Positions 1-64,000 of a stretch of DNA of 64,000 nucleotides are shown piece by piece. A program made the translations under genes and the position numbers. Each line of letters begins with the position of its first letter. Positions within the stretch are counted from its first letter, which is position 1. The notes beneath the pieces were generated by a model. That model was not told the DNA's origin, did no database searches, and was given only the letters and a program-made list of their open reading frames with translations. The stretch is taken from positions 62,001 through 126,000 of the IMG/VR virus record IMGVR_UViG_3300050190_000082; one strand, 5' to 3'. The DNA comes from a virus.

Positions 1-1
1 C

Positions 2-121
2 TTACCTTGGACGAATAAAGTCTCACATAAAGGGCAAATGACAAATATTAGAGGAGCTGAAAAGGTGGTGAAAAATTTATCATGGGGGAATTTAGAGCAT
101 TCAGGGATGATAATGTCTTAA
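2..121 (+). CDS. C-terminal end of a ParM/actin-like gene (partial)
   Basis: An open frame enters from the left edge and ends with TAA at 119-121, giving 39 residues. It contains MTNIRGAEKVVKNL, which resembles the C-terminal (A/T)N-hydrophobic-RG segment of plasmid-segregation actins of the ParM/StbA type. It overlaps the start of the next gene, a ribbon-helix-helix protein, by 40 nt, and a parM-parR order is usual in type II partition operons. Only the tail is visible, so the family call is an inference from a short match plus context. Confidence 0.35.
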   Translation, partial: LPWTNKVSHKGQMTNIRGAEKVVKNLSWGNLEHSGMIMS

Positions 122-312
122 AACCTTTATTAGATGCAATTCCTAAGAAAAAAATGAGTAAAGTAATTAGGAGAGCATTATATGATTATTTTTTCAAAGG
201 GAAAGATATAGTTATGGCAGAGGATGAAGATAGTTATATAGAAGAAATTAAACAAGTTGAAATTAAAATAGAACCTGTGAGAGAGATTAAATTTGATATG
301 TTTGAAGATTAG
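82..312 (+). CDS. Ribbon-helix-helix DNA-binding protein, ParR-like
   Basis: A 76-residue protein. The N-terminal half (residues 4-37) has the pattern of a ribbon-helix-helix fold: a short strand FRAFRD, then LKPLLDAIPKKKMSKVIR and a second helix RRALYDYF. The C-terminal tail is acidic. Such proteins bind repeated operators, and downstream of an actin-like gene this one would be the centromere-binding ParR adaptor. An antitoxin is the main alternative. ATG at 82 is the only start before an in-frame stop, with AGGTGGTG upstream. A terminator follows at once, so the pair ends an operon. Confidence 0.5.
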   Translation: MGEFRAFRDDNVLKPLLDAIPKKKMSKVIRRALYDYFFKGKDIVMAEDEDSYIEEIKQVEIKIEPVREIKFDMFED

Positions 313-336
313 TCCTGATTTCTCAGGGCTTTTTCT
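311..336 (+). terminator. Rho-independent terminator after the ParR-like gene
   Basis: AGTCCTGA (311-318) pairs with TCAGGGCT (323-330) around a TTTC loop, followed by TTTTTC. It closes the partition-like transcript one base before the stop codon ends. Confidence 0.85.
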
Positions 337-612
337 TTTACCCTTTTACCAATACCCAAGATTATGTGCCATTGCAATTGCTAAGAAACTATATGAAATT
401 GTGAGTATAGCTATTATTGTGAGATTGTTTTTGGTGTTTGCAGTCATTTGTTTATTCTCCTACTATTTTATTATTGATATTATTATGTCCTTTATTTTTG
501 TATATATTGAGTTATTCTATTGGAATAAATTGGGGTGAATAATACAGGAATATGTACAATCTGCACTCTAATACTATTAACCATAGCCACAAACTAGTAA
601 AGGGGTGAAAAC

Positions 613-846
613 ATGATTACCGATAAACTCAACAAATCAGAGATCAAAGTTTTAGAAGTTTTAAAGGAGCATTTTACAGATACCGATTCTGCTACTAAAA
701 TTTCAGTCTTAGCTGATATGACAGGATTAAGTTATTATTCCATTCGGAACATAGTGAAATCTCTTTATATCGCTGGTTTATGTTCTAAGGGCAGAAGGGA
801 CGGAAATGGTGAAACATATTATTATGTTGATCAGAAATTAGTTTAA
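613..846 (+). CDS. Small winged-helix DNA-binding protein
   Basis: A 77-residue protein reading as one winged helix-turn-helix domain: helix 1 NKSEIKVLEVLKEHF, then ATKISVLADMTGLSYYSIRN (helix-turn-helix, about residues 26-46), a third helix VKSLYIAGL, and a wing RDGNGETYYYV. This is the MarR/PadR-like fold of many plasmid and phage regulators. The target is unknown. GGGGTGA lies 6-7 bases before the ATG. It starts a run of small + strand genes and could regulate them. Confidence 0.6.
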   Translation: MITDKLNKSEIKVLEVLKEHFTDTDSATKISVLADMTGLSYYSIRNIVKSLYIAGLCSKGRRDGNGETYYYVDQKLV

Positions 847-858
847 GGAGTTGATGTT

Positions 859-1068
859 ATGACTGATTTTATCAAGCCAGAATGTAAAATCATATGTAAT
901 GAAGGGAAAGATGTCTATTATCTCATTAAAACTGTTGTGAAAAGTTTAAAGGAAGCAGGGTTTAAGGACAGAGCAAAAGATTTTGCAAGTAAAGTGGATA
1001 GTATGGAATATGACGATATTTTGAAATTGTGTTTAGAAAATGTTGAGTTTTGTTTTGTATATAGGTAG
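859..1068 (+). CDS. Hypothetical protein, 69 aa
   Basis: Not recognised. A mostly helical, lysine-rich protein with three cysteines (CKIIC near the N-terminus, two more near the C-terminus) and no membrane segment. It follows the winged-helix gene by 12 bases with an AAGGAG site, so the two are probably cotranscribed. Confidence 0.6.
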   Translation: MTDFIKPECKIICNEGKDVYYLIKTVVKSLKEAGFKDRAKDFASKVDSMEYDDILKLCLENVEFCFVYR

Positions 1069-1103
1069 GGGGATTTGGGATTAAATTTAAGGAGGAATTA
1101 TTA

Positions 1104-1370
1104 ATGAATTTAACATTTAGAATTATAGATTATGGTTATAAATTTTCATTGCCAAACACTTTTACAATTACTGATAGGGAATATTGGGGTGAGGTATCAT
1201 TTGATTATGAACCAACAAAAAGAGATGTTATTGAAGCATTAGTAGATAAAGGATTTTTTAAACCAAGAATAAATCAAGACCAAATTGAAGTTATTGATTG
1301 CAATGATGGATATGAATTGTTTGATAATCATTTGGATGGATTACCTTATTGCAAATTAGAAATTGTTTAA
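1104..1370 (+). CDS. Hypothetical protein, 88 aa
   Basis: Not recognised. A soluble, acidic, beta-rich sequence rich in Tyr and Phe (for example YWGEVSFDYEP). Perfect AAGGAGG upstream of ATG 1104. Together with the next gene it looks like a small accessory pair of the kind common on phage-plasmids. Confidence 0.6.
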   Translation: MNLTFRIIDYGYKFSLPNTFTITDREYWGEVSFDYEPTKRDVIEALVDKGFFKPRINQDQIEVIDCNDGYELFDNHLDGLPYCKLEIV

Positions 1371-1383
1371 GGAGGAATTGATA

Positions 1384-1653
1384 ATGGAAGCAGTTTTCAC
1401 AAGATTTGACAATGAGGACAATTGGGTTCAGGGTGAATGTGGTGGATTTAGTTTTGATGCAAAATTGTACAATAATCCTTCAAGATTTGGTATTGATGGT
1501 GGGAGAATCAGTAAGTTATGTATTCAAAATCAGTATGGAATGATGGCTAACTGGGATAGAGGATGGGATATTGAACCGAGTGAGGAGTTTATGGAAGAAT
1601 ATGAAGCTATTGTAGATTTGTTGGAGAATAGTGATGTTAGGGATTTTGGGTAG
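1384..1653 (+). CDS. Hypothetical protein, 89 aa
   Basis: Not recognised. Start placed at ATG 1384 because AAGGAGG lies 8 bases upstream; an earlier in-frame ATG at 1363 would overlap the previous gene. The sequence is acidic with a Trp/Gly-rich centre (NWVQGECGGF, NWDRGWDIEP) and no membrane segment. The upstream gene ends at 1370, so the two are almost certainly in one operon. Confidence 0.6.
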   Translation: MEAVFTRFDNEDNWVQGECGGFSFDAKLYNNPSRFGIDGGRISKLCIQNQYGMMANWDRGWDIEPSEEFMEEYEAIVDLLENSDVRDFG

Positions 1654-1699
1654 GATTTGGGTTAGTGGTTGATTATTAAAATTAAGGAGGATGATTGAA

Positions 1700-1789
1700 A
1701 TGAGTAAACGTTTTTGGGGATGGTCATTTCTAATAACTTCGAGTTTAGCTGTAGTTTGTGTAGTTATTGAGATCAGTAAATTTTTCTAA
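1700..1789 (+). CDS. 29-residue single-pass membrane peptide
   Basis: A short frame with a strong AAGGAGG site (about 1684-1690). After a basic start (MSKRFWGW) it carries one hydrophobic segment of about 18 residues and ends ISKFF. Function unknown. The next gene, also a small membrane protein, follows with its own strong ribosome binding site, which suggests both are translated. Confidence 0.5.
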   Translation: MSKRFWGWSFLITSSLAVVCVVIEISKFF

Positions 1790-1814
1790 TTAATGAAGGA
1801 GGATGATTTTTATT

Positions 1815-2012
1815 ATGAAGAAAACAATTGTATATTCGCTAGGTGTTATTTCAGTAATCGAATTTGGAAGGTTTTTAATGGTTTCATCTAATGTATGGTT
1901 AGGGTGTGTTGGAATTGTTGTTTCACTAACTGGAATAGGGTTGACTGGATTATTCATTTACAAAAGGACACCAATATTGATAAATGAATTTAAAAGACTA
2001 CAAAAACGGTAA
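1815..2012 (+). CDS. Small two-helix membrane protein, 65 aa
   Basis: Start placed at ATG 1815 (MKKTIVYS...), because the earlier ATG at 1803 touches the AAGGAGG site with no spacing. Two hydrophobic segments (about residues 5-22 and 26-46) are followed by a basic tail ending in FKRLQKR. Not recognised. It is the last gene before a run on the opposite strand. Confidence 0.55.
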   Translation: MKKTIVYSLGVISVIEFGRFLMVSSNVWLGCVGIVVSLTGIGLTGLFIYKRTPILINEFKRLQKR

Positions 2013-2020
2013 AAGTATAA

Positions 2021-2050
2021 AAAATACCCCTCATTTGAGGGGGTATCGGG
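2021..2050 (-). terminator. Terminator for the minus-strand peptide transcript
   Basis: On the minus strand TACCCCCTCA and TGAGGGGTA pair around a tiny loop with one bulge and are followed by TTTTTTATAC. There is no T-run on the plus side, so it mainly stops leftward transcription from the 31-residue peptide gene. Confidence 0.7.
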
Positions 2051-2136
2051 TAAGGGTATACTCTAACCATGTTTCACCTGCATGAAATACTTCATACAAA
2101 TGAATATGCCCTACTTATTTGTATTATGCCAGGACA

Positions 2137-2232
2137 CTACCTTAAAAGCTGACTGCCAATATTTACTATTTCATAAAGGGAAAATCCTAATCCAGTTACT
2201 CCAGTTAAAATCAAGCCAATTCCTAAAAACAT
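2137..2232 (-). CDS. 31-residue hydrophobic peptide on the opposite strand
   Basis: A short minus-strand frame with GAAGGA 8 bases before ATG. The product is one Gly-rich hydrophobic helix (MFLGIGLILTGVTGLGF) with a polar C-terminus SQLLR. It lies alone, antisense to the surrounding genes, with a 3-prime region of about 90 nt holding inverted repeats and then a terminator. That layout is seen in type I toxin genes, but no antitoxin RNA promoter was identified, so function is open. Confidence 0.4.
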   Translation of the reverse strand: MFLGIGLILTGVTGLGFSLYEIVNIGSQLLR

Positions 2233-2390
2233 ATTAATTCCTTCTTTCAATTTTTATTTTATTTCTCTTTAGTGGATTTCAATTTCTTGCTCACGACCAT
2301 AATTGTAGTATGACCCAATTCAAATATTCTATACACAGGAAAAGAAAAATTAAAGAAGTAAACTCATTAAGAAAATTGGAGGGAATATTT

Positions 2391-2507
2391 ATGATGAAGT
2401 TACTAGAGACACTTTTGAATATCGCTTCTTATGGGATTCTAGCAATGATGTGTGTCACAGTCATTAAAATTGGAATAAAGGTTGTAGGTTATAGAAAGAG
2501 GAGGTAA
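2391..2507 (+). CDS. Small membrane protein, first gene of the transfer-like operon
   Basis: Start chosen at ATG 2391 because GGAGGG lies 9 bases upstream; a longer frame from 2310 has no ribosome binding site. The 38 residues form one transmembrane helix (about 8-28) with a basic end VVGYRKRR. The next gene starts 5 bases after its stop, so the pair is cotranscribed and probably part of the same membrane complex. Confidence 0.55.
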   Translation: MMKLLETLLNIASYGILAMMCVTVIKIGIKVVGYRKRR

Positions 2508-2512
2508 TCACT

Positions 2513-2740
2513 ATGCTTCTTGACGCTTTTGAAAAAACTATATTCCCTTACTTAGTGCAAATTGGAGGAATTCTCTTTATATATTCAATCATAGCAAGTG
2601 GCTACGTAGTAATGCGTAAACATGATATGAGGGAGTTAGTAGAAAAACTTCGTGCTCTTGTTGTTGGCTATACACTAGTAAAAGGCGGTTTTGTGATCTT
2701 AGCTTTTATTAATAAATTGATTGAGAATATGAAAGTTTGA
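2513..2740 (+). CDS. Small two-helix membrane protein of the transfer-like operon
   Basis: 75 residues with two hydrophobic segments (about 8-29 and 47-66) separated by a basic loop MRKHDMRELVEKLR. Size and topology resemble the small membrane subunits (TrbC/VirB2/PrgI-like) that accompany conjugation ATPases, but there is no firm signature. AAAGAGGAGG precedes the ATG. It sits between another small membrane protein and a 113-residue membrane protein. Confidence 0.55.
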   Translation: MLLDAFEKTIFPYLVQIGGILFIYSIIASGYVVMRKHDMRELVEKLRALVVGYTLVKGGFVILAFINKLIENMKV

Positions 2741-2750
2741 GGTGACAGAA

Positions 2751-3089
2751 ATGGCAGGATTTTTTGGAGATATTGTAAACCCATTTATTGCTAATCCATC
2801 TTTAAACACACCAGAGCAATCTAACTTTATTGAAAGAGGGATTAGCAATGGAATTGAAAAAGGTTTTGGTGCAGTTGGAGATAAAATTATACATGCAGGA
2901 CAGCTAAAAGCTCAGAGTTTTGCAGAGAATTTGCCACAATTACTAGGAATGGGATTAATTTGTTTCTATTGTTATGTCGGATATAAGACTATGTTTAGTC
3001 CTGCAAAGAATGATTTATCAAAAGTATTCCCAGTTACAATGGTGTATATCATTTTCAGACTTTTCTGGAAAGTAGTATTGCATATATAG
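2751..3089 (+). CDS. Membrane protein of the transfer-like operon, 112 aa
   Basis: Start at ATG 2751, with GAGGTGA 7 bases upstream; an in-frame GTG at 2742 lies inside that site. The N-terminal 60 residues are polar with a Gly-rich amphipathic stretch (GISNGIEKGFGAVGDKI), followed by two hydrophobic helices near the C-terminus. Not recognised as a named family. Twelve bases separate it from the ATPase gene, so it probably acts with it at the membrane. Confidence 0.55.
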   Translation: MAGFFGDIVNPFIANPSLNTPEQSNFIERGISNGIEKGFGAVGDKIIHAGQLKAQSFAENLPQLLGMGLICFYCYVGYKTMFSPAKNDLSKVFPVTMVYIIFRLFWKVVLHI

Positions 3090-3101
3090 GGGGTTTTTAG
3101 A

Positions 3102-5483
3102 ATGTTAGAGCAACTTAATTTTAGGGGTAAAGAATTATTTCGCAAAGAAAAAAATCAATATGAAGTATTTGAAATTACCCCATCTAGATATATAGACCCA
3201 GCAAAAGCATTAGAGGAAGTATTGAATCAAATGACTGCTTGTTACGAAGGCAATTTGCGATGGAATTATGAAACTAAGTCCTTTGTGTATAGCAATAGTC
3301 CAATATATTATGAGATACTTTATTCAGAAGGGAAAATTCATTTTAACTATGTATTGCCACATAAATATTCCAAAATTATTACAAGAAAGATAGATAAGAT
3401 TTTTAGGGTAGCAGGTATAAACCAAAAAGAAGATTACTTTCCTAAGATGTTCGGAAATACACAATCTTGTTCTTTCCACCAATCTCGCCACTTCATGTTT
3501 AGTCTTTCAACTGATATAAAGGAAACTGGACTTCTTGATGGATTAATGTCTATTGTTGATAATTTAGAAAAAACCGATAATGTACTTCTCCAAATAGGAA
3601 TTGCTCCACAGGAAGATCATTGGAAAGCAGAGTGGCTTAAAGCTAATCAAAGATTTAAGGCTGGAGATGCTTTAAATGTTCAAGGAAGTATACTTCTTGA
3701 TGCTGTAGATAAGACATTTAAAATAGGTGATAGTTTCTTTAATCTAGTGGATAGTTTGCTAGGAGTGGATACAAAGAAAAAAGAAACATCTAGAATGGAT
3801 ATGCAATCAAGAAGATTTGAAATGATGGGGAATACAAATTATAGACACGCACATATGACTACAGCAAAAGTTAATTGGAATGGTTATCTAGTAAGCATAA
3901 AAGTATTCTGTGATAATTCTAGTCGAACTAAATATTACTCAAGACTATTCAACGCTGCATTCAGAATTTTAGATGCTGATCAAGAGCTTAGGATTGGAGA
4001 TATAAAAGGATTTAAAAGTAAGGAAAGAGTTTTTGATTCACAGATATTTGATAGAAATATATGGAGTTGTAAGGAACTCAGTCAGTTTCTAAGACTACCA
4101 GACCGAAGGATGCAATTAGACTATAAATCAAGTATGAAGAGTATTGAAGTGACAGAGAATCCAATTCCCGAAGAATTACTTAGTGGTAAAATTAAGATTG
4201 GTGATGCTAGTTACAAGGGTGTAAAAATTCCTGTATATTATCCTGAAGAATATGCCATGAAAGCAATGCCCAAAGTCCTTGTAGGCCCGATGAGAGCAGG
4301 TAAGACAGAGAAATTAAAACATTTCATAATTGAAGCTATAAAATCAGGGAACAGTGTAATTTGTATTGACACAATCAAATCCTGTGAAGTAGTTGAGGAT
4401 GTTCGGGATTATATGCCTGAAGAGTTTAAGGATAAGTTGGTAATATTAGATTATAGTAATATTAGACTTAGACTACCTTTAGCATTTAATGAACTAGTTG
4501 ATGTTAAATTTGTAGACCATATTGACGAAATGATGGCTGCTTCCCATCTCACAGGAAGTTTAATAGGATTTGTAAATGCTGTATCTGGATTTGATGATGA
4601 ATTAACCCCTAAAATGAAGAGAAATCTTAGTGTTGCAGGTAAGGTAGTTTTATCTCAAAAAAATTCAACAATCAAGAATGTTTTCGATGTACTAGAAGAA
4701 TGTGATATTAGAGAACAATTTATTCAATCTTCTGGACTCCCAGAAAGCAATAGCATGATACAACAATTAAGATTATTAGATGATGGAAAGGGTGGAACAA
4801 ATTATTCAATGGTATCTGGAATCCTTGACAGGGCAAGTGCAATTATGAATGATTATTGTTCAGAAATTCTTTTATCTACCCCTAGTAATCCAGAGATAAA
4901 CTTTACTAAATTTGCTAATGAGGGGAAATGCGTTCTTATAAAAATGAGCGAAAATGTATTTGACAGAGAAGCATTAAGACCACTTGTTACATTCCTATAT
5001 TTTAAAATTTGGTTAGCTGTTGCAACTGCTAGAGCAAATATAGATAAACCAAAAATGTGCTTTTTAGTATTAGACGAAATACATCAATATCCAGAGATAG
5101 CGACATTCTTATCTTCTAAGGCTAAGGAAAGTGCAAAATTTGGACTATCTTATATGCTTACTTCCCATTATTTACCAGATATGAAACGTCTTTTACCAAA
5201 TTTAAAATCAGCAGGAACAAATTTTATTTTACTAGGTGGAACATCCAAAGAAAATTATAAACTGCTAGAAACTGAATTAATGCAAGGGGATGTAAATCTT
5301 GAGGAAGCAATGCAAACTAAACCTTTTTATTCTCTAAACATCATAAATTATAATAGAAAATATGCTATTTTTACAACAAAATCATACCCTGAGTGGAAGA
5401 AATGTGGTTGGCTTAAAAAAGTAGATAGAAGTAGACTAGATTTAGAACATTCAAAGAAATATGGAGTTCCATTTGAAGGATAG
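3102..5483 (+). CDS. HerA/VirD4-like ATPase (DNA-transfer type)
   Basis: A 793-residue protein with an N-terminal domain of about 380 residues of unknown fold followed by a RecA-like motor. Walker A is GPMRAGKT at residues 395-402 and Walker B ends VLDEIHQYP with D658-E659. The order (long N-domain, motor with SxVicIDtxKs after Walker A, late VLDEIHQ) fits the HerA/FtsK/VirB4-VirD4 superfamily of pumps that move DNA or protein through membranes. It is flanked by small membrane proteins and a wall hydrolase, which points to conjugation-like transfer. No relaxase is visible in the window. A packaging motor is less likely, as the phage part is a tailed siphovirus that would use a terminase. Confidence 0.75.
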   Translation: MLEQLNFRGKELFRKEKNQYEVFEITPSRYIDPAKALEEVLNQMTACYEGNLRWNYETKSFVYSNSPIYYEILYSEGKIHFNYVLPHKYSKIITRKIDKIFRVAGINQKEDYFPKMFGNTQSCSFHQSRHFMFSLSTDIKETGLLDGLMSIVDNLEKTDNVLLQIGIAPQEDHWKAEWLKANQRFKAGDALNVQGSILLDAVDKTFKIGDSFFNLVDSLLGVDTKKKETSRMDMQSRRFEMMGNTNYRHAHMTTAKVNWNGYLVSIKVFCDNSSRTKYYSRLFNAAFRILDADQELRIGDIKGFKSKERVFDSQIFDRNIWSCKELSQFLRLPDRRMQLDYKSSMKSIEVTENPIPEELLSGKIKIGDASYKGVKIPVYYPEEYAMKAMPKVLVGPMRAGKTEKLKHFIIEAIKSGNSVICIDTIKSCEVVEDVRDYMPEEFKDKLVILDYSNIRLRLPLAFNELVDVKFVDHIDEMMAASHLTGSLIGFVNAVSGFDDELTPKMKRNLSVAGKVVLSQKNSTIKNVFDVLEECDIREQFIQSSGLPESNSMIQQLRLLDDGKGGTNYSMVSGILDRASAIMNDYCSEILLSTPSNPEINFTKFANEGKCVLIKMSENVFDREALRPLVTFLYFKIWLAVATARANIDKPKMCFLVLDEIHQYPEIATFLSSKAKESAKFGLSYMLTSHYLPDMKRLLPNLKSAGTNFILLGGTSKENYKLLETELMQGDVNLEEAMQTKPFYSLNIINYNRKYAIFTTKSYPEWKKCGWLKKVDRSRLDLEHSKKYGVPFEG

Positions 5484-5495
5484 GAGGGGATAGAT

Positions 5496-6038
5496 ATGTC
5501 TGAGTTAACTGATAATACTCGAATAACCACTAATTGGAATGAAGTAGATAGCTTTCACAAAACTCCCCATAAAGGTGTGGATTTGAGTACGAAAACTGGA
5601 ACAAAAATTATTGCACAAGACCCAGGACAAGTCCAAATAACAACTGACCAATGGATAGGAGTGGGAATTAGACTTAAAATGGCAAATGGAGATATTGTAG
5701 TTTATGGTCATACTTCAGAACAGGATGTTGCTAATGGACAAATGGTTAATGCAGGTGACTTGTTAGGGCTTACAGGGGGTGCTGTGGGTAGTAAAAATAG
5801 CGGTTTGACCACAGGTGAACACGTTCATGTAGCCCTCATACACGAAGGGGTTTTATCAGATCCGACAAACTATCTATTTCATCATGGACAAGTACAAACT
5901 AATTCAAGTCCTAGTAGTCCATTTCTGTTTCCAGTAATACTTATATTATTAGCAATAATCTTTTATAAATTTCGTAAATTCTTCATCTATGGAGCATTAG
6001 CAACATTGGTTTTGGGTATTATATTTATAGTATCCTAA
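5496..6038 (+). CDS. M23 (LytM-type) peptidase with C-terminal membrane anchor
   Basis: 180 residues. The M23 zinc site is complete: HKGVD gives H25 and D29, YGH gives H72, and GEHVHVAL gives H109 and H111. Two hydrophobic helices (about 143-157 and 163-180) follow, so the catalytic domain is tethered rather than secreted freely. M23 enzymes cut peptidoglycan cross-bridges. Twelve bases behind the ATPase gene, it fits a local wall-opening role for a transfer machine. GGAGGGGA precedes ATG 5496. The inverted topology (catalytic domain first, anchor last, no signal peptide) is unusual. Confidence 0.8.
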   Translation: MSELTDNTRITTNWNEVDSFHKTPHKGVDLSTKTGTKIIAQDPGQVQITTDQWIGVGIRLKMANGDIVVYGHTSEQDVANGQMVNAGDLLGLTGGAVGSKNSGLTTGEHVHVALIHEGVLSDPTNYLFHHGQVQTNSSPSSPFLFPVILILLAIIFYKFRKFFIYGALATLVLGIIFIVS

Positions 6039-6041
6039 ATG

Positions 6042-6088
6042 AAAATGAAATAAGGACATATTATTTATATTCTTATTTCATTTTAAAA
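6042..6088 (+). terminator. Terminator of the transfer-like operon
   Basis: AAAATGAAATAAG (6042-6054) pairs perfectly with CTTATTTCATTTT (6072-6084), a 13-bp stem ending in a short T-run. It directly follows the M23 gene. Confidence 0.7.
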
Positions 6089-6114
6089 CTTAATATAAAG
6101 AGGTGTAATATAAT

Positions 6115-6279
6115 ATGGGTTATATAAGAAATATATTTAATGGGATTAATAGACTAACTATTAGTAAAAGTCAGATGATTGATTATATAGGTGAAAGGGT
6201 AAATATTGATGAAGAAATTATAGATCAGATTCTAAATGAAGAGAAGAATTTTCTGAAAGAGAAAAACATTATGTATTAA
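6115..6279 (+). CDS. Hypothetical protein, 54 aa
   Basis: A short frame with AGAGGTG upstream of ATG 6115. The product is helical and charged, with an acidic centre (NIDEEIIDQILNEEKNF). Not recognised. It lies between the operon terminator and the promoter of the DGQHR-like gene. Confidence 0.45.
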   Translation: MGYIRNIFNGINRLTISKSQMIDYIGERVNIDEEIIDQILNEEKNFLKEKNIMY

Positions 6280-6304
6280 AATTAACGTTTTTGGTCTATT
6301 TAAG

Positions 6305-6333
6305 TTGATTTATGGATACTCTTAATATATACT
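6305..6333 (+). promoter_or_regulatory. Sigma-A type promoter for the DGQHR-like gene
   Basis: TTGATT (6305-6310), 17-base spacer, TATACT (6328-6333). It is about 70 bases ahead of the start codon and separate from the upstream operon. Confidence 0.6.
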
Positions 6334-6355
6334 CAAAAGAAGGGAATTGATTTAT

Positions 6356-6379
6356 ATGGAATTAGTGCCAAAAATATAA
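6356..6379 (+). other. Possible 7-codon leader peptide
   Basis: AGAAGGGA is followed 8-9 bases later by ATG and the frame MELVPKI-stop, all between the promoter and the real gene start at 6404. It may be a short upstream reading frame or chance. Confidence 0.2.
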
Positions 6380-6403
6380 TTTTTAATGGAGGGTGAATAC
6401 GAA

Positions 6404-7750
6404 ATGAGTAGAAAAAATAAATCACAAGAAGAAACATCTGCAACGTCAGAAATTGAGAATGATGCTATATGGGATAAGGGTACAAGAGATGGAGATAGTA
6501 CAGAGGAAGAGGAGGGGAAGGAAATGCCCCCATTATTATCCCTAAGTGAAAAACTGAGAATAGAAGAAGACAATAGTAAATCAGACAACGGCTTAGTTGA
6601 ATGGGAATTAGAGAATTGCCAACCTGTAATAATTAATAAAATAGTAGGTAAATATTCAGTCCCAATATCTGGGGGATTATTAGCTACTATGGCAAATGAT
6701 CTTTTGCTTCATTATAATGAGAAAACACAAAGGGGCAAAAAGCTACGAGCTAAGGGTGAAGTTCCTTACCTTATGGTTTCAAAAGTTAAAAAGATTTATG
6801 AAAAACTTATTTCTGGAGAGCTAAATGGAATGCTCATCAGTTTGAATTCCAGAATAATAAAAAACGAGAATGGGGAAATATTAAATCCCCTAAATTATGA
6901 TTCAGATTCACAAACTCTTAATGGCTCAGGGGAATTAGATGTGGTAGATGGGTGGCACAGAATTTCCGCATGTCAATACTGGCTTAAAAAATGGAAAATT
7001 AAAAAGAACAGAAAAATCATCCCTAGTCCTTGGGATTACGAGTTTATCACAGCAATTGAACATAAAGAAGAAGAAAATGCAGGTCTATTATTTGTTGAGT
7101 ATGGTTCTACTCAATTAAAAATTCAAACATCTAAAATTAAGTTTCTTGATGTTTTTGATTATGCAAATATGATCACTAGAAACCTGATGAAGGGGTCATT
7201 AAGAGACAAGATAGAAATAGATAAAAATAGAACAAAGGGTACGAATAATATTGTCACATTTGCTACATTAAATGATGCAATAAATGATAACTTTAAAATT
7301 CCAGTAGAGGAAGATGTTGAAAAAATAAGTACCTATTTGAACTTATTTTTCACTAAATTAATTAATATTTTCCCTGAGTATTTTGGTAATATGTCAAAAG
7401 AGGACAGATCAATAATGAGGACTAAGGATTTGAATCTTGAATTATTGATGTTTAGAGGTTATGTTGCTATTAGTTCTAGATTGTATGGAAAAGAAAATTG
7501 GGAAGATAGTTTGTCAAAACTTAGAAGTGTAATTCAAATCGGTTCATGGCGTGGTACTATACTGCAATCCGATTGTCCTATATGGGATAGAATTTTCAGA
7601 GGGGGAGATGAGCGTAAGATAGTTAGTGGAAGTACAACCGTTAAATATTGCAGTAATGTATTAGGCGATTATATTGAATTTGGCATTGATGAAACACTTA
7701 GGAAAATTAAAGAAGCTGATGAAGAGAAGTTTAGAAAATTGAACAAGTAA
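6404..7750 (+). CDS. DGQHR/DndB-like protein with DGWHR variant motif
   Basis: 448 residues; start at ATG 6404 with GGAGGGTGA 8 bases upstream. The N-terminal 50 residues are acidic and low-complexity. The centre holds VVDGWHRISACQYW (about residues 180-193), matching the D-G-x-H-R core of ParB-fold and DndB/DGQHR proteins, with Trp at the usual Gln. Such proteins bind nucleotides or DNA and regulate DNA modification or partition. No other Dnd genes are nearby, so a role in phosphorothioation is not supported. Possibly a phage DNA-binding or partition accessory protein. Confidence 0.55.
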   Translation: MSRKNKSQEETSATSEIENDAIWDKGTRDGDSTEEEEGKEMPPLLSLSEKLRIEEDNSKSDNGLVEWELENCQPVIINKIVGKYSVPISGGLLATMANDLLLHYNEKTQRGKKLRAKGEVPYLMVSKVKKIYEKLISGELNGMLISLNSRIIKNENGEILNPLNYDSDSQTLNGSGELDVVDGWHRISACQYWLKKWKIKKNRKIIPSPWDYEFITAIEHKEEENAGLLFVEYGSTQLKIQTSKIKFLDVFDYANMITRNLMKGSLRDKIEIDKNRTKGTNNIVTFATLNDAINDNFKIPVEEDVEKISTYLNLFFTKLINIFPEYFGNMSKEDRSIMRTKDLNLELLMFRGYVAISSRLYGKENWEDSLSKLRSVIQIGSWRGTILQSDCPIWDRIFRGGDERKIVSGSTTVKYCSNVLGDYIEFGIDETLRKIKEADEEKFRKLNK

Positions 7751-7760
7751 AAGGGATAAA

Positions 7761-7796
7761 AAAGAGACTAATACTATAAAAAGTATTAGTCTCTTT
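7761..7796. terminator. Bidirectional terminator between convergent genes
   Basis: AAAGAGACTAATACT (7761-7775) pairs perfectly with its complement at 7782-7796 around a 6-base loop. A T-run follows on the minus side (TTTTTTATCC) and a weaker one on the plus side. Confidence 0.9.
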
Positions 7797-7807
7797 CAAA
7801 TTTATCA

Positions 7808-8968
7808 TTATTTTATTTTTAATTTGTTTATGTATTCATCTAAGATAGTTTCCACGTTATCTATATCATAGTACCAAATTTCCAGAAAATTATATCTATT
7901 TTTAAGAGCGTATTCTTTCTTACGTATGTCGTGTTCTTTTTGCTTTTCTAGATTTTGTTTCATAAAATAGTTCCCTTTTCCATCGTTACCATCATGGAAT
8001 TCCCCTTGGTATTCTATAAGTAGTTTATATTGAGGCAAGTAAAAGTCATAAGATAATAATCCATTACCTAAACCAACAAGACCATCAAATTTTTTCTGAG
8101 GTATGTAATATTCTTTTCTTAAATCAAAAACCCTCTTGCATTCTCTTTCACCTTTTGATGTACTACATTCTGGACAACCACTATTAAATCCTCCATTTCT
8201 ACTCCCAATACTAGCTTCCCACTCATGTCTACACTCTTTACATTTCCACCAAACATATTTCTTACTTCTTCGTGTATATTCTTTAGGTGATTTGTCATTT
8301 TTATTGTAATCCCATTCTTTACAAAGTTCAGGATTATCTAATAATAAATTGTAATCATCACTTGGTAATATATGATTACAATATGGGCACCCACTATTTT
8401 GACTTGTTCTATTATTTAAGCTAACTTTCCATTCATGCTTTGAGTTATTTTTACATTGCCACCATATATCTCTCGGTAATCCGCAAGTTACATCAAAAGG
8501 AGTCAAATCTCCATTTAATGTTGGATGCCATTCGGATGCTAATTCAGGATTAAGTGTTGCTAAACAGTTTGATAAACCAACTAATTTCCCAGCACAATAT
8601 GGGCAACCTTTATTAAAATGTATTTTTGCCCACGTAGAATTGAATATCTCACAACATTTTATATTTAAACATTGCCATTTCATATCTATATCGTTTGCAT
8701 TATATATTTGATTCTCAATTAATTTAAATGGTTTATTATTATTTTTAACCCACAAGTTGATATTTTGAATTGTATAAGGATTTGTTTTTTGAAATTTTTC
8801 AGGGAGTGATTTTAAATTATTTAACTTTGTAAAGTAAAAATAACCTTCTATATCTTTAAATACTAATTTTTGTTTATTATTTATATATTCTTTGCTAACT
8901 AATTCAATTCCTAACTCTAAATTCGAAACAATTTCCCTAACCTCTTCAATTGTTTTCTTTCTTGACAT
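7808..8968 (-). CDS. Zinc-ribbon nuclease, homing-endonuclease-like (paralogue 1)
   Basis: 386 residues. Middle section: repeated zinc-ribbon units with CxxC knuckles (CPYCAGK, CPYCNH, CPEC) and the spacer ATLNPELASEWHP seen in the Zn-ribbon repeats of many Firmicute phage proteins (PF14311-like). C-terminal section (about 285-386): YDFYLP...LLIEYQGEFHDG, then KEHDIRKKEYALKN, which fits a Vsr/PD-(D/E)XK nuclease core (D, ExQ, H, K). This matches free-standing homing-type nucleases rather than a restriction enzyme, as no methylase is present. A close paralogue lies at 15286-16449, and both carry the same hairpin leader upstream. Confidence 0.65.
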   Translation of the reverse strand: MSRKKTIEEVREIVSNLELGIELVSKEYINNKQKLVFKDIEGYFYFTKLNNLKSLPEKFQKTNPYTIQNINLWVKNNNKPFKLIENQIYNANDIDMKWQCLNIKCCEIFNSTWAKIHFNKGCPYCAGKLVGLSNCLATLNPELASEWHPTLNGDLTPFDVTCGLPRDIWWQCKNNSKHEWKVSLNNRTSQNSGCPYCNHILPSDDYNLLLDNPELCKEWDYNKNDKSPKEYTRRSKKYVWWKCKECRHEWEASIGSRNGGFNSGCPECSTSKGERECKRVFDLRKEYYIPQKKFDGLVGLGNGLLSYDFYLPQYKLLIEYQGEFHDGNDGKGNYFMKQNLEKQKEHDIRKKEYALKNRYNFLEIWYYDIDNVETILDEYINKLKIK

Positions 8969-8989
8969 AATCTTTTATCAATCCTTCCT

Positions 8990-9085
8990 TAATAGGTCTA
9001 TAATTTGGAATAAGACACTCAAACTCTAAGGAAAGTTCAAGCATCTCGTTTTAAAAGTTACAGACTTCGAACCCTGCAACTCAAC
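8990..9085 (-). ncRNA. Structured leader RNA of zinc-ribbon nuclease 1
   Basis: Read on the minus strand, GTTGCAG and CTGTAAC pair (7 bp, one G-U) around the 10-nt loop GGTTCGAAGT (hairpin at 9057-9080). A second hairpin CTTGAACT/AGTTTGAG follows toward the gene. The same loop and an analogous second hairpin lie ahead of the paralogous gene at 16449, with compensatory changes in the first stem. It occupies the leader 20-115 bases before the start codon. Confidence 0.55.
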
Positions 9086-9153
9086 CAAAAATTAATTTCA
9101 AATTTTTAAATCTACATAAAATAGAGACTTCTTTAAAAGCTCAAAACTTACCT

Positions 9154-9186
9154 CACTCATGCTCTCATATGCTTCCATTTACTCCA
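9154..9186. repeat. Cluster of short words shared with 14332-14366
   Basis: CACTCATGCTC, TATGCTTCCAT and TTTACTCCA occur here in sequence. The same three words recur at 14332-14366 in a different order. Both clusters are intergenic. They could be binding sites for one protein. The rest of 9086-9290 is AT-rich with no gene seen. Confidence 0.35.
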
Positions 9187-9292
9187 ATTCCCTAGCATAC
9201 AAATAAGTTAAAATCTCCCTTTTATTTGAAGGTAACAAAACTTTTTAAGCAAAATATAGTTTTGCTAATACAATTTTTTGTTCTTAAATCCG

Positions 9293-9328
9293 CACAACAA
9301 AAAGGAGAGTTATATTTCAACTCTCCTT
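9293..9328 (-). terminator. Hairpin repeat left of the surface-protein gene
   Basis: AAGGAGAGTT (9302-9311) pairs with AACTCTCCTT (9319-9328). On the minus strand it is followed by TTTTTGTTGTG. A very similar unit in the same orientation lies at 11003-11030, on the other side of the surface-protein gene. Confidence 0.6.
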
Positions 9329-9370
9329 AAAACATAATTAACTTATTTTTACAATATCAATCAATCCCAT

Positions 9371-9473
9371 TTCACAAAACTCAAATTTAGCGTATAATAA
9401 ACATAATAGTTAAGTAATATATTGAAAATCAAGAAAAATAACATTTGTATATATTATTTATTAGTAGTATAAT
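9371..9473 (+). promoter_or_regulatory. Two tandem promoters for the CWB2 surface-protein gene
   Basis: Promoter 1: TTCACA (9371-9376), 16 bases, TATAAT (9393-9398). Promoter 2: TTGTAT (9445-9450), 17 bases, TATAAT (9468-9473). A strong AAGGAGGTGA at about 9481 precedes only an 8-codon frame; the real gene starts at 9588, leaving a leader of about 110 nt containing GATATC/AATATC inverted repeats. Confidence 0.6.
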
Positions 9474-9587
9474 AATTAATAAGGAGGTGAGGACTGTTAG
9501 GGATATCTTTTAGAAATATCTTTGGTAAGAAACAGGACCATCCATTCGCTAAAAAAATATCCAAAAGAAGAGAGGGGAAAACACTAC

Positions 9588-10997
9588 ATGAAAAAAACTA
9601 AAAAGTTCTTAGCTAGTTTGGTAATTATGGGTATGGTTGCTACCATGGTCCCACTAAATGTTTTGGCAGCAACAGGGGTAACAACGGATCGAATTGGTGG
9701 TGCAGACAGATATCAAACTGCTAATGCCGTAGCAGATAAGATTGTATCTCCGACTACTGCAATCCTTGCCCCAGCTGAAAATGATAACTTGGTAGATGCC
9801 TTAGCGGCAGCACCATTAGCTGGAACCAAATCTCCTATTTTACTGACGCAAAGCAACACCCTGACTGCTGCTACAAAAACTGAACTGGCTAAACTAGGCG
9901 TTACAAAGGTCTATGTAGTTGGAGCAATCAGCAAAACAGTCGTCGACCAAGTAAGTGCAATGGGTATTACAGTTACCACTCTCCAAGGCGCTGATCGTAT
10001 TGCAACTGCGGCTATGATTTCTTCTAAACTCACCACCGCACCAGCAGGTTCATTCGTAGTTGGCTATAATGCTTTGGCAGATGCATTGTCGGTAGCTTCT
10101 TATGCAGCAGCTAATAACTATTCTATCTTAGTAGCAAATCCTGATGGAAGCCTTCCGGTATCCGAGGCCACTTATAAAGGTGCTAAAGTTTACACCGTCG
10201 GTGGACCTAAACTCGTAGCAGACATCGCTGGTGCTACTCGTCTCGCGGATACAGATCGATTCGCTACGAATAAAGTCGTGCTCGAAACTCTTGGTTACAC
10301 CTATAACAAAGTCTATGTTGCTAACGGAACACAGGCACACTTAGTTGACTCACTCGTTGCTTCATCCTTAGCTGCCTTAGATGGCGCTCCAATCGTTCTG
10401 ACAGACACATTTACTGGCGGGGATGCTACTGCAGCTGCCATCGGTACTAAACTTGCTGACAATGCGGTAGTGGTTGCACTTGGTGGAGATCAGGTTGTTA
10501 CGAATGAAACTTTGGCGAAGGTTACCAAAATAGATTATACTTACACTGTAACAGACGGTAAAGCCCAAATTACGAGGTACACAGGGGATGGTGGAGCTAT
10601 TGCAATACCAAGTACATTAGGTGGAGTTCCTGTCATAAGCATCGGCTACGACGCTTTTTTCTATTGCACAGGCTTAACTAGTATTAGTATTCCGCAAGGA
10701 GTCACAAGTATCGGTGACGGGGCTTTTGCCTTTTGCACAGGCTTAATTAGCATTACCATTCCTAAAGGAGTCACAAATGTATCCAGCTATGTCTTTTACT
10801 ATTGTCCAAACTTAACTACTATTAACTTTAACTCGGCAACAACAACTATATATGATGATTCATACACAATTCCAGACACAACAAAGATTATAGGATATGC
10901 CTCATCTACCGCAAAAGATTACGCTACAAAATATGGAAACACGTTCGAAGTTATACCAGAAACGTTAGCTGCTTTAATGGACAGGATTCATACTTAA
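9588..10997 (+). CDS. Secreted surface protein: CWB2 repeats plus leucine-rich repeats
   Basis: 469 residues; start at ATG 9588 (GAGGGGA upstream). Signal peptide MKKTKKFLASLVIMG...LAA. Three CWB2-type cell-wall-binding repeats follow (about residues 30-320), recognised by DRIGGADRYQTA, NLVDALAAAPLAG and VYVVGAISK-type units. The C-terminus has BspA-like leucine-rich repeats (TGLTSISIPQGVTSIGDGAF). CWB2 modules anchor proteins to anionic wall polymers in Clostridia. It is on the opposite strand to its neighbours, has its own promoters, is visibly GC-richer, and is bracketed by two similar hairpin repeats: an independently expressed cargo gene, probably of host origin, that would coat the lysogen surface. 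Confidence 0.85.
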   Translation: MKKTKKFLASLVIMGMVATMVPLNVLAATGVTTDRIGGADRYQTANAVADKIVSPTTAILAPAENDNLVDALAAAPLAGTKSPILLTQSNTLTAATKTELAKLGVTKVYVVGAISKTVVDQVSAMGITVTTLQGADRIATAAMISSKLTTAPAGSFVVGYNALADALSVASYAAANNYSILVANPDGSLPVSEATYKGAKVYTVGGPKLVADIAGATRLADTDRFATNKVVLETLGYTYNKVYVANGTQAHLVDSLVASSLAALDGAPIVLTDTFTGGDATAAAIGTKLADNAVVVALGGDQVVTNETLAKVTKIDYTYTVTDGKAQITRYTGDGGAIAIPSTLGGVPVISIGYDAFFYCTGLTSISIPQGVTSIGDGAFAFCTGLISITIPKGVTNVSSYVFYYCPNLTTINFNSATTTIYDDSYTIPDTTKIIGYASSTAKDYATKYGNTFEVIPETLAALMDRIHT

Positions 10998-11002
10998 ATA
11001 TA

Positions 11003-11033
11003 CACAACAAAAAAGAAGAGTAAAACTCTCCTT
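11003..11033. terminator. Hairpin repeat right of the surface-protein gene
   Basis: CACAACAAAAAA followed by the hairpin GAAGAGT-AAA-ACTCTC, closely matching the unit at 9293-9328 and in the same orientation. It can end minus-strand transcripts (T6 then GTTGTG) and may also help end the surface-protein transcript. Confidence 0.5.
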
Positions 11034-11132
11034 TAAGCTAAACTATAATTTCCACATATTCCCTATTGTAAATAAACCATAACCATGTTACATTTACCTT
11101 GCTTGATACCAAAGCAACCAAGTGTAGAATAT

Positions 11133-11212
11133 TGTTCTACATTCTTCAAAGGAGATTATGCCTTCTTTGAAGAGGGAAGAAGATCATATTAATTTATGGT
11201 CTTCTTTTTAAT
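11133..11212 (+). terminator. Tandem hairpins ending in a rightward terminator
   Basis: TGTAGAA/TTCTACA, then CTTCAAAG/CTTTGAAG, then GAAGATCATA (11179-11188) with TATGGTCTTC (11195-11204) followed by TTTTTAATT. The last hairpin is a good terminator on the plus strand, about 200 bases after the surface-protein gene. Confidence 0.65.
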
Positions 11213-11258
11213 TATCTATTTTGAATCTAGGTTTTGATACGTTGGTTCATTTTCGATC

Positions 11259-11888
11259 CTAAATACTTTTAATATACCTTAACCCATTAGTAGAACTACC
11301 AGTATATAGGACTTCACAATCAACAATTTTATTTATGCGTTGAGTTGCTAAATTTACTTCCTTTGCATCAATTTGTATAAGTGTAATATCATTCTCTATA
11401 CAAAATGCAAGTTTATTCTTTTTAACTGGAGATGTATTATTTACTTCCACAGCAATTTCTATTTTACCTTTGTGAGAAAATGCAATATCAAATATAAAGA
11501 TACAATCAGCTACTCCTTTATATTTGCAAAAATTACATGGATGAGACTTAAAATATGTATAGTCTTCATCCATAATTAAAATATTTTGATTCCACTTGCC
11601 ACGTTCACTATCTGAAAATCTTGTATCAAATAATTCACAATCTTCTTCATAGGTATATGCTTTAATACATTGACAACACTGACCACTATGATAAGGTTCC
11701 ATTACACCTGATTCTTTATAGACATAGGATTCCATTGACCCAAATCCCATTCTGTCTATATCTATATGAAATCTGTATCCTTCTTGGTCTTGAAAAATAA
11801 CATCTTTATTGACAATCCAGTCCATTAGATACCCTTTGTTGTAATAATGTAATCCACCTTCATTTGACTTTAGTTCTGTAATCTTCAA
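11259..11888 (-). CDS. Cysteine-cluster protein with PD-(D/E)XK-like nuclease core
   Basis: 209 residues, starting with TTG at 11888 (GGAGATG 10 bases upstream). A cysteine cluster (GQCCQCIKAY and later HPCNFCKYKG) probably binds zinc. The C-terminal part has FDIAFSHKGKIEIAVEVNN...KKNKLAF, matching a D...(E)VExN...K nuclease core of the kind seen in CoiA-like proteins. Probable endonuclease of unknown target. Its leader contains several hairpins and a terminator-like stem. Confidence 0.45.
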   Translation of the reverse strand: MKITELKSNEGGLHYYNKGYLMDWIVNKDVIFQDQEGYRFHIDIDRMGFGSMESYVYKESGVMEPYHSGQCCQCIKAYTYEEDCELFDTRFSDSERGKWNQNILIMDEDYTYFKSHPCNFCKYKGVADCIFIFDIAFSHKGKIEIAVEVNNTSPVKKNKLAFCIENDITLIQIDAKEVNLATQRINKIVDCEVLYTGSSTNGLRYIKSI

Positions 11889-11904
11889 AATTTAAACATC
11901 TCCT

Positions 11905-12055
11905 TCAAAATTGATATAAAAATAAGAGAGTATTATAACTCTCAAAATATAAATTCAAATTCTGGACATAAATATTGAGCTTGTCTCAATATTTTGGACA
12001 GAGATTATGACGCTTCATAATCTAACCTGCTTCGTCGTCCCTATATCCCTAATTC
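11905..12055 (-). ncRNA. Hairpin-rich leader with possible attenuator
   Basis: On the minus strand, in order: GATTATGA/TCATAATC, AAATATTGAG/CTCAATATTT (10 bp, flanked by TGTCC on both sides), then GAGAGTTATAATACTCTC followed by TTATTTTTAT, a terminator-like stem 35-40 bases before the TTG start of the 11259-11888 gene. A terminator inside the leader suggests transcription attenuation. No ligand class was recognised. Confidence 0.4.
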
Positions 12056-12075
12056 ATACACTTATCTATAAGCAA

Positions 12076-12113
12076 AAGGGGATTCTCTGTATTAAAGTAT
12101 AGAGAAGTCCCCT
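12076..12113 (-). terminator. Terminator of the SF2-like ATPase gene
   Basis: Minus strand: AAGGGGA-CTTCTCT pairs with AGAGAA-TCCCCTT across a 9-base loop, then TTTGCTTAT. It lies just past the stop codon of the 12126 gene. Confidence 0.75.
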
Positions 12114-12125
12114 TAACAATATATA

Positions 12126-14087
12126 TTAGAAATTTATGTATCTTCTATTAGATTCTATATCCATATTATTATCTTTTAAATATTGCAACATAATTGGTTT
12201 AATCATTGACTTCTTAAATGTATCAGATTTAATATCCAATAATTCTTTTACTTTTGCTTTACTTAATCCTTGTTCAAGTAGTGTTTCATTCAAAATCAAT
12301 CCATCTCTATAATCTTCATCTGCTAAAACTTTATCAAAGAACTCAATCAAAGTTTCAACTACATCTTTTTTATTCTCTACAACCTTACCACTTTTCTTTG
12401 ATTGATATTTTAATCCCCAATTATATGTAATTTGGATATCAGGCATAGCTTTTTCAATAAGAGCATCAACTTCTTTATCTCTGTTTATCAAATAAGCATA
12501 AGTTTCAGGACAACCACCATCTACATATCCACGAGATTTAACTCTATTTAATGTTTGTACTATTAATGAACTAATCACAGATACTTTAACTTTCTCAAAT
12601 TCCTCTTGTTTGTATTTTCTATTGCCTTTGATTGGAATAAGAGTAGTATCTAAAGAATTAAATTTATCTGCTGATAGTTCATTCTCACTTACTGAACTTG
12701 TAAAATACATTAATGGATATATTGCATCTGGTAAAAGTTGAATCCCTAATACAAATATTAAATCAAACTCACTCCATTTATTACTTCCTATTGTCCTTCC
12801 ATAATGAGTAATATCAATTTGATCTATTTTCTCATATCCTTTAAATGCTTCTCTAATAATCTTATCTCTTTCTTCACCATTAGTAACTATCAATACTTTT
12901 TCAGCATCAGTTATTTTGCTTTTAATATCTTCAATAATTGTATCTAATAACCCATCCTCTAATCCTTTTCTCATTGATGCAGAAGAACCAGTTACTCCAT
13001 TAAAAATGTTTAAGTGCATATTCTTATATGATTTAATTTGTGGTAAATCTCTTACATCTGACTTGTTGTTAATCTCATATAAATAGTTAATACCTGATGT
13101 AGCGTCTAATGTTACTTTGTAGAAATAAGGATTATCCATATCAATGTACTTATATGTAATTATGGATTTATATTTTATATCGTCACTAATATTTACATAC
13201 CCACCAGTAGCTAACATTGTTCTAATTGCCAGATATGATTCTTTTGCTTGTTTATCTTTGCAAGTGAAGAATAATTCATCTAGTCCTTCAGGCACTTCAA
13301 TATTTTCAAAGGTAGAAAAGAATACGCTATTTTTCTTTATGTCATATGGCTTTAAAAATTCCTTCTTAATCTTAGTTACAAAACCATTAAATCTATCATA
13401 AATATCTTCATTACCCATATTCATAATTGCATTTTCCATTGCACAGATTGAGTTCATGCTGACTGTCATAAATTGAACATTGTTTATGGCTTCATCCACA
13501 ATCAATCTCTCCCTATAAAAAGTATTATATTTACCATGTTTAGTGTTAATTCTTTTATCAGACCACTCACATAATTTATTTACTTCATCTTTGTCAATCA
13601 ATTGTAGAAATCCATTATGAGTTAATACAATCACTGGATATTCTTTTAATTCTTCATTATCAATGGAGTTTCTTTTTCTATCATTAAGTTTATCAAATCC
13701 ACTGTGATAAGCATAAGCTAATTCTATTCCTGCTTTTCTATTAATTGATCTCACAGTTTCATCGCAATCTTCTTTTGTAAGTTTTAATATAATTGTCCCA
13801 GAATATGGTTGTAATAATTTGTTGTTTAACATGTAGGAAATACCATTATTCATTGCTGTAGATTTTCCACAACCAGTAGGAAAGTTGACTATTGCTTTCT
13901 TATCTCTGATAGGGTAAAACATAATGTAATAAAGTAATTGTTTAAGTCCTTTGTAGTATTCTCCACCACTAGGAATAATGACGTTGTAAGTTGCTAATTC
14001 TTTGATTGTTAATTCTGTTGCTTCTGCTACATGTTTCTTTTTTGTTTCAAGTTCCATCTTTTCTAGAAATTCTTTGTAATTCATCAT
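12126..14087 (-). CDS. SF2-like helicase/ATPase
   Basis: 653 residues from ATG 14087, which has AAGGAG 9 bases upstream; the longer TTG frame from 14105 overlaps that site. Walker A is FPTGCGKST (residues 69-77, K75) and motif II is IVDEA (D198-E199). Later segments (TDAEKVLIVTNGEERDKI, HYGRTIGSNKWSEFDLIFV) fit the second helicase domain of superfamily 2. Probably a phage DNA helicase or translocase in replication or recombination. Its leader forms a pseudoknot shared with the nuclease gene at 55550. It is transcribed alone, ending at its own terminator. Confidence 0.6.
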   Translation of the reverse strand: MMNYKEFLEKMELETKKKHVAEATELTIKELATYNVIIPSGGEYYKGLKQLLYYIMFYPIRDKKAIVNFPTGCGKSTAMNNGISYMLNNKLLQPYSGTIILKLTKEDCDETVRSINRKAGIELAYAYHSGFDKLNDRKRNSIDNEELKEYPVIVLTHNGFLQLIDKDEVNKLCEWSDKRINTKHGKYNTFYRERLIVDEAINNVQFMTVSMNSICAMENAIMNMGNEDIYDRFNGFVTKIKKEFLKPYDIKKNSVFFSTFENIEVPEGLDELFFTCKDKQAKESYLAIRTMLATGGYVNISDDIKYKSIITYKYIDMDNPYFYKVTLDATSGINYLYEINNKSDVRDLPQIKSYKNMHLNIFNGVTGSSASMRKGLEDGLLDTIIEDIKSKITDAEKVLIVTNGEERDKIIREAFKGYEKIDQIDITHYGRTIGSNKWSEFDLIFVLGIQLLPDAIYPLMYFTSSVSENELSADKFNSLDTTLIPIKGNRKYKQEEFEKVKVSVISSLIVQTLNRVKSRGYVDGGCPETYAYLINRDKEVDALIEKAMPDIQITYNWGLKYQSKKSGKVVENKKDVVETLIEFFDKVLADEDYRDGLILNETLLEQGLSKAKVKELLDIKSDTFKKSMIKPIMLQYLKDNNMDIESNRRYINF

Positions 14088-14089
14088 TG

Positions 14090-14206
14090 TTAACATCTCC
14101 TTCAATATTGTCCTTAAAAATATAATAAACAGACAGGCACTAAGGATTGTGCTTTTCGGATGGCCTACCCTAGTCTGTTTATTTGTGCCAAATTAAGACA
14201 CACAAA
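14090..14206 (-). ncRNA. Pseudoknot leader RNA, copy 1
   Basis: Minus strand, 5-prime to 3-prime: a hairpin TTTGTG/CACAAA; an outer stem AAACAGAC/GTCTGTTT (14180-14173 with 14134-14127); the conserved CGAAAAGC; an inner hairpin GCAC-AATCCTTA-GTGC; then TTTTTAAGGAC, whose TAAGGA (14116-14111) can pair with TCCTTA in the inner loop (14146-14141); then AATATTGAAGGAG and the start codon. Copy 2 at 55560-55663 keeps the core and pseudoknot but has a different outer stem. The position just before the ribosome binding site suggests translational control. Confidence 0.55.
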
Positions 14207-14208
14207 AA

Positions 14209-14230
14209 GCACCTCAATAAGAAGTGTTTT
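14209..14230 (-). terminator. Small terminator upstream of pseudoknot leader 1
   Basis: Minus strand CACTTC-TTATT-GAGGTG then CTTTTTGTGTG. A second hairpin, AGGAGAG.../CTCCCCT, lies at 14254-14282. Confidence 0.5.
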
Positions 14231-14331
14231 TAATCTGCCATAATTTTTTAATAAAAGGAGAGCTATTTTAACAATAACTCCCCTAAACCCTATAAAATCA
14301 TTTTACACTTTTAGAATACCATTATTTACGT

Positions 14332-14366
14332 CACTCATGCTCCTATTTACTCCATAATGCTTCCAT
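14332..14366. repeat. Cluster of short words shared with 9154-9186
   Basis: CACTCATGCTC (14332-14342), TTTACTCCA (14346-14354) and AATGCTTCCAT (14356-14366). Same words as at 9154-9186 in another order. Confidence 0.35.
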
Positions 14367-14422
14367 ATACTACCCAATCTGTTTTGAAAATCACGATCAA
14401 TTAAAATTCCAATTTTAATCTG

Positions 14423-14536
14423 TTAGAGATTATGTAAGTCAATTACACTAATATGAGCCATATTTAAGAGTTTGAAGTATAATGTGATACATAAATTGGT
14501 ATAAGATGTAGAAATTTTACTTAGAATATTTGACAT
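14423..14536 (-). CDS. Small protein downstream of the holin, 37 aa
   Basis: A short frame with a strong AAAGGAG site 9 bases before ATG 14536. The product starts MSNILSKISTSYTNL and has a modest hydrophobic centre. Not recognised. It begins 37 bases after the holin stop codon and would be cotranslated in the lysis operon. Confidence 0.4.
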   Translation of the reverse strand: MSNILSKISTSYTNLCITLYFKLLNMAHISVIDLHNL

Positions 14537-14572
14537 AATTATTTCTCCTTTTATAATTATTATTGATTTGAA

Positions 14573-15256
14573 TTATACTGTTGGAGTAATGCTTTTTTGT
14601 ACATTTTCAATAACATGTTTAATTGCTACTTCTGCATCTGCCGTAGCCTTAGCTAAAACTTGATTATAAATTTCCTTCATCATATCTTCTGATACAACAA
14701 TAGGAGATACACTAACAGGCGTAGGAATAACTTCTACTGGAGTCTGAATTTCTGGTGTAATTGGAGTTTCTGGAACTATTTCAGGAATGTCTTCAATCAC
14801 AGGAATAGCAGGTGCTTCAGAGGTTTGGATATCTTCAGGAATACTTGGAACTTCGTCTAAAATAGGCTGTATTGAGTTGAATTGTTCAGTTTGGATGATT
14901 GGTTGGGTATCAATATTTGGAACGCTTAGAACATCATTTAAACCTTGTTTTAGTTGATTAACGCAAGGCTCAATTAATGATTTCCATTGATCTGATGTCA
15001 ACTTAATACCATACTTCTCAGCAATTATTTGGGCTGATGCTAATGCAGAATTTAGTTTCTGTTCATTATTAAGTCCCAACTCTTTTGAAATTTGATTTGA
15101 GTATGCAACCGCATTTAGCGATATGACCTTTGCTGTTTCAAGTTGCTTTGTTGATAGATGTTGACGAATAAAAATAACCAAATAACCCACAAGAATAGGT
15201 GTAGCCGTAGTAACGATAGTGAGAATCAAATTGTACAAAATTGTAGTAAAATCCAT
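14573..15256 (-). CDS. Holin, LLH-family-like, with long Pro-rich extension
   Basis: 227 residues. One N-terminal transmembrane helix (about 8-29), then RQHLSTKQLETAKVISLNAV and EKYGIKLTSDQWKSLIE, which match the layout of LLH-type phage holins (one helix plus an amphipathic helical region). The family is usually about half this length; here a low-complexity Pro/Ile/Val/Glu stretch (about 110-185) and a further helix are added. Holins permeabilise the membrane at the end of infection so that the endolysin reaches the wall. AGGAGATG precedes ATG 15256. It sits with other lysis genes. Confidence 0.7.
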   Translation of the reverse strand: MDFTTILYNLILTIVTTATPILVGYLVIFIRQHLSTKQLETAKVISLNAVAYSNQISKELGLNNEQKLNSALASAQIIAEKYGIKLTSDQWKSLIEPCVNQLKQGLNDVLSVPNIDTQPIIQTEQFNSIQPILDEVPSIPEDIQTSEAPAIPVIEDIPEIVPETPITPEIQTPVEVIPTPVSVSPIVVSEDMMKEIYNQVLAKATADAEVAIKHVIENVQKSITPTV

Positions 15257-15285
15257 GTTCTTACATCTCCTAATTATTTATTTGT

Positions 15286-16449
15286 TTATATTAAAAAAGA
15301 ATTACCTTTGTTAGATAATTCTTTAAGATAGTTGTCCAATATTGTTTCAATATTATCAAAATCCCAATACCAAATCTCTAAAAAATTATATCCATTAGAT
15401 AATGCATATTCTTTCTTACGCTTATCATGTTCTTGTTGTCTTGCGAATTGTTTTTCTGCAAATTCTAGTCCTTTGCCTTTAAAATCTATTGGCTTCTCAT
15501 GTTGTTCTCCTTGAAATTCTATCAAAAGATTATATTTTGGGACATAAAAATCGTATGATAATAAACCACCACCTAAACCAATAAGCCCTTTAAATTCTTT
15601 TTGAGGTATGAAATAAATATTATTTTTATTATTGAATAATTTAATTGCTTTTTCTCCTACTGATTTGTTACATTCTGGGCAACCGTTATTATTTCTTTTA
15701 CATATGGGCGTTTCCCATTCATGTCCACATTCTTTACATAACCACCATGCGTATTTGCCACTTCCACATGTTACATCATAAGGAGTCAAATCTCCATTCT
15801 TAGTAGGATGCCATTCTTTAGCTAGTTCAGGATTAAGTGTTGCTAAACAATTCGATAACCCTACTTGTCTTCCAGCACAAAATGGGCAACCTGCACCAAT
15901 ACTAATATGCCCCCAATCACATTTAAATTTTTCCCCACATTTTAGACACTGCCATTCTAATTTTTTATCAGACCCATTATATTCTTTGCTAACAAGTATA
16001 AATGGTTTATTATTAAACGTACACCATAATTCTATGTTTTGAAGTGTATATGGGTTTGTTTTACCAAATATTTCAGGCACTCCTTGTTGTTGTAAGGTTA
16101 CTAAGGATAAGGCATAGAAATACCCTTCACTATCTTTAAATATCAATTTATTATAAGCTCTTATATATATATCACTTATTAACTCTAATGGTATATTATT
16201 TAATTCTATTAAGAGTTTAATATTTTGTATTGTATATGAGTTAGATTTATGAAATTTTCTCGCTTTTTTATTAGTAATAAGATTATTCAATTCAACCTCA
16301 TAATAGTAACCATCTTTATCTTTTATTAATAATTTTTGGTAATTATTTATGTAATATTTAGTTAGCAATTCATATCCCAAACTATTAATAATTTCTTCAA
16401 CCTCTTGGATAGTATGTTTCTGTGAGTTTTTACGTCCTCTATCTGACAT
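15286..16449 (-). CDS. Zinc-ribbon nuclease, homing-endonuclease-like (paralogue 2)
   Basis: 387 residues and clearly related to the protein at 7808-8968: the same VGLSNCLATLNPELA zinc-ribbon unit, the same C-terminal YDFYVP...LLIEFQGEQHEK, and KRKKEYALSNGYNFLEIWY. The N-terminal part has two repeats of a small beta-rich unit (LLTKYYINNYQKLLIKDKDG and LISDIYIRAYNKLIFKDSEG) that may recognise DNA. Predicted free-standing Vsr/PD-(D/E)XK-type nuclease inserted within the lysis region between holin and DUF1003-like genes. AAGGGGA precedes ATG 16449. Confidence 0.65.
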   Translation of the reverse strand: MSDRGRKNSQKHTIQEVEEIINSLGYELLTKYYINNYQKLLIKDKDGYYYEVELNNLITNKKARKFHKSNSYTIQNIKLLIELNNIPLELISDIYIRAYNKLIFKDSEGYFYALSLVTLQQQGVPEIFGKTNPYTLQNIELWCTFNNKPFILVSKEYNGSDKKLEWQCLKCGEKFKCDWGHISIGAGCPFCAGRQVGLSNCLATLNPELAKEWHPTKNGDLTPYDVTCGSGKYAWWLCKECGHEWETPICKRNNNGCPECNKSVGEKAIKLFNNKNNIYFIPQKEFKGLIGLGGGLLSYDFYVPKYNLLIEFQGEQHEKPIDFKGKGLEFAEKQFARQQEHDKRKKEYALSNGYNFLEIWYWDFDNIETILDNYLKELSNKGNSFLI

Positions 16450-16479
16450 TATTTAATTTCCCCTTCCGTCATAGAAAAG

Positions 16480-16560
16480 CACAAATGGAAGAAGAGACCC
16501 ATGTAACGGCATAAGTCTCTAGTTTTACACTTATTAGACTTCGAACCCTAATAAGAAACC
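16480..16560 (-). ncRNA. Structured leader RNA of zinc-ribbon nuclease 2
   Basis: Minus strand TTATTAG and CTAATAA (7 bp, at 16531-16554) close the loop GGTTCGAAGT. A second hairpin GAGAC.../GTCTC follows, about 35-65 bases before the start codon. Loop and layout match the leader at 8990-9085, while stem bases differ in a way that keeps pairing. Confidence 0.55.
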
Positions 16561-16569
16561 ATATATTTA

Positions 16570-16968
16570 TTATTTATTTAACATTGAAATTATGGAATCT
16601 AATTTATCTTTATTTTCAAGTCTAGTTTCCATAGCAAACGCTTGTTCATCCTGAATGAGAGAAATTAATTCTTTGATTCTATCAAATTCATCATTCTGTT
16701 TTGAAAGTTCTTGCATCGTATTATCATCAATTCGCTGTATTAGTTTTTGTGTAGCTCTAGATTGGACATCTCCTCCTACCATGATGATAGGTAAAAATAC
16801 CAATTGGAGAAATGCACTAGAAATGAAGAAAATTATGGTTTGAGCAGGAGGGTAAATGATTGCAAATAAAATCATTACTGTGAATAAATACGCACTCCAC
16901 ATTGTGCCAACTTTTAATGTGATTTGAGTAGCTATATATTCATTAAAACTATTTATTTTATTTTTCAT
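16570..16968 (-). CDS. DUF1003-like membrane protein
   Basis: 132 residues with a signature close to DUF1003 or the related phage membrane proteins: FNEYIATQITLKVGTMWSAY, then two hydrophobic helices and LQLVFLPIIMVGGDVQSRA, followed by a coiled-coil tail. Function unknown; its place between holin-like and XhlA-like genes suggests a lysis or membrane role. It overlaps the upstream HNH-like gene by 11 bases, so the two are translationally linked. Confidence 0.6.
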   Translation of the reverse strand: MKNKINSFNEYIATQITLKVGTMWSAYLFTVMILFAIIYPPAQTIIFFISSAFLQLVFLPIIMVGGDVQSRATQKLIQRIDDNTMQELSKQNDEFDRIKELISLIQDEQAFAMETRLENKDKLDSIISMLNK

Positions 16969-17458
16969 TACTTAACTCCTTAAATTCCTCCAACACCTTA
17001 TCTGGATTTTCACCATCTTGTGGAACAACATTTTCTTTGTCTAAGCAGAGTTTCTGCATAATAAACGTTGGGAATGTGACATTATGAATTCCATTTGCAG
17101 CACCGTCTTTGTCTCCAGAAACATGATGCTGAAAACAGAGGGCTAACATGTTCCTCACGTCATCCGCATTTTTTATATCCGTATTTTTAAGAAGTCTGGA
17201 ATAACCATATACATCAAATTCCAAGAGAAATTGCTTCAGTTTTGTAAAGTCGCAAACATTTTGGAGACTCCATTCGCAACCCAGATGGTGGATTTGGATA
17301 TTTTCTTCAGTCCCACAAATATAGCATCTGTAGTGTCCGTCTGCTTTAAGTCTCTCTTTACTATGTCTAAAGTCAGGAGATTCTACACGGTCAATATGCT
17401 CTGGTATAATTACTGTTTCTGTGAAATGCTTAGTCATTTCATGTGCTTCAACTGTCAT
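16958..17458 (-). CDS. HNH-endonuclease-like protein
   Basis: 166 residues. CYICGTEENIQIHHLGCEW gives a CxxC knuckle followed by the I-H-H of an HNH motif, and LCFQHHVSGDKDGAANGIHN gives the later histidines. The layout suits an HNH nuclease or a zinc-stabilised derivative. Its presence inside a lysis operon, overlapping a membrane-protein gene, is odd for a homing gene, so it may have been domesticated. Confidence 0.55.
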   Translation of the reverse strand: MTVEAHEMTKHFTETVIIPEHIDRVESPDFRHSKERLKADGHYRCYICGTEENIQIHHLGCEWSLQNVCDFTKLKQFLLEFDVYGYSRLLKNTDIKNADDVRNMLALCFQHHVSGDKDGAANGIHNVTFPTFIMQKLCLDKENVVPQDGENPDKVLEEFKELSNEK

Positions 17459-17475
17459 TTAATTCTCCTTCTATC

Positions 17476-17835
17476 TTATTTTCTTGTCAAAAGATAAACT
17501 ATTGTTGAAATCAAGCCAGAAATTAAAGCTGTTAACCACCAAGGTGGCTTAGACATCCAGTTATTTTTTTGGGTATTTAATTGCTCTGCTAAAGTGGTAA
17601 ATTGAAAAGCAAATTGATTCATTAATTCTTTAGTTTTTTCATCTGATTTTGCTATAAAATTATTAATAGTTTCCTCAATACGAGTAATTCTTTTATCTGT
17701 TTCACTTTGGGCTTTTTCGAATTGTGTCGTTTGAGCATCTTCATGGTCTTTTTTCCATATTTTTAAATTGTCAACTTCTTGCTTTAACAGTGCAAATTTT
17801 ATAGCTTGATCTTGTTTATCTTCTGATTCACCCAT
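17476..17835 (-). CDS. XhlA-like coiled-coil membrane protein
   Basis: 119 residues from ATG 17835; an earlier TTG at 17847 abuts the ribosome binding site. A long coiled coil (about 5-85) is followed by one C-terminal transmembrane helix (WWLTALISGLISTIVYLL) and TRK. This is the architecture of haemolysin XhlA-type proteins, which work with holin and amidase in Bacillus PBSX-like lysis cassettes. The amidase gene is upstream in the operon and the holin downstream. Confidence 0.6.
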   Translation of the reverse strand: MGESEDKQDQAIKFALLKQEVDNLKIWKKDHEDAQTTQFEKAQSETDKRITRIEETINNFIAKSDEKTKELMNQFAFQFTTLAEQLNTQKNNWMSKPPWWLTALISGLISTIVYLLTRK

Positions 17836-17923
17836 GCTTAAAATCAACTCTCTTTCTTTACTTTTGTCCCTCCTTCATATATAATGTATGTAGCCAATCA
17901 TTTGTAACGAAGGATTGGTTAAG

Positions 17924-17960
17924 ATAGATAGCAGGAAGGACAAATTTCTGCTATCTATTG
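17924..17960 (-). terminator. Terminator-like hairpin after the endolysin gene
   Basis: AGATAGCAG (about 17926-17934) pairs with CTGCTATCT (17949-17957). A T-poor tail on the minus side makes it a weak terminator or an mRNA-stabilising hairpin. Confidence 0.5.
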
Positions 17961-17995
17961 TTTTATTTCGTAGAGAGATGTTGATTATATTAAAA

Positions 17996-18817
17996 TTACT
18001 TTCCTTGTAAATAATTACTTACTGCGATAAGAGTCTTAGCTGAATCAGCACCTGATAAATAAACTTCTCCTGCTACTCCTAATTTTGGCCCACCTACAGT
18101 AATAATTTTTAAAGACTTCATAGCGTCAGCATGAACAGCAGGTAAAGAATTTCTACAAAACATAGCACAGTTTCCGTTTAATCTACTTAAAATAAGAGCA
18201 CTTGAAAAGTCAGAGGGAGAAAAATATACAATACAAACATCCATTTTAAAATCGACTCCTTTATTATTATTTATTATTGGTTTGATGATTGGTTTAACTG
18301 GGGTAGGTACTGGCGTTGGTTTAGGAACAACTGGACTACTCTTCACAGCAGTTTCAAATGCGTCATAATTCCATCCACCCTTTAATGCAGGAACTTTACT
18401 ATAAGTACATCCTGGGCATTGGGTTAGTGTAACTTGCCCATGAGGATAACAATTATCAAGTGTCAAATTATATTGACTCATTAATTTCTTGACTAATTCA
18501 ACTAAACCATTAAATTGTGCTATTGGCATAGGAAATTTAGTAAAGTCTCCTGCAATGCCTATTCCAATAGAATTTTGATTCCACCACTGATCTCCTTTTT
18601 GAGAATATGGCGGTTTATCACTTAAACAATGAGAACCTTGATAATTTAATGGTCTTCCTTGTCTAATTGTTCCATCTGCTTCAACACCAAAATCATATTC
18701 TGGAAATTGATATGCGTGAGGATTCCATCGTTTAAGAATAGAAACACTTGGAGATTGACCATCACCCATGTGGTGTAGAACGATTGCTTGAATTTTACGG
18801 TTATATAATGTTGACAT
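17996..18817 (-). CDS. Endolysin: N-acetylmuramoyl-L-alanine amidase with CWB2-like domain
   Basis: 273 residues from ATG 18817 (AAGGTGA upstream; the ATG at 18832 has no spacing to its GGAG). Amidase_2 domain, residues 1-150: VLHHMGDG (H15), PHGQV (H126) and QCPGC (C134) provide the zinc ligands. A Pro-rich linker (PKPTPVPTPVKP) leads to a C-terminal unit of about 90 residues with DFSSALILSRLNG, KIITVGGPKL and LSGADSAKT, which resembles one CWB2 wall-binding repeat. It cuts the amide bond between muramic acid and the stem peptide. No signal peptide, so it needs the holin. Confidence 0.85.
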   Translation of the reverse strand: MSTLYNRKIQAIVLHHMGDGQSPSVSILKRWNPHAYQFPEYDFGVEADGTIRQGRPLNYQGSHCLSDKPPYSQKGDQWWNQNSIGIGIAGDFTKFPMPIAQFNGLVELVKKLMSQYNLTLDNCYPHGQVTLTQCPGCTYSKVPALKGGWNYDAFETAVKSSPVVPKPTPVPTPVKPIIKPIINNNKGVDFKMDVCIVYFSPSDFSSALILSRLNGNCAMFCRNSLPAVHADAMKSLKIITVGGPKLGVAGEVYLSGADSAKTLIAVSNYLQGK

Positions 18818-18861
18818 TATTTCACCTTTCATCTCCTATAAATTTTAAAGAACTTTTATTT

Positions 18862-20463
18862 TTAATAATACAAAATAACATTTGCTATTCCCTTAGCAGT
18901 TAATTTATCAGAATTTACTTTTGCTGATGCTTCTGTTGAACTAGCTACTATTTGACTTGAAATAGTTGAGTAAACATTATATCCTAGTGCCTTTAACTCT
19001 TCCTGTTGTTTTTGAATTTCTGCTGTCTTAGTAGAATTTATTGGAATCGTTTGCACATGATATAATTTATTATTATCAGGTATTGGTTTTGGAGCATCCA
19101 CAACAACCACATTCAATACAGTATTCATCCCTTTATAACTTATAGTAACTAAACAATTTCCAGCTACTAATCCATTTATATTCCCATTATTAAAACTAAC
19201 ATTAGCATTCGAAAATACAAAAGTTGATAATCCTGTAATAACTGATGCAGTATTATCTGAGTATTTAGCTATAATTGAAATCGGGGAAAAAGTTCCTACT
19301 GTCAAAGTTAATGTCAAAGGATCAACATTAATTGATACTAAACTTGGAGTGGGAATAGGTTGAGGATTTGGATTTTTCCATGTAGCAGTAGCACTTGCTG
19401 TGTGAGAAATATTATCAGGAGAAACCCATGTTGTATTAACTTCAATTTCTTCTTCTGTGCTAGATTGAAATGCAATTATTATTACTCCATTATTATCAGC
19501 AATATTAGGAGTATATATTTGACCACTACGCTTGACTTGAATACTCACATTTTGGTTAATAACTGGAGTTAAACCATCCATTGTAGATATTGTAACATTG
19601 TTATTTGCTCCATCATTAACCATAGATGATTGAAATGTAGTTGTAAGTTTATAATCATGAGTGATAGGAGTAGGATTTGGCTGAGGCTCTGGTTGAATAT
19701 CTCCATCAGTCATAGAATACATTACAACTACAAGAGGGAGGAAATCTGCTCCCATCCAAAAATAGCCATTATCTCCCCATGAATTTCCCCATGAATTTAA
19801 AATTTTAAATAGCCCTTGTTTATATCCTGTGATCGTGGTCTCATGATATCCTGCAAGTGTTTCTTTAGTTGTATCTGGAATAGGGATAGTAGAATTTTGG
19901 GAATTTATGGAATAAAATGAACTCCATACAGGAATTTCTATAGTGACTGGATTTTTTAAAGTAATTAATGCGTTTTTAATATCATCACTTGTTTTTACTG
20001 CTGCATAACCAGTAATTTTATGAGGGGTAGCATTAAGAATTAGCGAGTCTTTAATAGGATTAAAATCATTTAAGATTGCTGGATATTCTTCATTAACTGG
20101 AAAACTAGTATAGTCACAGATACCAAAATCCACTAATTCTTGTAGTGCATCTTGAGGCATCATTCCAACGCCTTGATAAGAACCAATCTTTCGGCAGGCG
20201 TATACAAATCCAACAGATAATTGCGTATATTTACCTAGTTGCTGTTCTTCACCTATTTCTCTACAATAAGCTAGACTATGTGCAACACAACTGCTTACTG
20301 CTCCTTGGTTCTTGATAGGATAATTATATGGTAATTCAAATTCATCTGGGAAAACTACTGTTGTTTGTGATGGTGGTATTAGTCTAGATATGTGCCAATC
20401 TCTTGGATCTGGAATTGATTTTTCTTGACGTAAAGGAATAGATTTGTAATCAAATTCTAACAT
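18862..20463 (-). CDS. Papain-like (C1A) cysteine peptidase with Ig-like domains
   Basis: 533 residues. C1A peptidase (about 15-255) with the full active site: Q53 and C59 in KNQGAVSSCVAHS, H207 in GYHETTITGY, N223 in LNSWGNSWGDNGYFW. Then a Pro-rich linker, an invasin-like domain (about 270-365), a BIG_2-like domain (about 375-460), and a short C-terminal unit resembling SPOR (IQKQQEELKALGYNVYS). There is no signal peptide or propeptide. Encoded just before the endolysin, it may help lysis, mature a virion protein, or ride in the tail. The 89-nt repeat copy A lies in its leader. Confidence 0.75.
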   Translation of the reverse strand: MLEFDYKSIPLRQEKSIPDPRDWHISRLIPPSQTTVVFPDEFELPYNYPIKNQGAVSSCVAHSLAYCREIGEEQQLGKYTQLSVGFVYACRKIGSYQGVGMMPQDALQELVDFGICDYTSFPVNEEYPAILNDFNPIKDSLILNATPHKITGYAAVKTSDDIKNALITLKNPVTIEIPVWSSFYSINSQNSTIPIPDTTKETLAGYHETTITGYKQGLFKILNSWGNSWGDNGYFWMGADFLPLVVVMYSMTDGDIQPEPQPNPTPITHDYKLTTTFQSSMVNDGANNNVTISTMDGLTPVINQNVSIQVKRSGQIYTPNIADNNGVIIIAFQSSTEEEIEVNTTWVSPDNISHTASATATWKNPNPQPIPTPSLVSINVDPLTLTLTVGTFSPISIIAKYSDNTASVITGLSTFVFSNANVSFNNGNINGLVAGNCLVTISYKGMNTVLNVVVVDAPKPIPDNNKLYHVQTIPINSTKTAEIQKQQEELKALGYNVYSTISSQIVASSTEASAKVNSDKLTAKGIANVILYY

Positions 20464-20509
20464 ATTTTCATCTCCTAAGTTTTAAAATATAATAAATTAT
20501 AGTAAAAAG

Positions 20510-20598
20510 AAGATAGCACTAAACTATCTCCTAATCACTAAAACATGAAATTATCCATTTCTGAAACGTAGGTTACAAGCCACTTACAGAGGTTGAAA
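20510..20598. repeat. 89-nt repeated element, copy A
   Basis: 74 of 89 positions match copy B at 26717-26805, same orientation and no gaps. It contains the hairpin GATAG/CTATC and the segment GGTTACAAGCC. It lies 47 bases upstream of the peptidase start codon. From 20599 to 20801 there is only AT-rich DNA and the hairpin AAATCGT/ACGATTT; no gene seen. Confidence 0.65.
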
Positions 20599-20801
20599 AA
20601 TCGTACCAAATAAAAGAACGATTTGAAAGGGTTAAACTATATAATATTATTTATTAGTTATATAAATCACCATATTATTTATCTATGTTATCTATTTTTT
20701 AATATGATAAAATATTATTTTGCGTTTTTATTTCTTATAAAAATAGACTAAAATAAAAAACAAGCATTAAAGTTTTTAAAATAATATAGCAGATTCTAAT
20801 T

Positions 20802-20836
20802 GAGAATGAGAGTATATTTCATACTCCATTCTCATA
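20802..20836 (-). terminator. Terminator after the Fe-S oxidoreductase-like gene
   Basis: GAGAATGAGAGTAT (20802-20815) pairs with ATACTCCATTCTC (20821-20833) around ATTTC. Confidence 0.65.
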
Positions 20837-20889
20837 TTTAATAATACTTTGTGAATAATAAATTTCCGTCGGATAATACATCGAATACG

Positions 20890-22062
20890 TCATACTTCTA
20901 ATCTTAACATCTTCTTTATAACTTTTTTAATAGTCCTTTTTAAAATACTTTTATTCATGGGTTTCAAATATTTTCTGATAATAAACTCATAGTCCTTTTT
21001 ATGAAAATCTTCATAAAAGTTCTTATAACATTTATCCTTTTTAATAACTCCATAAACTAATCTTCTGTTGATTCTTGATGCGTCTTCAAATTTCCCAGGC
21101 TTAACAGTTATATTCTTAATAGACTTTAGTACATCATCCCCTTTTTGCGAATTACATAATACTACAGATGTCCCTTCACTATTTTTTAATGCCTCTGGAA
21201 CTCCCCAGAAGTCTCCGATTGTAATATCTGCATTTCTAGGCATCTTAGCAAATTGGCAATCATGACAAGATTCTCTGCTATAAACTGAACGTAAAAATCC
21301 AACAGTAAAGGGATCATCGTTTACAAGACTAAAATACTCCTTATTGTTTTCAAAGATAACTTTCATTCCGGAATTTTCCCATCCTACTTTCTTATCCCTG
21401 AAACTAACTTTGGAAATTTTAGAATCATATTTTCGTTCTAGATATTCTAGGTATGCGGTATATGCTATCTCTGATGGTACGCTATGGCATATGATTTCGC
21501 AGGTGATAATGTTATCTGCGATATCATCCGTTACAAAAGTATTTAACGCAGCTATTTGACATGGGGTACCCGAAAACAAAACTATGTTTTTTTTCGCAAT
21601 TTTAGTAGCTTCTTTATAACTATCATTCACATGACTTTGAATGTACTTTGCTCCCCTGAGCCTATGCAAGTCATTTTCATTATTTATGCATATATGCTTT
21701 GCTAGAAAACTTTCATCAAGAGCAACTCCATAAACATAACCATTACGGGAAACAATCTGCTTTGCTAATTCTGTGAAAACTCCGCCAGATGTACTAGCTT
21801 TAATAGTTTCAATATCCTTACTATAAACTGCATAAACGTAAGGGTTCTCATTTTGGATTAACTGTTTTTTATTAAGTAGGGGACAGTGTTTAGCACAGTT
21901 TCCACATCTACTACAATTCTCATTTACAATAGGGTGTATAAAACCTTTCTCGTTTAATTCCATGGAAATTGCATTTTTGGGGCAAGCATTATAGCATCCA
22001 GAACACCCTGTGCACGTTCCAGAATTAACAACTTCAACGATTTGCAAATTTCCCTTTTTCAT
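20890..22062 (-). CDS. Fe-S protein, F420 hydrogenase/dehydrogenase beta-subunit family
   Basis: 390 residues. The N-terminus has two 4Fe-4S ferredoxin motifs (CTGCSGCYNACP and CSRCGNCAKHCP). The rest matches the FrhB/FdhB-like fold: FSGTPCQIAAL, CEIICHSVPS, and a later CHDCQFAKMPRNADITIGDFWG. Homologues often sit in bacterial polysaccharide gene clusters next to sugar-modifying enzymes. Next to an acyltransferase and a tail spike, a role in altering surface polysaccharide is plausible but unproven. AGGAGGTC precedes the ATG. Metabolic Fe-S enzymes are rare in phage tail regions. Confidence 0.75.
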   Translation of the reverse strand: MKKGNLQIVEVVNSGTCTGCSGCYNACPKNAISMELNEKGFIHPIVNENCSRCGNCAKHCPLLNKKQLIQNENPYVYAVYSKDIETIKASTSGGVFTELAKQIVSRNGYVYGVALDESFLAKHICINNENDLHRLRGAKYIQSHVNDSYKEATKIAKKNIVLFSGTPCQIAALNTFVTDDIADNIITCEIICHSVPSEIAYTAYLEYLERKYDSKISKVSFRDKKVGWENSGMKVIFENNKEYFSLVNDDPFTVGFLRSVYSRESCHDCQFAKMPRNADITIGDFWGVPEALKNSEGTSVVLCNSQKGDDVLKSIKNITVKPGKFEDASRINRRLVYGVIKKDKCYKNFYEDFHKKDYEFIIRKYLKPMNKSILKRTIKKVIKKMLRLEV

Positions 22063-22158
22063 CGAACATGACCTCCTAAATATTTCTATATTATGTTATG
22101 TTCGACACGGAATGACCAAAACCTTTTGATTGAAAAGATACATTAACTCTTCGTTCAA

Positions 22159-23271
22159 CTACGTCATAAAATTTATTCTATTTCTTTTGTCATTATTCTC
22201 ATTCTTTTTTCCAATTAGTTTAGGGAACCATTTATTTATTACATACACAAAAGGAACGCATATTAAAAGTTCAACAAGTATTACTCCTAAATATATTAAA
22301 AAAGAAAGTGTACCAAATTTACTAAAATATAAAATTACTAAATGCGCTATCCTAGAATTAAAATTGTAAATTAATCCATTACAACCTAGGAATATAATAC
22401 TATTTTTAGATATATATGATAATGATTTTGTAGGCAACGACAGTTTAGACAACATAACGATAAATATTACTCCCGAAATAGAGGTAAGTAAAAATAAAAT
22501 TGGATTACCATGGCTAGATGATGCCATCACTACCACCGGGTCATGAAATGTAAAAAAATCATTATTTAGTTGAAATGTGAAGCTAACAACAACCAGTGAT
22601 GTTACCATTGCTATTAATCGTTTAGATAAGGAAATTTTTTGACTAAATAAGTTGAATTTGCTAAAAATGATACCCAATAGATATAATGAATAAGCAAATA
22701 TAGACTCTTTAACATACCAAAAGTTTCTCGCTGGAATACCCTTCAATTCTAAAAAATAATTAATTGTCCAACCCGTTGCGAAAAAGCAACTTGCAATAAT
22801 TACGATTTTTTGAATAGTTGTAGCATACTTACCAACAAAATAATGTATAACCTCTACGCTAAACAAGCATACAAGAAACCAAGTAACTGCATTAAAGAAT
22901 GGTGTCCCTGATATGATCATTTTCGCAAACCCTTTAGCATAGAAAACTATATCTACAGAACTATGTTTCCAAATTAACAAAAATATAGCATTAATTATAT
23001 TAAAGAAAAACATTGGAATTATTCTAGTCATGAATTTTAATTTAAAATATCTCTTAAATGATATATCTGTATTTGTTTTAGATACATATCCAGCCAGTAC
23101 AAAAAACAATGGCATATGGAATGAATATATGAACTTAAATTGCATAAATTCTTCCGAAATATTACCTTTAATAGTTGCCACTTGTTCGATAAAATGACCA
23201 TAGAATACAAGTATCATTCCATATGCTTTAGCAATATCAAGCCAAACTATACGTTTTTTGTCATTTATCAT
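22159..23271 (-). CDS. Acyltransferase family 3 membrane protein
   Basis: 370 residues from ATG 23271 (AGGGGG upstream; the longer frame to 23304 has no site). About ten hydrophobic segments. The N-terminus carries the family signature R(I)VWLDIAKAYGMILVFYGH and FHMPLFFVLAGYV, typical of OafA/WecH-type O-acyltransferases, which acetylate exported sugars. Phages carry such genes to change the receptor and block superinfection. Cotranscribed with the Fe-S protein gene and next to the tail spike gene. Confidence 0.8.
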   Translation of the reverse strand: MINDKKRIVWLDIAKAYGMILVFYGHFIEQVATIKGNISEEFMQFKFIYSFHMPLFFVLAGYVSKTNTDISFKRYFKLKFMTRIIPMFFFNIINAIFLLIWKHSSVDIVFYAKGFAKMIISGTPFFNAVTWFLVCLFSVEVIHYFVGKYATTIQKIVIIASCFFATGWTINYFLELKGIPARNFWYVKESIFAYSLYLLGIIFSKFNLFSQKISLSKRLIAMVTSLVVVSFTFQLNNDFFTFHDPVVVMASSSHGNPILFLLTSISGVIFIVMLSKLSLPTKSLSYISKNSIIFLGCNGLIYNFNSRIAHLVILYFSKFGTLSFLIYLGVILVELLICVPFVYVINKWFPKLIGKKNENNDKRNRINFMT

Positions 23272-23361
23272 AAAAACCCCCTGACTATGAATTATATTAT
23301 ACACTTTTTTAGCCAGGGAGTCTATGCTAAATATTCTTCGGTTAATGCGTCAACTGTAAAA

Positions 23362-25893
23362 TTACTTAATAACCGTGCCTGTTCCCCTGTCAATAACTTG
23401 CGAAACATCATACCCTTGAAGTATCGTACCCGTTGCACCTGTTTCAACAATAATCAAGTTCGATAAAGTTGCTGTGGAATAGCAATTTATAACTCTGTTA
23501 TTATTCCCTGTGATATAAATAGGTTTGTTAATTGTGCAATCTCGTAGAATATTATTGTTTCCGTCAACTTCTACACTATTACTATTAACCGCTGTGACAA
23601 CATCATTGTTAGAGAACTTCATGCTATTTCCACTAATTAGCACGCAATCATCAGCACCAAAATAGTTATTTATAATTTGGTTTGCACTACCTCGAAATAT
23701 AGCAGAGTGACCTGTTGCCTTATCGATTATATTGTCAACTACCATACATGTTGTCCCATCTAAGATAAGCCCTGTAGCAATCACTGTGTGCTTTGTCGGT
23801 GTCACTCCGTCACCGACAGTAAAGTATTCAGACCAATTACCAGTATCGACAATTTGGCAATTACTGATTCTAGATTTATCGACCCCTGTTATCAGCGCAC
23901 TCGCCGCTTCACTTTCTAGTAATTGTGTTGATGTAATCCCTCCACAATTCCTAACAAGCACAAGTCCGTCGAGTATAAGCGTCGATATTGGATCAGTTAC
24001 TTTCCCTACCCAAATACCCTGTGATGGGCAATCGGCAATAATGCTGTCTTTTATCTTCGTGTAATAGCTACCACGTGGATGAAAATAGATACCCACATTA
24101 CAACCGTCTGTGTTCACTCTATCAATCAAACACGCATCGATGTAACCATAAGCCGAAATACCCACCGCTAAGCCTGTGCAGGTAATACGATATAATTCGC
24201 ATTGATCTGCGCCAGTTAATAAACTTATGCCACAGTGTTTGCCATTATTTGCTACACTAAACAACCCTTGGGTATTGGAATTTAAGACCATGCCTTGTAT
24301 CCCAATCTGAGCAATCCTTACGCCATATGCACCAATTGTTGATAACTCAATGGCTGCTATATTTGCGTTAAGTAGTGCTAGTTTAGACCCCATTTCCGAG
24401 GGATAAACTCCGTTTGGATAACCACTATAGTTCCAAATGTCGCCTTCAATATGAACATTCGTGGTAACTCTTACGGCGGTACTCACGGAGAAGGTTTTAG
24501 CTGGGACTCTTACTTTCCCACCTCTAGTCCCGAATGATGCTATAGTCTGAGGAAAACCCGCAAATCCGTCACTTGCAACATAGGGGTCTGTGGCACTCCC
24601 CGATCCAGTACAGTAGACGGAAGGGTCTCCATCTGCTTTAAATGGCACACCATTGATATTGGTCACTTTTCCACCTGTTGTGGAATCTGATATTCCTAGT
24701 ATGACTGCTAAGCCTGATGTCGTTCCATAGCTTAATGCAAAAGTAACTGCCCCTGTCGGTATTGCAAAGGTTCCATTGGGAGTTGCAGTGGAATAATTGG
24801 CAGATCCTGTTGGCTTTATTTTTGTGCTTGAAATATCGTAAAAAATTAAGGCACTTGACCATGTTGAGCGACCAACGATAGTTAAGTACTTAGATAAGCC
24901 ACAAGCTAATTTGTTCGTCGTTACTCCACCTGGGGATGACACGTTATTACCTGTACTATAATCAATGCCTGTTTCTGAAATAGTAGCTCCAACTATTACA
25001 CTGGTTGAAATGGTTGGCATATTTGTTTCATTGGCAGAGATCCGAGCCGTATTACTATCAATGAGATCGCTTGTATTTGATAAGACGAAACAATCTAACA
25101 CTTTGATTGTTGTAATTTTTGTTGCTGACGAAACATGTCCCACCGTCAATTTCGCGTATAAAAACGAATCCCCTACTTGTAGAGTGAAATTTGCACCAAA
25201 GAGCCAATCGGTATCATTAAGTTGTATCGTTGGTGCGGAAGAATCAATACTTAATGCAGTAACAACACCGTTGCGCTTAATACTCAGGATTCGAGGTAAT
25301 GGCGATAAACTTGCAATATCGTTCGTGCTAATTTTAAAATACAAAGTCACGGACATATTTTTAGCAACAAGTCCTACAACTTCATTCTTGAATTTAAAGT
25401 AACTTCCATCACCTGTCGATCCTATAGGGATTGAAAAAGTTTTTGATGGCGTGTCGTAAGTTGCACCATTAAGGGGCGCGGTTCCATCATCAGTAAGAAC
25501 GACTGTTTTATATTTTCCACTGGTGATTAATGGGTCTTGCATAGCTGAGGCAATATTATAGTAATTTGTACCATTAACGGCAAGGGCTGTGCTTTGATAC
25601 ACTCCCCCTGCTGTCCATGCTGAACCGTTCCAGTAGTACCATTTACCGTCTGCTGTTACTATATAAATCCCTGTTGTTCCTGTTGGGAAAGCTGTTTGTA
25701 GTAATGCTAATGTAGCATAGGTCGCTTTAGGTGATCCACTTGCAATACTTGCAATTTGTGCATTAATATCTACTTGATTAGCCTTTAAATTAAGTTGTGT
25801 CAGATTATCCGCCTGTAGTTGATTAGTTTGGGCTATCTGTGTCGTATGGGTATTAACTAAATCTTGTATATTTCTAATTACTGGTTTAGACAT
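23362..25893 (-). CDS. Tail spike/fibre with right-handed beta-helix
   Basis: 843 residues. The N-terminal part has a helical stretch (QIAQTNQLQADNLTQLNLKA) and a beta region with FPTGTTGIYIVTADGKWYYW-type elements seen in phage fibre adaptors. From about residue 430 the sequence shows short, regularly spaced beta strands with Asn/Asp turns (GISAYGYIDACLIDRVNTDG), typical of pectate-lyase-like beta-helix spikes. Such spikes bind or degrade surface polysaccharide. Base composition is visibly GC-richer than the neighbouring acyltransferase, suggesting separate acquisition. AAGGAGG before ATG 25893. Confidence 0.7.
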   Translation of the reverse strand: MSKPVIRNIQDLVNTHTTQIAQTNQLQADNLTQLNLKANQVDINAQIASIASGSPKATYATLALLQTAFPTGTTGIYIVTADGKWYYWNGSAWTAGGVYQSTALAVNGTNYYNIASAMQDPLITSGKYKTVVLTDDGTAPLNGATYDTPSKTFSIPIGSTGDGSYFKFKNEVVGLVAKNMSVTLYFKISTNDIASLSPLPRILSIKRNGVVTALSIDSSAPTIQLNDTDWLFGANFTLQVGDSFLYAKLTVGHVSSATKITTIKVLDCFVLSNTSDLIDSNTARISANETNMPTISTSVIVGATISETGIDYSTGNNVSSPGGVTTNKLACGLSKYLTIVGRSTWSSALIFYDISSTKIKPTGSANYSTATPNGTFAIPTGAVTFALSYGTTSGLAVILGISDSTTGGKVTNINGVPFKADGDPSVYCTGSGSATDPYVASDGFAGFPQTIASFGTRGGKVRVPAKTFSVSTAVRVTTNVHIEGDIWNYSGYPNGVYPSEMGSKLALLNANIAAIELSTIGAYGVRIAQIGIQGMVLNSNTQGLFSVANNGKHCGISLLTGADQCELYRITCTGLAVGISAYGYIDACLIDRVNTDGCNVGIYFHPRGSYYTKIKDSIIADCPSQGIWVGKVTDPISTLILDGLVLVRNCGGITSTQLLESEAASALITGVDKSRISNCQIVDTGNWSEYFTVGDGVTPTKHTVIATGLILDGTTCMVVDNIIDKATGHSAIFRGSANQIINNYFGADDCVLISGNSMKFSNNDVVTAVNSNSVEVDGNNNILRDCTINKPIYITGNNNRVINCYSTATLSNLIIVETGATGTILQGYDVSQVIDRGTGTVIK

Positions 25894-26013
25894 TTATTTA
25901 GCCTCCTTAATTAATTTCCCGATATTGTCAGGAATATCTTCAATATAATAGATCTTAAATTTACGACAATTATCTCTATACGATCGCCAATTCTTTAAAA
26001 TTAGGCACAAAAA

Positions 26014-26036
26014 TAGACAGATAATTAATCTGCCTA
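26014..26036 (-). terminator. Terminator upstream of the tail spike gene
   Basis: GACAGAT (26016-26022) pairs with ATCTGCC (26028-26034), one G-U; minus strand continues ATTTTTG. It ends transcription arriving from the 26068 gene. The following 110 bases before the spike gene hold an open frame without a clear start. Confidence 0.65.
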
Positions 26037-26067
26037 AATCTACATATAACCTCCAATTTAATTAAAT

Positions 26068-26361
26068 TTATTTAACATTCTTTGTGAGGCGAAAATTAAT
26101 TTTGTCGCCAATATTTAAAGACCACCCAATTAAATCAATGGAAATTAAATTAGCATTTTCTGAATAACTATCTCCTACGGACAATTGTTGACCAAAAGTT
26201 AAATCCGTCACATTTAAATCGTCTGTAATAGGGTTGTAACTTAGGCTATGCACCACATTTGATATCCCACTTGAAACTGCGGTATATGTCATTATCTTTA
26301 TTTTAGTAGCCATCAAAGCATTTGTAGTAGAAACATCTACACTATTATGAAAAAATCCCAC
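26068..26361 (-). CDS. Small tail-region protein, 97 aa
   Basis: Not recognised. Starts with GTG at 26361 (GGGGAGATG upstream). A beta-rich, soluble sequence whose C-terminus (ISIDLIGWSLNIGDKINFRL) resembles the C-terminal segment of the fibre-like protein at 34472 (TIVLNGWSLATGETIEYRVY), suggesting a shared small beta domain of the baseplate or fibre network. Confidence 0.55.
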   Translation of the reverse strand: MGFFHNSVDVSTTNALMATKIKIMTYTAVSSGISNVVHSLSYNPITDDLNVTDLTFGQQLSVGDSYSENANLISIDLIGWSLNIGDKINFRLTKNVK

Positions 26362-26397
26362 TGTTCATCTCCCCTTTTTGTAATTTCTAATATTGTA

Positions 26398-26670
26398 TTA
26401 AGATAACTCCCCTAAAAAATTAAACGTAATACCACCCTCTACGATTACAAAACTACTTATAAGATAATCTTTCGTAGTAGCATCAAATCCTTGACTTGCT
26501 CTAAAAAATATTGGATCACTATTATTGATTTTTACATGACAACTTTGATCATTTAAAAAACTAAATTTACGAAATGATTCATAAGAAACCGATAATATTA
26601 TAAGTTCTTGATTGGGTGTGGAAGTTTGAAGATCACTAGACCCCATAAATTGACTCATATTTTGACTCAT
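26398..26670 (-). CDS. Small tail-region protein, 90 aa
   Basis: Not recognised. A soluble, beta-rich sequence with many Ser/Phe, AAGGAGG before ATG 26670. It precedes the 97-residue protein by 36 bases, so both are likely expressed together. Copy B of the 89-nt repeat lies in its leader, as copy A lies in the leader of the peptidase gene. Confidence 0.55.
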   Translation of the reverse strand: MSQNMSQFMGSSDLQTSTPNQELIILSVSYESFRKFSFLNDQSCHVKINNSDPIFFRASQGFDATTKDYLISSFVIVEGGITFNFLGELS

Positions 26671-26716
26671 AAAAATTCCTCCTTTTTACAATGTATAATA
26701 ATCGCGATTACAAAGA

Positions 26717-26805
26717 GAGATAGCTTAAAACTGTCTCCAAATCACTAAAATATGAAATTAACCGTTTTTGAAACATAGGCTACAAGCCACTTTGCGAGGT
26801 TGAAA
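26717..26805. repeat. 89-nt repeated element, copy B
   Basis: Direct repeat of 20510-20598 with 15 substitutions and no gaps. GATAG/CTGTC and GGCTACAAGCC keep pairing on the plus strand (U-G or C-G), where the minus strand would show C-A mismatches. It lies 47 bases upstream of ATG 26670. Confidence 0.65.
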
Positions 26806-26832
26806 TTACATTAAAAGATGCCTTTTATTTGT

Positions 26833-26979
26833 TTATTTTACTTCATCTTTTTTCGCACTTAATTCTGCTATTTGTTTTTGTAATATTTCTATTTGTGTGT
26901 CCTTCATAGCTATATTTAGAGATAACTTTCCAATTTGATCAGATAATTTTTCTATTACCAAATTTGCGTCTACATTCAT
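26833..26979 (-). CDS. Short coiled-coil protein, 48 aa
   Basis: Start at ATG 26979 with AGGATGGG upstream. MNVDANLVIEKLSDQIGK opens a heptad pattern running to the C-terminus (IEILQKQIAELSAKK). No membrane segment. Small coiled-coil proteins are common at the end of phage tail operons. Function unknown. Confidence 0.5.
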   Translation of the reverse strand: MNVDANLVIEKLSDQIGKLSLNIAMKDTQIEILQKQIAELSAKKDEVK

Positions 26980-27012
26980 TTTTATACCCATCCTTTATCT
27001 TGAATTCTTGAA

Positions 27013-27159
27013 TTACACAACAGTCATTTGCGGAGTTGCTAAGATTGCATCACATTCTGTCTGAGTTATACGAGTGGGAATTTTTTCTTGAACATATGCT
27101 CCATCAATCGTTCTCATAACCCACATATTAAGAATTAGTCTATATGCTGGACTATTCAT
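27013..27159 (-). CDS. Small tail-operon protein, 48 aa
   Basis: Start at ATG 27159 after AAAGATGAG. The sequence MNSPAYRLILNMWVMR, then DGAYVQEKIPTRITQTECD, resembles the short conserved proteins (XkdX-like in size and place) that follow tail fibre genes in Firmicute phages. It ends 34 bases before the coiled-coil gene. Confidence 0.5.
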   Translation of the reverse strand: MNSPAYRLILNMWVMRTIDGAYVQEKIPTRITQTECDAILATPQMTVV

Positions 27160-27183
27160 AAGTTTTCATCTCATCTTTCATTA

Positions 27184-27462
27184 TTATAGTAATGAAGTTA
27201 TAAATTCTTCTATAGCTGAAAGTCTGTCTGAATCACTTGGAGGGGGTACTATAACGACAGGAGTAATTTCAACAAATGCTGAAGTTGTATAATCATACAT
27301 ATGGGTATCATACTGAACAGTGCTATTTTCACTATTCAGTATGGGTATAATTTCTGTACCATCAGGTAATATGATATTTGAGGGATAGGGTTCGTCGTTA
27401 CCCCATCCCTGAATTGATAATATTTTTCCTGTAGCTTCAACAACAGACGCGAACTCTCTCAC
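27184..27462 (-). CDS. Small tail-operon protein, 92 aa
   Basis: Starts with GTG 27462 (GAGGAG upstream). Acidic and beta-rich, with a Pro-rich linker (ITPVVIVPPPSDSDRL) and a short C-terminal helix AIEEFITSLL, as seen in small phage proteins following fibre genes. Probably fibre-associated. Starts 21 bases after the collagen-like fibre gene ends. Confidence 0.5.
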   Translation of the reverse strand: MREFASVVEATGKILSIQGWGNDEPYPSNIILPDGTEIIPILNSENSTVQYDTHMYDYTTSAFVEITPVVIVPPPSDSDRLSAIEEFITSLL

Positions 27463-27482
27463 AAATTTAATCTCCTCTCTTC

Positions 27483-30400
27483 TTAATACAGGTAAACTGT
27501 TCCTGCGAACCCAGATGCTCCTCCAAATATAGTAATCGTGTTAACATCCACATTGTAATAACCAGGAGTATAACCTCCAGCATCTTGAGCAAACATTACT
27601 ATTGGTCTGTAACCTAAATTGTGCGTAAAGTTTATAGATGAGCTTGATGTGACAGTTCCCGCCCAGTATGTCATGTAATTTCTACCTGTTTTATTATAAC
27701 CTAATGCAGAGGTCATAATACCAGAACAAGTAATATTGCCAGTTGCTGTTAGTGTACCCCCTACAGAAACAGTGGCTCCATAGAAATAGCAACTATTGTC
27801 GAAAGAAGATATATCTGTATGTATTACTCCACCTGCATCCATACTCGCGACATTAAGACTATCCCCACCCTGTGCTACCGAATGTATCATAGTTAGGTAT
27901 GGAAGATTGTATGAACCGCTAGCTCCGATACCCATTTCGAAACATTGTGTTGTTCCGTTGAACCCTTGTATTGTAGACTGCTGTATTGATACATAATTTG
28001 AATCCGCAGTCTGTAGGGTTGACCCTGTAATAGTTACCCCTGAAATAGTCCCAGCTATCAAATTTCCAGGAATTGAAACATTTCCATCTGCACTAATGGT
28101 AACAGGATTCTTACCTGTCATACCAAACTGAGCAGAGCCATCTACATTAAGCATAAATGTTGGTTGATTAGCATTATATGTAACTATACCGATTGTGGAA
28201 TTTGTTCCACCTAAGACATCCCTTCCCATTGCAACACCTGTTAATATTGGTGATGATGCCGTTCCAGCGTTACCGTTAACATAGGTGCGACCCTCAAATG
28301 ATCCGTTTATACCAGCAAATATCTTAGGTGTTATGATTGAATCACCTGAGATCGTTACCTTTAATCCATTCCATTCTGATACCCAATCTAATAGGTTAGC
28401 ATCTACTCCGTTTGTCCCATTCATTCCATTTGTACCGTCAGTGCCTTTGATTAACGCCCATATATACATACTGACTGATAAGGAATCCGCTAACGTAAAG
28501 TCTGTATATTGACCTAAATAAGTACCCACAGTTTCGCCAGAATTTGCAGTAAATGTAGCTCCCCCATCATTAGAATATTTTATATGGAGATAAGATGTTT
28601 GACCATTTGTTCCATTTACCCCAGGAGTTCCGTTTGTCCCATTATTCCCGTTTAATCCATCAATTCCTTTAATTAAGTTCCAGTTATATGCAGATGGTGA
28701 ACCAGAACTACTAGAGGTATAATCAACATATGTCCCTATATAAGTTCCACTTGTATAATTAAATCCAGATGAACCATCTGAACTATTCGCATATGCTACA
28801 TGAAAATAAGTCGTTTGACCAGTTGCGCCCGTATTACCTTGGACTCCTTGAGCCCCTGTGTTACCAGTATCCCCTTTTGCTACTATACATATCCAGTAAG
28901 ATGGATTACCAACTGGTATTACTCCATAGCTAGTAGCTGACACACAAGCATATAAACTTCCTAAATAATTTACTGTGTCAATATATGACGTGTTATTTAC
29001 ATAGGTTGTACCAGACATCCATGCTCCCATATTACGATAACTTACACCTGTTGCACCAGTTGCTCCACCAGAAGGTCCTATTGGTCCTATTGGTCCTTGT
29101 GCGCCTTGGATAGCCAATGTTCCCCAATAGGTAGTATCTGATACTGGGTGATTTAAGTTATTGTCCACTTCGCAATAATATGAACTAGCTCCATCTGTTA
29201 CAATGTCTGTATAGAGTAAATTGTTGGCATAAGTTGTTGAAGCATTCCATATACCCATTGCTCGAAAACTCTTCCCTGTTGCTCCTGTTGCTCCTAACGT
29301 CCCATTTATACCATTCGCTCCAGGTGTTCCTGTAGAACCTTGTTTAGCTTTACTATAAGTAAACCGTTTTGTACCAATTAATGTTCCAACACCAGCAGAT
29401 TTAATATCTAAGTCAATATAACCAGAATCGACAGTAGAGGGAACATAAGTTATAGTAACTGATCCACTTGTTCCATCAGATGAAGTAATAGCAGGACTTA
29501 ATATTATTCCTGAGTCTGATTTTGTGTTAAGATAAGCTACATAATTTGTACTAACATCTGTTGAACCCTGATAGACCTTAAATCCCGTACTCGCTCCTGT
29601 ATAAGATGTTACATTCCCACTATTGTCTGCAACTAATGTAACATCTTCATTGGTTAGGAAAATACTGAAACTATCAGAACCATCTTGAACTTGCACTAAT
29701 GTTACTGTATCAGTTAATGTATCACATACAACACTATTACTATTCGCCCCCGATACAACACATTTATAAGCATGTTGTTTGTCAGTAATAGCGAAATCAG
29801 ATGAATTTGAAACAGTATAACTACTAGAAACAGCATTAGATATTAATACACCATCTTTATACCAAGTATAAATTGGAATTGGAGTAGCATCAATATTTTG
29901 TAAATTTGCTGTTAAAGTAATTGCAGAGGGAGTTACTATTCCTGCTTTATTCATACTAAAAACTTGTCCAGAAAAACCTAATGCCATGTCATAAGCTAAA
30001 CCATCTTTACCATTATATACATCATTGATTGTGATTTGACCTCTTGCTATATTAATTGGCGTAGTCAATGTTTGAATATCACACACAAATGTTGCTTTTC
30101 CATCTACATCAAGATCAGTAATAGTTATTGATTTATATGTCGCACCAGTACCTTCCCAGCTACCTGTGCCTTTCCATACATGGTCAAGTGTTCCATCCTT
30201 ATCATAACGAGTCCAAATGTATGTATATTCAACACCTGTAAGATCAACCTCAACTCCTGATTTCCATATGTTTGTAGTTAAATTTGTTGACCCCACACCT
30301 TGAAGGAAAACTATACCATTACTTGCTGAAATATCAATTTGAAGTGGGTCAGTTTTATCAATAAAACTAATAATATCAAAACATGATTGTCCAATAGTTG

Positions 30401-31046
30401 AACTACCAGCCATATTATCTGTGATAATGCATTTAAATGATTCATAATTTAGTACAGTTGTATCCATAATTGTTAATTCATTCGTATTATATCCAGAACA
30501 TCCAGAGAATGTTGCATCTGCATTAATAGGAGTCCATACTCCTTCAACTATAATATACCATTGATAAGATACACCAGAAGTCTCTATTACTGATCCTCTC
30601 CACATATCACAATGAGCTTGTAAAGAAGGTGAAGCACCATTATTGAAAATCGCTCCATTAGGGGCATAGGCTACAGCCATAATTGTTGTTCCTTCATTTA
30701 TAGAACCCCCAGTGATAGGTGAACTATTACTAGAATTTTTATCTATATAAATATCAGAAATATCTCCAAATGGGGAAGTTAATAATACTACATCATTAAT
30801 CTGAAGAACTACTCCTGATTTATTTGATAAATGTGCTAATAATGAGGAAGTAGTACCATGATTTACTGATATATCAGCGTAAGTATCATTATCATAAGTT
30901 TGTACAATAGTACCATAATAATGTTTTGCTATTGGTTGACTATCAATTCCCTGTTTAACCCATTTTTTAACTTCTTTCATAAATTGATTCTGTTGTTTGA
31001 AATTTAATACCTGTTTTGATGGTGCTGTCGTTATTTTTGTTGTCAC
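27483..31046 (-). CDS. Large tail fibre with Ig-like and collagen-like regions
   Basis: 1187 residues, GTG start with GGGGTGA upstream. N-terminal 70 residues look like an attachment domain; about 120-560 hold several Ig-like units (for example YTWYKDGVLISNAV). Collagen-like Gly-X-Y blocks occur near 570-595, 655-670, 745-760 and 800-880, separated by repeated modules (SFRAMGIWNASTTYANN and SYRNMGAWMSGTTYVNN) that resemble carbohydrate-binding units. The C-terminus (SINFTHNLGYRPIVMFAQD) is a trimer-tip-like domain. Probable receptor-binding fibre. Confidence 0.75.
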   Translation of the reverse strand: MTTKITTAPSKQVLNFKQQNQFMKEVKKWVKQGIDSQPIAKHYYGTIVQTYDNDTYADISVNHGTTSSLLAHLSNKSGVVLQINDVVLLTSPFGDISDIYIDKNSSNSSPITGGSINEGTTIMAVAYAPNGAIFNNGASPSLQAHCDMWRGSVIETSGVSYQWYIIVEGVWTPINADATFSGCSGYNTNELTIMDTTVLNYESFKCIITDNMAGSSTIGQSCFDIISFIDKTDPLQIDISASNGIVFLQGVGSTNLTTNIWKSGVEVDLTGVEYTYIWTRYDKDGTLDHVWKGTGSWEGTGATYKSITITDLDVDGKATFVCDIQTLTTPINIARGQITINDVYNGKDGLAYDMALGFSGQVFSMNKAGIVTPSAITLTANLQNIDATPIPIYTWYKDGVLISNAVSSSYTVSNSSDFAITDKQHAYKCVVSGANSNSVVCDTLTDTVTLVQVQDGSDSFSIFLTNEDVTLVADNSGNVTSYTGASTGFKVYQGSTDVSTNYVAYLNTKSDSGIILSPAITSSDGTSGSVTITYVPSTVDSGYIDLDIKSAGVGTLIGTKRFTYSKAKQGSTGTPGANGINGTLGATGATGKSFRAMGIWNASTTYANNLLYTDIVTDGASSYYCEVDNNLNHPVSDTTYWGTLAIQGAQGPIGPIGPSGGATGATGVSYRNMGAWMSGTTYVNNTSYIDTVNYLGSLYACVSATSYGVIPVGNPSYWICIVAKGDTGNTGAQGVQGNTGATGQTTYFHVAYANSSDGSSGFNYTSGTYIGTYVDYTSSSSGSPSAYNWNLIKGIDGLNGNNGTNGTPGVNGTNGQTSYLHIKYSNDGGATFTANSGETVGTYLGQYTDFTLADSLSVSMYIWALIKGTDGTNGMNGTNGVDANLLDWVSEWNGLKVTISGDSIITPKIFAGINGSFEGRTYVNGNAGTASSPILTGVAMGRDVLGGTNSTIGIVTYNANQPTFMLNVDGSAQFGMTGKNPVTISADGNVSIPGNLIAGTISGVTITGSTLQTADSNYVSIQQSTIQGFNGTTQCFEMGIGASGSYNLPYLTMIHSVAQGGDSLNVASMDAGGVIHTDISSFDNSCYFYGATVSVGGTLTATGNITCSGIMTSALGYNKTGRNYMTYWAGTVTSSSSINFTHNLGYRPIVMFAQDAGGYTPGYYNVDVNTITIFGGASGFAGTVYLY

Positions 31047-31081
31047 TTATATTTCACCCCATTGGAATAATTATTTATTAC

Positions 31082-32242
31082 TTATATGGTGGTCATAGTT
31101 AATCTGTCTTCAAAATCAGATGAATCGGAAAATAAGAATCCAGTTATTGTCATTGGTGATTTAGCCGTTAAACCTAGTTGAAACTGCTGGATTATATATT
31201 TCTTTGCGTAACATCCAATAGAGTCATCTGATATAATAATTGCCTTATTAACATCTAGATGAAGTAAATTTATACTACTTATTGATATATTTTCTTGTAC
31301 TCGTTTTGCTTTAATACCTTCCATTTTTGCTCTTTGATTACATAATTCATTAGAACTTATTTTTGAATCTGTAATTACTGGCATAGGTTTATCGCCTATT
31401 AATTGAACTCTAGTATTTGATGTTAAATCATCATTAATATATTCACCTGTATATGTAATTCCACTTGATGACGAATTTCCAACAACATAAACGTGATTGA
31501 AGGTTTGTGAGTATTTCAAAATTCTGCTTGAACCCATATAAGCTACTTGATCTGTAGAAAAGGTATATATCGTTTCAACTACACTGGCATCGCTAAATTC
31601 TTTAAATACAAAATGTCCTGTTGTGTCATAATATACTTCTCTGCTATAAAGATTAGCTAGACTTTTTAATACATCTCCATAAGTAGAACTTTCTGCCCAA
31701 CGAAGGTCAAAGGGAGGGGCATCAGGTAAATCTTGTAATATGGGAGCTTTCTTATCTCCAACTAATTCTAATATGCTTCTTATAGCATTAACAACGGAAG
31801 AGCCAGAGGGGATAATATATATATGTCCTATTGGAATATCAAGTAGACTCCACTTATCTTGACAGTTTAAAGTAACCTTTTTCTCACTAAAATTACTAGT
31901 AATAGAAGGATCTGAATTAAAAACACAGAAGATACCTTGTGGAAACCAAACTTCATTATCTTGACCGTCTTTATATCCTAAATATAATTGGAATTTAAAT
32001 CCTATCCATAGCGAATCTATCGAGGGCAAAAAATCTTTATTACTATTATCTAATATTAAAGATAAACTTCTTCTAACCCCATTTGTAATATCACAAGTTA
32101 GAGAAGATGAATCTAGGGGAAGTTTAATTATTGATGATTGAGCAGATTCGTCATTTCTCAGAAACTCTAAACGACATAATGGGAAAAGTATTCTTGAGTT
32201 TAAGCACTGAATATATTGCTCAAATGACATTTGATTTGCCAA
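31082..32242 (-). CDS. Baseplate/tail-hub-like protein
   Basis: 386 residues starting with TTG 32242 (AAGGTGATA upstream) or ATG 32230. Successive beta-rich stretches, PLDSSSLTCDITNGVRRSLS and WIGFKFQLYLGYKDGQD, then VVNAIRSILELVG and YGDVLKSLANLYSREVYYDT, resemble the tail-associated hub proteins (gp27/Dit-Tal-like) that close the tail tube. The call rests on pattern and gene order. Confidence 0.5.
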   Translation of the reverse strand: MANQMSFEQYIQCLNSRILFPLCRLEFLRNDESAQSSIIKLPLDSSSLTCDITNGVRRSLSLILDNSNKDFLPSIDSLWIGFKFQLYLGYKDGQDNEVWFPQGIFCVFNSDPSITSNFSEKKVTLNCQDKWSLLDIPIGHIYIIPSGSSVVNAIRSILELVGDKKAPILQDLPDAPPFDLRWAESSTYGDVLKSLANLYSREVYYDTTGHFVFKEFSDASVVETIYTFSTDQVAYMGSSRILKYSQTFNHVYVVGNSSSSGITYTGEYINDDLTSNTRVQLIGDKPMPVITDSKISSNELCNQRAKMEGIKAKRVQENISISSINLLHLDVNKAIIISDDSIGCYAKKYIIQQFQLGLTAKSPMTITGFLFSDSSDFEDRLTMTTI

Positions 32243-32274
32243 ATTATATCACCTTCTTGCTATCATATCTTTTA

Positions 32275-33204
32275 TTATACGTCTCCTACTTCATTCCAAG
32301 GTATTGTTACATCTACAAGAGATTGTGCATTATCGCCTACCGCAATTACATCATTTAATTTATAATCAAATGTATTTGCAGTAGATTCAGTAATCACCTT
32401 AATCAATTGCCCTGTTTTGCTCTTTAGGTACTTATATTTTTTATCATGCAAAAATGTACCTAAACTTTCTAAGTAATCGCTCCACCGAATTTTTGCATCA
32501 AAATCCAACAAACCATTAGAATCGAAGGGAATTAACTTTGAAGTTATCGCACCAGACCTAAAATTTCTATTACTTACAACGAATGTATCAAATTTTGTAT
32601 AATTCTGAAGCATTGTAGTATTTGAGTTAATCGTTACTTTATCGCTCGTTGTATCAATATCAAATTTATACACCTCAACATTAGAATTAATATCAACATC
32701 CATACTATCTGCGTCCTGAGAAATTATAAAATATCCATAGAATGATGTCTTCTGAATGTCCGTAATTATGGGTTCACTTATCTGAGTAGCAGAATTAGCA
32801 AATAATAAATATTCATAGGATTGATTCCCTTCACATTTATAATCAATCCAACTCGTTATATCAGGATTTACTGTCGTAACTAAAGTTAATATATCACCCT
32901 CATATATTCTTCTATATAGTGACCAACTTACAGGGCTATCTACCAGTCCGAATATATTACTTCCATCTAAAGTATTATTAAAACTTGCTAGAAATTTTAC
33001 ATCAGGAGTCCATGATGGTAATGTACTTATGCTTGTAGTTAAAACTTGTGAATCTGTTTTTACATAGTTTTGTATTGCTATTGAATCTAATGTACAGTTA
33101 CCATTAAAGGTAAAACCAGTATGTACTTCATTATGCAAAGACACATCAGTTATAATTGTCTGGATTCCCGAAGAATCCATTAAAAATCCATTATTAGTTG
33201 ACAT
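32275..33204 (-). CDS. Tail/baseplate protein, 309 aa
   Basis: Not recognised as a named family. A beta-rich, acidic protein with a central pattern SWIDYKCEGNQSYEYLLFAN and a C-terminal VSNRNFRSGAI...YKYLKSKTGQLIKVIT, which resembles the C-terminal half of siphovirus distal-tail proteins. Start ATG 33204 after GGATGGTGA. It overlaps nothing and lies in the continuous tail operon. Confidence 0.5.
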   Translation of the reverse strand: MSTNNGFLMDSSGIQTIITDVSLHNEVHTGFTFNGNCTLDSIAIQNYVKTDSQVLTTSISTLPSWTPDVKFLASFNNTLDGSNIFGLVDSPVSWSLYRRIYEGDILTLVTTVNPDITSWIDYKCEGNQSYEYLLFANSATQISEPIITDIQKTSFYGYFIISQDADSMDVDINSNVEVYKFDIDTTSDKVTINSNTTMLQNYTKFDTFVVSNRNFRSGAITSKLIPFDSNGLLDFDAKIRWSDYLESLGTFLHDKKYKYLKSKTGQLIKVITESTANTFDYKLNDVIAVGDNAQSLVDVTIPWNEVGDV

Positions 33205-33239
33205 AATTTATCACCATCCAAAAGCTACATATTGGTATT

Positions 33240-33728
33240 CTAACCATAGTAACTTATTCCAACTTGCAAGATTGTTGCTGTTACTGTAATTCCGAAAGTA
33301 TTCTCATTAGTGTTTTGCACTACAGTCCTAACAGTCGTTGAGTTAAGTCTAGAATAACTTAGTAGCCGTACTGATTGAACGTAGTTAGGTGTCTTCAATC
33401 TAACACAAATATGATCATCATCATACACCTTAAAAGGAGATGGCATAGTAATATCAATGGTACGAGTCTCAAAGGGATTTAACGTTGGTGTAACATGACT
33501 TTCTACAAGAGTGTTATACCCATATTTCTTAGTTACGCTTTGTGCGTCATGGACTATGGAACTTTCATTAAGTTTTGTCGTTGTTGTGAGCATAGAATTG
33601 GAAGCACTTGCAATAGCATCAGAAGCATTTGCATTAGCTATTACTGCTCCTACTATATCTCCAAAGCTATCTGTGCTTGCAGAACTACCTGTATCTGGTA
33701 TCTGTATTCCATTTGCCGTAGTTTTCAT
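33240..33728 (-). CDS. Tail-operon protein, 162 aa
   Basis: Not recognised. The N-terminal half is low in hydrophobics with Ala/Ser-rich helix (VGAVIANANASDAIASASNS); the C-terminal half is beta-rich (ETRTIDITMPSPFKVYDDDH). A fibre or baseplate subunit with a coiled stalk and a small head is plausible. AAAGGAGGGG before the ATG. Confidence 0.5.
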   Translation of the reverse strand: MKTTANGIQIPDTGSSASTDSFGDIVGAVIANANASDAIASASNSMLTTTTKLNESSIVHDAQSVTKKYGYNTLVESHVTPTLNPFETRTIDITMPSPFKVYDDDHICVRLKTPNYVQSVRLLSYSRLNSTTVRTVVQNTNENTFGITVTATILQVGISYYG

Positions 33729-33759
33729 AAATGATACCCCTCCTTTATTAATATGTTAT

Positions 33760-34458
33760 CTAATTATTTGTTTGTACCATAAAAGCAACAGGATAAGTAA
33801 ACATGTCAGAGACTTTTAAATCAACTATATTTTTAACTTTATTGTATACGTTATATTGTCTAATTATTGCTCGATCAGGAAGACAAATTATATAGAATGG
33901 ATTTTCTGTAATTTTAATCAATTCGCTGTAATTTGTTATCCCATTTATTATTGTGTAGAATTTTTGTTGACTAAGATTATATCCAATCTGATATTTGCTA
34001 TCATTAGTTGTCCATATAATTCCATCAAATGTTTTAGGTATTTTAATCATAAATGAAAATGTAGAATTTGAAGGAATAATTGATGTAGAATAATTTAAAG
34101 TTGTACCTACATTTAATGATAATGCAGTATTACCATAATTAATAAAATTATCAACATAATTAAATCCACCAGATATAACTCCTGGATTTGTACATATATT
34201 TGCCCAATCTATTTGAACTGCCGACTTATCTAATATTTCAGTAAGAATAGGTTTATTTAAAACTTTTAAAGTTGGATATGATACATTGAATGTTTTTTGT
34301 TGAGATAAAATTAATCCTAATCCACCATTAGGATTTTGACTTTCTATTTCTAAATCAATCATATAAGTATTTGTATTATTGAATCCGTCCATAAAGTAGG
34401 TTAAGTAGGAAGAATAGACATCTCCAGAACTGGAAATCAATGTTTGAGTTGTTTGCAT
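33760..34458 (-). CDS. Minor tail protein, 232 aa
   Basis: Not recognised. Beta-rich, with a lectin-like centre (LGTTLNYSTSIIPSNSTFSF, then MIKIPKTFDGIIW), suggesting a concanavalin-like jelly roll. AGGGGGA before ATG 34458. Gene order places it in the distal tail. Confidence 0.45.
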   Translation of the reverse strand: MQTTQTLISSSGDVYSSYLTYFMDGFNNTNTYMIDLEIESQNPNGGLGLILSQQKTFNVSYPTLKVLNKPILTEILDKSAVQIDWANICTNPGVISGGFNYVDNFINYGNTALSLNVGTTLNYSTSIIPSNSTFSFMIKIPKTFDGIIWTTNDSKYQIGYNLSQQKFYTIINGITNYSELIKITENPFYIICLPDRAIIRQYNVYNKVKNIVDLKVSDMFTYPVAFMVQTNN

Positions 34459-34471
34459 TTTATATTTCCCC

Positions 34472-35221
34472 CTACTTATAAACTCTATATTCTATAGTTT
34501 CTCCAGTTGCTAAAGACCAACCGTTCAATACAATTGTATTTGCATCAGCATCAATGGTATAATTATCACCTAATTTTATTAGACTTCCAAGATCATAAAC
34601 GTCTATAGCAATTTTTGTAATATCTATTTGACTAAGTATTGATGAGGCAATTGGAATTACAGATGTATTATCTACTGTTGCGGTAAAAATTTGAATAGCT
34701 TTTAAAATGCTATTAGTTCTATCTAAATTTCTTACATGTTCTCCCACACTAACCCATACAAAACCAGATGAGTCTGTTCTGGTGTCAACAAGTTCAGAGT
34801 CTTTACCAGTTCCATTACTTGTTACAATATTCGCTACTTGTGACTGAGCATTAGTAGCAGTGGTTAAAGCATTATCCGCTACGACTACTGCATTATCTGC
34901 TGTAGTCATAGCTAAATTAGCAGTGGTAACAGCACTGTCTGCTGTAGTCATAGTCCCATCTGCTGTATCTTTCGCTAAATTAGCAGTGGTTAGAGCTTGC
35001 GCAATATTACTAATTGCTGTATTTGCAGTATCTATTGCTCCATTCACTGATGTAGTTATTGCTAGTAAGTCACTTTGGTTAGGTACGTCGATATTTGAAT
35101 TTACTGTGCCAATGACGATCCTGCCTTCGTCTTCTACGATTGCTATCTGCCCATCTGATAAAATGGGTAAATTTGCACGCAAACCCCTACTATGTTTCAT
35201 CATATCTACTTGGGTAGCCAT
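34472..35221 (-). CDS. Fibre-like protein with Ala/Thr coiled-coil repeats
   Basis: 249 residues. The N-terminus (RGLRANLPILSDGQIAIVED) matches the short opening motif found in phage fibres and tropism proteins, in which a small beta unit binds the baseplate. Residues 55-130 are heptad repeats such as TTADSAVTTANLAMTTADNA, a trimeric stalk. The C-terminal 110 residues form a beta head. AAAGGAGG before ATG 35221. Confidence 0.6.
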   Translation of the reverse strand: MATQVDMMKHSRGLRANLPILSDGQIAIVEDEGRIVIGTVNSNIDVPNQSDLLAITTSVNGAIDTANTAISNIAQALTTANLAKDTADGTMTTADSAVTTANLAMTTADNAVVVADNALTTATNAQSQVANIVTSNGTGKDSELVDTRTDSSGFVWVSVGEHVRNLDRTNSILKAIQIFTATVDNTSVIPIASSILSQIDITKIAIDVYDLGSLIKLGDNYTIDADANTIVLNGWSLATGETIEYRVYK

Positions 35222-35241
35222 CTATATAACCTCCTTTATAA

Positions 35242-36567
35242 TTAAAATGTTCCTTCATCTACACTTATCCCACTGAATACTGAACCAAATGTACCTTCAT
35301 CAATAACAGAACCATTAACAGATTGACCAAAATACCCCTCGGTTATCTGGTAATTTATAGCATATAAACTATAATTATATTTCTTTATTGGTATATTTTC
35401 TGCTTGACTATAAGTAGAAGTAAATGTGAACGATTTGTTTGTAATTGTAGTTGGTGCATTTAATACTGAAGTAGGAGTTGACATCGAAGTGAAGATCATT
35501 TCGCCTGAAGAAACGTTTTCGCCATTATTATTATTGTTCCAAAGAGTAAGTTGCCATTTAATTGCTCCTTTTTGTGTAATAGTATTTGCAGGGAGTGTAA
35601 AACTAAATAATTGTTTGTCATAAAGCATTGTTGGTAATGCAGTTTTATTTGATGTTTTTAAACTATCAAAATAACAAAAAGAATTACTAGATTGAGAACT
35701 TTTGCTTCCAGTTAAAGTAATTTTAATTGTATGATTTGAAAGTGCTAGATTTGTATTTGTAAATGCTAACACATTCAAGTCATAAGTTGGGGAATACAAA
35801 TCAATTATTCCTTGGTCTATACCATCAATAGAAATTTGAATTGTTCCACTATCAGGTGTTTTATCCATATAAATATCTATTCCATTAGCTAAGAATGTAT
35901 ATTGTAAATAAGAACCCCCATTGCTACAATTCTTTGAACCATTTGTATTCAAAACTTGAAGATAATCGAGGTCAATTCTAGAATCAGCAGAAGAACTATT
36001 TTTAGTACCTAATACTAGAAATTTTATAGTATGACTTCCATATGCTAAATTTGTAATAGAATAGGCTAAAGTTCTAAAATTATTGCCATTTATTGATGTT
36101 CCAGCGATATAAGTATCTATTGTGCCTTCACTTAATCCATCTATAAATACCTCAAAGATTCCTTTATCTATGCCAAATGTAAAATATGTATTTATACCAG
36201 TTCCTAAAAATGTGTATTGAGCATAATCATTTGCTAAATTAGAATGGTGATCCGTACCGTTGTAGTAATGAGGATCACTATTCTGAAGCCATCCATTACC
36301 ATAGTATTGAATTAATGGATTTGTATCATCTATAGTTTGATTTGTTGCTGTTGTCCATGTTCCAGAATATGTAATACCAGAGTTTGAATTGGGAATAGTT
36401 ACAGAGGAACCTGAGTCATAAAGAATTTGGTTGTCAAGAGATTTTACAGTTACCTGAAAACTGTCAATTTGCAAGCCGTTCACGATTGCTGACATTACTA
36501 AATCATTTTTTAAATCACAACAGACGTTGTAGGGACTCATTCCACTTGGCTGATATATGGTTTGCAA
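35242..36567 (-). CDS. Minor tail protein with two CBM-like domains
   Basis: 441 residues, TTG start at 36567 (AAGGTGGTG upstream). Two related beta domains: residues about 95-205 (YTFLGTGINTYFTFGIDKG) and 215-310 (YTFLANGIDIYMDKTPDSG), both with the motif S-(I)DG-x-x-x-G-x-I-D and H-T-I-K, resembling galactose-binding-like modules. The C-terminus repeats the phrase VDEGTF. Probably a distal-tail decoration that touches surface sugars. Lies directly downstream of the tape measure gene. Confidence 0.55.
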   Translation of the reverse strand: MQTIYQPSGMSPYNVCCDLKNDLVMSAIVNGLQIDSFQVTVKSLDNQILYDSGSSVTIPNSNSGITYSGTWTTATNQTIDDTNPLIQYYGNGWLQNSDPHYYNGTDHHSNLANDYAQYTFLGTGINTYFTFGIDKGIFEVFIDGLSEGTIDTYIAGTSINGNNFRTLAYSITNLAYGSHTIKFLVLGTKNSSSADSRIDLDYLQVLNTNGSKNCSNGGSYLQYTFLANGIDIYMDKTPDSGTIQISIDGIDQGIIDLYSPTYDLNVLAFTNTNLALSNHTIKITLTGSKSSQSSNSFCYFDSLKTSNKTALPTMLYDKQLFSFTLPANTITQKGAIKWQLTLWNNNNNGENVSSGEMIFTSMSTPTSVLNAPTTITNKSFTFTSTYSQAENIPIKKYNYSLYAINYQITEGYFGQSVNGSVIDEGTFGSVFSGISVDEGTF

Positions 36568-36586
36568 TTTTAATTCACCACCTTAA

Positions 36587-36634
36587 AATAGAGATGGGTA
36601 ATACTATCATAAAGATAAATCACCCATCTATTAC
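36587..36634 (-). terminator. Terminator-like hairpin after the tape measure gene
   Basis: Minus strand ATAGATGGGT pairs with ACCCATCTCTAT across a long loop, followed by TTTTAAGG. It may reduce read-through into the distal tail genes. Confidence 0.5.
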
Positions 36635-36642
36635 TTATATTT

Positions 36643-39600
36643 CTATGCTGTTGTATCTGACAACTGTATAAGGGAATTAATAAATCCTTCTGAATCAGAT
36701 ACATTCGGTAATTCAACGTGTTCTACAATTATATTTGTAATTGGGGCTTGACTTCCTTGATTTTGAACATTGATTTTAAAATCAGGTAAATTAAGTTTAG
36801 GTAAAATATTCTTTAAAAAATTATTTGGATTAAACTTACCCCAATCCATAAGATTTTTAGTAAGACTATTTTTAATTACCCCTGCTCCTTGAGGAAGTGT
36901 TACAATTTCTCCACCATTTTCATTAATTTTGTAATCACCAGTTTTAGGTACAAAGTCTGTTCCGTCTTGATAACCTACATAATTACCATCATATAATCCA
37001 GGTATGTTGCTTAAACTCCCATATCTGGCTTTTATATATTGTATTGCACTACTTGCATTATCAATAGGATTAAGAATATCACCTAAATTACTCATCTTAT
37101 ATTGATCAAAAGTGGAAGGTAACATTTGCATCAATCCAGTTGCATGTTGTCCCATAACTGATGTAGGATTTTGAATAGTTGGATTACCGCCACTTTCTCT
37201 ACTTACTAATTGTGTAAGTCCAGACAACCAATCAGTTCCAACACCCGCATTAGCCATTGCTTTTTTAAGCCAATCAGTTACATTCCCACCCATAGCATCT
37301 CCTGCTGAACCAAAAGCACCAGCCCCAGAAGCAGCCATATCTGTAAATTGACTCTGAATAAATGAATTGATATCCTGACTAGATATGCCATTTGATAATC
37401 CTTGCATTAAGAATTCACCTATTTTATGCATTACAGTTGAAGGCGAATGAATGCCAAAGGATGTATGGAATTGTGCAACAACTTTGTCAGTAAGAGTTTT
37501 TACAATGTCTGTAATGTTTTTAGTAGAATCAGTGACACCTTTTCCTAATTCATCAATCATTCCAGTACCAGAATTATAAGAATCCATTACAAATGCATTA
37601 ATACCTGTTTTTACTTTATCAATCAAGACAGTTACAGGAGTAATTAATAAAGCATTATTTGCAATGACAGAATCACCCATATTTTTATCCATACCTTTTC
37701 CATATTGAGGTGACATATCTACAAAATGTTGTAAAGAATTTGATATATCTTGTACTAATGTATTGAGTGGTTTTTGAACTAATATATCATTATTAGTGAT
37801 TGATTTACCTATATTATTGTTGAGATCATGGGCATATTTAGGAGAAGAATCAATGAATTTTTGGATATTATCATTAATATCAGACAATAAAACATCTAAT
37901 GGCCTTTTCACTAAATCATCATTTGCTGTAACTGATTGACCTACAGTATTTAATGAAGCTTTTGTATCACCATTTAATATTCTACTGGTGTCATTGGCAT
38001 TTATGACTTGTTCTCCACCTTGGAAATTAGCTTTATTACCAGCAATTATTTCTATGCCATTTTCATTGATGTTTTTGACTCCTGCTTCTGCATTATCTGT
38101 TCCAGTTGCATAACCTTTTACAGAAGCACTTGCTGCCTTTTCCCTTGCTGCTTGTTTATCTTGTTCGGTTTTTATAGAAGCATTGAGAGAGGCAATTTTA
38201 TCAGTATTTGCATTATCAGATTTGAATTTAGCAGATGCAGTTTGAGTTGTACTTACAGCATCTCTTGCAGTTTGTACTGCTGTTTGATCTGCTTCCCATT
38301 GCCATTTTCCATCCTGATAAACACGGACATTTTTCTCATTCTGAGCATTTGTCAAGTCATTTTGTTGTTTAATTAAATCATTTTGATATTGTAATTGTTG
38401 AGTTGTTCTAGTTTCAGTTTCAGTTTTTTTATTGATTGCATCAATTTGTGCTTGATATCCTGCTATAATTAAATCAGAAGCATTTTTTTGAGTTTGTGCT
38501 ATTAATGCTATAGCATCTGTGGAAGCTTTTGAAGCATCTGCTGTTATTGCTGATGTTCTAGCTTGTGCAATTGATTCTGCTGTTGCTCCTGCTTTATTTA
38601 CTGCATCAAGATTAGCATTAGCAACACTTAAAGCATCAAGAGCAGATTCTTTTTGTACTACAGTTTTAGCATCATTAACTCTTTTTGTTGCTACTGCTAC
38701 TTTTTCTTCTGCTCTTGCTACTGCATCAGCTTGTTTTTGTGCGTCAGATGCTGCTTTTTTATCGGCTGCTGCTTTTGCTTTGTCTGCCTTAGCTTGAGCT
38801 GCTGATGCTGCCTTTGCTGCCTTTGTATCTGCTGCGCTTGGAGGTTCAAAACTTCCACCAGCAGGAGCACCCTTTTCCATATCTGCAACACTCATATTAG
38901 CAATTGTTTTATACGCTTCATTTGTTAGAGTTACTGTATCTAGTTGCTTACTCGCAAGAGCTAATTGAGTTGTTGCGTCAGATATTGTGCCAGAATTACG
39001 CAGATAATTGTGTTCAGCTTGAGCTTGTTGGGCATCTGTCAAATTGCCAGAATCAATTGACGCAGCATAAGCTGAATTTTTAGCCTCAAGTGCTTTTATT
39101 TCTGCTCCAATTGCCTTAATTCTTTCTGTTGTTTGATCTACTACGTTTTGAGTTTCTATTTGCTGTGCCTTAGCAGTTGCTTTCAAAGAATTAAGTTCTA
39201 CAACTGCAAGTGCTTCTTGCGCAGTAAGATTTGCACCCAGAGCTTTAATATTTATACCAACTGCACCAGTCTTTTGATTTAAAACTTGAATGTATTGAGG
39301 ATATTTGTCAATCATATTCTGATTGACTGTCTTTTCATTCTCAGTTAGTGCAATACCTTGTGTTAATTTATCATGGACAGATTGATAACTCTTTACTAAT
39401 TGTTGTTGGGAACCAATTTCTTGGACTGTTGTTGCTGTTTTTGTAATAGTTGCTTGGACTGAAGCGTAATCAAGTGTTGTTGCTAATTTGGTCTCTGCAT
39501 CTGCTTGCTTTTGAGCATCGGCTACTCCTGCAATTTGATTTTTTAATTTATCTAATGCTTCTGTTTTAGAATTCAAATTAAATTGTTCCATAGGTAGAAG

Positions 39601-42600
39601 TGACCTTTTAGCGGAAGTATCTTGTATACTTTTAATGTCTGTTTCTAGTTGTTTGATTTGCTTTTGGGCTTCAGTATAATTAACAGCATCTTTCATTTTT
39701 TGTAATGCTGTAGTCACATCATCTATTTTTTTAGGATCTAATGTATCTTCAAAAGTTTTAACAGCAGTAGTAAAGTCTACTTGAGATTTCTTTGTGGCAT
39801 CTAATTGTTCTTGAACCTTTGCTTGCTGATTAGCATAACCAACAAGTCCTGCGGTTATTGCTACAACTGCTGAAAGGGCTAAAATAATTGGGTTAGCCAT
39901 TAAAAAATCTAATGCTACAGAAAGTGCTTCTGTAGCAGTTGCCGCAATTCCTTCCGCTAGGATAAATTCACCTAAAGACGTAATAGCTCCTGCAATCGCT
40001 TGCCCTTTAAATATTGTTAATGCAGCAACTACTAAATATATTGCAGTACCCATTCCCCCAAAAGTTGAGGTTACATGTCCGATTGTGCTTACTAAATTGG
40101 TAAGTTGGGTTACAGCCCCATTGACAGTATCAGAGGATATAAGAGACAACCAAAGCTGTTGCATTGTATTGGTTAAATCTGCCAATTTTGCTTGGGTCGA
40201 TTTACCATACTCACCAAAACGTGCCATTGCATTACCCGCACTGGATGCCTCGGTTGTTTGTTGTTGTAAAGCCATATCCATATTTTGCATGAGAGCGAGG
40301 AATTGGTCATGCTGACGGGTCATTCTGTTACTTTCACCTAAAAAGGCTACTGACTATTCAATTAAGAATAGCGGAAATGGTTCTTCTTAATTAAAATAAA
40401 ATTTATTTTAATAGAGTGTCTTTACACTCGACCATTTCTCTCTATAATTTCTATAGATGTTCAGACTATATCTTATGGATTATTTGTTAAGTTAAACAAA
40501 TAATATCCATCTCTCCACTTAGTCGTTGAACCTTCAACTTATTTCTAAGTTGCTTGGATGCTGATTTCCCAATCTAGTTAATTTTCAAACATTCACGCTT
40601 GTTGTCACCAACTACGTTGTAGTTTAACTAGCTCTAAGGGATTCCCAGCAATTCGAAGAGTTCTATATATGTATTACTACATACTCAGGCACACATTTTA
40701 CCTGCTACCGCCGTTGCAATTCCTGCTTGCTGAACTTGATTATAATCATTCCAATGTGAACTTATTGTCTTCAAAACATCATCAAAGCTTTTAAATTCAC
40801 CACTTGAACTGCGGATTGTTACACCCACTGAATTTAATACTTTTTCAACATTATTTAATGGTTCCCCATTAAGATCATTCATTACTCCAGCTTTTACATT
40901 TTCGTATCGGCTAAATATGGAATTGCAAATCTGTTACTTTCGCTTATTCATAAAAATAAGTTACTGACTATTCAAATAAATGAATAGCGGAAATGGTTCT
41001 TCTTTAGGTAATTATTTCATACCGACCATTTCTCTCTCCCTTATTATGTGGAATATAGGAGACGTTCAGACTGTCGCATATGGATAAATATATTTATTTA
41101 TCCATTTCTCTCGTTCAGTCGTTCACAGTGATATCAACTATTATTTAATGTAATTGATGTCTTCTGCCCTGTCACCCAACCACTGGGCTTCCAAGTCGAT
41201 TAGAGAGAATTTTCTTAGCAGTTTATGTATTATGCCACTAAGCCCCCAACATTAAGGGACGTACCAATACTATCCGCACTTTGACGAGTAGTTGATGAAA
41301 TTGTACCTATATATGAAATTAATTCTGGAAGACTTACAGACGCAGCCTGTGCTGAAAATGCTGTTTTCTGAATTGCTGCACTTAATTCCGCAGTTGATGT
41401 TGCAGATGTGTTGTCCACTGCGACCATTTTATCGACAAATCCCATCATATCGGTAGCTGACATTTTGTAAGAGTTCATGACGCTAATTAAACTCTGTGCA
41501 GAATCTTGTTGAGATTGACCTGCAATCTTACTCATGACTGTACTACTTTTTAATAATTCAGATGTGCTACTCGCAGAATTGCCAGCTCTTAGGAATTCCT
41601 CTGATGCAGTCATTATTTCAGACGTAGTTTCATGTAATTGTCCTGCCAATGCGGAATAATCTTGTGTCATCTGTACAATAGAATCATGAGAATTTCCTGT
41701 TATCATAGCGATATTTGTCATGTTCGCATTTATACCGTTTATAAAGGCAAATCCATCCTTAATTTGTTTAAGGGTCGAAAATAGGGCACCGCCAACGATA
41801 GACCACTGAACCATCTTAATTCCATTATTTACCAAATCTGCACCAAACCCCTGAGCAGCAACTTTAGCTTCATTTAAACCAGCTTTCATGTTGTTGGTAG
41901 CTGACGTTACTTGAGCAGATTCCGCTTTAAATGCTTCCATATCAGCAACATTAGTTAAAGAACTTGAGGATGCTGTTATTGAACTAATTTGAGACTGTAC
42001 ATCAGGTGTTTTGGCCAAACTTCCGAATTGACTCTGAATATTACGAAGTGCTAGTGCGTTACGCTCTTGAAAAAGTGCAATTGATCTTTGTAATTCAACA
42101 TTTTCTAATCTCGTATTTTCTATTTCCTTATCCGCTACAAGTTGTATACTTGTTTCTGATCTCATACTTGCCATTAAACTCTTGAGAGAATCTAATTGGC
42201 TAAAAGCTTCTGATCCAATAGAAATTGCACTTAATTTTTCTTGAAGTAAAACCATTTGATCTTCAGTTAACTTAACAGAAGAAGCTCCACCTCTAATCTC
42301 TGCAAACAGCAAGTTATATTTTTCTTGTTGTGACTGAATGGCTAAAGTTTGCTTTTCTTCCAAACTTATTGTTTGGGTTATTTGATTATCCATTTCTACA
42401 AGAGCAGAGACATTATCAAGTATTTCTTGCTTTAAGGTATCAGAGAAACTTCCACTATTTAAAGCATTTATTTTCTCTTCTAATGTAGCCAACTCTACCG
42501 ATAATTTTTCGACATTGGTAATATCGTCTAATTTTACTATTTGTTTCACTTGAAATAAATTTAACTTTTCTTCTAAACTTAATGTTTTATCTATTTGAGT

Positions 42601-43443
42601 ATCCATATCTTGAAGAGAGGATATATCATTGAGTATTTCTTGTTTAAAAGAATTTGTAAAATTATTTCCATTTAAACTATTTATTTTTTCTTTAAGTGTA
42701 GTTATCTCAACAGATAACTTTTCTGCATTCACAATATCATCTACATTAAATATCTGCTTTTGTTGAAATGCTCCTATATTATCTAACTCTTTTACAGTAG
42801 CTATTTCTTGTTTGTAGGCATTGATTACCTCATCAACTGCTAGTTTAGCTTCTTGTTGATCTATTGTAGAAGAGTTAGAGTTTAATCCAGATACCAAACT
42901 TTCGGCATTTATAGCCAATGGTTTTGCGGATATTGGCATACTCCCTAAATCAGACATTGACGCTCTTAATTTTTCTTGAGTAATTACTAATTTTTCAGCT
43001 TCAATTCGATTTGCTTTATAACCATCTACTGTTTGTAATATAGTTCCTTTCCATATCTTTGTATGGTCTCCGGCTTCACTTATTACAGTATCGAAATTCT
43101 TCGTTTCCTTAACTGCCTGACCTAAACTGTTTGTAAATTGAGTAGTTTGAGTTTTTAGGTCTTCGAATACCTTTCCAGAAATATCCTTAGTAACTTTAAA
43201 TTTTTCCGTAAAACTGTCTATTCCAGTAGAATCTACATTAATTTTCATTGGACTATTTGCTTCACTGGTTAAAGTTTGTATCTTTGATGTGATAGCATTT
43301 AAAGCGTCACTATCTGTTTCAACTTTTAACTTGATTGGGTTACCATTAATTTCATCACGAATACTATTTATACTATTTAATATACTCTCTTTCGATTTGC
43401 TGTCTAAAATCGCTTGTATATTAATCTGAATCATATCTGACAT
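36643..43443 (-). CDS. Tape measure protein, split by two group I introns
   Basis: Three exons on the minus strand: 43443-41255, 40925-40700 and 40320-36643, together 6093 bases encoding 2030 residues. Joined reading restores the tape-measure signatures RQSADSIGTSLNSIFSRY and GIATAVAGTRQHDQFLALMQ exactly across both junctions. Features: coiled coils throughout, several hydrophobic segments in exon 3 (about residues 830-960), a very Ala/Lys-rich helix, and an SLT-type lytic transglycosylase near 1830-1930 (SRESGGNP, ATGLMQMLPSTF). The protein sets tail length and helps cross the wall. Unspliced, translation would end soon after exon 1 (GGLVA-stop). Confidence 0.9.
40321..40699 (-). other. Group I intron 2 in the tape measure gene
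   Basis: 379 nt without a long ORF. Exon ends CAGGT; the intron has GCCTG to pair with CAGGU (P1 with U-G at the splice site). Core elements on the minus strand: P7 GACTA/TAGTC, P8 ATGGAT.../ATCCAT, and AAGATATAGTCTGAAC typical of the S element. It ends in the required G (AACAGAATG). Removal joins GCA GGT to ACC CGT, restoring AGTRQH. Confidence 0.9.
40926..41254 (-). other. Group I intron 1 in the tape measure gene
   Basis: 329 nt without an ORF. Exon ends GTCCCT and the intron has GGGGG to pair with CCCU (P1 with U-G). P7 is GACTG/CAGTC, a compensated change relative to intron 2; P8 is ATGGATAAATA/TATTTATCCAT. The 3-prime part (GAAGAACCATTTCCGCTATT, then GAAAGTAACAGA) is nearly the same as in intron 2. 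It ends TTTG. Removal gives ACG TCC CTC AAT TCC, that is TSLNS. Confidence 0.9.
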
Positions 43444-43465
43444 TAATTAATCAACTCCTCTACAC

Positions 43466-43494
43466 GATAATAGAGGGTTAATCACCCTCTATTA
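43466..43494 (-). terminator. Hairpin between the tail protein gene and the tape measure gene
   Basis: AATAGAGGGT/ACCCTCTATT, 10 bp around GATTA on the minus strand, without a T-run. It may be a processing or stability element. Confidence 0.5.
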
Positions 43495-43977
43495 TTATAT
43501 TACGTCTATTCCTTCTTTTGCTAATCCTTTGATAAACATTTCTTTTGCTTTTCCATTTTCTAAATCCTTCTGTGTTTTTTCAATGAAGGCTCTCGATTTT
43601 AAATATTCTTCATGATAAGGATAATCATATTCTCCGTACCCATTATTATCACCATATTCAACTAATCCTGCAATTTGAAATGGATTTTTATAATTAGGCA
43701 TATAATCTTGATTACTCATAGTTTCATTATCAACTGACATTACGACTGTATTCCCACCAGAAATAAAACTACTATGCATATTATTAGTATCAGACAAACC
43801 ACCATTGTCTTCTCTTCTGTCATATACTTTAGGAGAATAACTATTATAAACAACATCTTTTACATTCTGAGATTCTAATTGTTTAACCTCTGGAGCAACT
43901 GTTACCTCCATAGCTGTTTTAACTTTTAATAATAGATATGCTTCTAATTCGTCTAAATTATTAAATGATGGAGACAT
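43495..43977 (-). CDS. Tail-module protein upstream of tape measure, 160 aa
   Basis: Not recognised. Contains VVYNSYSPKVYDRREDNGGL, the pattern of the short head-tail or tail-completion proteins that many Firmicute phages place in this module (a helix, then S-Y-S-P-x-x-Y-x-R-R). AGGAGG before ATG 43977. It follows the 43989 gene by 11 bases. Confidence 0.5.
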   Translation of the reverse strand: MSPSFNNLDELEAYLLLKVKTAMEVTVAPEVKQLESQNVKDVVYNSYSPKVYDRREDNGGLSDTNNMHSSFISGGNTVVMSVDNETMSNQDYMPNYKNPFQIAGLVEYGDNNGYGEYDYPYHEEYLKSRAFIEKTQKDLENGKAKEMFIKGLAKEGIDVI

Positions 43978-43988
43978 TTAACTACCTC

Positions 43989-44531
43989 CTATACTACTTT
44001 TTTCTTTCTTGGTGTTGCTTTTGGTTGCTTTAAACTTGAAAGAATATTTGGTAACTCCTTCATAATGCTTCCCAACTCTCCTTGAGCTGGAAGTTTGAGT
44101 GAAATACTATTTAATGTTTTACTTAGTATTGAAGCTACACTGTTATTTAATTCAATTTCTTGACTAATTTCATTCTCTAGAAGTGTAATAAATTCATTAC
44201 ATTCACTATTTTTTAATACATAATCAATGATTTTATTTTGTTTGCAGAAGTCATAAAACTCAATTGCAAGAACAGAATCTATATTGTTCTCTGCGTCATA
44301 TAGTCCTTCAAATTCAATATTTGTATAATTAACTAGGATATAGAGTGATTCAAATAGATTTTTAATTATGTAGTCTATTTTTAGAAAATTGTTTTCATCT
44401 CTGTTTAGACAAATTTTAACTATATTATCAACCATATTTTTTTTGGAAACAAGAGAGACATATGAGAGAGTAATGAGATTAGAAATATTTTCACCTGATT
44501 GGACTTTTTCTTTTAATTCAATAAATTTCAT
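43989..44531 (-). CDS. Tail-module protein, possible tail assembly chaperone
   Basis: 180 residues, all-helical, ending in a basic tail PRKKKVV. Siphoviruses usually have one or two tail assembly chaperone genes just before the tape measure gene, and this is the first gene of the tail operon after a terminator. No frameshift slippery site was seen at its end. Function inferred from position only. AAAGGAG before ATG 44531. Confidence 0.4.
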   Translation of the reverse strand: MKFIELKEKVQSGENISNLITLSYVSLVSKKNMVDNIVKICLNRDENNFLKIDYIIKNLFESLYILVNYTNIEFEGLYDAENNIDSVLAIEFYDFCKQNKIIDYVLKNSECNEFITLLENEISQEIELNNSVASILSKTLNSISLKLPAQGELGSIMKELPNILSSLKQPKATPRKKKVV

Positions 44532-44560
44532 TTAATTTAATCTCCTTTTTATTTAAAATA

Positions 44561-44590
44561 AAAAGACCTATCAAATATGATAAGTCTTAG
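44561..44590 (-). terminator. Terminator separating accessory block from tail operon
   Basis: Minus strand AAGACTTATCA pairs with TGATAGGTCTT (one bulge), then TTTATTTT. The tail operon at 44531 therefore needs its own promoter. Confidence 0.75.
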
Positions 44591-44613
44591 AAAAACCTAT
44601 TAACTTTAACTTA

Positions 44614-45207
44614 TTAAACGGTTGCTAATCCTCTTTTTATAACTACAGTGATTATTCCATGCCATTTGTTTATAATATTTTTAGAGGAATTATAAGTAAT
44701 CCCCTTTTTGTCTATTGCATTTCTACTATTAATAGAATAAAAAATAAACTCAGGATCTAAAATAGAATTTATGATAATTTTAATTCCTAGTTTTTTAATC
44801 TTTCCATTTTTATTACCCAATCCTCCTATCACTGCACCTGGGATACCAGCAATTACTCCTCCCATAAAAGCACCAGATTTTGAATATTTACCAACAGATA
44901 CTTCATCTTCAGTAACTTCTACAGAAATTACTTCATCAAAATCAACAAATCTATTTACATATTCTTTTTCTGTTATGGTAATCAAAACTAATTTCTTATT
45001 TTCTTCATCAATTGCTATAGCTTTATCAATTTTTCCTAATGTATTAATTCCAATTTCTTTTTGAACACATTTAAAATCTGGAAGGGAATCAATATGATTC
45101 AAAACATTTTCCCTATCTACCCTGTATTTCTCATTTTTTGAAGACACTGATAAAATAAAAGGAAGGAAGAAAATTATGATTATACCAATAAAAAATAAAA
45201 TACTCAT
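44614..45207 (-). CDS. Membrane-anchored protein with glycine-zipper segment
   Basis: 197 residues. One N-terminal transmembrane helix (ILFFIGIIIIFFLPFIL), a soluble beta-rich domain containing KIDKAIAIDEENKKLVLITI, then a glycine-zipper (GAFMGGVIAGIPGAVIGGLGN). The soluble part resembles short phage and host domains with an S-x-x-E-V-T-E-D pattern (ISVEVTEDEVSVG). Function unknown; possibly host-envelope directed, as it is monocistronic with its own terminator. Confidence 0.5.
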   Translation of the reverse strand: MSILFFIGIIIIFFLPFILSVSSKNEKYRVDRENVLNHIDSLPDFKCVQKEIGINTLGKIDKAIAIDEENKKLVLITITEKEYVNRFVDFDEVISVEVTEDEVSVGKYSKSGAFMGGVIAGIPGAVIGGLGNKNGKIKKLGIKIIINSILDPEFIFYSINSRNAIDKKGITYNSSKNIINKWHGIITVVIKRGLATV

Positions 45208-45341
45208 CTAGTATGTACCTCCTAATTAGTATTTTGTTATTTAGTTTATTATATGCTAACTAGGAAATATATACAACAAATAATTGAAATCATGTTAAGA
45301 TCTGTATTAGATCATAATAAAACGCGCCTTTCATTGTTTGA

Positions 45342-48044
45342 TTATGCTACAATTTTATTAACTTGTAATATCATAGCCATTAATTTTTTATACTTCTCTC
45401 TAAGTAATTCAAAATTATTTTTCAAATCACAAGGATAGATATCTAAAAACATAATATTATTATTGCTTTTATAATATTCATTTTTCCTATCCGTTTTGAA
45501 TCTGTAATCTATGATTCTTTGCAACGGGTTAGTCAATGAATACAAACCGTAATACTCCAAATAGATTGGCTTTTGAAGTCTAATTTTTGTGCCAGACTTA
45601 TCATTAATATATTCAATTACAAAATCTGGACAATATTTATTGTCTTCATGATCATATGGCAGAATAAAGGAATGTTTGCCACTATGTTTAGACCCAATTG
45701 CTTCAATGTATTGAATTCCTAGCTCTCTCTTTAGGTATTCATATAAAACCTTTTCTTCGATACTATCACATATTGTTCTATCATATGCAACACACAAACC
45801 GAAATCTTCTGGTATCCAATAATTTGCGTATTCAGGAAATGCTTCACAACACCATGTATAGAAGTTTTTAAAACGTTTTTTATTAATATGTTTGATAAAT
45901 TTAGGATAACAAGTTGCAATAAATGGTCTATTAATATAACTAGGGATGTCATCAATAGGATTTTTAATATATCCATCTAATCTGAATTCAACTAGTTCTC
46001 TCAACATTCTTAGGAGAATGGGCTTATCTGATTTATTGAATTGATGCCATTCCCAATCAAACAAGATATTATTTTCTTTAATTATTGGATATGATTCTAC
46101 CAATAAATCATACAAAGATAAATTATAACTGTTGTATGCAAATATTTTAGAAATTAATTCACTCCTAAAATATTCATATACCCATAATTTTAAATTATCA
46201 GTATTATTAATTGTATTCAATATACTTTCTTTGCATTCCTGTTCACAATAATGTTTTATTTTATCCAACCTATTTTGTTTATTTTGCCAAAAACTATGGG
46301 GTACGCTTTCAAAATCCCATACATCAATAGGTCTAAAATAAATAGGATGAAGTATATTATTATATTCATAATACCACATTACGATATCAAATATTGAAGA
46401 AAACTTTCTTGCCCATAAAGCATCCATTTTCTTACTGAATTTTTCTCCTAACCCACTTTTCAATAAATCATTTGCAGATAGTTTGTTATCATTCATCCAA
46501 CATGAAATAATTTCATTTATATTTATATCTGTATATAATTCTGGAAATACATCATTTTCTGTAATATTTAACTCAGGAAAACATTTTTGAAACGCTAGTA
46601 ATTTCCCTCCAAGTCTAAAAATAGACATATCTATTCTATATTTTTCAAATTCTTGGCTGCCAATTGAACAAATTTCTTCTATAGAATGTAAATTGAGCTT
46701 AATATTAAATATATATCTGATTATATCTATAATATTTTTATCTTGGTAACAAAATTCAGGCATTTGTTTTAGATTATTATTTAAAAATGCGTCATACCAT
46801 GAATAAATATTGTATCTGTCGGTAATAAGTATATTATTCTTCTTACAAGATTTAAGTAAATTTCTTTCATAAGATTCTTTTGTTTCACAATCTTTACATA
46901 TATATTTTAACCCAAATTTCGACCCTATACCTTTAGAAAAATTATCCTCTATAAATTCTTTAATTTCTCCACATTTAATACATTTGATTGCATTTGGTTT
47001 TATAAATATTATATTGTAATTTTGTCCATCAATAATATTCCTAAATTTATCAACATTTGTTTCTTGTGATAAATCATAAACTGGAGTAATATAATTATAC
47101 ATTTGTTTTAACGAATTTTCCTTAAAATATTTAAAGAATTGTGTCCTACATATATATCCGTCGTTATTATTTAATTCCTTATCAATAGGGAATTTTTTAT
47201 TAATTTCACAAAACCTTATAATCTCATTTATTAATGTTTTACCATTATTATCTAGAGTATTATATTCATTTGTTAACTTATATACTTTCCCTTCCAATAA
47301 TTTAGGAACACAATCACTTTTAATATCAAATGAATAATTATCTTGCAACATTTCTTCTTTTGAAAATATTTCACCATACATTTCTTCAAATAAAAAAATG
47401 TTACTTCCATTAAACTTTACATTGCATAAACCGAGAAAATAATATTCACTTAGTAAATTATTAAATCCAAATGACCCAGCACAATTTATATTATCTATAC
47501 CTTTATTTTCTAATAATTTTTCCTTAAACCATTTTAAAGCATTATTAGTATTTTCTTCTGTCCATCCATTCCCTATAGTAGAAGACCTTAGTTCCCAAGG
47601 TTGAATATTATATTCTGGAAATGATTTTATTAAATAATTATATAGACTAAATTTTTTAATGCCTAATAATCCACCTAAACCATTATCTTTAAAAGTCTTT
47701 GTAGAATAATTATTGCAAATATCTTCTTTATTCCATTTTAAAATATCATTTATCATGTACCTAATTAAAATTATTATGTATTCATCATGGTTATATACTC
47801 CATTTGTAAATACTTTAATTTCTTTATTTAATAGTGCTTTATACATAAAGATTACTTCATCTTCTGTTAGGGAATTAATGATCTCAAACTTATTAAGTTT
47901 CAATTTTTTAGAATATAAACTTATAGTTGAAATTGATTTACCATAATACTTTTCTAATTGATACATAGACATTTTGCGAAAATTAGATGTAAATTCTTCT
48001 TCAGAAATATACCAAGGAATTATTACTTTAACTTCTTTACTCAT
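45342..48044 (-). CDS. Very large multidomain nuclease-like protein, 900 aa
   Basis: The N-terminal 330 residues hold repeated small helical units (each with W/F-x-E-E/N pattern) that may bind DNA. A zinc knuckle follows near 350-395 (IKCIKCGEIKEF...YICKDCETK). The C-terminal 150 residues carry EEKVLYEYLKRELG, then YCPDFVIEYI and KPIYLEYYG, fitting a PD-(D/E)XK core (E, D, E-Y-x). No methylase or helicase partner is present. Most likely a free-standing homing-type or defence-type nuclease. CGGAGG before ATG 48044, and a hairpin leader lies upstream. Confidence 0.5.
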   Translation of the reverse strand: MSKEVKVIIPWYISEEEFTSNFRKMSMYQLEKYYGKSISTISLYSKKLKLNKFEIINSLTEDEVIFMYKALLNKEIKVFTNGVYNHDEYIIILIRYMINDILKWNKEDICNNYSTKTFKDNGLGGLLGIKKFSLYNYLIKSFPEYNIQPWELRSSTIGNGWTEENTNNALKWFKEKLLENKGIDNINCAGSFGFNNLLSEYYFLGLCNVKFNGSNIFLFEEMYGEIFSKEEMLQDNYSFDIKSDCVPKLLEGKVYKLTNEYNTLDNNGKTLINEIIRFCEINKKFPIDKELNNNDGYICRTQFFKYFKENSLKQMYNYITPVYDLSQETNVDKFRNIIDGQNYNIIFIKPNAIKCIKCGEIKEFIEDNFSKGIGSKFGLKYICKDCETKESYERNLLKSCKKNNILITDRYNIYSWYDAFLNNNLKQMPEFCYQDKNIIDIIRYIFNIKLNLHSIEEICSIGSQEFEKYRIDMSIFRLGGKLLAFQKCFPELNITENDVFPELYTDININEIISCWMNDNKLSANDLLKSGLGEKFSKKMDALWARKFSSIFDIVMWYYEYNNILHPIYFRPIDVWDFESVPHSFWQNKQNRLDKIKHYCEQECKESILNTINNTDNLKLWVYEYFRSELISKIFAYNSYNLSLYDLLVESYPIIKENNILFDWEWHQFNKSDKPILLRMLRELVEFRLDGYIKNPIDDIPSYINRPFIATCYPKFIKHINKKRFKNFYTWCCEAFPEYANYWIPEDFGLCVAYDRTICDSIEEKVLYEYLKRELGIQYIEAIGSKHSGKHSFILPYDHEDNKYCPDFVIEYINDKSGTKIRLQKPIYLEYYGLYSLTNPLQRIIDYRFKTDRKNEYYKSNNNIMFLDIYPCDLKNNFELLREKYKKLMAMILQVNKIVA

Positions 48045-48074
48045 ATTCTTTCTACCTCCGATAATTTTTACTCC

Positions 48075-48162
48075 CCTTAACCCTTACAATTTCTATATAA
48101 TACAGAGGGGGTGGCTGGAGTATGCCAATCAGGGTTATAACTCCTGATCTTCCCTCTGTAAA
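48075..48162 (-). ncRNA. Hairpin leader of the 900-residue protein gene
   Basis: Minus strand: outer stem ACAGAGGG/CCCTCTGT (48159-48152 with 48109-48102), inner hairpin ATCAGG/CCTGAT, and TAACCC that could pair with GGGTTA further down (48083-48078). The general plan (outer stem, inner hairpin, downstream pairing) is like the pseudoknot leaders at 14090 and 55560, but the sequence is different. Confidence 0.35.
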
Positions 48163-48193
48163 ACTAACAAATTAATCTAATTTCCTGACAAAT

Positions 48194-48245
48194 CCTGTCG
48201 AATTATCTCAATTACCACCTTAACATGATAGAATAATTCGACAGG
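48194..48245. promoter_or_regulatory. Inverted repeat ahead of the zinc-ribbon protein gene
   Basis: CCTGTCGAATTAT (48194-48206) and its exact complement ATAATTCGACAGG (48233-48245), 26-base spacer. The right arm runs into the AGGAGGTGA ribosome binding site, so an RNA hairpin could hide it; a two-site operator is the alternative. Confidence 0.6.
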
Positions 48246-48256
48246 AGGTGAAAAGA

Positions 48257-48466
48257 ATGAATATACCCAAAATAAAACAATGTTATAATTGTGGAAACAA
48301 TTCATTTGGTAGTTTAGTCTCGAATGGAAATACACCATATACAATTTTAGTTTCTGCTGAAAAACAAGACGATGGTAGTTTTAAGCCAGATAATACTAAA
48401 GTATTAGGTGTTATTCCTATAGTCTGCAACAAATGTGGTTTGGTTCAACTTTTTATTGAGAAATAG
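48257..48466 (+). CDS. Small zinc-ribbon protein, 69 aa
   Basis: Start at ATG 48257 with AGGAGGTGA 7 bases upstream; the GTG at 48248 lies inside that site. CYNCGNNSFG and CNKCGLVQLF give two CxxC knuckles separated by about 40 residues, one zinc ribbon. Isolated + strand gene among minus-strand genes, with a long inverted repeat over its leader. Possibly a regulator or an adaptor. Confidence 0.6.
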   Translation: MNIPKIKQCYNCGNNSFGSLVSNGNTPYTILVSAEKQDDGSFKPDNTKVLGVIPIVCNKCGLVQLFIEK

Positions 48467-48545
48467 TATCCCATTGATATTTACCCCAAATAATTGTAAC
48501 TTCTAACTGTTCTTCTTGAGTAGTTTCTTTTTTACTCTCTTCCAT
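48453..48545 (-). CDS. 30-residue peptide
   Basis: A short frame with AGGAAGTGA before ATG 48545. Acidic N-terminus MEESKKETTQEEQLE, then a hydrophobic, aromatic C-terminus VTIIWGKYQWDTISQ. It converges on and overlaps the 3-prime end of the zinc-ribbon gene by 14 bases. The leader/core-like contrast is suggestive of a processed peptide, but there is no maturation enzyme nearby. Confidence 0.3.
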   Translation of the reverse strand: MEESKKETTQEEQLEVTIIWGKYQWDTISQ

Positions 48546-48707
48546 TTTTTATCACTTCCTTTCTTCCTAGAATGGGCTTGCTATTACAAGTCCATTCTTT
48601 TTGCTCATTTTAATTTAAAGTTATTAAACTCCAACTCTTCATAGTAGACTTTATACATCCATTCAATATAGAAATCATTCATAGGAAACTGAATTAATTT
48701 ACCCAAA

Positions 48708-49130
48708 TCAAATCATCTTCTTCATCAAACCATCATACTTTTTGTAAATATCCTTAACCATTTTCCTATGTAACCCAATACATCCCTTTTTAACGTCTTT
48801 CCATTCAACTGAATAATTGTAGAGATATAACGAAAGAATATCTCTACCCAAATCTAAATTTCTCTTTTGAAGTTTAGCTAAATTATCCAAATGCTCTTTT
48901 TCACTAAGCTCTACAACTTCCCAATCTAAATTATCATATTTAGATATAGCATTTAATTCTCGCAATTTCATGACTTTTAGTTCAGCATTTTCCTTTACTA
49001 GATTGCCTGAGATTGCAAATTCATCTGATATATAAGTCCATTTCCAATCTGACTTTTCTTCCATAGAACAGATTTTGATTTTTCCTTCAAATCTCCCATT
49101 AGAATCCTTAACACAATAAATCTTTTCCAT
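48708..49130 (-). CDS. Hypothetical protein under XRE control, 140 aa
   Basis: Not recognised. The N-terminus MEKIYCVKDSNGRFEGKIK suggests a small beta domain; the C-terminal half is helical and basic. It has its own sigma-A promoter overlapped by a perfect palindrome, and the XRE gene lies directly upstream, so repression by that protein is likely. GAGGGGA before ATG 49130. Confidence 0.55.
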   Translation of the reverse strand: MEKIYCVKDSNGRFEGKIKICSMEEKSDWKWTYISDEFAISGNLVKENAELKVMKLRELNAISKYDNLDWEVVELSEKEHLDNLAKLQKRNLDLGRDILSLYLYNYSVEWKDVKKGCIGLHRKMVKDIYKKYDGLMKKMI

Positions 49131-49191
49131 TATGTATTCCCCTCTACTAGTTTATTATGAAGCTGAATGTTTTTCTCAACCTCATAATACT

Positions 49192-49226
49192 AGTATAAGG
49201 GTAAAAGTATTGAATGTCAATACTTT
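49192..49226 (-). promoter_or_regulatory. Promoter with overlapping palindromic operator
   Basis: Minus strand TTGACA (49220-49215), 17 bases, TATACT (49197-49192). The palindrome AAAGTATTGA-3-TCAATACTTT (49204-49226, 10-bp arms) covers the -35 box. A repressor bound here would block the 49130 gene. Confidence 0.75.
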
Positions 49227-49251
49227 AGTTAAACAATTATTTACTTTATTA

Positions 49252-49464
49252 TTATTCTAAATAAAATATTTCATTAAAATTCATTCCTAATACATATGCT
49301 ATTTTCAAACCAACATCAGCGCTTGTGTTGAATCTATTTTTAACTAAATTAGACATAGTTTGTTTGGATACTCCAACCTGCAAAGCAAGCCAGTTCTGTT
49401 TTAAACCTCTATCTGATAATATCTGTTCCAATCTATTTTTAACTATTGCATTTTCTATATCCAC
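49252..49464 (-). CDS. XRE (Cro/CI-type) helix-turn-helix regulator
   Basis: 70 residues from GTG 49464 (GGATGGAG 8 bases upstream; an earlier GTG at 49473 overlaps that site). The single domain is a classic XRE fold: LEQILSDRGLKQNWLALQVG, VSKQTMSNLVKNR (recognition helix) and LKIAYVLGMNFNEIF. Size is that of a Cro-like repressor without a dimerisation domain. A palindrome just downstream overlaps the next promoter, and CATATG repeats overlie its own TATAAT box at about 49493-49498. Confidence 0.85.
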   Translation of the reverse strand: MDIENAIVKNRLEQILSDRGLKQNWLALQVGVSKQTMSNLVKNRFNTSADVGLKIAYVLGMNFNEIFYLE

Positions 49465-49695
49465 ATCAATCACTCCATCCTTTAAATATATTATACCATA
49501 TGCTATAAGTACATATGTATTAATAAGAAAGGAGAATATTTAACCTTATGATGTAATTATATTACTATTTTTAGTGGATGTAAATATAAATTATATATTA
49601 GTTATATTATTCTTAGAATTCAAAACCAAACATTAATCAAACAATGGCATATACATTGGAGTGCAACCTTCGCTATAATCATCCTGCAAAGATTT

Positions 49696-50217
49696 CTATT
49701 CTCCTAATGGCATAAAACCATTTCTCAAATAGAAATTATAAGCATCTGGCACTGAATGTAACACTATCATTTTAACACCTAATGTCTCCATAGAAATAGT
49801 ATAAATACCTGCTATAATCGAACCTAAAATTATACAGCTAATTAAAAAATTATCCTCAGATACATCATCGTAATATAATAAATCTTGATAAGTTGTATTT
49901 ACAGCAAACATCTTTATCTCAACAGATGACATACCACGAACAGTGACATTATCATCTGTATCAGTTTGTGATGTTTGCTTTTCTTCAAAATACAAAAGAG
50001 AAGTAGAAGCTAATGTATAATATGCTATTAAACAATTATTCCTTTTATTAACAACTAAATAAGTAACACCGTTTCCACATTCACTGTCCTCAAGAGCATC
50101 TTCTTTTACATAACGATCAATTTCATCATCTCCACAATGAAAGTCATTTAATAAATATACAGATTCGGAATTTAGAAGGATTGCTTTGCATTCAAACTCA
50201 TATATTACAGGAAGCAT
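49696..50217 (-). CDS. GNAT-family protein, toxin-like, cut short by an in-frame TAG
   Basis: 173 residues. LNDFHCGDDEIDRYVKEDAL, LIAYYTLASTSLLYF, IKMFAVNTTYQDLLY and AYNFYLRNGFMPL follow the layout of TacT-like GNAT toxins (which acetylate aminoacyl-tRNA). The usual QxxGxG acetyl-CoA loop after YQ is missing (YQDLLYYDDVSEDN). After the TAG at 49696-49698 the same frame continues for 20 codons to a TAA at 49633, reading ...CTPMYMPLFD, like the conserved C-terminal strand. So the gene is probably truncated or inactive. The antitoxin-like gene is 4 bases upstream. Confidence 0.6.
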   Translation of the reverse strand: MLPVIYEFECKAILLNSESVYLLNDFHCGDDEIDRYVKEDALEDSECGNGVTYLVVNKRNNCLIAYYTLASTSLLYFEEKQTSQTDTDDNVTVRGMSSVEIKMFAVNTTYQDLLYYDDVSEDNFLISCIILGSIIAGIYTISMETLGVKMIVLHSVPDAYNFYLRNGFMPLGE

Positions 50218-50221
50218 AGTT

Positions 50222-50374
50222 TTAATTACCTTTAGTTATCATTTTTGAAAATCTTAAACATTGCTTGAGAAATGATGGAGAAATAACATTTTTCTTACTA
50301 TCCTCTAAAAATTTCTTTGATTTATTCTTATCAATTATGATCATTGAATTACTAGGTCTTGCTAATAATGTCAT
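50222..50374 (-). CDS. Antitoxin-like partner of the GNAT protein, 50 aa
   Basis: Start at ATG 50374 (AAGGGGGA upstream), because the promoter -10 box sits right before the other ATG at 50419. LLARPSNSMIIIDKNKSKKF and a basic C-terminus FLKQCLRFSKMITKGN resemble short antitoxins that wrap the toxin. No ribbon-helix-helix is clear. Promoter and inverted repeat upstream suggest autoregulation. Confidence 0.45.
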   Translation of the reverse strand: MTLLARPSNSMIIIDKNKSKKFLEDSKKNVISPSFLKQCLRFSKMITKGN

Positions 50375-50422
50375 ATCATTTCCCCCTTTGTTTTTAATTT
50401 TACGTTTATTCTTGTCCATGTT

Positions 50423-50477
50423 ATTATACCACCTTCCAATTGTTCTTACAATATAGTATGCCCATATTAGAACAATT
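50423..50477 (-). promoter_or_regulatory. Promoter and inverted repeat of the toxin-antitoxin pair
   Basis: Minus strand TTGTAA (50451-50446), 17 bases, TATAAT (50428-50423). AATTGTTCT (50438-50446) and AGAACAATT (50469-50477) form an exact 9-bp inverted repeat; the flanks (ACCAC and GTGGT) extend it imperfectly. The left arm lies in the promoter spacer. Confidence 0.7.
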
Positions 50478-50500
50478 TAGAAGTGGTAGGGAATAAAATT

Positions 50501-50737
50501 TCATTCCTTGGAGTTACTATCTTTCTTTCTTCTGGAAGACATAATTCTAAATATCTCTTTTTCTTCTTCAGTTTCTACATAGATATCACCATAATATTTA
50601 TAGACTGCTTCACGCTTTTCTTTATCAAAAATCATATCACTAAATGTAATACCACTTATTCCTCTAGTCTTCTTTGTTTGTTCATTAAATTCTATCATAT
50701 CTTCTTTGGAAAAATTAGATAATTTATTCTTCCTCAT
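50501..50737 (-). CDS. Hypothetical charged protein, 78 aa
   Basis: Not recognised. Highly charged, helical, with an acidic centre (VETEEEKEIFRIMSSRRKK) and no cysteines. Its ATG overlaps the end of the upstream gene (14 bases), so translation is coupled. Together they form a two-gene operon from a strong promoter. Confidence 0.55.
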   Translation of the reverse strand: MRKNKLSNFSKEDMIEFNEQTKKTRGISGITFSDMIFDKEKREAVYKYYGDIYVETEEEKEIFRIMSSRRKKDSNSKE

Positions 50738-51191
50738 CCTTTAATTGCTCCTTTAAATCCCACCATGATTTCTTTGGTATTTTACCTTCACGCATGAGCT
50801 TCATCTCAATTAAGGACTGCTCCAAACTTTCTAGTGGCGTACAGTATCTTTCACAGTTTTCATCTTTATCTTTATTCATCTCATTGAGCAAACTTAAACT
50901 AGCTTTTCCTGAATATTTACCCATAATCTGTTTCAATTCTGCTTTCTTTTTAGACGTTAATCCAGCACTATCTTTAATGGTATAACCTACATTTAAATCA
51001 TTAACTTCAACAATATAATCTGCCCAATACTCAGAATCCCAATGATAAATATAAACTGGGTCATCATTAATCTGTTTTTTTAATTTACTTAGCATCAAAT
51101 TAATATATTCAGGAGATGCACTATATTTAGTCTCTAAATGTTCTTTGACTTCATTTAAGAAAATCTTATCATATTCATTATTATCATCCAT
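50724..51191 (-). CDS. Hypothetical protein, 155 aa, first gene of a repressor-region operon
   Basis: Start at ATG 51191 (AGGTGGTG upstream, about 20 bases after the promoter). Not recognised. A helical N-terminus NEYDKIFLNEVKEHLETKY, a Trp/Tyr-rich patch VYIYHWDSEYWADYIVEV, and a C-terminal SWWDLKEQLKDEEE. It is divergent from the antirepressor gene at 51620, as repressor operons often are. It has no clear helix-turn-helix. Confidence 0.55.
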   Translation of the reverse strand: MDDNNEYDKIFLNEVKEHLETKYSASPEYINLMLSKLKKQINDDPVYIYHWDSEYWADYIVEVNDLNVGYTIKDSAGLTSKKKAELKQIMGKYSGKASLSLLNEMNKDKDENCERYCTPLESLEQSLIEMKLMREGKIPKKSWWDLKEQLKDEEE

Positions 51192-51195
51192 ATTG

Positions 51196-51248
51196 TATTG
51201 ACACCACCTTCTACTATATTGTAACATTTTATGGAGTGTATGTCAATA
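51196..51248 (-). promoter_or_regulatory. Strong promoter with flanking TATTGACA repeats
   Basis: Minus strand TTGACA (51246-51241), exactly 17 bases, TACAAT (51223-51218). TATTGACA (51196-51203) and its complement TGTCAATA (51241-51248) bracket the promoter; the same octamer occurs in the operator at 49204-49226. Bases 51250-51480 hold no gene. Confidence 0.7.
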
Positions 51249-51493
51249 TAATATTATATATAGTTAATGGGCTTGCATTAGATCAAACATCTTCACAATC
51301 TAAATTCCTACAAAACGATCAGTACACCCCTTTATATTTAAAAGATATACAAATCTAGGTCCCGCACCTCAAACCCTTATCAGCACTAGGTTTCATTCAA
51401 TTTTAAGCCCTAAAAAGAGGCATATAGGTCACACCTAAATACATCTCTATGCACAAATACTAACCAGCGTATATATAATATATTATATATAAC

Positions 51494-51522
51494 TTGTAAA
51501 ATTGAACATTTTCCTATATAAT
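51494..51522 (+). promoter_or_regulatory. Promoter of the antirepressor-like gene
   Basis: TTGTAA (51494-51499), 17 bases, TATAAT (51517-51522), about 100 bases before the start codon and divergent from the promoter at 51196-51248. Confidence 0.65.
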
Positions 51523-51619
51523 GGTAATATCCAATAGAAAGGAGTGATTAATATTATTAGAGATGGACCATAAATTAGCGTATCCACAAAATTATAAAAA
51601 CAAGAAGGAGAGATGTTTA

Positions 51620-52540
51620 ATGACAGAAAAGTATGAACAATTAAAATGGGATATTGTATGTACTGGAAATGAGGTAATGATTTCAGACACAACAATTAAA
51701 ATTCAAGAGATATATGGAGGATTTGGTCAAGGACAGAAAATACTAACAGTACAACAAATTGCTTTATTACACGTAGAAGATCCAAGTAACAAAGAAGAGG
51801 TTAGAGTTAAGGTAAAAAGAATTAACGAGCTTATTAGTAATAATATAATTCTAGGCAGTGGTGACAAATACTTCGAATTTGGAATTGATATTATTGACTT
51901 AAAATCCGTGGACGTTTCAAACGACCACAAAAAAGTGATTAATAGTTTGATTAAAAGCAAGGTATATACCCAAAATTCTGTAAATCGTGCTACGAATTTA
52001 TTTATATTGTCAGAACAAGGGTATTCTCTATTAATCAATCTAATGACAGATACTAAATCTAAAATTGTTTATAAAATGGTAATTAGGGATTACTTTAAAA
52101 TTAAAGATCAAATGCTTAGTAGTGAAGACGCTGCTCAGTATATGATGAGACTTTTGGGAAAACAAGAGAGAAAGAAAACGACTGATATGATTCAGTATTT
52201 TGTAGAGCGTGGTGATATTCCACATGATCCTAAAAATATTAAAAGGAACGCTTACGCAAGGGAAACGAACTTTGTTTATAAATTGCTATTTGGTATGACT
52301 GCTAAAGAAATTGAGTCATACTTTGGCTTAACGCTTAAACCCAATGACACTATTAGGAATCATATATCACTAGATGATATAGATATTATACGGGATATTG
52401 AAGGAAGAATTGGATATATGCAACAAGACAATAAAAGCTACCAAGAAATACACAGTAGATTAAAGGAGTTGCACCCGTTGCCTAGAAGACCAATACTTGC
52501 AGATAAAAATATAGCATTTATTAGAAGGTTAATTGGATAG
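51620..52540 (+). CDS. Antirepressor-like protein (ORF6N-type N-domain)
   Basis: 306 residues from ATG 51620 (AAGGAGAG 8 bases upstream). The N-terminal 110 residues (KILTVQQIALLHVEDPSNKE, KRINELISNNI, YFEFGIDIIDLKS) resemble the ORF6N/Bro-type DNA-binding domain. The C-terminal part (AYARETNFVYKLLFGMTAKE) is shared with the protein at 56272 (FTYSNYTDMVYKILFNMTAK), pointing to a common antirepressor C-domain. Phage antirepressors trigger lytic growth by inactivating the repressor. Own promoter and terminator. Confidence 0.6.
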   Translation: MTEKYEQLKWDIVCTGNEVMISDTTIKIQEIYGGFGQGQKILTVQQIALLHVEDPSNKEEVRVKVKRINELISNNIILGSGDKYFEFGIDIIDLKSVDVSNDHKKVINSLIKSKVYTQNSVNRATNLFILSEQGYSLLINLMTDTKSKIVYKMVIRDYFKIKDQMLSSEDAAQYMMRLLGKQERKKTTDMIQYFVERGDIPHDPKNIKRNAYARETNFVYKLLFGMTAKEIESYFGLTLKPNDTIRNHISLDDIDIIRDIEGRIGYMQQDNKSYQEIHSRLKELHPLPRRPILADKNIAFIRRLIG

Positions 52541-52569
52541 TAACCAAACGAGATGATATCATTCATTTA

Positions 52570-52602
52570 TAGAGACTTCAGTTGGATGAAGTCTCTTTCC
52601 TT
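52570..52602 (+). terminator. Terminator of the antirepressor-like gene
   Basis: AGAGACTTCA (52571-52580), loop GTTGGA, TGAAGTCTCT (52587-52596), then TTCCTTT. The 185 bases that follow (to 52785) hold no gene. Confidence 0.9.
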
Positions 52603-52785
52603 TATCACTTTTCATCACAAATTCAACCTTCTAAGCCACGCAAAATTCAATACTACACAATCTTACCCTTAATGAATTTGAATTGATTTGAGGGTTGATT
52701 TAGTGAATATGTAATTCTGAAAGTCGCATGGGAGTAGGGTTTGAGAGGAGGGGGTTTTTAGGAAAGTGGTGAGATGATGGTATGA

Positions 52786-53880
52786 TTATTCCTCTTCTTT
52801 AACTTCTTCCTCAATAACCTCTCTGTTAGTTTCAATAACTTTCATTTTCTTTAACATTCCATTCTTTTCTTCGGCAAATGTTCTCAAGTCATAGAAACTG
52901 GATGTGGTGCTAATGTCATTATGTTGTCCTATATGTTTACTAACAAATTTTAAATCCATTCCACCTGCCAAGTAATGACTTATAGCTGAAGCTTTAAATA
53001 AATGCGGATTTATTCTTCGTCCTAAAATATCAGATAAAACATTTGCACACAAATCATCAGCCCATCCTAAAGATATTTGATGATATTCTCCATTAAATTT
53101 CACTGTAAATAGATACTCATGTTCATACCCTCTTTTTTCAACCCATAAGTTTAAGTAATACAAAACTGCTACAGGCACTATATACTCGCATTGCTTTCCA
53201 TCCTCACTAGGGCCTTTCTCGCGTACTGTATTTGACATTACATATTCTTGACCTTCTTCTACTGGTTTAGATATAATCTCGGTTTTAAAACCTCTAAGAC
53301 CACCTCTTCTAGCACCAGTATTAAATGCACACGCTACCCATGCAACTGCAAGGTAATTTTTATCTTCCATAAGAGTGTCTATTAAAAGTTTATATTCTAT
53401 TTCTGATATTGCAATTTTATTATAGACATAATTCTTAGGAATTTTAATGTCTGTTTTTGTGAAGTTATGAAAAGTCTTATACTCATCTACTTCCTCTGAT
53501 AGAATTCTTTCTGCATATTCACAAATTGTACTTACAGAACTTTTCTTGAATCTTATACCTGAACTAGACATACCTCTATTAATTAAATAACTCAAATATC
53601 TATTAAAATCTCTCTTAGTAATATTAAAAAATGCCTTATCATTTAAACATGTTTTAACCCACCATGTGAACTGTTTGATTCCACTCCGATACTGATCTTT
53701 AGTTTGTTTTGATAAGAGAGGATGCATTTCTTGAAATTCTTTAATGAGTTTTAAATTCTCTTCATTGCATTCTTCAAACATCTCATTTGTTACTTCTGGC
53801 AATTTATCTGGTCTTGCTCTGAGCATATTTTTATTGATTATTGCTTTTGGGATTGAGGTAGCTTTTTCCGCGTCTGACAT
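52786..53880 (-). CDS. Tyrosine recombinase/integrase-like protein with HxxK box
   Basis: 364 residues. SAM-like N-domain (about 50-140) and a catalytic domain: NTGARRGGL (R191/R192), HLFKAS (H293, K296), KFVSKHIGQHNDIST (H316/H320) and SSFYD (Y330). The second box is HxxK rather than the usual HxxR, which could lower or change activity. It could integrate the element, resolve multimers, or act on a local site. TAATG overlap with the upstream nuclease gene shows coupled translation. No attachment site was recognised. Confidence 0.65.
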   Translation of the reverse strand: MSDAEKATSIPKAIINKNMLRARPDKLPEVTNEMFEECNEENLKLIKEFQEMHPLLSKQTKDQYRSGIKQFTWWVKTCLNDKAFFNITKRDFNRYLSYLINRGMSSSGIRFKKSSVSTICEYAERILSEEVDEYKTFHNFTKTDIKIPKNYVYNKIAISEIEYKLLIDTLMEDKNYLAVAWVACAFNTGARRGGLRGFKTEIISKPVEEGQEYVMSNTVREKGPSEDGKQCEYIVPVAVLYYLNLWVEKRGYEHEYLFTVKFNGEYHQISLGWADDLCANVLSDILGRRINPHLFKASAISHYLAGGMDLKFVSKHIGQHNDISTTSSFYDLRTFAEEKNGMLKKMKVIETNREVIEEEVKEEE

Positions 53881-55550
53881 TAATTCACCATCCTTAGTTT
53901 ATTTACTATATATTTAGCTTTATCTGTTCTTATTTTTGTTGCGGTTATTTTATTGAAACCATTTTTACAATTAATCAAATCAGAGAGATATAATAATTCT
54001 TGCTCTTGAATAATAAAATTAGTGTCCAAACAATACTCATAAAAACACAACCTTGCATCAATATAAGTTCCAAAGTGCTTTTTAGTAGCTTCTGCTAAAC
54101 CAGTAATGTTCCTGTCAAAAGAAGACATCTTTTTATATTCATTATTCTTCAATATGTGATTATAAGTTTCAAGCATGTGCTTAAAACCATCAAATATATT
54201 ATTTTTATTCCATTTATTAACCTGATAAGATGTAAATTTACCGTATTTTTTAGCAAAATTATAATAAGTTCCATATCTCTTCAAAGCTTCTAGAAATAAT
54301 CTGCTTTTGCCATTTTTACTCAACACTCCTTGTGTTGGTAGTATACTTTTGTCGTAACCATATCTCATTATTTCTTGTAACAGTTCTATATCGTTAAATT
54401 TGTTAGGTGGTATTATAATTTCTTGCTCAATATGCTCACATTTTAAGTCTATAAAGTCTTTAAAAATATCCTTTAAACTAATCAAAATGTCATTGTAATG
54501 TTGTTTGTAAAACGTTTCATAATCTATACTTATCAATCTATAATTATTATCCTTATATAGTTTCTCCTTTAATTTACGTTTATTATTATAAACAATCCCT
54601 CTTTTAGTAACGTCATCATCCTTTGGAAAGCCCCATACCTCTATTTGAATAATTTCTCCACTAGATAAATGAATAGCAAAATCACTTCTATAATTTTTGT
54701 ATTTACCTTCAAATGGGTGATCTTCTCTAGTATAAAACATGTTGTTAGTTATTAAATACTGTGCTGTCATGTACTCACAAGATGATCTATTATAAAACCC
54801 CCTGTCATCCACCAAGTCATCTTTATCTTCGTAACCCATATCGAATTTAATATTTTTAATACCATCAAATTTAAATAATCGTTCATTAGAAATATGTAAT
54901 ATACTTAAAACTTCCTGCTGTTTTGGAAATCTTCCTAGTTCGATACATAATTCTTTTATATCGTGTTTCATATTATCATAATTGTCATAATAAGTATCTT
55001 CTCTTTCAAACCTTAGTAGTTTTGTATAGTCGTATCCTAATTCAATGCATAAATCCTTAATATTCTCACCATAATCTTGCATGACAGTATGTAGTATAGA
55101 GCCTTCTTTATTATTTTGAATACCATGAATAGTTTCATATTTATCTATATATATTTTCAGTTCTTTCAATCTATTCTCTTTGAATGTCCAATATCCTTTA
55201 TCATTTCTTGTTAAAACATTATTGTTAAATTTATATTCTATTATTTCTCTTTTTTTTAATTGGACACAGTTAATACAACAATATTTTTTAATAATATCAT
55301 TTACTGTTAAACTTTTAAAATAATCTTTATAAGTTATTTGTTTTTCTCCACCGCAATAATCACACTTTACTTCTACTAAATTTTTAGATGATGGTGTTAA
55401 GTGTTCCACTTTTATTAGTATTCTCGATCCTCTTTTATATGTCATTTTCTTCGTATATTTATTATAGAACCTTGGCTTATATCCTAACTCTTCTAATCTG
55501 TTAATATTCTCTGGGTTAATACCCATTTCTACCTCTGTACTAATTAACAT
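53880..55550 (-). CDS. Zinc-finger PD-(D/E)XK nuclease coupled to the recombinase
   Basis: 556 residues. The N-terminal unit (MGINPENINRLEELGY, RGSRILIKVEHLTPSSKNLV, EVKCDYCGG...YCCINC) is shared with the HNH protein at 62769. The middle (about 225-345) has SSCEYMTAQYLI, YRSDFAIHLSSGEIIQIEVWG and KRKLKEKLY, a PD-(D/E)XK core (E, D, E-V-W, K). The C-terminal 190 residues are helical. The gene ends inside the recombinase start (TAATG). A pseudoknot leader precedes it. Together the pair looks like a mobile or site-specific system. Confidence 0.55.
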   Translation of the reverse strand: MLISTEVEMGINPENINRLEELGYKPRFYNKYTKKMTYKRGSRILIKVEHLTPSSKNLVEVKCDYCGGEKQITYKDYFKSLTVNDIIKKYCCINCVQLKKREIIEYKFNNNVLTRNDKGYWTFKENRLKELKIYIDKYETIHGIQNNKEGSILHTVMQDYGENIKDLCIELGYDYTKLLRFEREDTYYDNYDNMKHDIKELCIELGRFPKQQEVLSILHISNERLFKFDGIKNIKFDMGYEDKDDLVDDRGFYNRSSCEYMTAQYLITNNMFYTREDHPFEGKYKNYRSDFAIHLSSGEIIQIEVWGFPKDDDVTKRGIVYNNKRKLKEKLYKDNNYRLISIDYETFYKQHYNDILISLKDIFKDFIDLKCEHIEQEIIIPPNKFNDIELLQEIMRYGYDKSILPTQGVLSKNGKSRLFLEALKRYGTYYNFAKKYGKFTSYQVNKWNKNNIFDGFKHMLETYNHILKNNEYKKMSSFDRNITGLAEATKKHFGTYIDARLCFYEYCLDTNFIIQEQELLYLSDLINCKNGFNKITATKIRTDKAKYIVNKLRMVN

Positions 55551-55559
55551 TTACAAACA

Positions 55560-55663
55560 TCTCCTTTAATATTGTCCTTAAAAAGTAAAGCAGGAAGGCG
55601 TTAAGGAAAACGCTTTTCGTGTAGCTATTCACTATCCTGCAATTGTGCTAATTTATTGCACAA
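55560..55663 (-). ncRNA. Pseudoknot leader RNA, copy 2
   Basis: Minus strand: hairpin TTGTGC/GCACAA (55663-55658, 55648-55643); outer stem GCAGGA/TCCTGC (55640-55635 with 55595-55590); CGAAAAGC; inner hairpin GCGTT-TTCCTT-AACGC; TTTTTAAGGAC with TAAGGA (55580-55575) able to pair with TCCTTA (55607-55602); then AATATTAAAGGAGATGTT. The 3-prime half is nearly identical to copy 1 at 14090-14206, while both stems differ in sequence but still pair. Confidence 0.6.
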
Positions 55664-55664
55664 C

Positions 55665-55690
55665 AAAAAAGACACTCTAATGAATGTCTC
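55665..55690 (-). terminator. Terminator of the DUF1064 gene
   Basis: GACATTC/GAGTGTC on the minus strand (one T-G), then TTTTTTGTTGTG. Confidence 0.7.
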
Positions 55691-55715
55691 AAGTTCTAAA
55701 ATAAATTATTATTTA

Positions 55716-56228
55716 CTATTTGGTTTTTTTATCTTTTAATAATTTCTTTGCTTTCTTACGCTCTCTTTGCCCTTTTTCAATAATGCTATATTCCTGCCAC
55801 CCATTATCCAACGTACAATGTCCAATCCAACGATAATCAATTTCAGGGAATTTGTAGTGGAATAGCTTTTTTTTGAGCTTGGCTACTGGATCTATCATTC
55901 CCCCTTTGACATCCCAGACAATTACTGAATTATCAGAGTAGGTAAGAACATAGTCAGCAACATAATTTACAGCTAAAATATTTTTATCATTGTATTTATA
56001 TTTAGGTTGTAATTCATATTTGATTTGTCTTTTGCAATCTATAATTGATCTATCTTCTAATCCTATTTCTATTACTTCTTTATAAAAACGCATCTCAAGC
56101 AAACTATCATACTGAACTCCTTTATATGTACGCTTTAATTTCCCTTCGTCACTAAGGTCAACATGAAATTTACTATACTTTTTCTTCTTAGCTATTTTAA
56201 ACACTCCTAATATTATAAATAAAGGCAT
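55716..56228 (-). CDS. DUF1064 family nuclease-like protein
   Basis: 170 residues. YKGVQYDSLLEMRFYKEVIE, IDCKRQIKYEL, NYVADYVLTYSDNSVIVWDV and KGGMIDPVAKLKKKLF match the DUF1064 family, small PD-(D/E)XK phage proteins (E, D, D/E-V-K, K). They are thought to act in DNA recombination or Holliday junction processing, and are common in early regions of Firmicute phages. ATG 56228 has AAGGTG 12 bases upstream. Confidence 0.75.
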   Translation of the reverse strand: MPLFIILGVFKIAKKKKYSKFHVDLSDEGKLKRTYKGVQYDSLLEMRFYKEVIEIGLEDRSIIDCKRQIKYELQPKYKYNDKNILAVNYVADYVLTYSDNSVIVWDVKGGMIDPVAKLKKKLFHYKFPEIDYRWIGHCTLDNGWQEYSIIEKGQRERKKAKKLLKDKKTK

Positions 56229-56271
56229 GTCATTATAAACGCACCTTTATTATATATAATCCACAATTCTA

Positions 56272-57030
56272 TCAAATTAGTTCTTTATTGCTACCACCAT
56301 CTAGTAACTTTCCATATTTAACATTCAGTTGGTGCTTCACATAATCATATTTGAACCCCAATGCAGTCAAAGCTGTTACAATTGTTTCTGCTTCATCTAC
56401 TATTTTTAATTCTTCTTGAGTCAAATAATCTCTTGTTAAATCACTTTTCTTATTTATATTTCTAGTTTCTCTTATCTTTTTAGCAGTCATATTAAATAAA
56501 ATCTTATAAACCATATCTGTATAATTAGAATAAGTAAAATGTTTTGCATTTGGGATGTAAGTTTGAATGCTAGATGTCATCCTCTTTCTATCTATTTTAG
56601 ATACTTCTCTTTGTAAATTCCATTCTTCTTTTTTCTTTAAGAATACCTGTGCTAAAACGTCTTTAGCTTTCATTTGATATTCTACTAATCTCTCAACAAC
56701 TTCAGATTGTTTTTTAATCATATTAGGAGTAATTGAAATTTTTGCTAAGAATAAAGGTAAATAATCTAGTTCCATACATAAAGATTGCTGATTACCACCC
56801 TTTGTAGGGAGTTGCAAATTTGCAATACCTCTCATTAGTACAGTATCATCTTGAACTTTTCTAGTAAAACTTTGCCATTGACCTTCTGTCATTCCAATTC
56901 CCATATAGATTGGTTTAAGCCCAACATAAGTTTTATTTTGTTTTATATGTTGTACCACTAATATTTGATCTCCTAGAAATTCGATTTCGGCAACTTTAAA
57001 ATCACCTAGTTTTACTAATTCATTTTTCAC
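56272..57030 (-). CDS. Antirepressor, P22_AR_N type
   Basis: 252 residues, GTG start with GGAG 8 bases upstream. YVGLKPIYMGIGMTEGQWQS, FTRKVQDDTVLMRGIANLQL and CMELDYLPLFLAKI match the P22 antirepressor N-terminal domain (PF10547-like). The C-terminal part shares FTYSNYTDMVYKILFNMTAK with the protein at 51620. Antirepressors bind phage repressors. Its leader has a pseudoknot adjoining the ribosome binding site, so its translation may be gated. Confidence 0.8.
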   Translation of the reverse strand: MKNELVKLGDFKVAEIEFLGDQILVVQHIKQNKTYVGLKPIYMGIGMTEGQWQSFTRKVQDDTVLMRGIANLQLPTKGGNQQSLCMELDYLPLFLAKISITPNMIKKQSEVVERLVEYQMKAKDVLAQVFLKKKEEWNLQREVSKIDRKRMTSSIQTYIPNAKHFTYSNYTDMVYKILFNMTAKKIRETRNINKKSDLTRDYLTQEELKIVDEAETIVTALTALGFKYDYVKHQLNVKYGKLLDGGSNKELI

Positions 57031-57035
57031 AATGA

Positions 57036-57124
57036 ATCTCCTTGCTCATTTTATTGTGGAAGTACGAGCAATACTTATCAGTGCGTTTATAGCAACCTAT
57101 CCTTGTATCATCTTTGTGACACAA
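57036..57124 (-). ncRNA. Pseudoknot-forming leader of the antirepressor gene
   Basis: Minus strand: TTGTG/CACAA hairpin; then the hairpin AAGTA-TTGCTCG-TACTT (57076-57060); its loop TTGCTC can pair with GAGCAA (57047-57042), which directly abuts GGAG. The general plan follows copies 1 and 2 at 14090 and 55560 although the sequence does not. Confidence 0.45.
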
Positions 57125-57153
57125 CAAAAAACACCTCTTGAGTAGAAGAGATG
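57125..57153 (-). terminator. Terminator of the permuted NlpC/P60 gene
   Basis: Minus strand ACATCTCTT-CTACTC-AAGAGGTGT then TTTTTTGTTGTG. Confidence 0.75.
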
Positions 57154-57188
57154 TATTTTAGTCAATCACAAATATTCACTTATATTCC

Positions 57189-57689
57189 TTATAATTCCCA
57201 CAAATTATGATTCTCTGTTAACCTAACTTCTGTGCTAAATGACAATCCAGTAGGAGTCACATCCCCAGCATCCCTATCACTTCTTAAAATAATTCCTTCA
57301 TCTCGATAGCTCATATCTACAAGTGCAGAGCATATAATTTTCCCATGTTCTTCCCATAAATCTGGAATTCTTTTTAATCCTATTAATTCTCTTAATCCAT
57401 TTAAAGCAAACCCAACGTCTTGTAAATAATCATATTTTTCTCCAATATGGGACTTTGCATAATTAACTGCTTTTTGTCTTTGCTCATCTGTAATATTTAC
57501 TACAGAAAATACTGCGTAGCGTTCATAATGAATAGGATTTTCTACTACCCCATTTGGCATTGCTTCAATAATTGTGTTCTCTCCTGAAACTATTGCAGAA
57601 TGAGCAAAACTTCCTTGTTCCCCTGTCATAATAATTTCTGATATTGGATTATTATCTTGAGTCAGTATAAAATCACCTGCTTTTGCCAT
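57189..57689 (-). CDS. Permuted NlpC/P60 (YiiX-like) peptidase
   Basis: 166 residues from ATG 57689 (AGAGGTG 9 bases upstream). AGDFILTQDNN, then SFAHSAIVSGENTIIEAMPN (catalytic His in the first half), then KIICSALVDMSYRDE (catalytic Cys in the second half), the reversed order of permuted papain-fold enzymes. Likely cleaves peptidoglycan peptides or amides. It follows a peptidoglycan-binding-like protein gene. Confidence 0.65.
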   Translation of the reverse strand: MAKAGDFILTQDNNPISEIIMTGEQGSFAHSAIVSGENTIIEAMPNGVVENPIHYERYAVFSVVNITDEQRQKAVNYAKSHIGEKYDYLQDVGFALNGLRELIGLKRIPDLWEEHGKIICSALVDMSYRDEGIILRSDRDAGDVTPTGLSFSTEVRLTENHNLWEL

Positions 57690-57765
57690 TTTGTCCATCA
57701 CCTCTTTATTAACATTAATCATTTAAAACTGGACTTTGATTGGGATTGTTTAATGTAAAAGGGAT

Positions 57766-57814
57766 AAAAAAAGAGAAGTGAGTAGGAGTTTTAATTCCTC
57801 TCCTTCTCTTTAAT
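57766..57814 (-). terminator. Terminator after the peptidoglycan-binding-like gene
   Basis: Minus strand AAGAGAAGGAGAGGA pairs with TCCTACTCACTTCTCTT (imperfect), then TTTTTTATCCC. Confidence 0.75.
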
Positions 57815-57821
57815 AGGATTA

Positions 57822-58166
57822 TTATTTAGTTGCTTTATACTGACTATACAAAACAGCAAAAGTACAATTTTTATTAGCATCAGTAATCACTGGATTTTCA
57901 ATAATCTCATCTAAACGGAAAATTAAATTCTGATCAATTACTCCATTACATTCGAATAAGGTTATGCTTTGTAATTTCATAATCGCAGTTTTTGTTTCGT
58001 CATTGTAAAATCCGTTTTCCTCTAATTTAGATTCGTTGATTCCAATTTGATTCAATTGTTGCTGAATTTGCAATACTTGTTTTGAAAAAGGAATATCAAG
58101 TATATTTTCCACTACTTTTAATATCTCTCCTGCAACTCCAGCAACTTTCTTATTTGCTTTTACCAT
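57822..58166 (-). CDS. Peptidoglycan-binding-like protein, 114 aa
   Basis: QVLQIQQQLNQIGI...ENGFYNDETKTAIMKLQ matches the PG_binding_1 fold (residues about 30-85), where a small helical domain binds cell-wall peptide. No signal peptide. It sits between the probable major tail protein and an NlpC/P60-like gene. Function probably cell-wall targeting in the virion tail or lysis. Confidence 0.55.
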   Translation of the reverse strand: MVKANKKVAGVAGEILKVVENILDIPFSKQVLQIQQQLNQIGINESKLEENGFYNDETKTAIMKLQSITLFECNGVIDQNLIFRLDEIIENPVITDANKNCTFAVLYSQYKATK

Positions 58167-58232
58167 AAATTTACCTCATTATCTTAGGAGAGACAACGGG
58201 TAATCTCTCCTAATCGTTTACTAAAATGTTAT

Positions 58233-58952
58233 TTATGCCACTACTCTAGGAACGGTAATATATTGACCAAAATCATTACTATTTAATGGCGTTGTTAACA
58301 TGAAGTTTAGCGGAATTACTGCTTCTTTACCTGGAGCAAAGGAGGCTGACATATTACCATCACATGTAGCTTGGTAGAAGTTAAGGTAAATATCACTTAT
58401 AATAGCTTGGGTTGCAGGTGAATATGCTATACTATGAGCAAATATTTTATAAGCTTTAGGGAACTTGTCTGCACTCAAATTCGTAATATTACCTGTTACA
58501 AGAGAATCATAAACTACTGTTACCCAACCATCCTCTGGAGGCGTTGTTACTGTTATTTCTTTAAGGGCAACAGTTCCAGAATATTGTTTATTTTGAGCAT
58601 CAAAAATCGTAGCAGTTGTTCCAGAAGGGGTTCCAACTACAGTTACTACGCCACCAACCATTTGTAATTTTTCATTAATTTTAACTGTCGCCGTTCCACT
58701 TGAGTCCGTTGTACCAGACAAAATAGAAATTAAACTATCTCCCCAAAAAAGAGGTTCTACTGAGAATGTTTGCTCATTACTATCTTGTAATACATACTTA
58801 GGCATGTTGCCAATTCCACCCCGTAGAATGGTGCTAGTTAATTTTTTGACCCAATCTGTTTTTGAGTTGATCCCTAAGAAAAACACATTTGCAGGAGTTT
58901 GGATATCTACGAGAAATACCTCAAATACGTCTTTTAATACAATATTGTCCAT
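58233..58952 (-). CDS. Probable major tail (tube) protein
   Basis: 239 residues, AAGGGGGA before ATG 58952. An all-beta protein: VFEVFLVDIQTPANVFFLGI opening, an inserted Ig-like unit around 75-135 (GTATVKINEKLQMVGG) and a C-terminal AVIPLNFMLTTPLNSNDFG typical of tail-tube subunits. High Thr/Gly content and a strong ribosome binding site fit an abundant structural protein. A hairpin AGGAGAGA/TCTCTCCT follows at 58184-58210. Gene order supports the call; capsid protein is the alternative. Confidence 0.5.
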   Translation of the reverse strand: MDNIVLKDVFEVFLVDIQTPANVFFLGINSKTDWVKKLTSTILRGGIGNMPKYVLQDSNEQTFSVEPLFWGDSLISILSGTTDSSGTATVKINEKLQMVGGVVTVVGTPSGTTATIFDAQNKQYSGTVALKEITVTTPPEDGWVTVVYDSLVTGNITNLSADKFPKAYKIFAHSIAYSPATQAIISDIYLNFYQATCDGNMSASFAPGKEAVIPLNFMLTTPLNSNDFGQYITVPRVVA

Positions 58953-58974
58953 TATTTACTTTCCCCCTTATTTT

Positions 58975-59742
58975 TTATTTATGATTATCTTTATGATTAT
59001 CTATGTTAGAAATAATCCCCTTTTGTTCAGGATTATCTTTCACCATGTTTAAATGACTTCCAATAAATTTCTTATCTGTTTCATCTAACTTTGTCTTTTC
59101 CACTGATAAATCCGCATACCATGGAGTTATTTTCATTTTCTCTGCACTAACAGTCTGATATAGCGTACCAGTATTATAATTTTTGTTATTTGAAATAGTA
59201 GTAAAGTATTCATGAAGACTATATATTGAAATATCTAAAACATTATCTTTATATAATCCTACATTCATAACCATACTTTTGAAAGTGATAACTTCACCTT
59301 TACGCTCTTTTGCAATTTGTTCTAATTTATTGAAATACTCTAATTCTGGATTTAAACAAGGTTTTTCGAAAGCAATATTATTCATATCTTTAATTAATTT
59401 TACATAAAAATCTAATTCTTCATCAGTTTTTACTAAATCAAAACTACCTTTATTAATAAAACAAAAATCAAATAAATTATTGTATCCTTCAAGTAAACCA
59501 AGCCATTCCACACTTCTAATAATTTCAATAAATGACATTTCATTTAAAAGCGATATAGCTTCATCTATTCCAATAGTACCTATGTTATTTTCTTTTACAA
59601 ATTGAATTGCTTTTAATTTCCCAAGTTGCAGAATTGAGGAAAGCATAAGAATTTTTTCATATTCCCTTACCTTTACAAATCGACACATTCCTATTCCAGT
59701 TTCAACTGGATTATCTAAAAACCATAATTCTTTGAACGTCAC
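58975..59742 (-). CDS. Tail-module protein, 255 aa
   Basis: Not recognised. GTG start at 59742 with GAGG upstream. Helical, with a pattern KILMLSSILQLGKLKAIQFV and a charged C-terminus containing two DNHKDNHK-like units. It lies between a tail-completion-like gene and the probable major tail gene. An assembly role is possible. Confidence 0.45.
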   Translation of the reverse strand: MTFKELWFLDNPVETGIGMCRFVKVREYEKILMLSSILQLGKLKAIQFVKENNIGTIGIDEAISLLNEMSFIEIIRSVEWLGLLEGYNNLFDFCFINKGSFDLVKTDEELDFYVKLIKDMNNIAFEKPCLNPELEYFNKLEQIAKERKGEVITFKSMVMNVGLYKDNVLDISIYSLHEYFTTISNNKNYNTGTLYQTVSAEKMKITPWYADLSVEKTKLDETDKKFIGSHLNMVKDNPEQKGIISNIDNHKDNHK

Positions 59743-59772
59743 TATCACCTCTTTATGATTAAAAATGGAACA

Positions 59773-60291
59773 TTATACACACGCAAACTCATTAGTTTTA
59801 TAAGCAATACAAACTCCAGAATAATTTTCATTTACCACAAATTCATATGTTTCATAAAATGGCAACTTGCCAATCCCTAAATCTCTTGATGAAATAAAAG
59901 AATCTTTAAGTTCTAAATCTTGTTCTGAGTTGAATGATTGATCAATATAATCTAAAATCATATCATAGCGCAAAGACCCATAATCAGTCTTAATTAATGA
60001 ATTGTGGCAAATAATGTAGAAAAAGATTGACCCATTTTTAAAAGTTATACCATTCGGTTTGTAATTAAATTGCATGGTTATAAAACTTTTAGCAGTAGTA
60101 TCTGGTGTGGGTACAAATTTAAATGGATATATAAAATCGTAGACCAAAGATGATAAATCAAAATTATCAGGTATTGGTGTATCTAGACAATTGCCTTCAG
60201 AATTGATAAGGCATTTTACTAGAGATTCATTTGTCACTAATTTCATTATAATATCCATTTTATTTTTACTTAATGTTGAGAATCTACCCAA
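59773..60291 (-). CDS. Probable tail terminator/completion protein, 172 aa
   Basis: TTG start at 60291 with GAGGTG upstream. The beta-rich centre, FVPTPDTTAKSFITMQFNY and NGSIFFYIICHNSLIKTDYG, resembles the tail completion proteins of contractile or flexible-tail phages. Gene order (connector, this gene, tail tube) fits. Confidence 0.45.
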   Translation of the reverse strand: MGRFSTLSKNKMDIIMKLVTNESLVKCLINSEGNCLDTPIPDNFDLSSLVYDFIYPFKFVPTPDTTAKSFITMQFNYKPNGITFKNGSIFFYIICHNSLIKTDYGSLRYDMILDYIDQSFNSEQDLELKDSFISSRDLGIGKLPFYETYEFVVNENYSGVCIAYKTNEFACV

Positions 60292-60306
60292 TTATTTATT
60301 CACCTC

Positions 60307-61572
60307 TTACATGAGTGATTTCGTCTGTATAGTAAATTCGTCATAAATACTAACATCATCTGATTTACTAGCCCTAATAGTGATATATTTATTTATATAA
60401 TTTGAATTACTTGTAGTTTTTAGAGTAATACTACTTACAGTTTGACTAACAACACTTACATAAATATTGCTTGATAAATCTTGATTACTAATATTCCATA
60501 CAACTGATTTACTAGCATCCGCAACACCATTGTTGAACACAGTGGAAGTCAATGTTAAATTAGCACCCAATTTAACTGTTGAATTTCCTGTAATACTAAC
60601 AGTATAATTATCAGCAATTACAGCACTTTGCACAGTTATATTTATTGAAGCTGAAACTCCATTATAAGCAACAGTTATTGTAGATACCCCCTCAGAAATG
60701 CAGGTAATTATTCCATTATTAACAGTTGCAATTAATGGATTTGAAGAGACATATGATAGTATAGGAGATGTAACTTGAACAGTATTATCAGTGCATACAA
60801 TATTTAATGTTATTACATCATTTACATTTTGTGCAGATGAACCATTCAGAATATCAACTAAATAGGTATGCTGACGAGAATAATAATTAGCAATACCTAG
60901 CTCAATATTATCATCATCTATTTTTTGAGTTAACTCCAGTACAAGAGAAATTAATCCTTTATTATTAATTATCTGTGAATAATCATCAACTTCATCTACT
61001 TTATAAACTCTTTTTCCTAAAACAAATCTTTGTCCTTCTATTATAGAATCTGTAATAGAATTATACTGGATATAAATTCTTGACATACCGACAGGCAAAA
61101 TAAAATACGCATCAACATTATTTTTTGTAAATCGTTTAGAAGATTCAATCACACATGGAAATTGTTGAATAGTACCATCAGAGTCAATAAATTTAAGAAA
61201 ACTATTACATTTTTCTATTGTACAAGTTGGTTTATCAGCATTATTTATATCACTTGCAATTGTTAACCAAATTTCATCAATAGAATTAATTGTCATATAA
61301 ACATATTGACCTGTAAAGAAATTTAAGGGAATATCAGATTGAGTAGGTTCTAATGACAATTTTTTCTGATTATCTAATAATTTATATGCTTGACCACTAA
61401 AAACCCAAGAATCGTAGAAGGTGCTAGTACTACCTAAGCCTATTTGCTGATACTCAGGAGCGTCTTTAAAGGTGGAAGAAAATAATTGATCCTTTATATT
61501 TATTCTTTGTTCTCTAATTGTTGAACCATTTATATTGACCTTGTTCTGATACGCAGAAAACCAATCAACCAT
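60307..61572 (-). CDS. Structural protein with two Ig-like domains
   Basis: 421 residues from ATG 61572 (AAGGGGTGA upstream). The N-terminal 235 residues are a virion-type beta domain; then a BIG_2-like unit (SSNPLIATVNNGIITCISEG, VSTITVAYNGVS) and a second Ig-like unit (TVSITGNSTVKLGANLTLTS). Ig decorations on phage particles bind carbohydrates weakly. It overlaps the upstream gene end by a few bases before start selection. Confidence 0.55.
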   Translation of the reverse strand: MVDWFSAYQNKVNINGSTIREQRINIKDQLFSSTFKDAPEYQQIGLGSTSTFYDSWVFSGQAYKLLDNQKKLSLEPTQSDIPLNFFTGQYVYMTINSIDEIWLTIASDINNADKPTCTIEKCNSFLKFIDSDGTIQQFPCVIESSKRFTKNNVDAYFILPVGMSRIYIQYNSITDSIIEGQRFVLGKRVYKVDEVDDYSQIINNKGLISLVLELTQKIDDDNIELGIANYYSRQHTYLVDILNGSSAQNVNDVITLNIVCTDNTVQVTSPILSYVSSNPLIATVNNGIITCISEGVSTITVAYNGVSASINITVQSAVIADNYTVSITGNSTVKLGANLTLTSTVFNNGVADASKSVVWNISNQDLSSNIYVSVVSQTVSSITLKTTSNSNYINKYITIRASKSDDVSIYDEFTIQTKSLM

Positions 61573-61579
61573 AAAAATG

Positions 61580-62050
61580 TCACCCCTTAGCACCTAAGCC
61601 CTTGAGGGCATTTTGAGTATTCAAATATGTATAGGTTATCATCTTCTGATAAACTTCTTTTCTAGCGTTTTCATATATATTAGATAGTTCTCTTAGATGC
61701 TGACCTTGACTATACATTTTAATTTCTCCATAGATAGCTTGAGCGTATAAACGTTGTTCCTTGATTTTGTCACGAAGAAAGACTAACCCCATAAGATCAA
61801 CAACTATGCCAGATTCCGCAAGTGATAAATCTTGATTAAATTGAGTACTGTCCACATCAATATCATCCATTTTATTAATTACACTTATACCATTATTATA
61901 GACATAATTATAAAATTCCTCACGGGCACGTTTTAATAATATAGTCAGATAATTAGTCAATTGTGTTTGAGAATATTTAGTTGCTAAATCTATAGAACTA
62001 ACTTCAGTCTGAAGAAAGTCATTAAACAAATCACTAAAAAGTGTAGCCAA
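61580..62050 (-). CDS. Head-tail connector-like protein, about 156 aa
   Basis: Start taken as TTG 62050, behind AGGTGGTGA; GTG at 62059 lies within that site. Helical, with YLTILLKRAREEFYNYVYNN and an acidic/Asp-rich VINKMDDIDVDSTQF, the pattern of small connector or neck proteins. Not certain. It is followed 7 bases later by the Ig-domain structural protein. Confidence 0.45.
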   Translation of the reverse strand: MATLFSDLFNDFLQTEVSSIDLATKYSQTQLTNYLTILLKRAREEFYNYVYNNGISVINKMDDIDVDSTQFNQDLSLAESGIVVDLMGLVFLRDKIKEQRLYAQAIYGEIKMYSQGQHLRELSNIYENARKEVYQKMITYTYLNTQNALKGLGAKG

Positions 62051-62087
62051 AATCACCACCTGCCATTCAATTATTTATCCCTAATTA

Positions 62088-62738
62088 CTAACTAATCATT
62101 TCATTTGTCATTTCTTGGATGCTATTGATTGCATATTTAGAACTATAATGATTTTGAACCTCATTATATTTATTATTTCTCAGACATTCAGAATTACCTT
62201 TAATATATTCTTGTAAAAAGAACTCTAAAAATGCCCATGCAACCACAGGAGAAAACCCATTAAGTTCTTTCAGCATTTCCATATTATCAATTTTGAGCAA
62301 TTCTTGAAATTTACTTTTATCTGCACCATGCTCTTTAAATGAATAGTCGATATTAAAATATTCCCTAACTTCTTTATCTAAGATAACTATTTCAAAAGTA
62401 TCAAACCATTCTTTAAAGGCATAATACATTTCATCAAGAATTTCAAATTTAATTCTTCGTTCATCAAATAATTTATTAAATTTAATGTTAACTCGTCCAC
62501 GAATAAAGGATGCACTACCAGGAGCCATATGCATAATTCCAACCATTTTATCAGGTTTAATTGAATTAACTGTAATTTCTTGTTGTGCTTCTTTTTCACT
62601 TAATTGTTTTTCAAGTTCATCAATTTTTAGTTGACTTGATTTAGATGCTTCTGCAATTGCTTTAGTTACAGCTTCTTTTATCAAGGCTTGAATATCAACT
62701 TCTGGAGTCTCTTTTACAGTTGTCTTTTTTACTACCAT
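62088..62738 (-). CDS. Structural-module protein, 216 aa
   Basis: Not recognised. The N-terminus is a basic, helical coil (EAVTKAIAEASKSSQLKIDE), then a compact domain with NIKFNKLFDERRIKFEILDE. A scaffold-like or structural role is plausible. It begins directly upstream of the connector-like gene, separated by 28 bases. Confidence 0.5.
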   Translation of the reverse strand: MVVKKTTVKETPEVDIQALIKEAVTKAIAEASKSSQLKIDELEKQLSEKEAQQEITVNSIKPDKMVGIMHMAPGSASFIRGRVNIKFNKLFDERRIKFEILDEMYYAFKEWFDTFEIVILDKEVREYFNIDYSFKEHGADKSKFQELLKIDNMEMLKELNGFSPVVAWAFLEFFLQEYIKGNSECLRNNKYNEVQNHYSSKYAINSIQEMTNEMIS

Positions 62739-62768
62739 TAATTTTTAATTCTCCTTATTAAAGAAATT

Positions 62769-63968
62769 TTATATTGCTAATTTATTATTTAAAATTAGAT
62801 TATCATATACACCATTTTTATAGTTTTCTTGAAATTCATAAAACTGTTCAGGAGTATTACCACCACGACCTTGTACTGAATGAAATAAGATATGTAATTC
62901 TTCAGATAAACATACACCCAACCCATATCTATAATGTAATTCTAAACACTTATCTTTTATAAGTTGTAAATCTTCAACATTATATTCGCTTAGCGTACTA
63001 TGTACTGGTAAATTCAACTCACTTAAAGTTTCTTTAACTATAAGTTCAAATCCTTTTAAATGATGAACAACATCGAATTTTCCACCTGTCAGGATACACT
63101 TATAGTTGCAATTTGCTATTGAATCTTTATTCCATTGTGTAATTATTTTCCGCAACCAATGGTTTAATGCTGTTATTCCACCTTTCCATTGATATGCGTT
63201 TTTCCCTGATTTACTTTCCAATCCACACTCTGGGCATCCACGATCTCTGGTGAATGAATTCGGGGAAATTTTATAATCTGGATGTTTGTTATTTTCTTTT
63301 TGACACTTCATTAATATATTTACGTTAGGTGTTCCATAGCTAATTTGCCAAGGATCAACAATATTATTTTTATGCCAATATTTGTCTAAGAAACTTTCAC
63401 CTAGATTATCTATGCCATATTGAGCAAATGAATTACATTTACTGCAAACCATACAACCCATTGTTTTACTACTGGTTATAGAATTAATTTTAATTAATTC
63501 ACTTTCATGTAATCCTTTTGGACATTTGAAGTAATATTTTTTACCACTACCATAGGGAATATCAGAAGGTTTACATTTGTTTACTTCATAATCCCATCTA
63601 TCTAATATCTCTTTTGCATAGCTTACATCAAATAATTCATAGCACTTTTCTTCAAAAGATATCCATTTCTCATTGTTATTTTTAGAGCAAAGATTACAAT
63701 AATAATTTCCGTCTTCTTTTACACAGCTTTGATAATTTTCATATATTATAGATAATTCTGCGTTACAGGCATCACATTTAACTTTTACATAAACGTGACT
63801 ACTTTCTGTTAAATCTTTAGGTTTTACTATAATTTTTGTTCCGTTTGGGATAGATATTCTATTCCATTTATCTTTTCTCTTTGGTATTGTAATTCCTAAA
63901 TCTTCATAATGTTTAACATTTCTCGGATTTATCGAAACTTCAATATCTTGATCAATAATTAATCCCAT
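62769..63968 (-). CDS. Zinc-finger HNH homing-endonuclease-like protein
   Basis: 399 residues from ATG 63968 (GAGGTG 5 bases upstream). The N-terminus (INPRNVKHYEDLGI, PNGTKIIVKPKDLTESSHVY, KVKCDACN) matches that of the nuclease at 53880. Further zinc knuckles follow (CNLCS, CMVCSKC, CPECG). The linker GKNAYQWKGG is NUMOD3-like. The HNH core is CILTGGKFDVVHHLKGFELI and LHILFHSVQGRGGNTPEQF. Matches phage homing endonucleases that spread by copying into cut genomes. No intron hosts it; it is free-standing. Confidence 0.75.
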   Translation of the reverse strand: MGLIIDQDIEVSINPRNVKHYEDLGITIPKRKDKWNRISIPNGTKIIVKPKDLTESSHVYVKVKCDACNAELSIIYENYQSCVKEDGNYYCNLCSKNNNEKWISFEEKCYELFDVSYAKEILDRWDYEVNKCKPSDIPYGSGKKYYFKCPKGLHESELIKINSITSSKTMGCMVCSKCNSFAQYGIDNLGESFLDKYWHKNNIVDPWQISYGTPNVNILMKCQKENNKHPDYKISPNSFTRDRGCPECGLESKSGKNAYQWKGGITALNHWLRKIITQWNKDSIANCNYKCILTGGKFDVVHHLKGFELIVKETLSELNLPVHSTLSEYNVEDLQLIKDKCLELHYRYGLGVCLSEELHILFHSVQGRGGNTPEQFYEFQENYKNGVYDNLILNNKLAI

Positions 63969-64000
63969 ATTACACCTCACTTTATGTAATTGACTTTTCA

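What the first reader, a model, noticed from the sequence alone, without database searches (positions are those of the whole stretch)
2391..6038. Compact transfer-like operon on a tailed phage genome
Seen: five genes with gaps of 5-12 bases: three small membrane proteins, a HerA/VirD4-like ATPase with intact Walker A and B, and an M23 peptidase with catalytic domain first and membrane anchor last. It ends in a 13-bp terminator. Known: conjugation needs a motor, membrane subunits and a wall hydrolase. Inference: a reduced DNA-transfer or DNA-uptake apparatus in a phage-plasmid, giving two ways to spread (virion and cell contact). No relaxase is in the window.
Basis: partly seen in the sequence, partly recalled or inferred. 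Interest (0 to 1): 0.6.

Follow-up and report, generated by a model that had tools for sequence, protein, structure and literature searches.

The report
Phage secretion motor in spore-former viruses
A phage of a spore-forming bacterium carries a stripped-down version of the type IV secretion machine that bacteria use to move DNA through their envelope; the same machine, often next to a DNA-segregation gene, recurs in many unrelated phages of spore formers, where it may carry viral DNA into the spore or into another cell.

Summary
In detail: five tightly packed genes at 2391-6038 (gaps 5, 10, 12, 12 bases) ending in a strong hairpin. The large protein is not a loose HerA/VirD4 look-alike. Its model matches VirB4, the T4SS motor, in both domains (ATPase Z 27; N-terminal domain alone Z 14, with only VirB4 standing out). 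Relatives put a VirB2-pilin-like protein and a second small membrane protein directly upstream, so the unit is a VirB2/VirB3/VirB4-like core plus an M23 wall hydrolase. It was found at 69 loci (31 ATPase families at 60% identity). An actin-like segregation protein lies upstream in 11 of 30 families and in this phage. No relaxase of four families, and no FtsK-type motor, was found on the 153.8-kb record, so conjugation is not shown. Every phage and plasmid host found is an endospore former, except one probably misassigned host; 65 of 65 bacterial genomes carrying it have spoIVA, against 77% background. I favour a translocon moving the element's own DNA across a host membrane, most likely the sporulation septum; cell-to-cell transfer and protein export remain open. 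Parts were noted in SPP1 and tyrovirus papers. The VirB4 assignment, the cross-phage module and the spore-former restriction appear unreported in the library searched.

The parts
1..121 (+). 3' end of an actin-like (ALP/ParM/Alp7A-type) DNA-segregation gene; whole gene is record 61195-62121
   Evidence: Pfam ALP_N 8e-7 and MreB-like_C 7e-7; same-strand upstream neighbour of the ATPase in 11 of 30 ATPase families
82..312 (+). 76-aa candidate ParR-like partner of the actin-like protein
   Evidence: overlaps the actin-like gene; counterpart after the actin-like gene in L007; no family hit, role inferred
2391..2507 (+). g1, 38-aa single-TM protein (start may be 2394)
   Evidence: counterparts in L007 and L008
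2513..2740 (+). g2, 75-aa two-TM protein in the position of the VirB2-pilin-like protein of relatives
   Evidence: relatives at this position hit T4SS_pilin (1.6e-5, 1.6e-4) and TrbC/VirB2 (0.004, 0.03), below curated cut-offs; g2 itself has no hit
2751..3089 (+). g3, 112-aa amphipathic plus TM protein directly before the motor, the VirB3 position; fused to M23 in relatives L058 and L069
   Evidence: VirB3 identity inferred from position and size only
3102..5483 (+). VirB4-like motor ATPase, 793 aa (PHROG_5156, unknown function)
5496..6038 (+). M23 peptidoglycan endopeptidase with two C-terminal TM helices
6042..6084 (+). intrinsic-terminator-like hairpin followed by a short U-rich stretch
6386..7750 (+). 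DndB/DGQHR-domain protein, conserved downstream neighbour in this clade and in the separate family L058
   Evidence: Pfam DndB 1.3e-10

Best explanation
The operon encodes a stripped-down type IV secretion core. A VirB4-like ATPase sits under small VirB2-like and VirB3-like membrane proteins, and a membrane-anchored M23 peptidase opens peptidoglycan. It works with the adjacent actin-like segregation system, which would hold and position the element's DNA. I propose that it drives the phage's own DNA through a host membrane, most probably the sporulation septum into the forespore, so the genome is carried in the spore. Shown: VirB4 fold in both domains, intact motifs, operon, conserved neighbours, and occurrence only with spore formers. 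Inferred: VirB3 role of g3, DNA as the cargo, direction, and the septum as the site. I put about 0.9 on 'VirB4-type T4SS-derived core', about 0.6 on DNA as cargo, and about 0.35-0.4 on the forespore route.
For: Foldseek best hits are full-length VirB4/TrwK (8rtd, E 1.7e-14). VIA-align gives VirB4 4ag5 Z 27.1, rmsd 3.8, over 343 residues. The N-terminal 345 residues alone match only VirB4/TrwK (Foldseek E<1e-3 for 8 VirB4 chains and nothing else; Z 14.0, rmsd 3.7, 235 residues; next unrelated 7.7). Pilin-like upstream protein. Two or more small TM ORFs just upstream in 20/31 families versus 11/145 control ORFs (Fisher 3e-11). Actin-like gene upstream in 11/30 families, including SPO1, D6E, FADO and this phage. 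Hosts in six phage tblastn searches and two plasmid searches: Bacillus, Geobacillus, Lysinibacillus, Brevibacillus, Alicyclobacillus, Terrisporobacter, Laceyella, Thermoactinomyces. 65/65 class-level genomes with the motor have SpoIVA versus 93/121 background. Strictly lytic phages carry it, and SPP1 gp32 is non-essential (PMC6316719), fitting a function outside the plaque cycle. Phage entrapment in spores is an established phenomenon, and segregation genes have been proposed to raise it (PMC9429907, PMC10294663).
Against: No experiment. No excess of sporulation sigma-factor promoters upstream. In conjugation VirB4 is not the DNA-coupling motor (own knowledge), and no VirD4 is adjacent, so DNA as cargo is not shown. 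The host pattern could reflect phage lineage or ecology: neither the genome counts nor the host lists are corrected for phylogeny, and a phylum-wide sample was not discriminating (84% SpoIVA+). Replic_Relax next to the motor in SPO1, FADO and two plasmids fits a transfer role as well. M23 is present in only 7 of 30 families.
Confidence: 0.4

Rival explanations
1. Cell-to-cell (conjugation-like) transfer: the VirB4-like core plus a nicking protein and the segregation system send phage or plasmid DNA to a neighbouring cell, giving a second route of spread.
For: VirB4 kinship; T4SS pilin-like subunit; Replic_Relax protein encoded right after the motor in SPO1, FADO, a B. amyloliquefaciens plasmid and a Laceyella plasmid; tyrovirus authors suggested the block came from a conjugative plasmid (PMC9703825).
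Against: No relaxase of four families on this record; plasmids carrying the motor are typed non-mobilizable; no VirD4 adjacent; VirB6 and VirB8 not identified; no hit in phages of non-spore-forming Bacillota, where conjugation is common.
Confidence: 0.25
2. Protein export or envelope take-over during infection: the core secretes a phage protein or remodels the envelope (for example superinfection exclusion), without moving DNA.
For: Expressed early in SPP1, with membrane partners, and proposed as a translocon of macromolecules (PMC6316719); T4SSs without VirD4 that export proteins are known (own knowledge).
Against: Repeated link to actin-like segregation genes and to Replic_Relax points to DNA; no conserved secreted effector neighbour seen.
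Confidence: 0.2
3. Membrane anchor for partition: the membrane proteins and ATPase only tether or position the phage-plasmid for segregation; nothing crosses the envelope.
For: Adjacent actin-like gene and ParR-like gene, ParA on the same record.
Against: A wall peptidase, a pilin-like subunit and a VirB4 N-domain are not needed for tethering; many families carry the motor without the actin-like gene.
Confidence: 0.1

Closest known systems
VirB4/TrwK ATPase of type IV secretion systems (R388 TrwK; Thermoanaerobacter VirB4 4ag5)
   Same: fold of both the N-terminal domain and the ATPase domain; order small membrane proteins then ATPase; pilin-like subunit upstream in relatives; wall hydrolase
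   Different: sequence identity near 10-16%; carried by tailed phages; no VirD4, VirB6 or VirB8 identified nearby; next to an actin-like segregation gene; Walker B motif DE(P/I)HQ
SPP1 gp31.1/gp31.2/gp32 and the GBK2 homologues (PMC6316719)
   Same: same ATPase family (GBK2 is in my set, L027) and small membrane partners upstream; authors proposed a trans-membrane translocon
   Different: authors noted similarity of the C-terminus to TrwB, VirB4 and FtsK without choosing, and left the role open; no peptidase or actin-like gene noted; host restriction not noted
Tyrovirus gp11-gp18 block (parM, type IV secretion protein, replication-relaxation; PMC9703825)
   Same: actin-like gene plus T4SS-type ATPase plus Replic_Relax, as in FADO and SPO1 here
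   Different: read as a plasmid import; the window lacks Replic_Relax and has an M23 peptidase instead
SpoIIIE/FtsK DNA translocases (including the FtsK/SpoIIIE-like gp098 of B. cereus phage Bc431v3, PMC3601020)
   Same: possible role: pumping DNA across the sporulation septum
   Different: no PF01580 domain on the record; fold closer to VirB4 than to FtsK (Z 27 against 16.5); no TM segments of its own
HerA and related ATPases (4d2i, DndH, TdpA)
   Same: sequence profile of the family scores HerA best in the PDB (E 9e-11); ATPase-domain fold
   Different: N-terminal domain matches VirB4, no NurA-type partner seen, membrane-protein operon

Membership tests
VirB4 ATPase | RecA-like ATPase domain with Walker A and B | tested here: met
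   (4ag5 Z 27.1)
VirB4 ATPase | VirB4-type N-terminal domain, which VirD4, HerA and FtsK lack | tested here: met
   VirB4/TrwK the only significant match, Z 14.0 over 235 residues; model pLDDT 78
Type IV secretion core | VirB2/TrbC pilin-like subunit | tested here: inconclusive
   relatives hit T4SS_pilin 1.6e-5 and TrbC/VirB2 0.004, below cut-offs; the window's g2 has no hit
Type IV secretion core | VirB3-like small two-TM protein next to VirB4 | tested here: inconclusive
   g3 has the size, topology and position but no family hit
Type IV secretion core | VirB6 and VirB8 subunits | not tested
   no dedicated search
Conjugative element | relaxase on the element | tested here: not met
   PF03432, PF13814, PF01076, PF02486 absent from the held 153.8-kb record; the record may be incomplete and other relaxase families were not searched
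Conjugative element | VirD4/TcpA-type coupling protein separate from VirB4 | tested here: inconclusive
   PF01580 (TcpA/FtsK group) absent; the TrwB-type profile hits this ATPase weakly; other VirD4 profiles not run on the whole record
FtsK/SpoIIIE translocase | FtsK_SpoIIIE domain | tested here: not met
   no Pfam FtsK hit
HerA helicase | HerA N-terminal barrel and NurA partner | tested here: inconclusive
   N-domain search lists VirB4, not HerA, but absence from that list does not exclude it
Genome packaging motor | terminase role in packaging | tested here: inconclusive
   a separate terminase candidate (TerL_ATPase 6e-4, Terminase_6C 0.004) lies at record 132011-133906
Spore-entrapment function | raises phage DNA carriage in spores | not testable with these tools
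   only host distribution and gene neighbourhood tested

The most novel reading that the evidence does not exclude
Phages and plasmids of endospore formers have repeatedly adopted a T4SS-derived, VirB4-powered translocon that, with an actin-like segregation system, loads their own DNA across the sporulation septum, so that the virus is stored in the spore. It would be a dedicated virus-into-spore delivery machine shared by temperate and strictly lytic phages.
Probability: 0.3. Interest if true: 0.9.

Novelty: new variant of a known kind. Interest (0 to 1): 0.62.

Why it matters
A T4SS-type motor in strictly lytic phages such as SPO1 and SPP1 has no role in the textbook phage cycle. If it loads DNA into spores, it would explain how phage genomes are captured in endospores beyond chance and host-borrowed partition, and would make that old question testable with one deletion. 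If it serves cell-to-cell transfer instead, phages would have a virion-independent route of spread. Either way a PHROG of unknown function (5156) gains an identity.

Tried and rejected
Sporulation sigma-factor promoter consensus upstream of 32 operons: no excess over shuffles (sigE 1 vs 2.2, sigF 0 vs 1.6, sigG 3 vs 3.5, sigK 10 vs 7.1 +/- 2.4). Phylum-wide SpoIVA test: background 84%, not discriminating. Three weak hits there (G186, G209, G306; E 1e-13 to 2e-18, C-terminal part only or fragment) are SpoIVA-negative and were taken as distant superfamily members. Microcystis phage MaeS as a counter-example: its ATPase is 65% identical to those of B. megaterium phages Stills/Staley, so the host label is doubtful; not proven. 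The 25-sequence alignment was too divergent for pattern scans, and the one genome-contig scan gave one locus. DNA polymerase of SPO1 as a Herelleviridae yardstick: too unspecific at a loose cut-off, though it shows 139 Staphylococcus, 21 Enterococcus and 21 Lactobacillus phage records in the collection, none of which turned up with the motor. FtsK, HerA and terminase identities considered and set aside on structure. Stewart et al. 2009 (SPO1 genome) is not held.

Full report
What is there. The five genes at 2391-6038 are real, tightly packed and well supplied with ribosome-binding sites, and end in a 15-bp hairpin. The window is part of a 153,759-bp virus record. The rest of the record was read piecewise and carries virion genes, a terminase candidate, ParA and an actin-like ALP/ParM-type gene whose end lies at window 1-121. 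Two IMG/VR contigs have the same five genes in order at 67% and 63% ATPase identity, with the actin-like gene upstream and a DndB/DGQHR protein downstream.

What the large protein is. Family searches gave only PHROG_5156, unknown function, and weak coupling-protein hits. A 25-member profile found HerA best in the PDB, with VirB4 and coupling proteins weaker, so sequence alone cannot place it. An AlphaFold model built with 37 relatives (pLDDT 81.5) matches full-length VirB4/TrwK best, with VirB4, TrwB and DndH nearly tied on the ATPase domain (Z 27.1, 26.4, 25.9). The N-terminal domain folded alone settles it: only VirB4/TrwK is significant, Z 14.0 against 7.7 for the next unrelated fold. The motor is therefore VirB4-like in both domains.

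What surrounds it elsewhere. Relatives occur in SPO1 (gp27.4), D6E, GBK2, TP-84, phage G, FADO, Slashvirus, Alicyclobacillus and Terrisporobacter phages and a few plasmids and in 45 IMG/VR contigs. In the combined set of 69 loci (31 families at 60% identity) the motor is preceded by small membrane proteins far more often than control genes are (at least two in 20/31 against 11/145, Fisher 3e-11). The typical pair is a signal-bearing two-TM protein that hits T4SS_pilin and TrbC/VirB2 just under cut-off, and an amphipathic two-TM protein directly before the motor, the VirB2-VirB3-VirB4 order. M23 peptidase is present in 7 of 30 families and is fused to the second small protein in L058 and L069. 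An actin-like segregation gene lies upstream in 11 of 30 families, and a Replic_Relax protein is nearby in 4.

Who carries it. Six tblastn searches of 50,697 phage records and two of 72,556 plasmid records returned only elements of endospore-forming genera, apart from Microcystis phage MaeS, whose motor is 65% identical to B. megaterium phage proteins. In a class-level sample of 399 genomes, 65 carry the motor, and all 65 have the sporulation gene spoIVA: 40, 18 and seven listed. The background is 93 of 121. For the first 40 alone Fisher gives 2e-4. This is not corrected for relatedness, some of the weaker hits may belong to a sister family, and the phylum-wide sample was uninformative.

What it does. 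Shown: an intact VirB4-type motor, a wall hydrolase with complete zinc ligands, membrane partners, an operon, and conserved neighbours. Inferred: that the cargo is DNA (segregation and Replic_Relax neighbours) and that the membrane crossed is the sporulation septum (host restriction; presence in lytic phages; SPP1 gp32 non-essential, PMC6316719; phage entrapment in spores is known and segregation genes were proposed to promote it, PMC9429907 and PMC10294663). Conjugation is not excluded, but four relaxase-type families and the FtsK/TcpA-type motor are absent from this record, and carrier plasmids are typed non-mobilizable. No sporulation promoter signal was found.

Novelty. SPP1 authors proposed a translocon of unknown role and left VirB4, TrwB and FtsK open (PMC6316719); tyrovirus authors saw a parM/T4SS/Replic_Relax block and read it as a plasmid import (PMC9703825). 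The VirB4 assignment in both domains, the module across unrelated phages, the M23 fusion and the restriction to spore formers were not found in the papers searched; subscription journals are not covered.

Noticed in passing
record 5797-6837 (L009:5797-6837): MrpR-like protein (Pfam MrpR_N 4e-10), related to the master repressor of prophage SP-beta; suggests SP-beta-type lysogeny control in this phage.
   Followed up: no
record 60256-61056 and 61195-62121 (L012, window 1-121): Two partition systems side by side: ParA (minus strand, with a 157-aa possible partner) and an actin-like ALP gene (plus strand).
   Followed up: partly
window 9522-10997: Secreted protein with three CWB2 wall-binding repeats and BspA-type LRRs, like clostridial S-layer/adhesin proteins; hints at a clostridial host and lysogenic conversion.
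   Followed up: no
L019 (MT362618.1): Microcystis phage MaeS has a VirB4-like protein 65% identical to B. megaterium phages Stills/Staley and an annotated SleB gene; its host label may be wrong.
   Followed up: partly
L023 (phage G) 2758-3717 and 4138-5829: Phage G has a 319-aa six-TM protein (gp153, VirB6-like candidate) and gp155, which weakly matches the ATPase profile (7e-5), beside the motor gp156: possibly a fuller machine.
   Followed up: no
L058:7126-7782 and L069:6159-6839: M23 peptidase domain fused to the small membrane protein that precedes the VirB4-like motor.
   Followed up: partly
window 6386-7750; L007:11014-12276; L058:10192-11544: DndB/DGQHR-domain protein conserved just downstream of the operon, also in one separate ATPase family; role unknown.
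   Followed up: partly
L025 (B. pseudofirmus phage vB_BpsM-61) 4996-5139: Spo0E-like sporulation regulator annotated close downstream of the VirB4-like gene.
   Followed up: no
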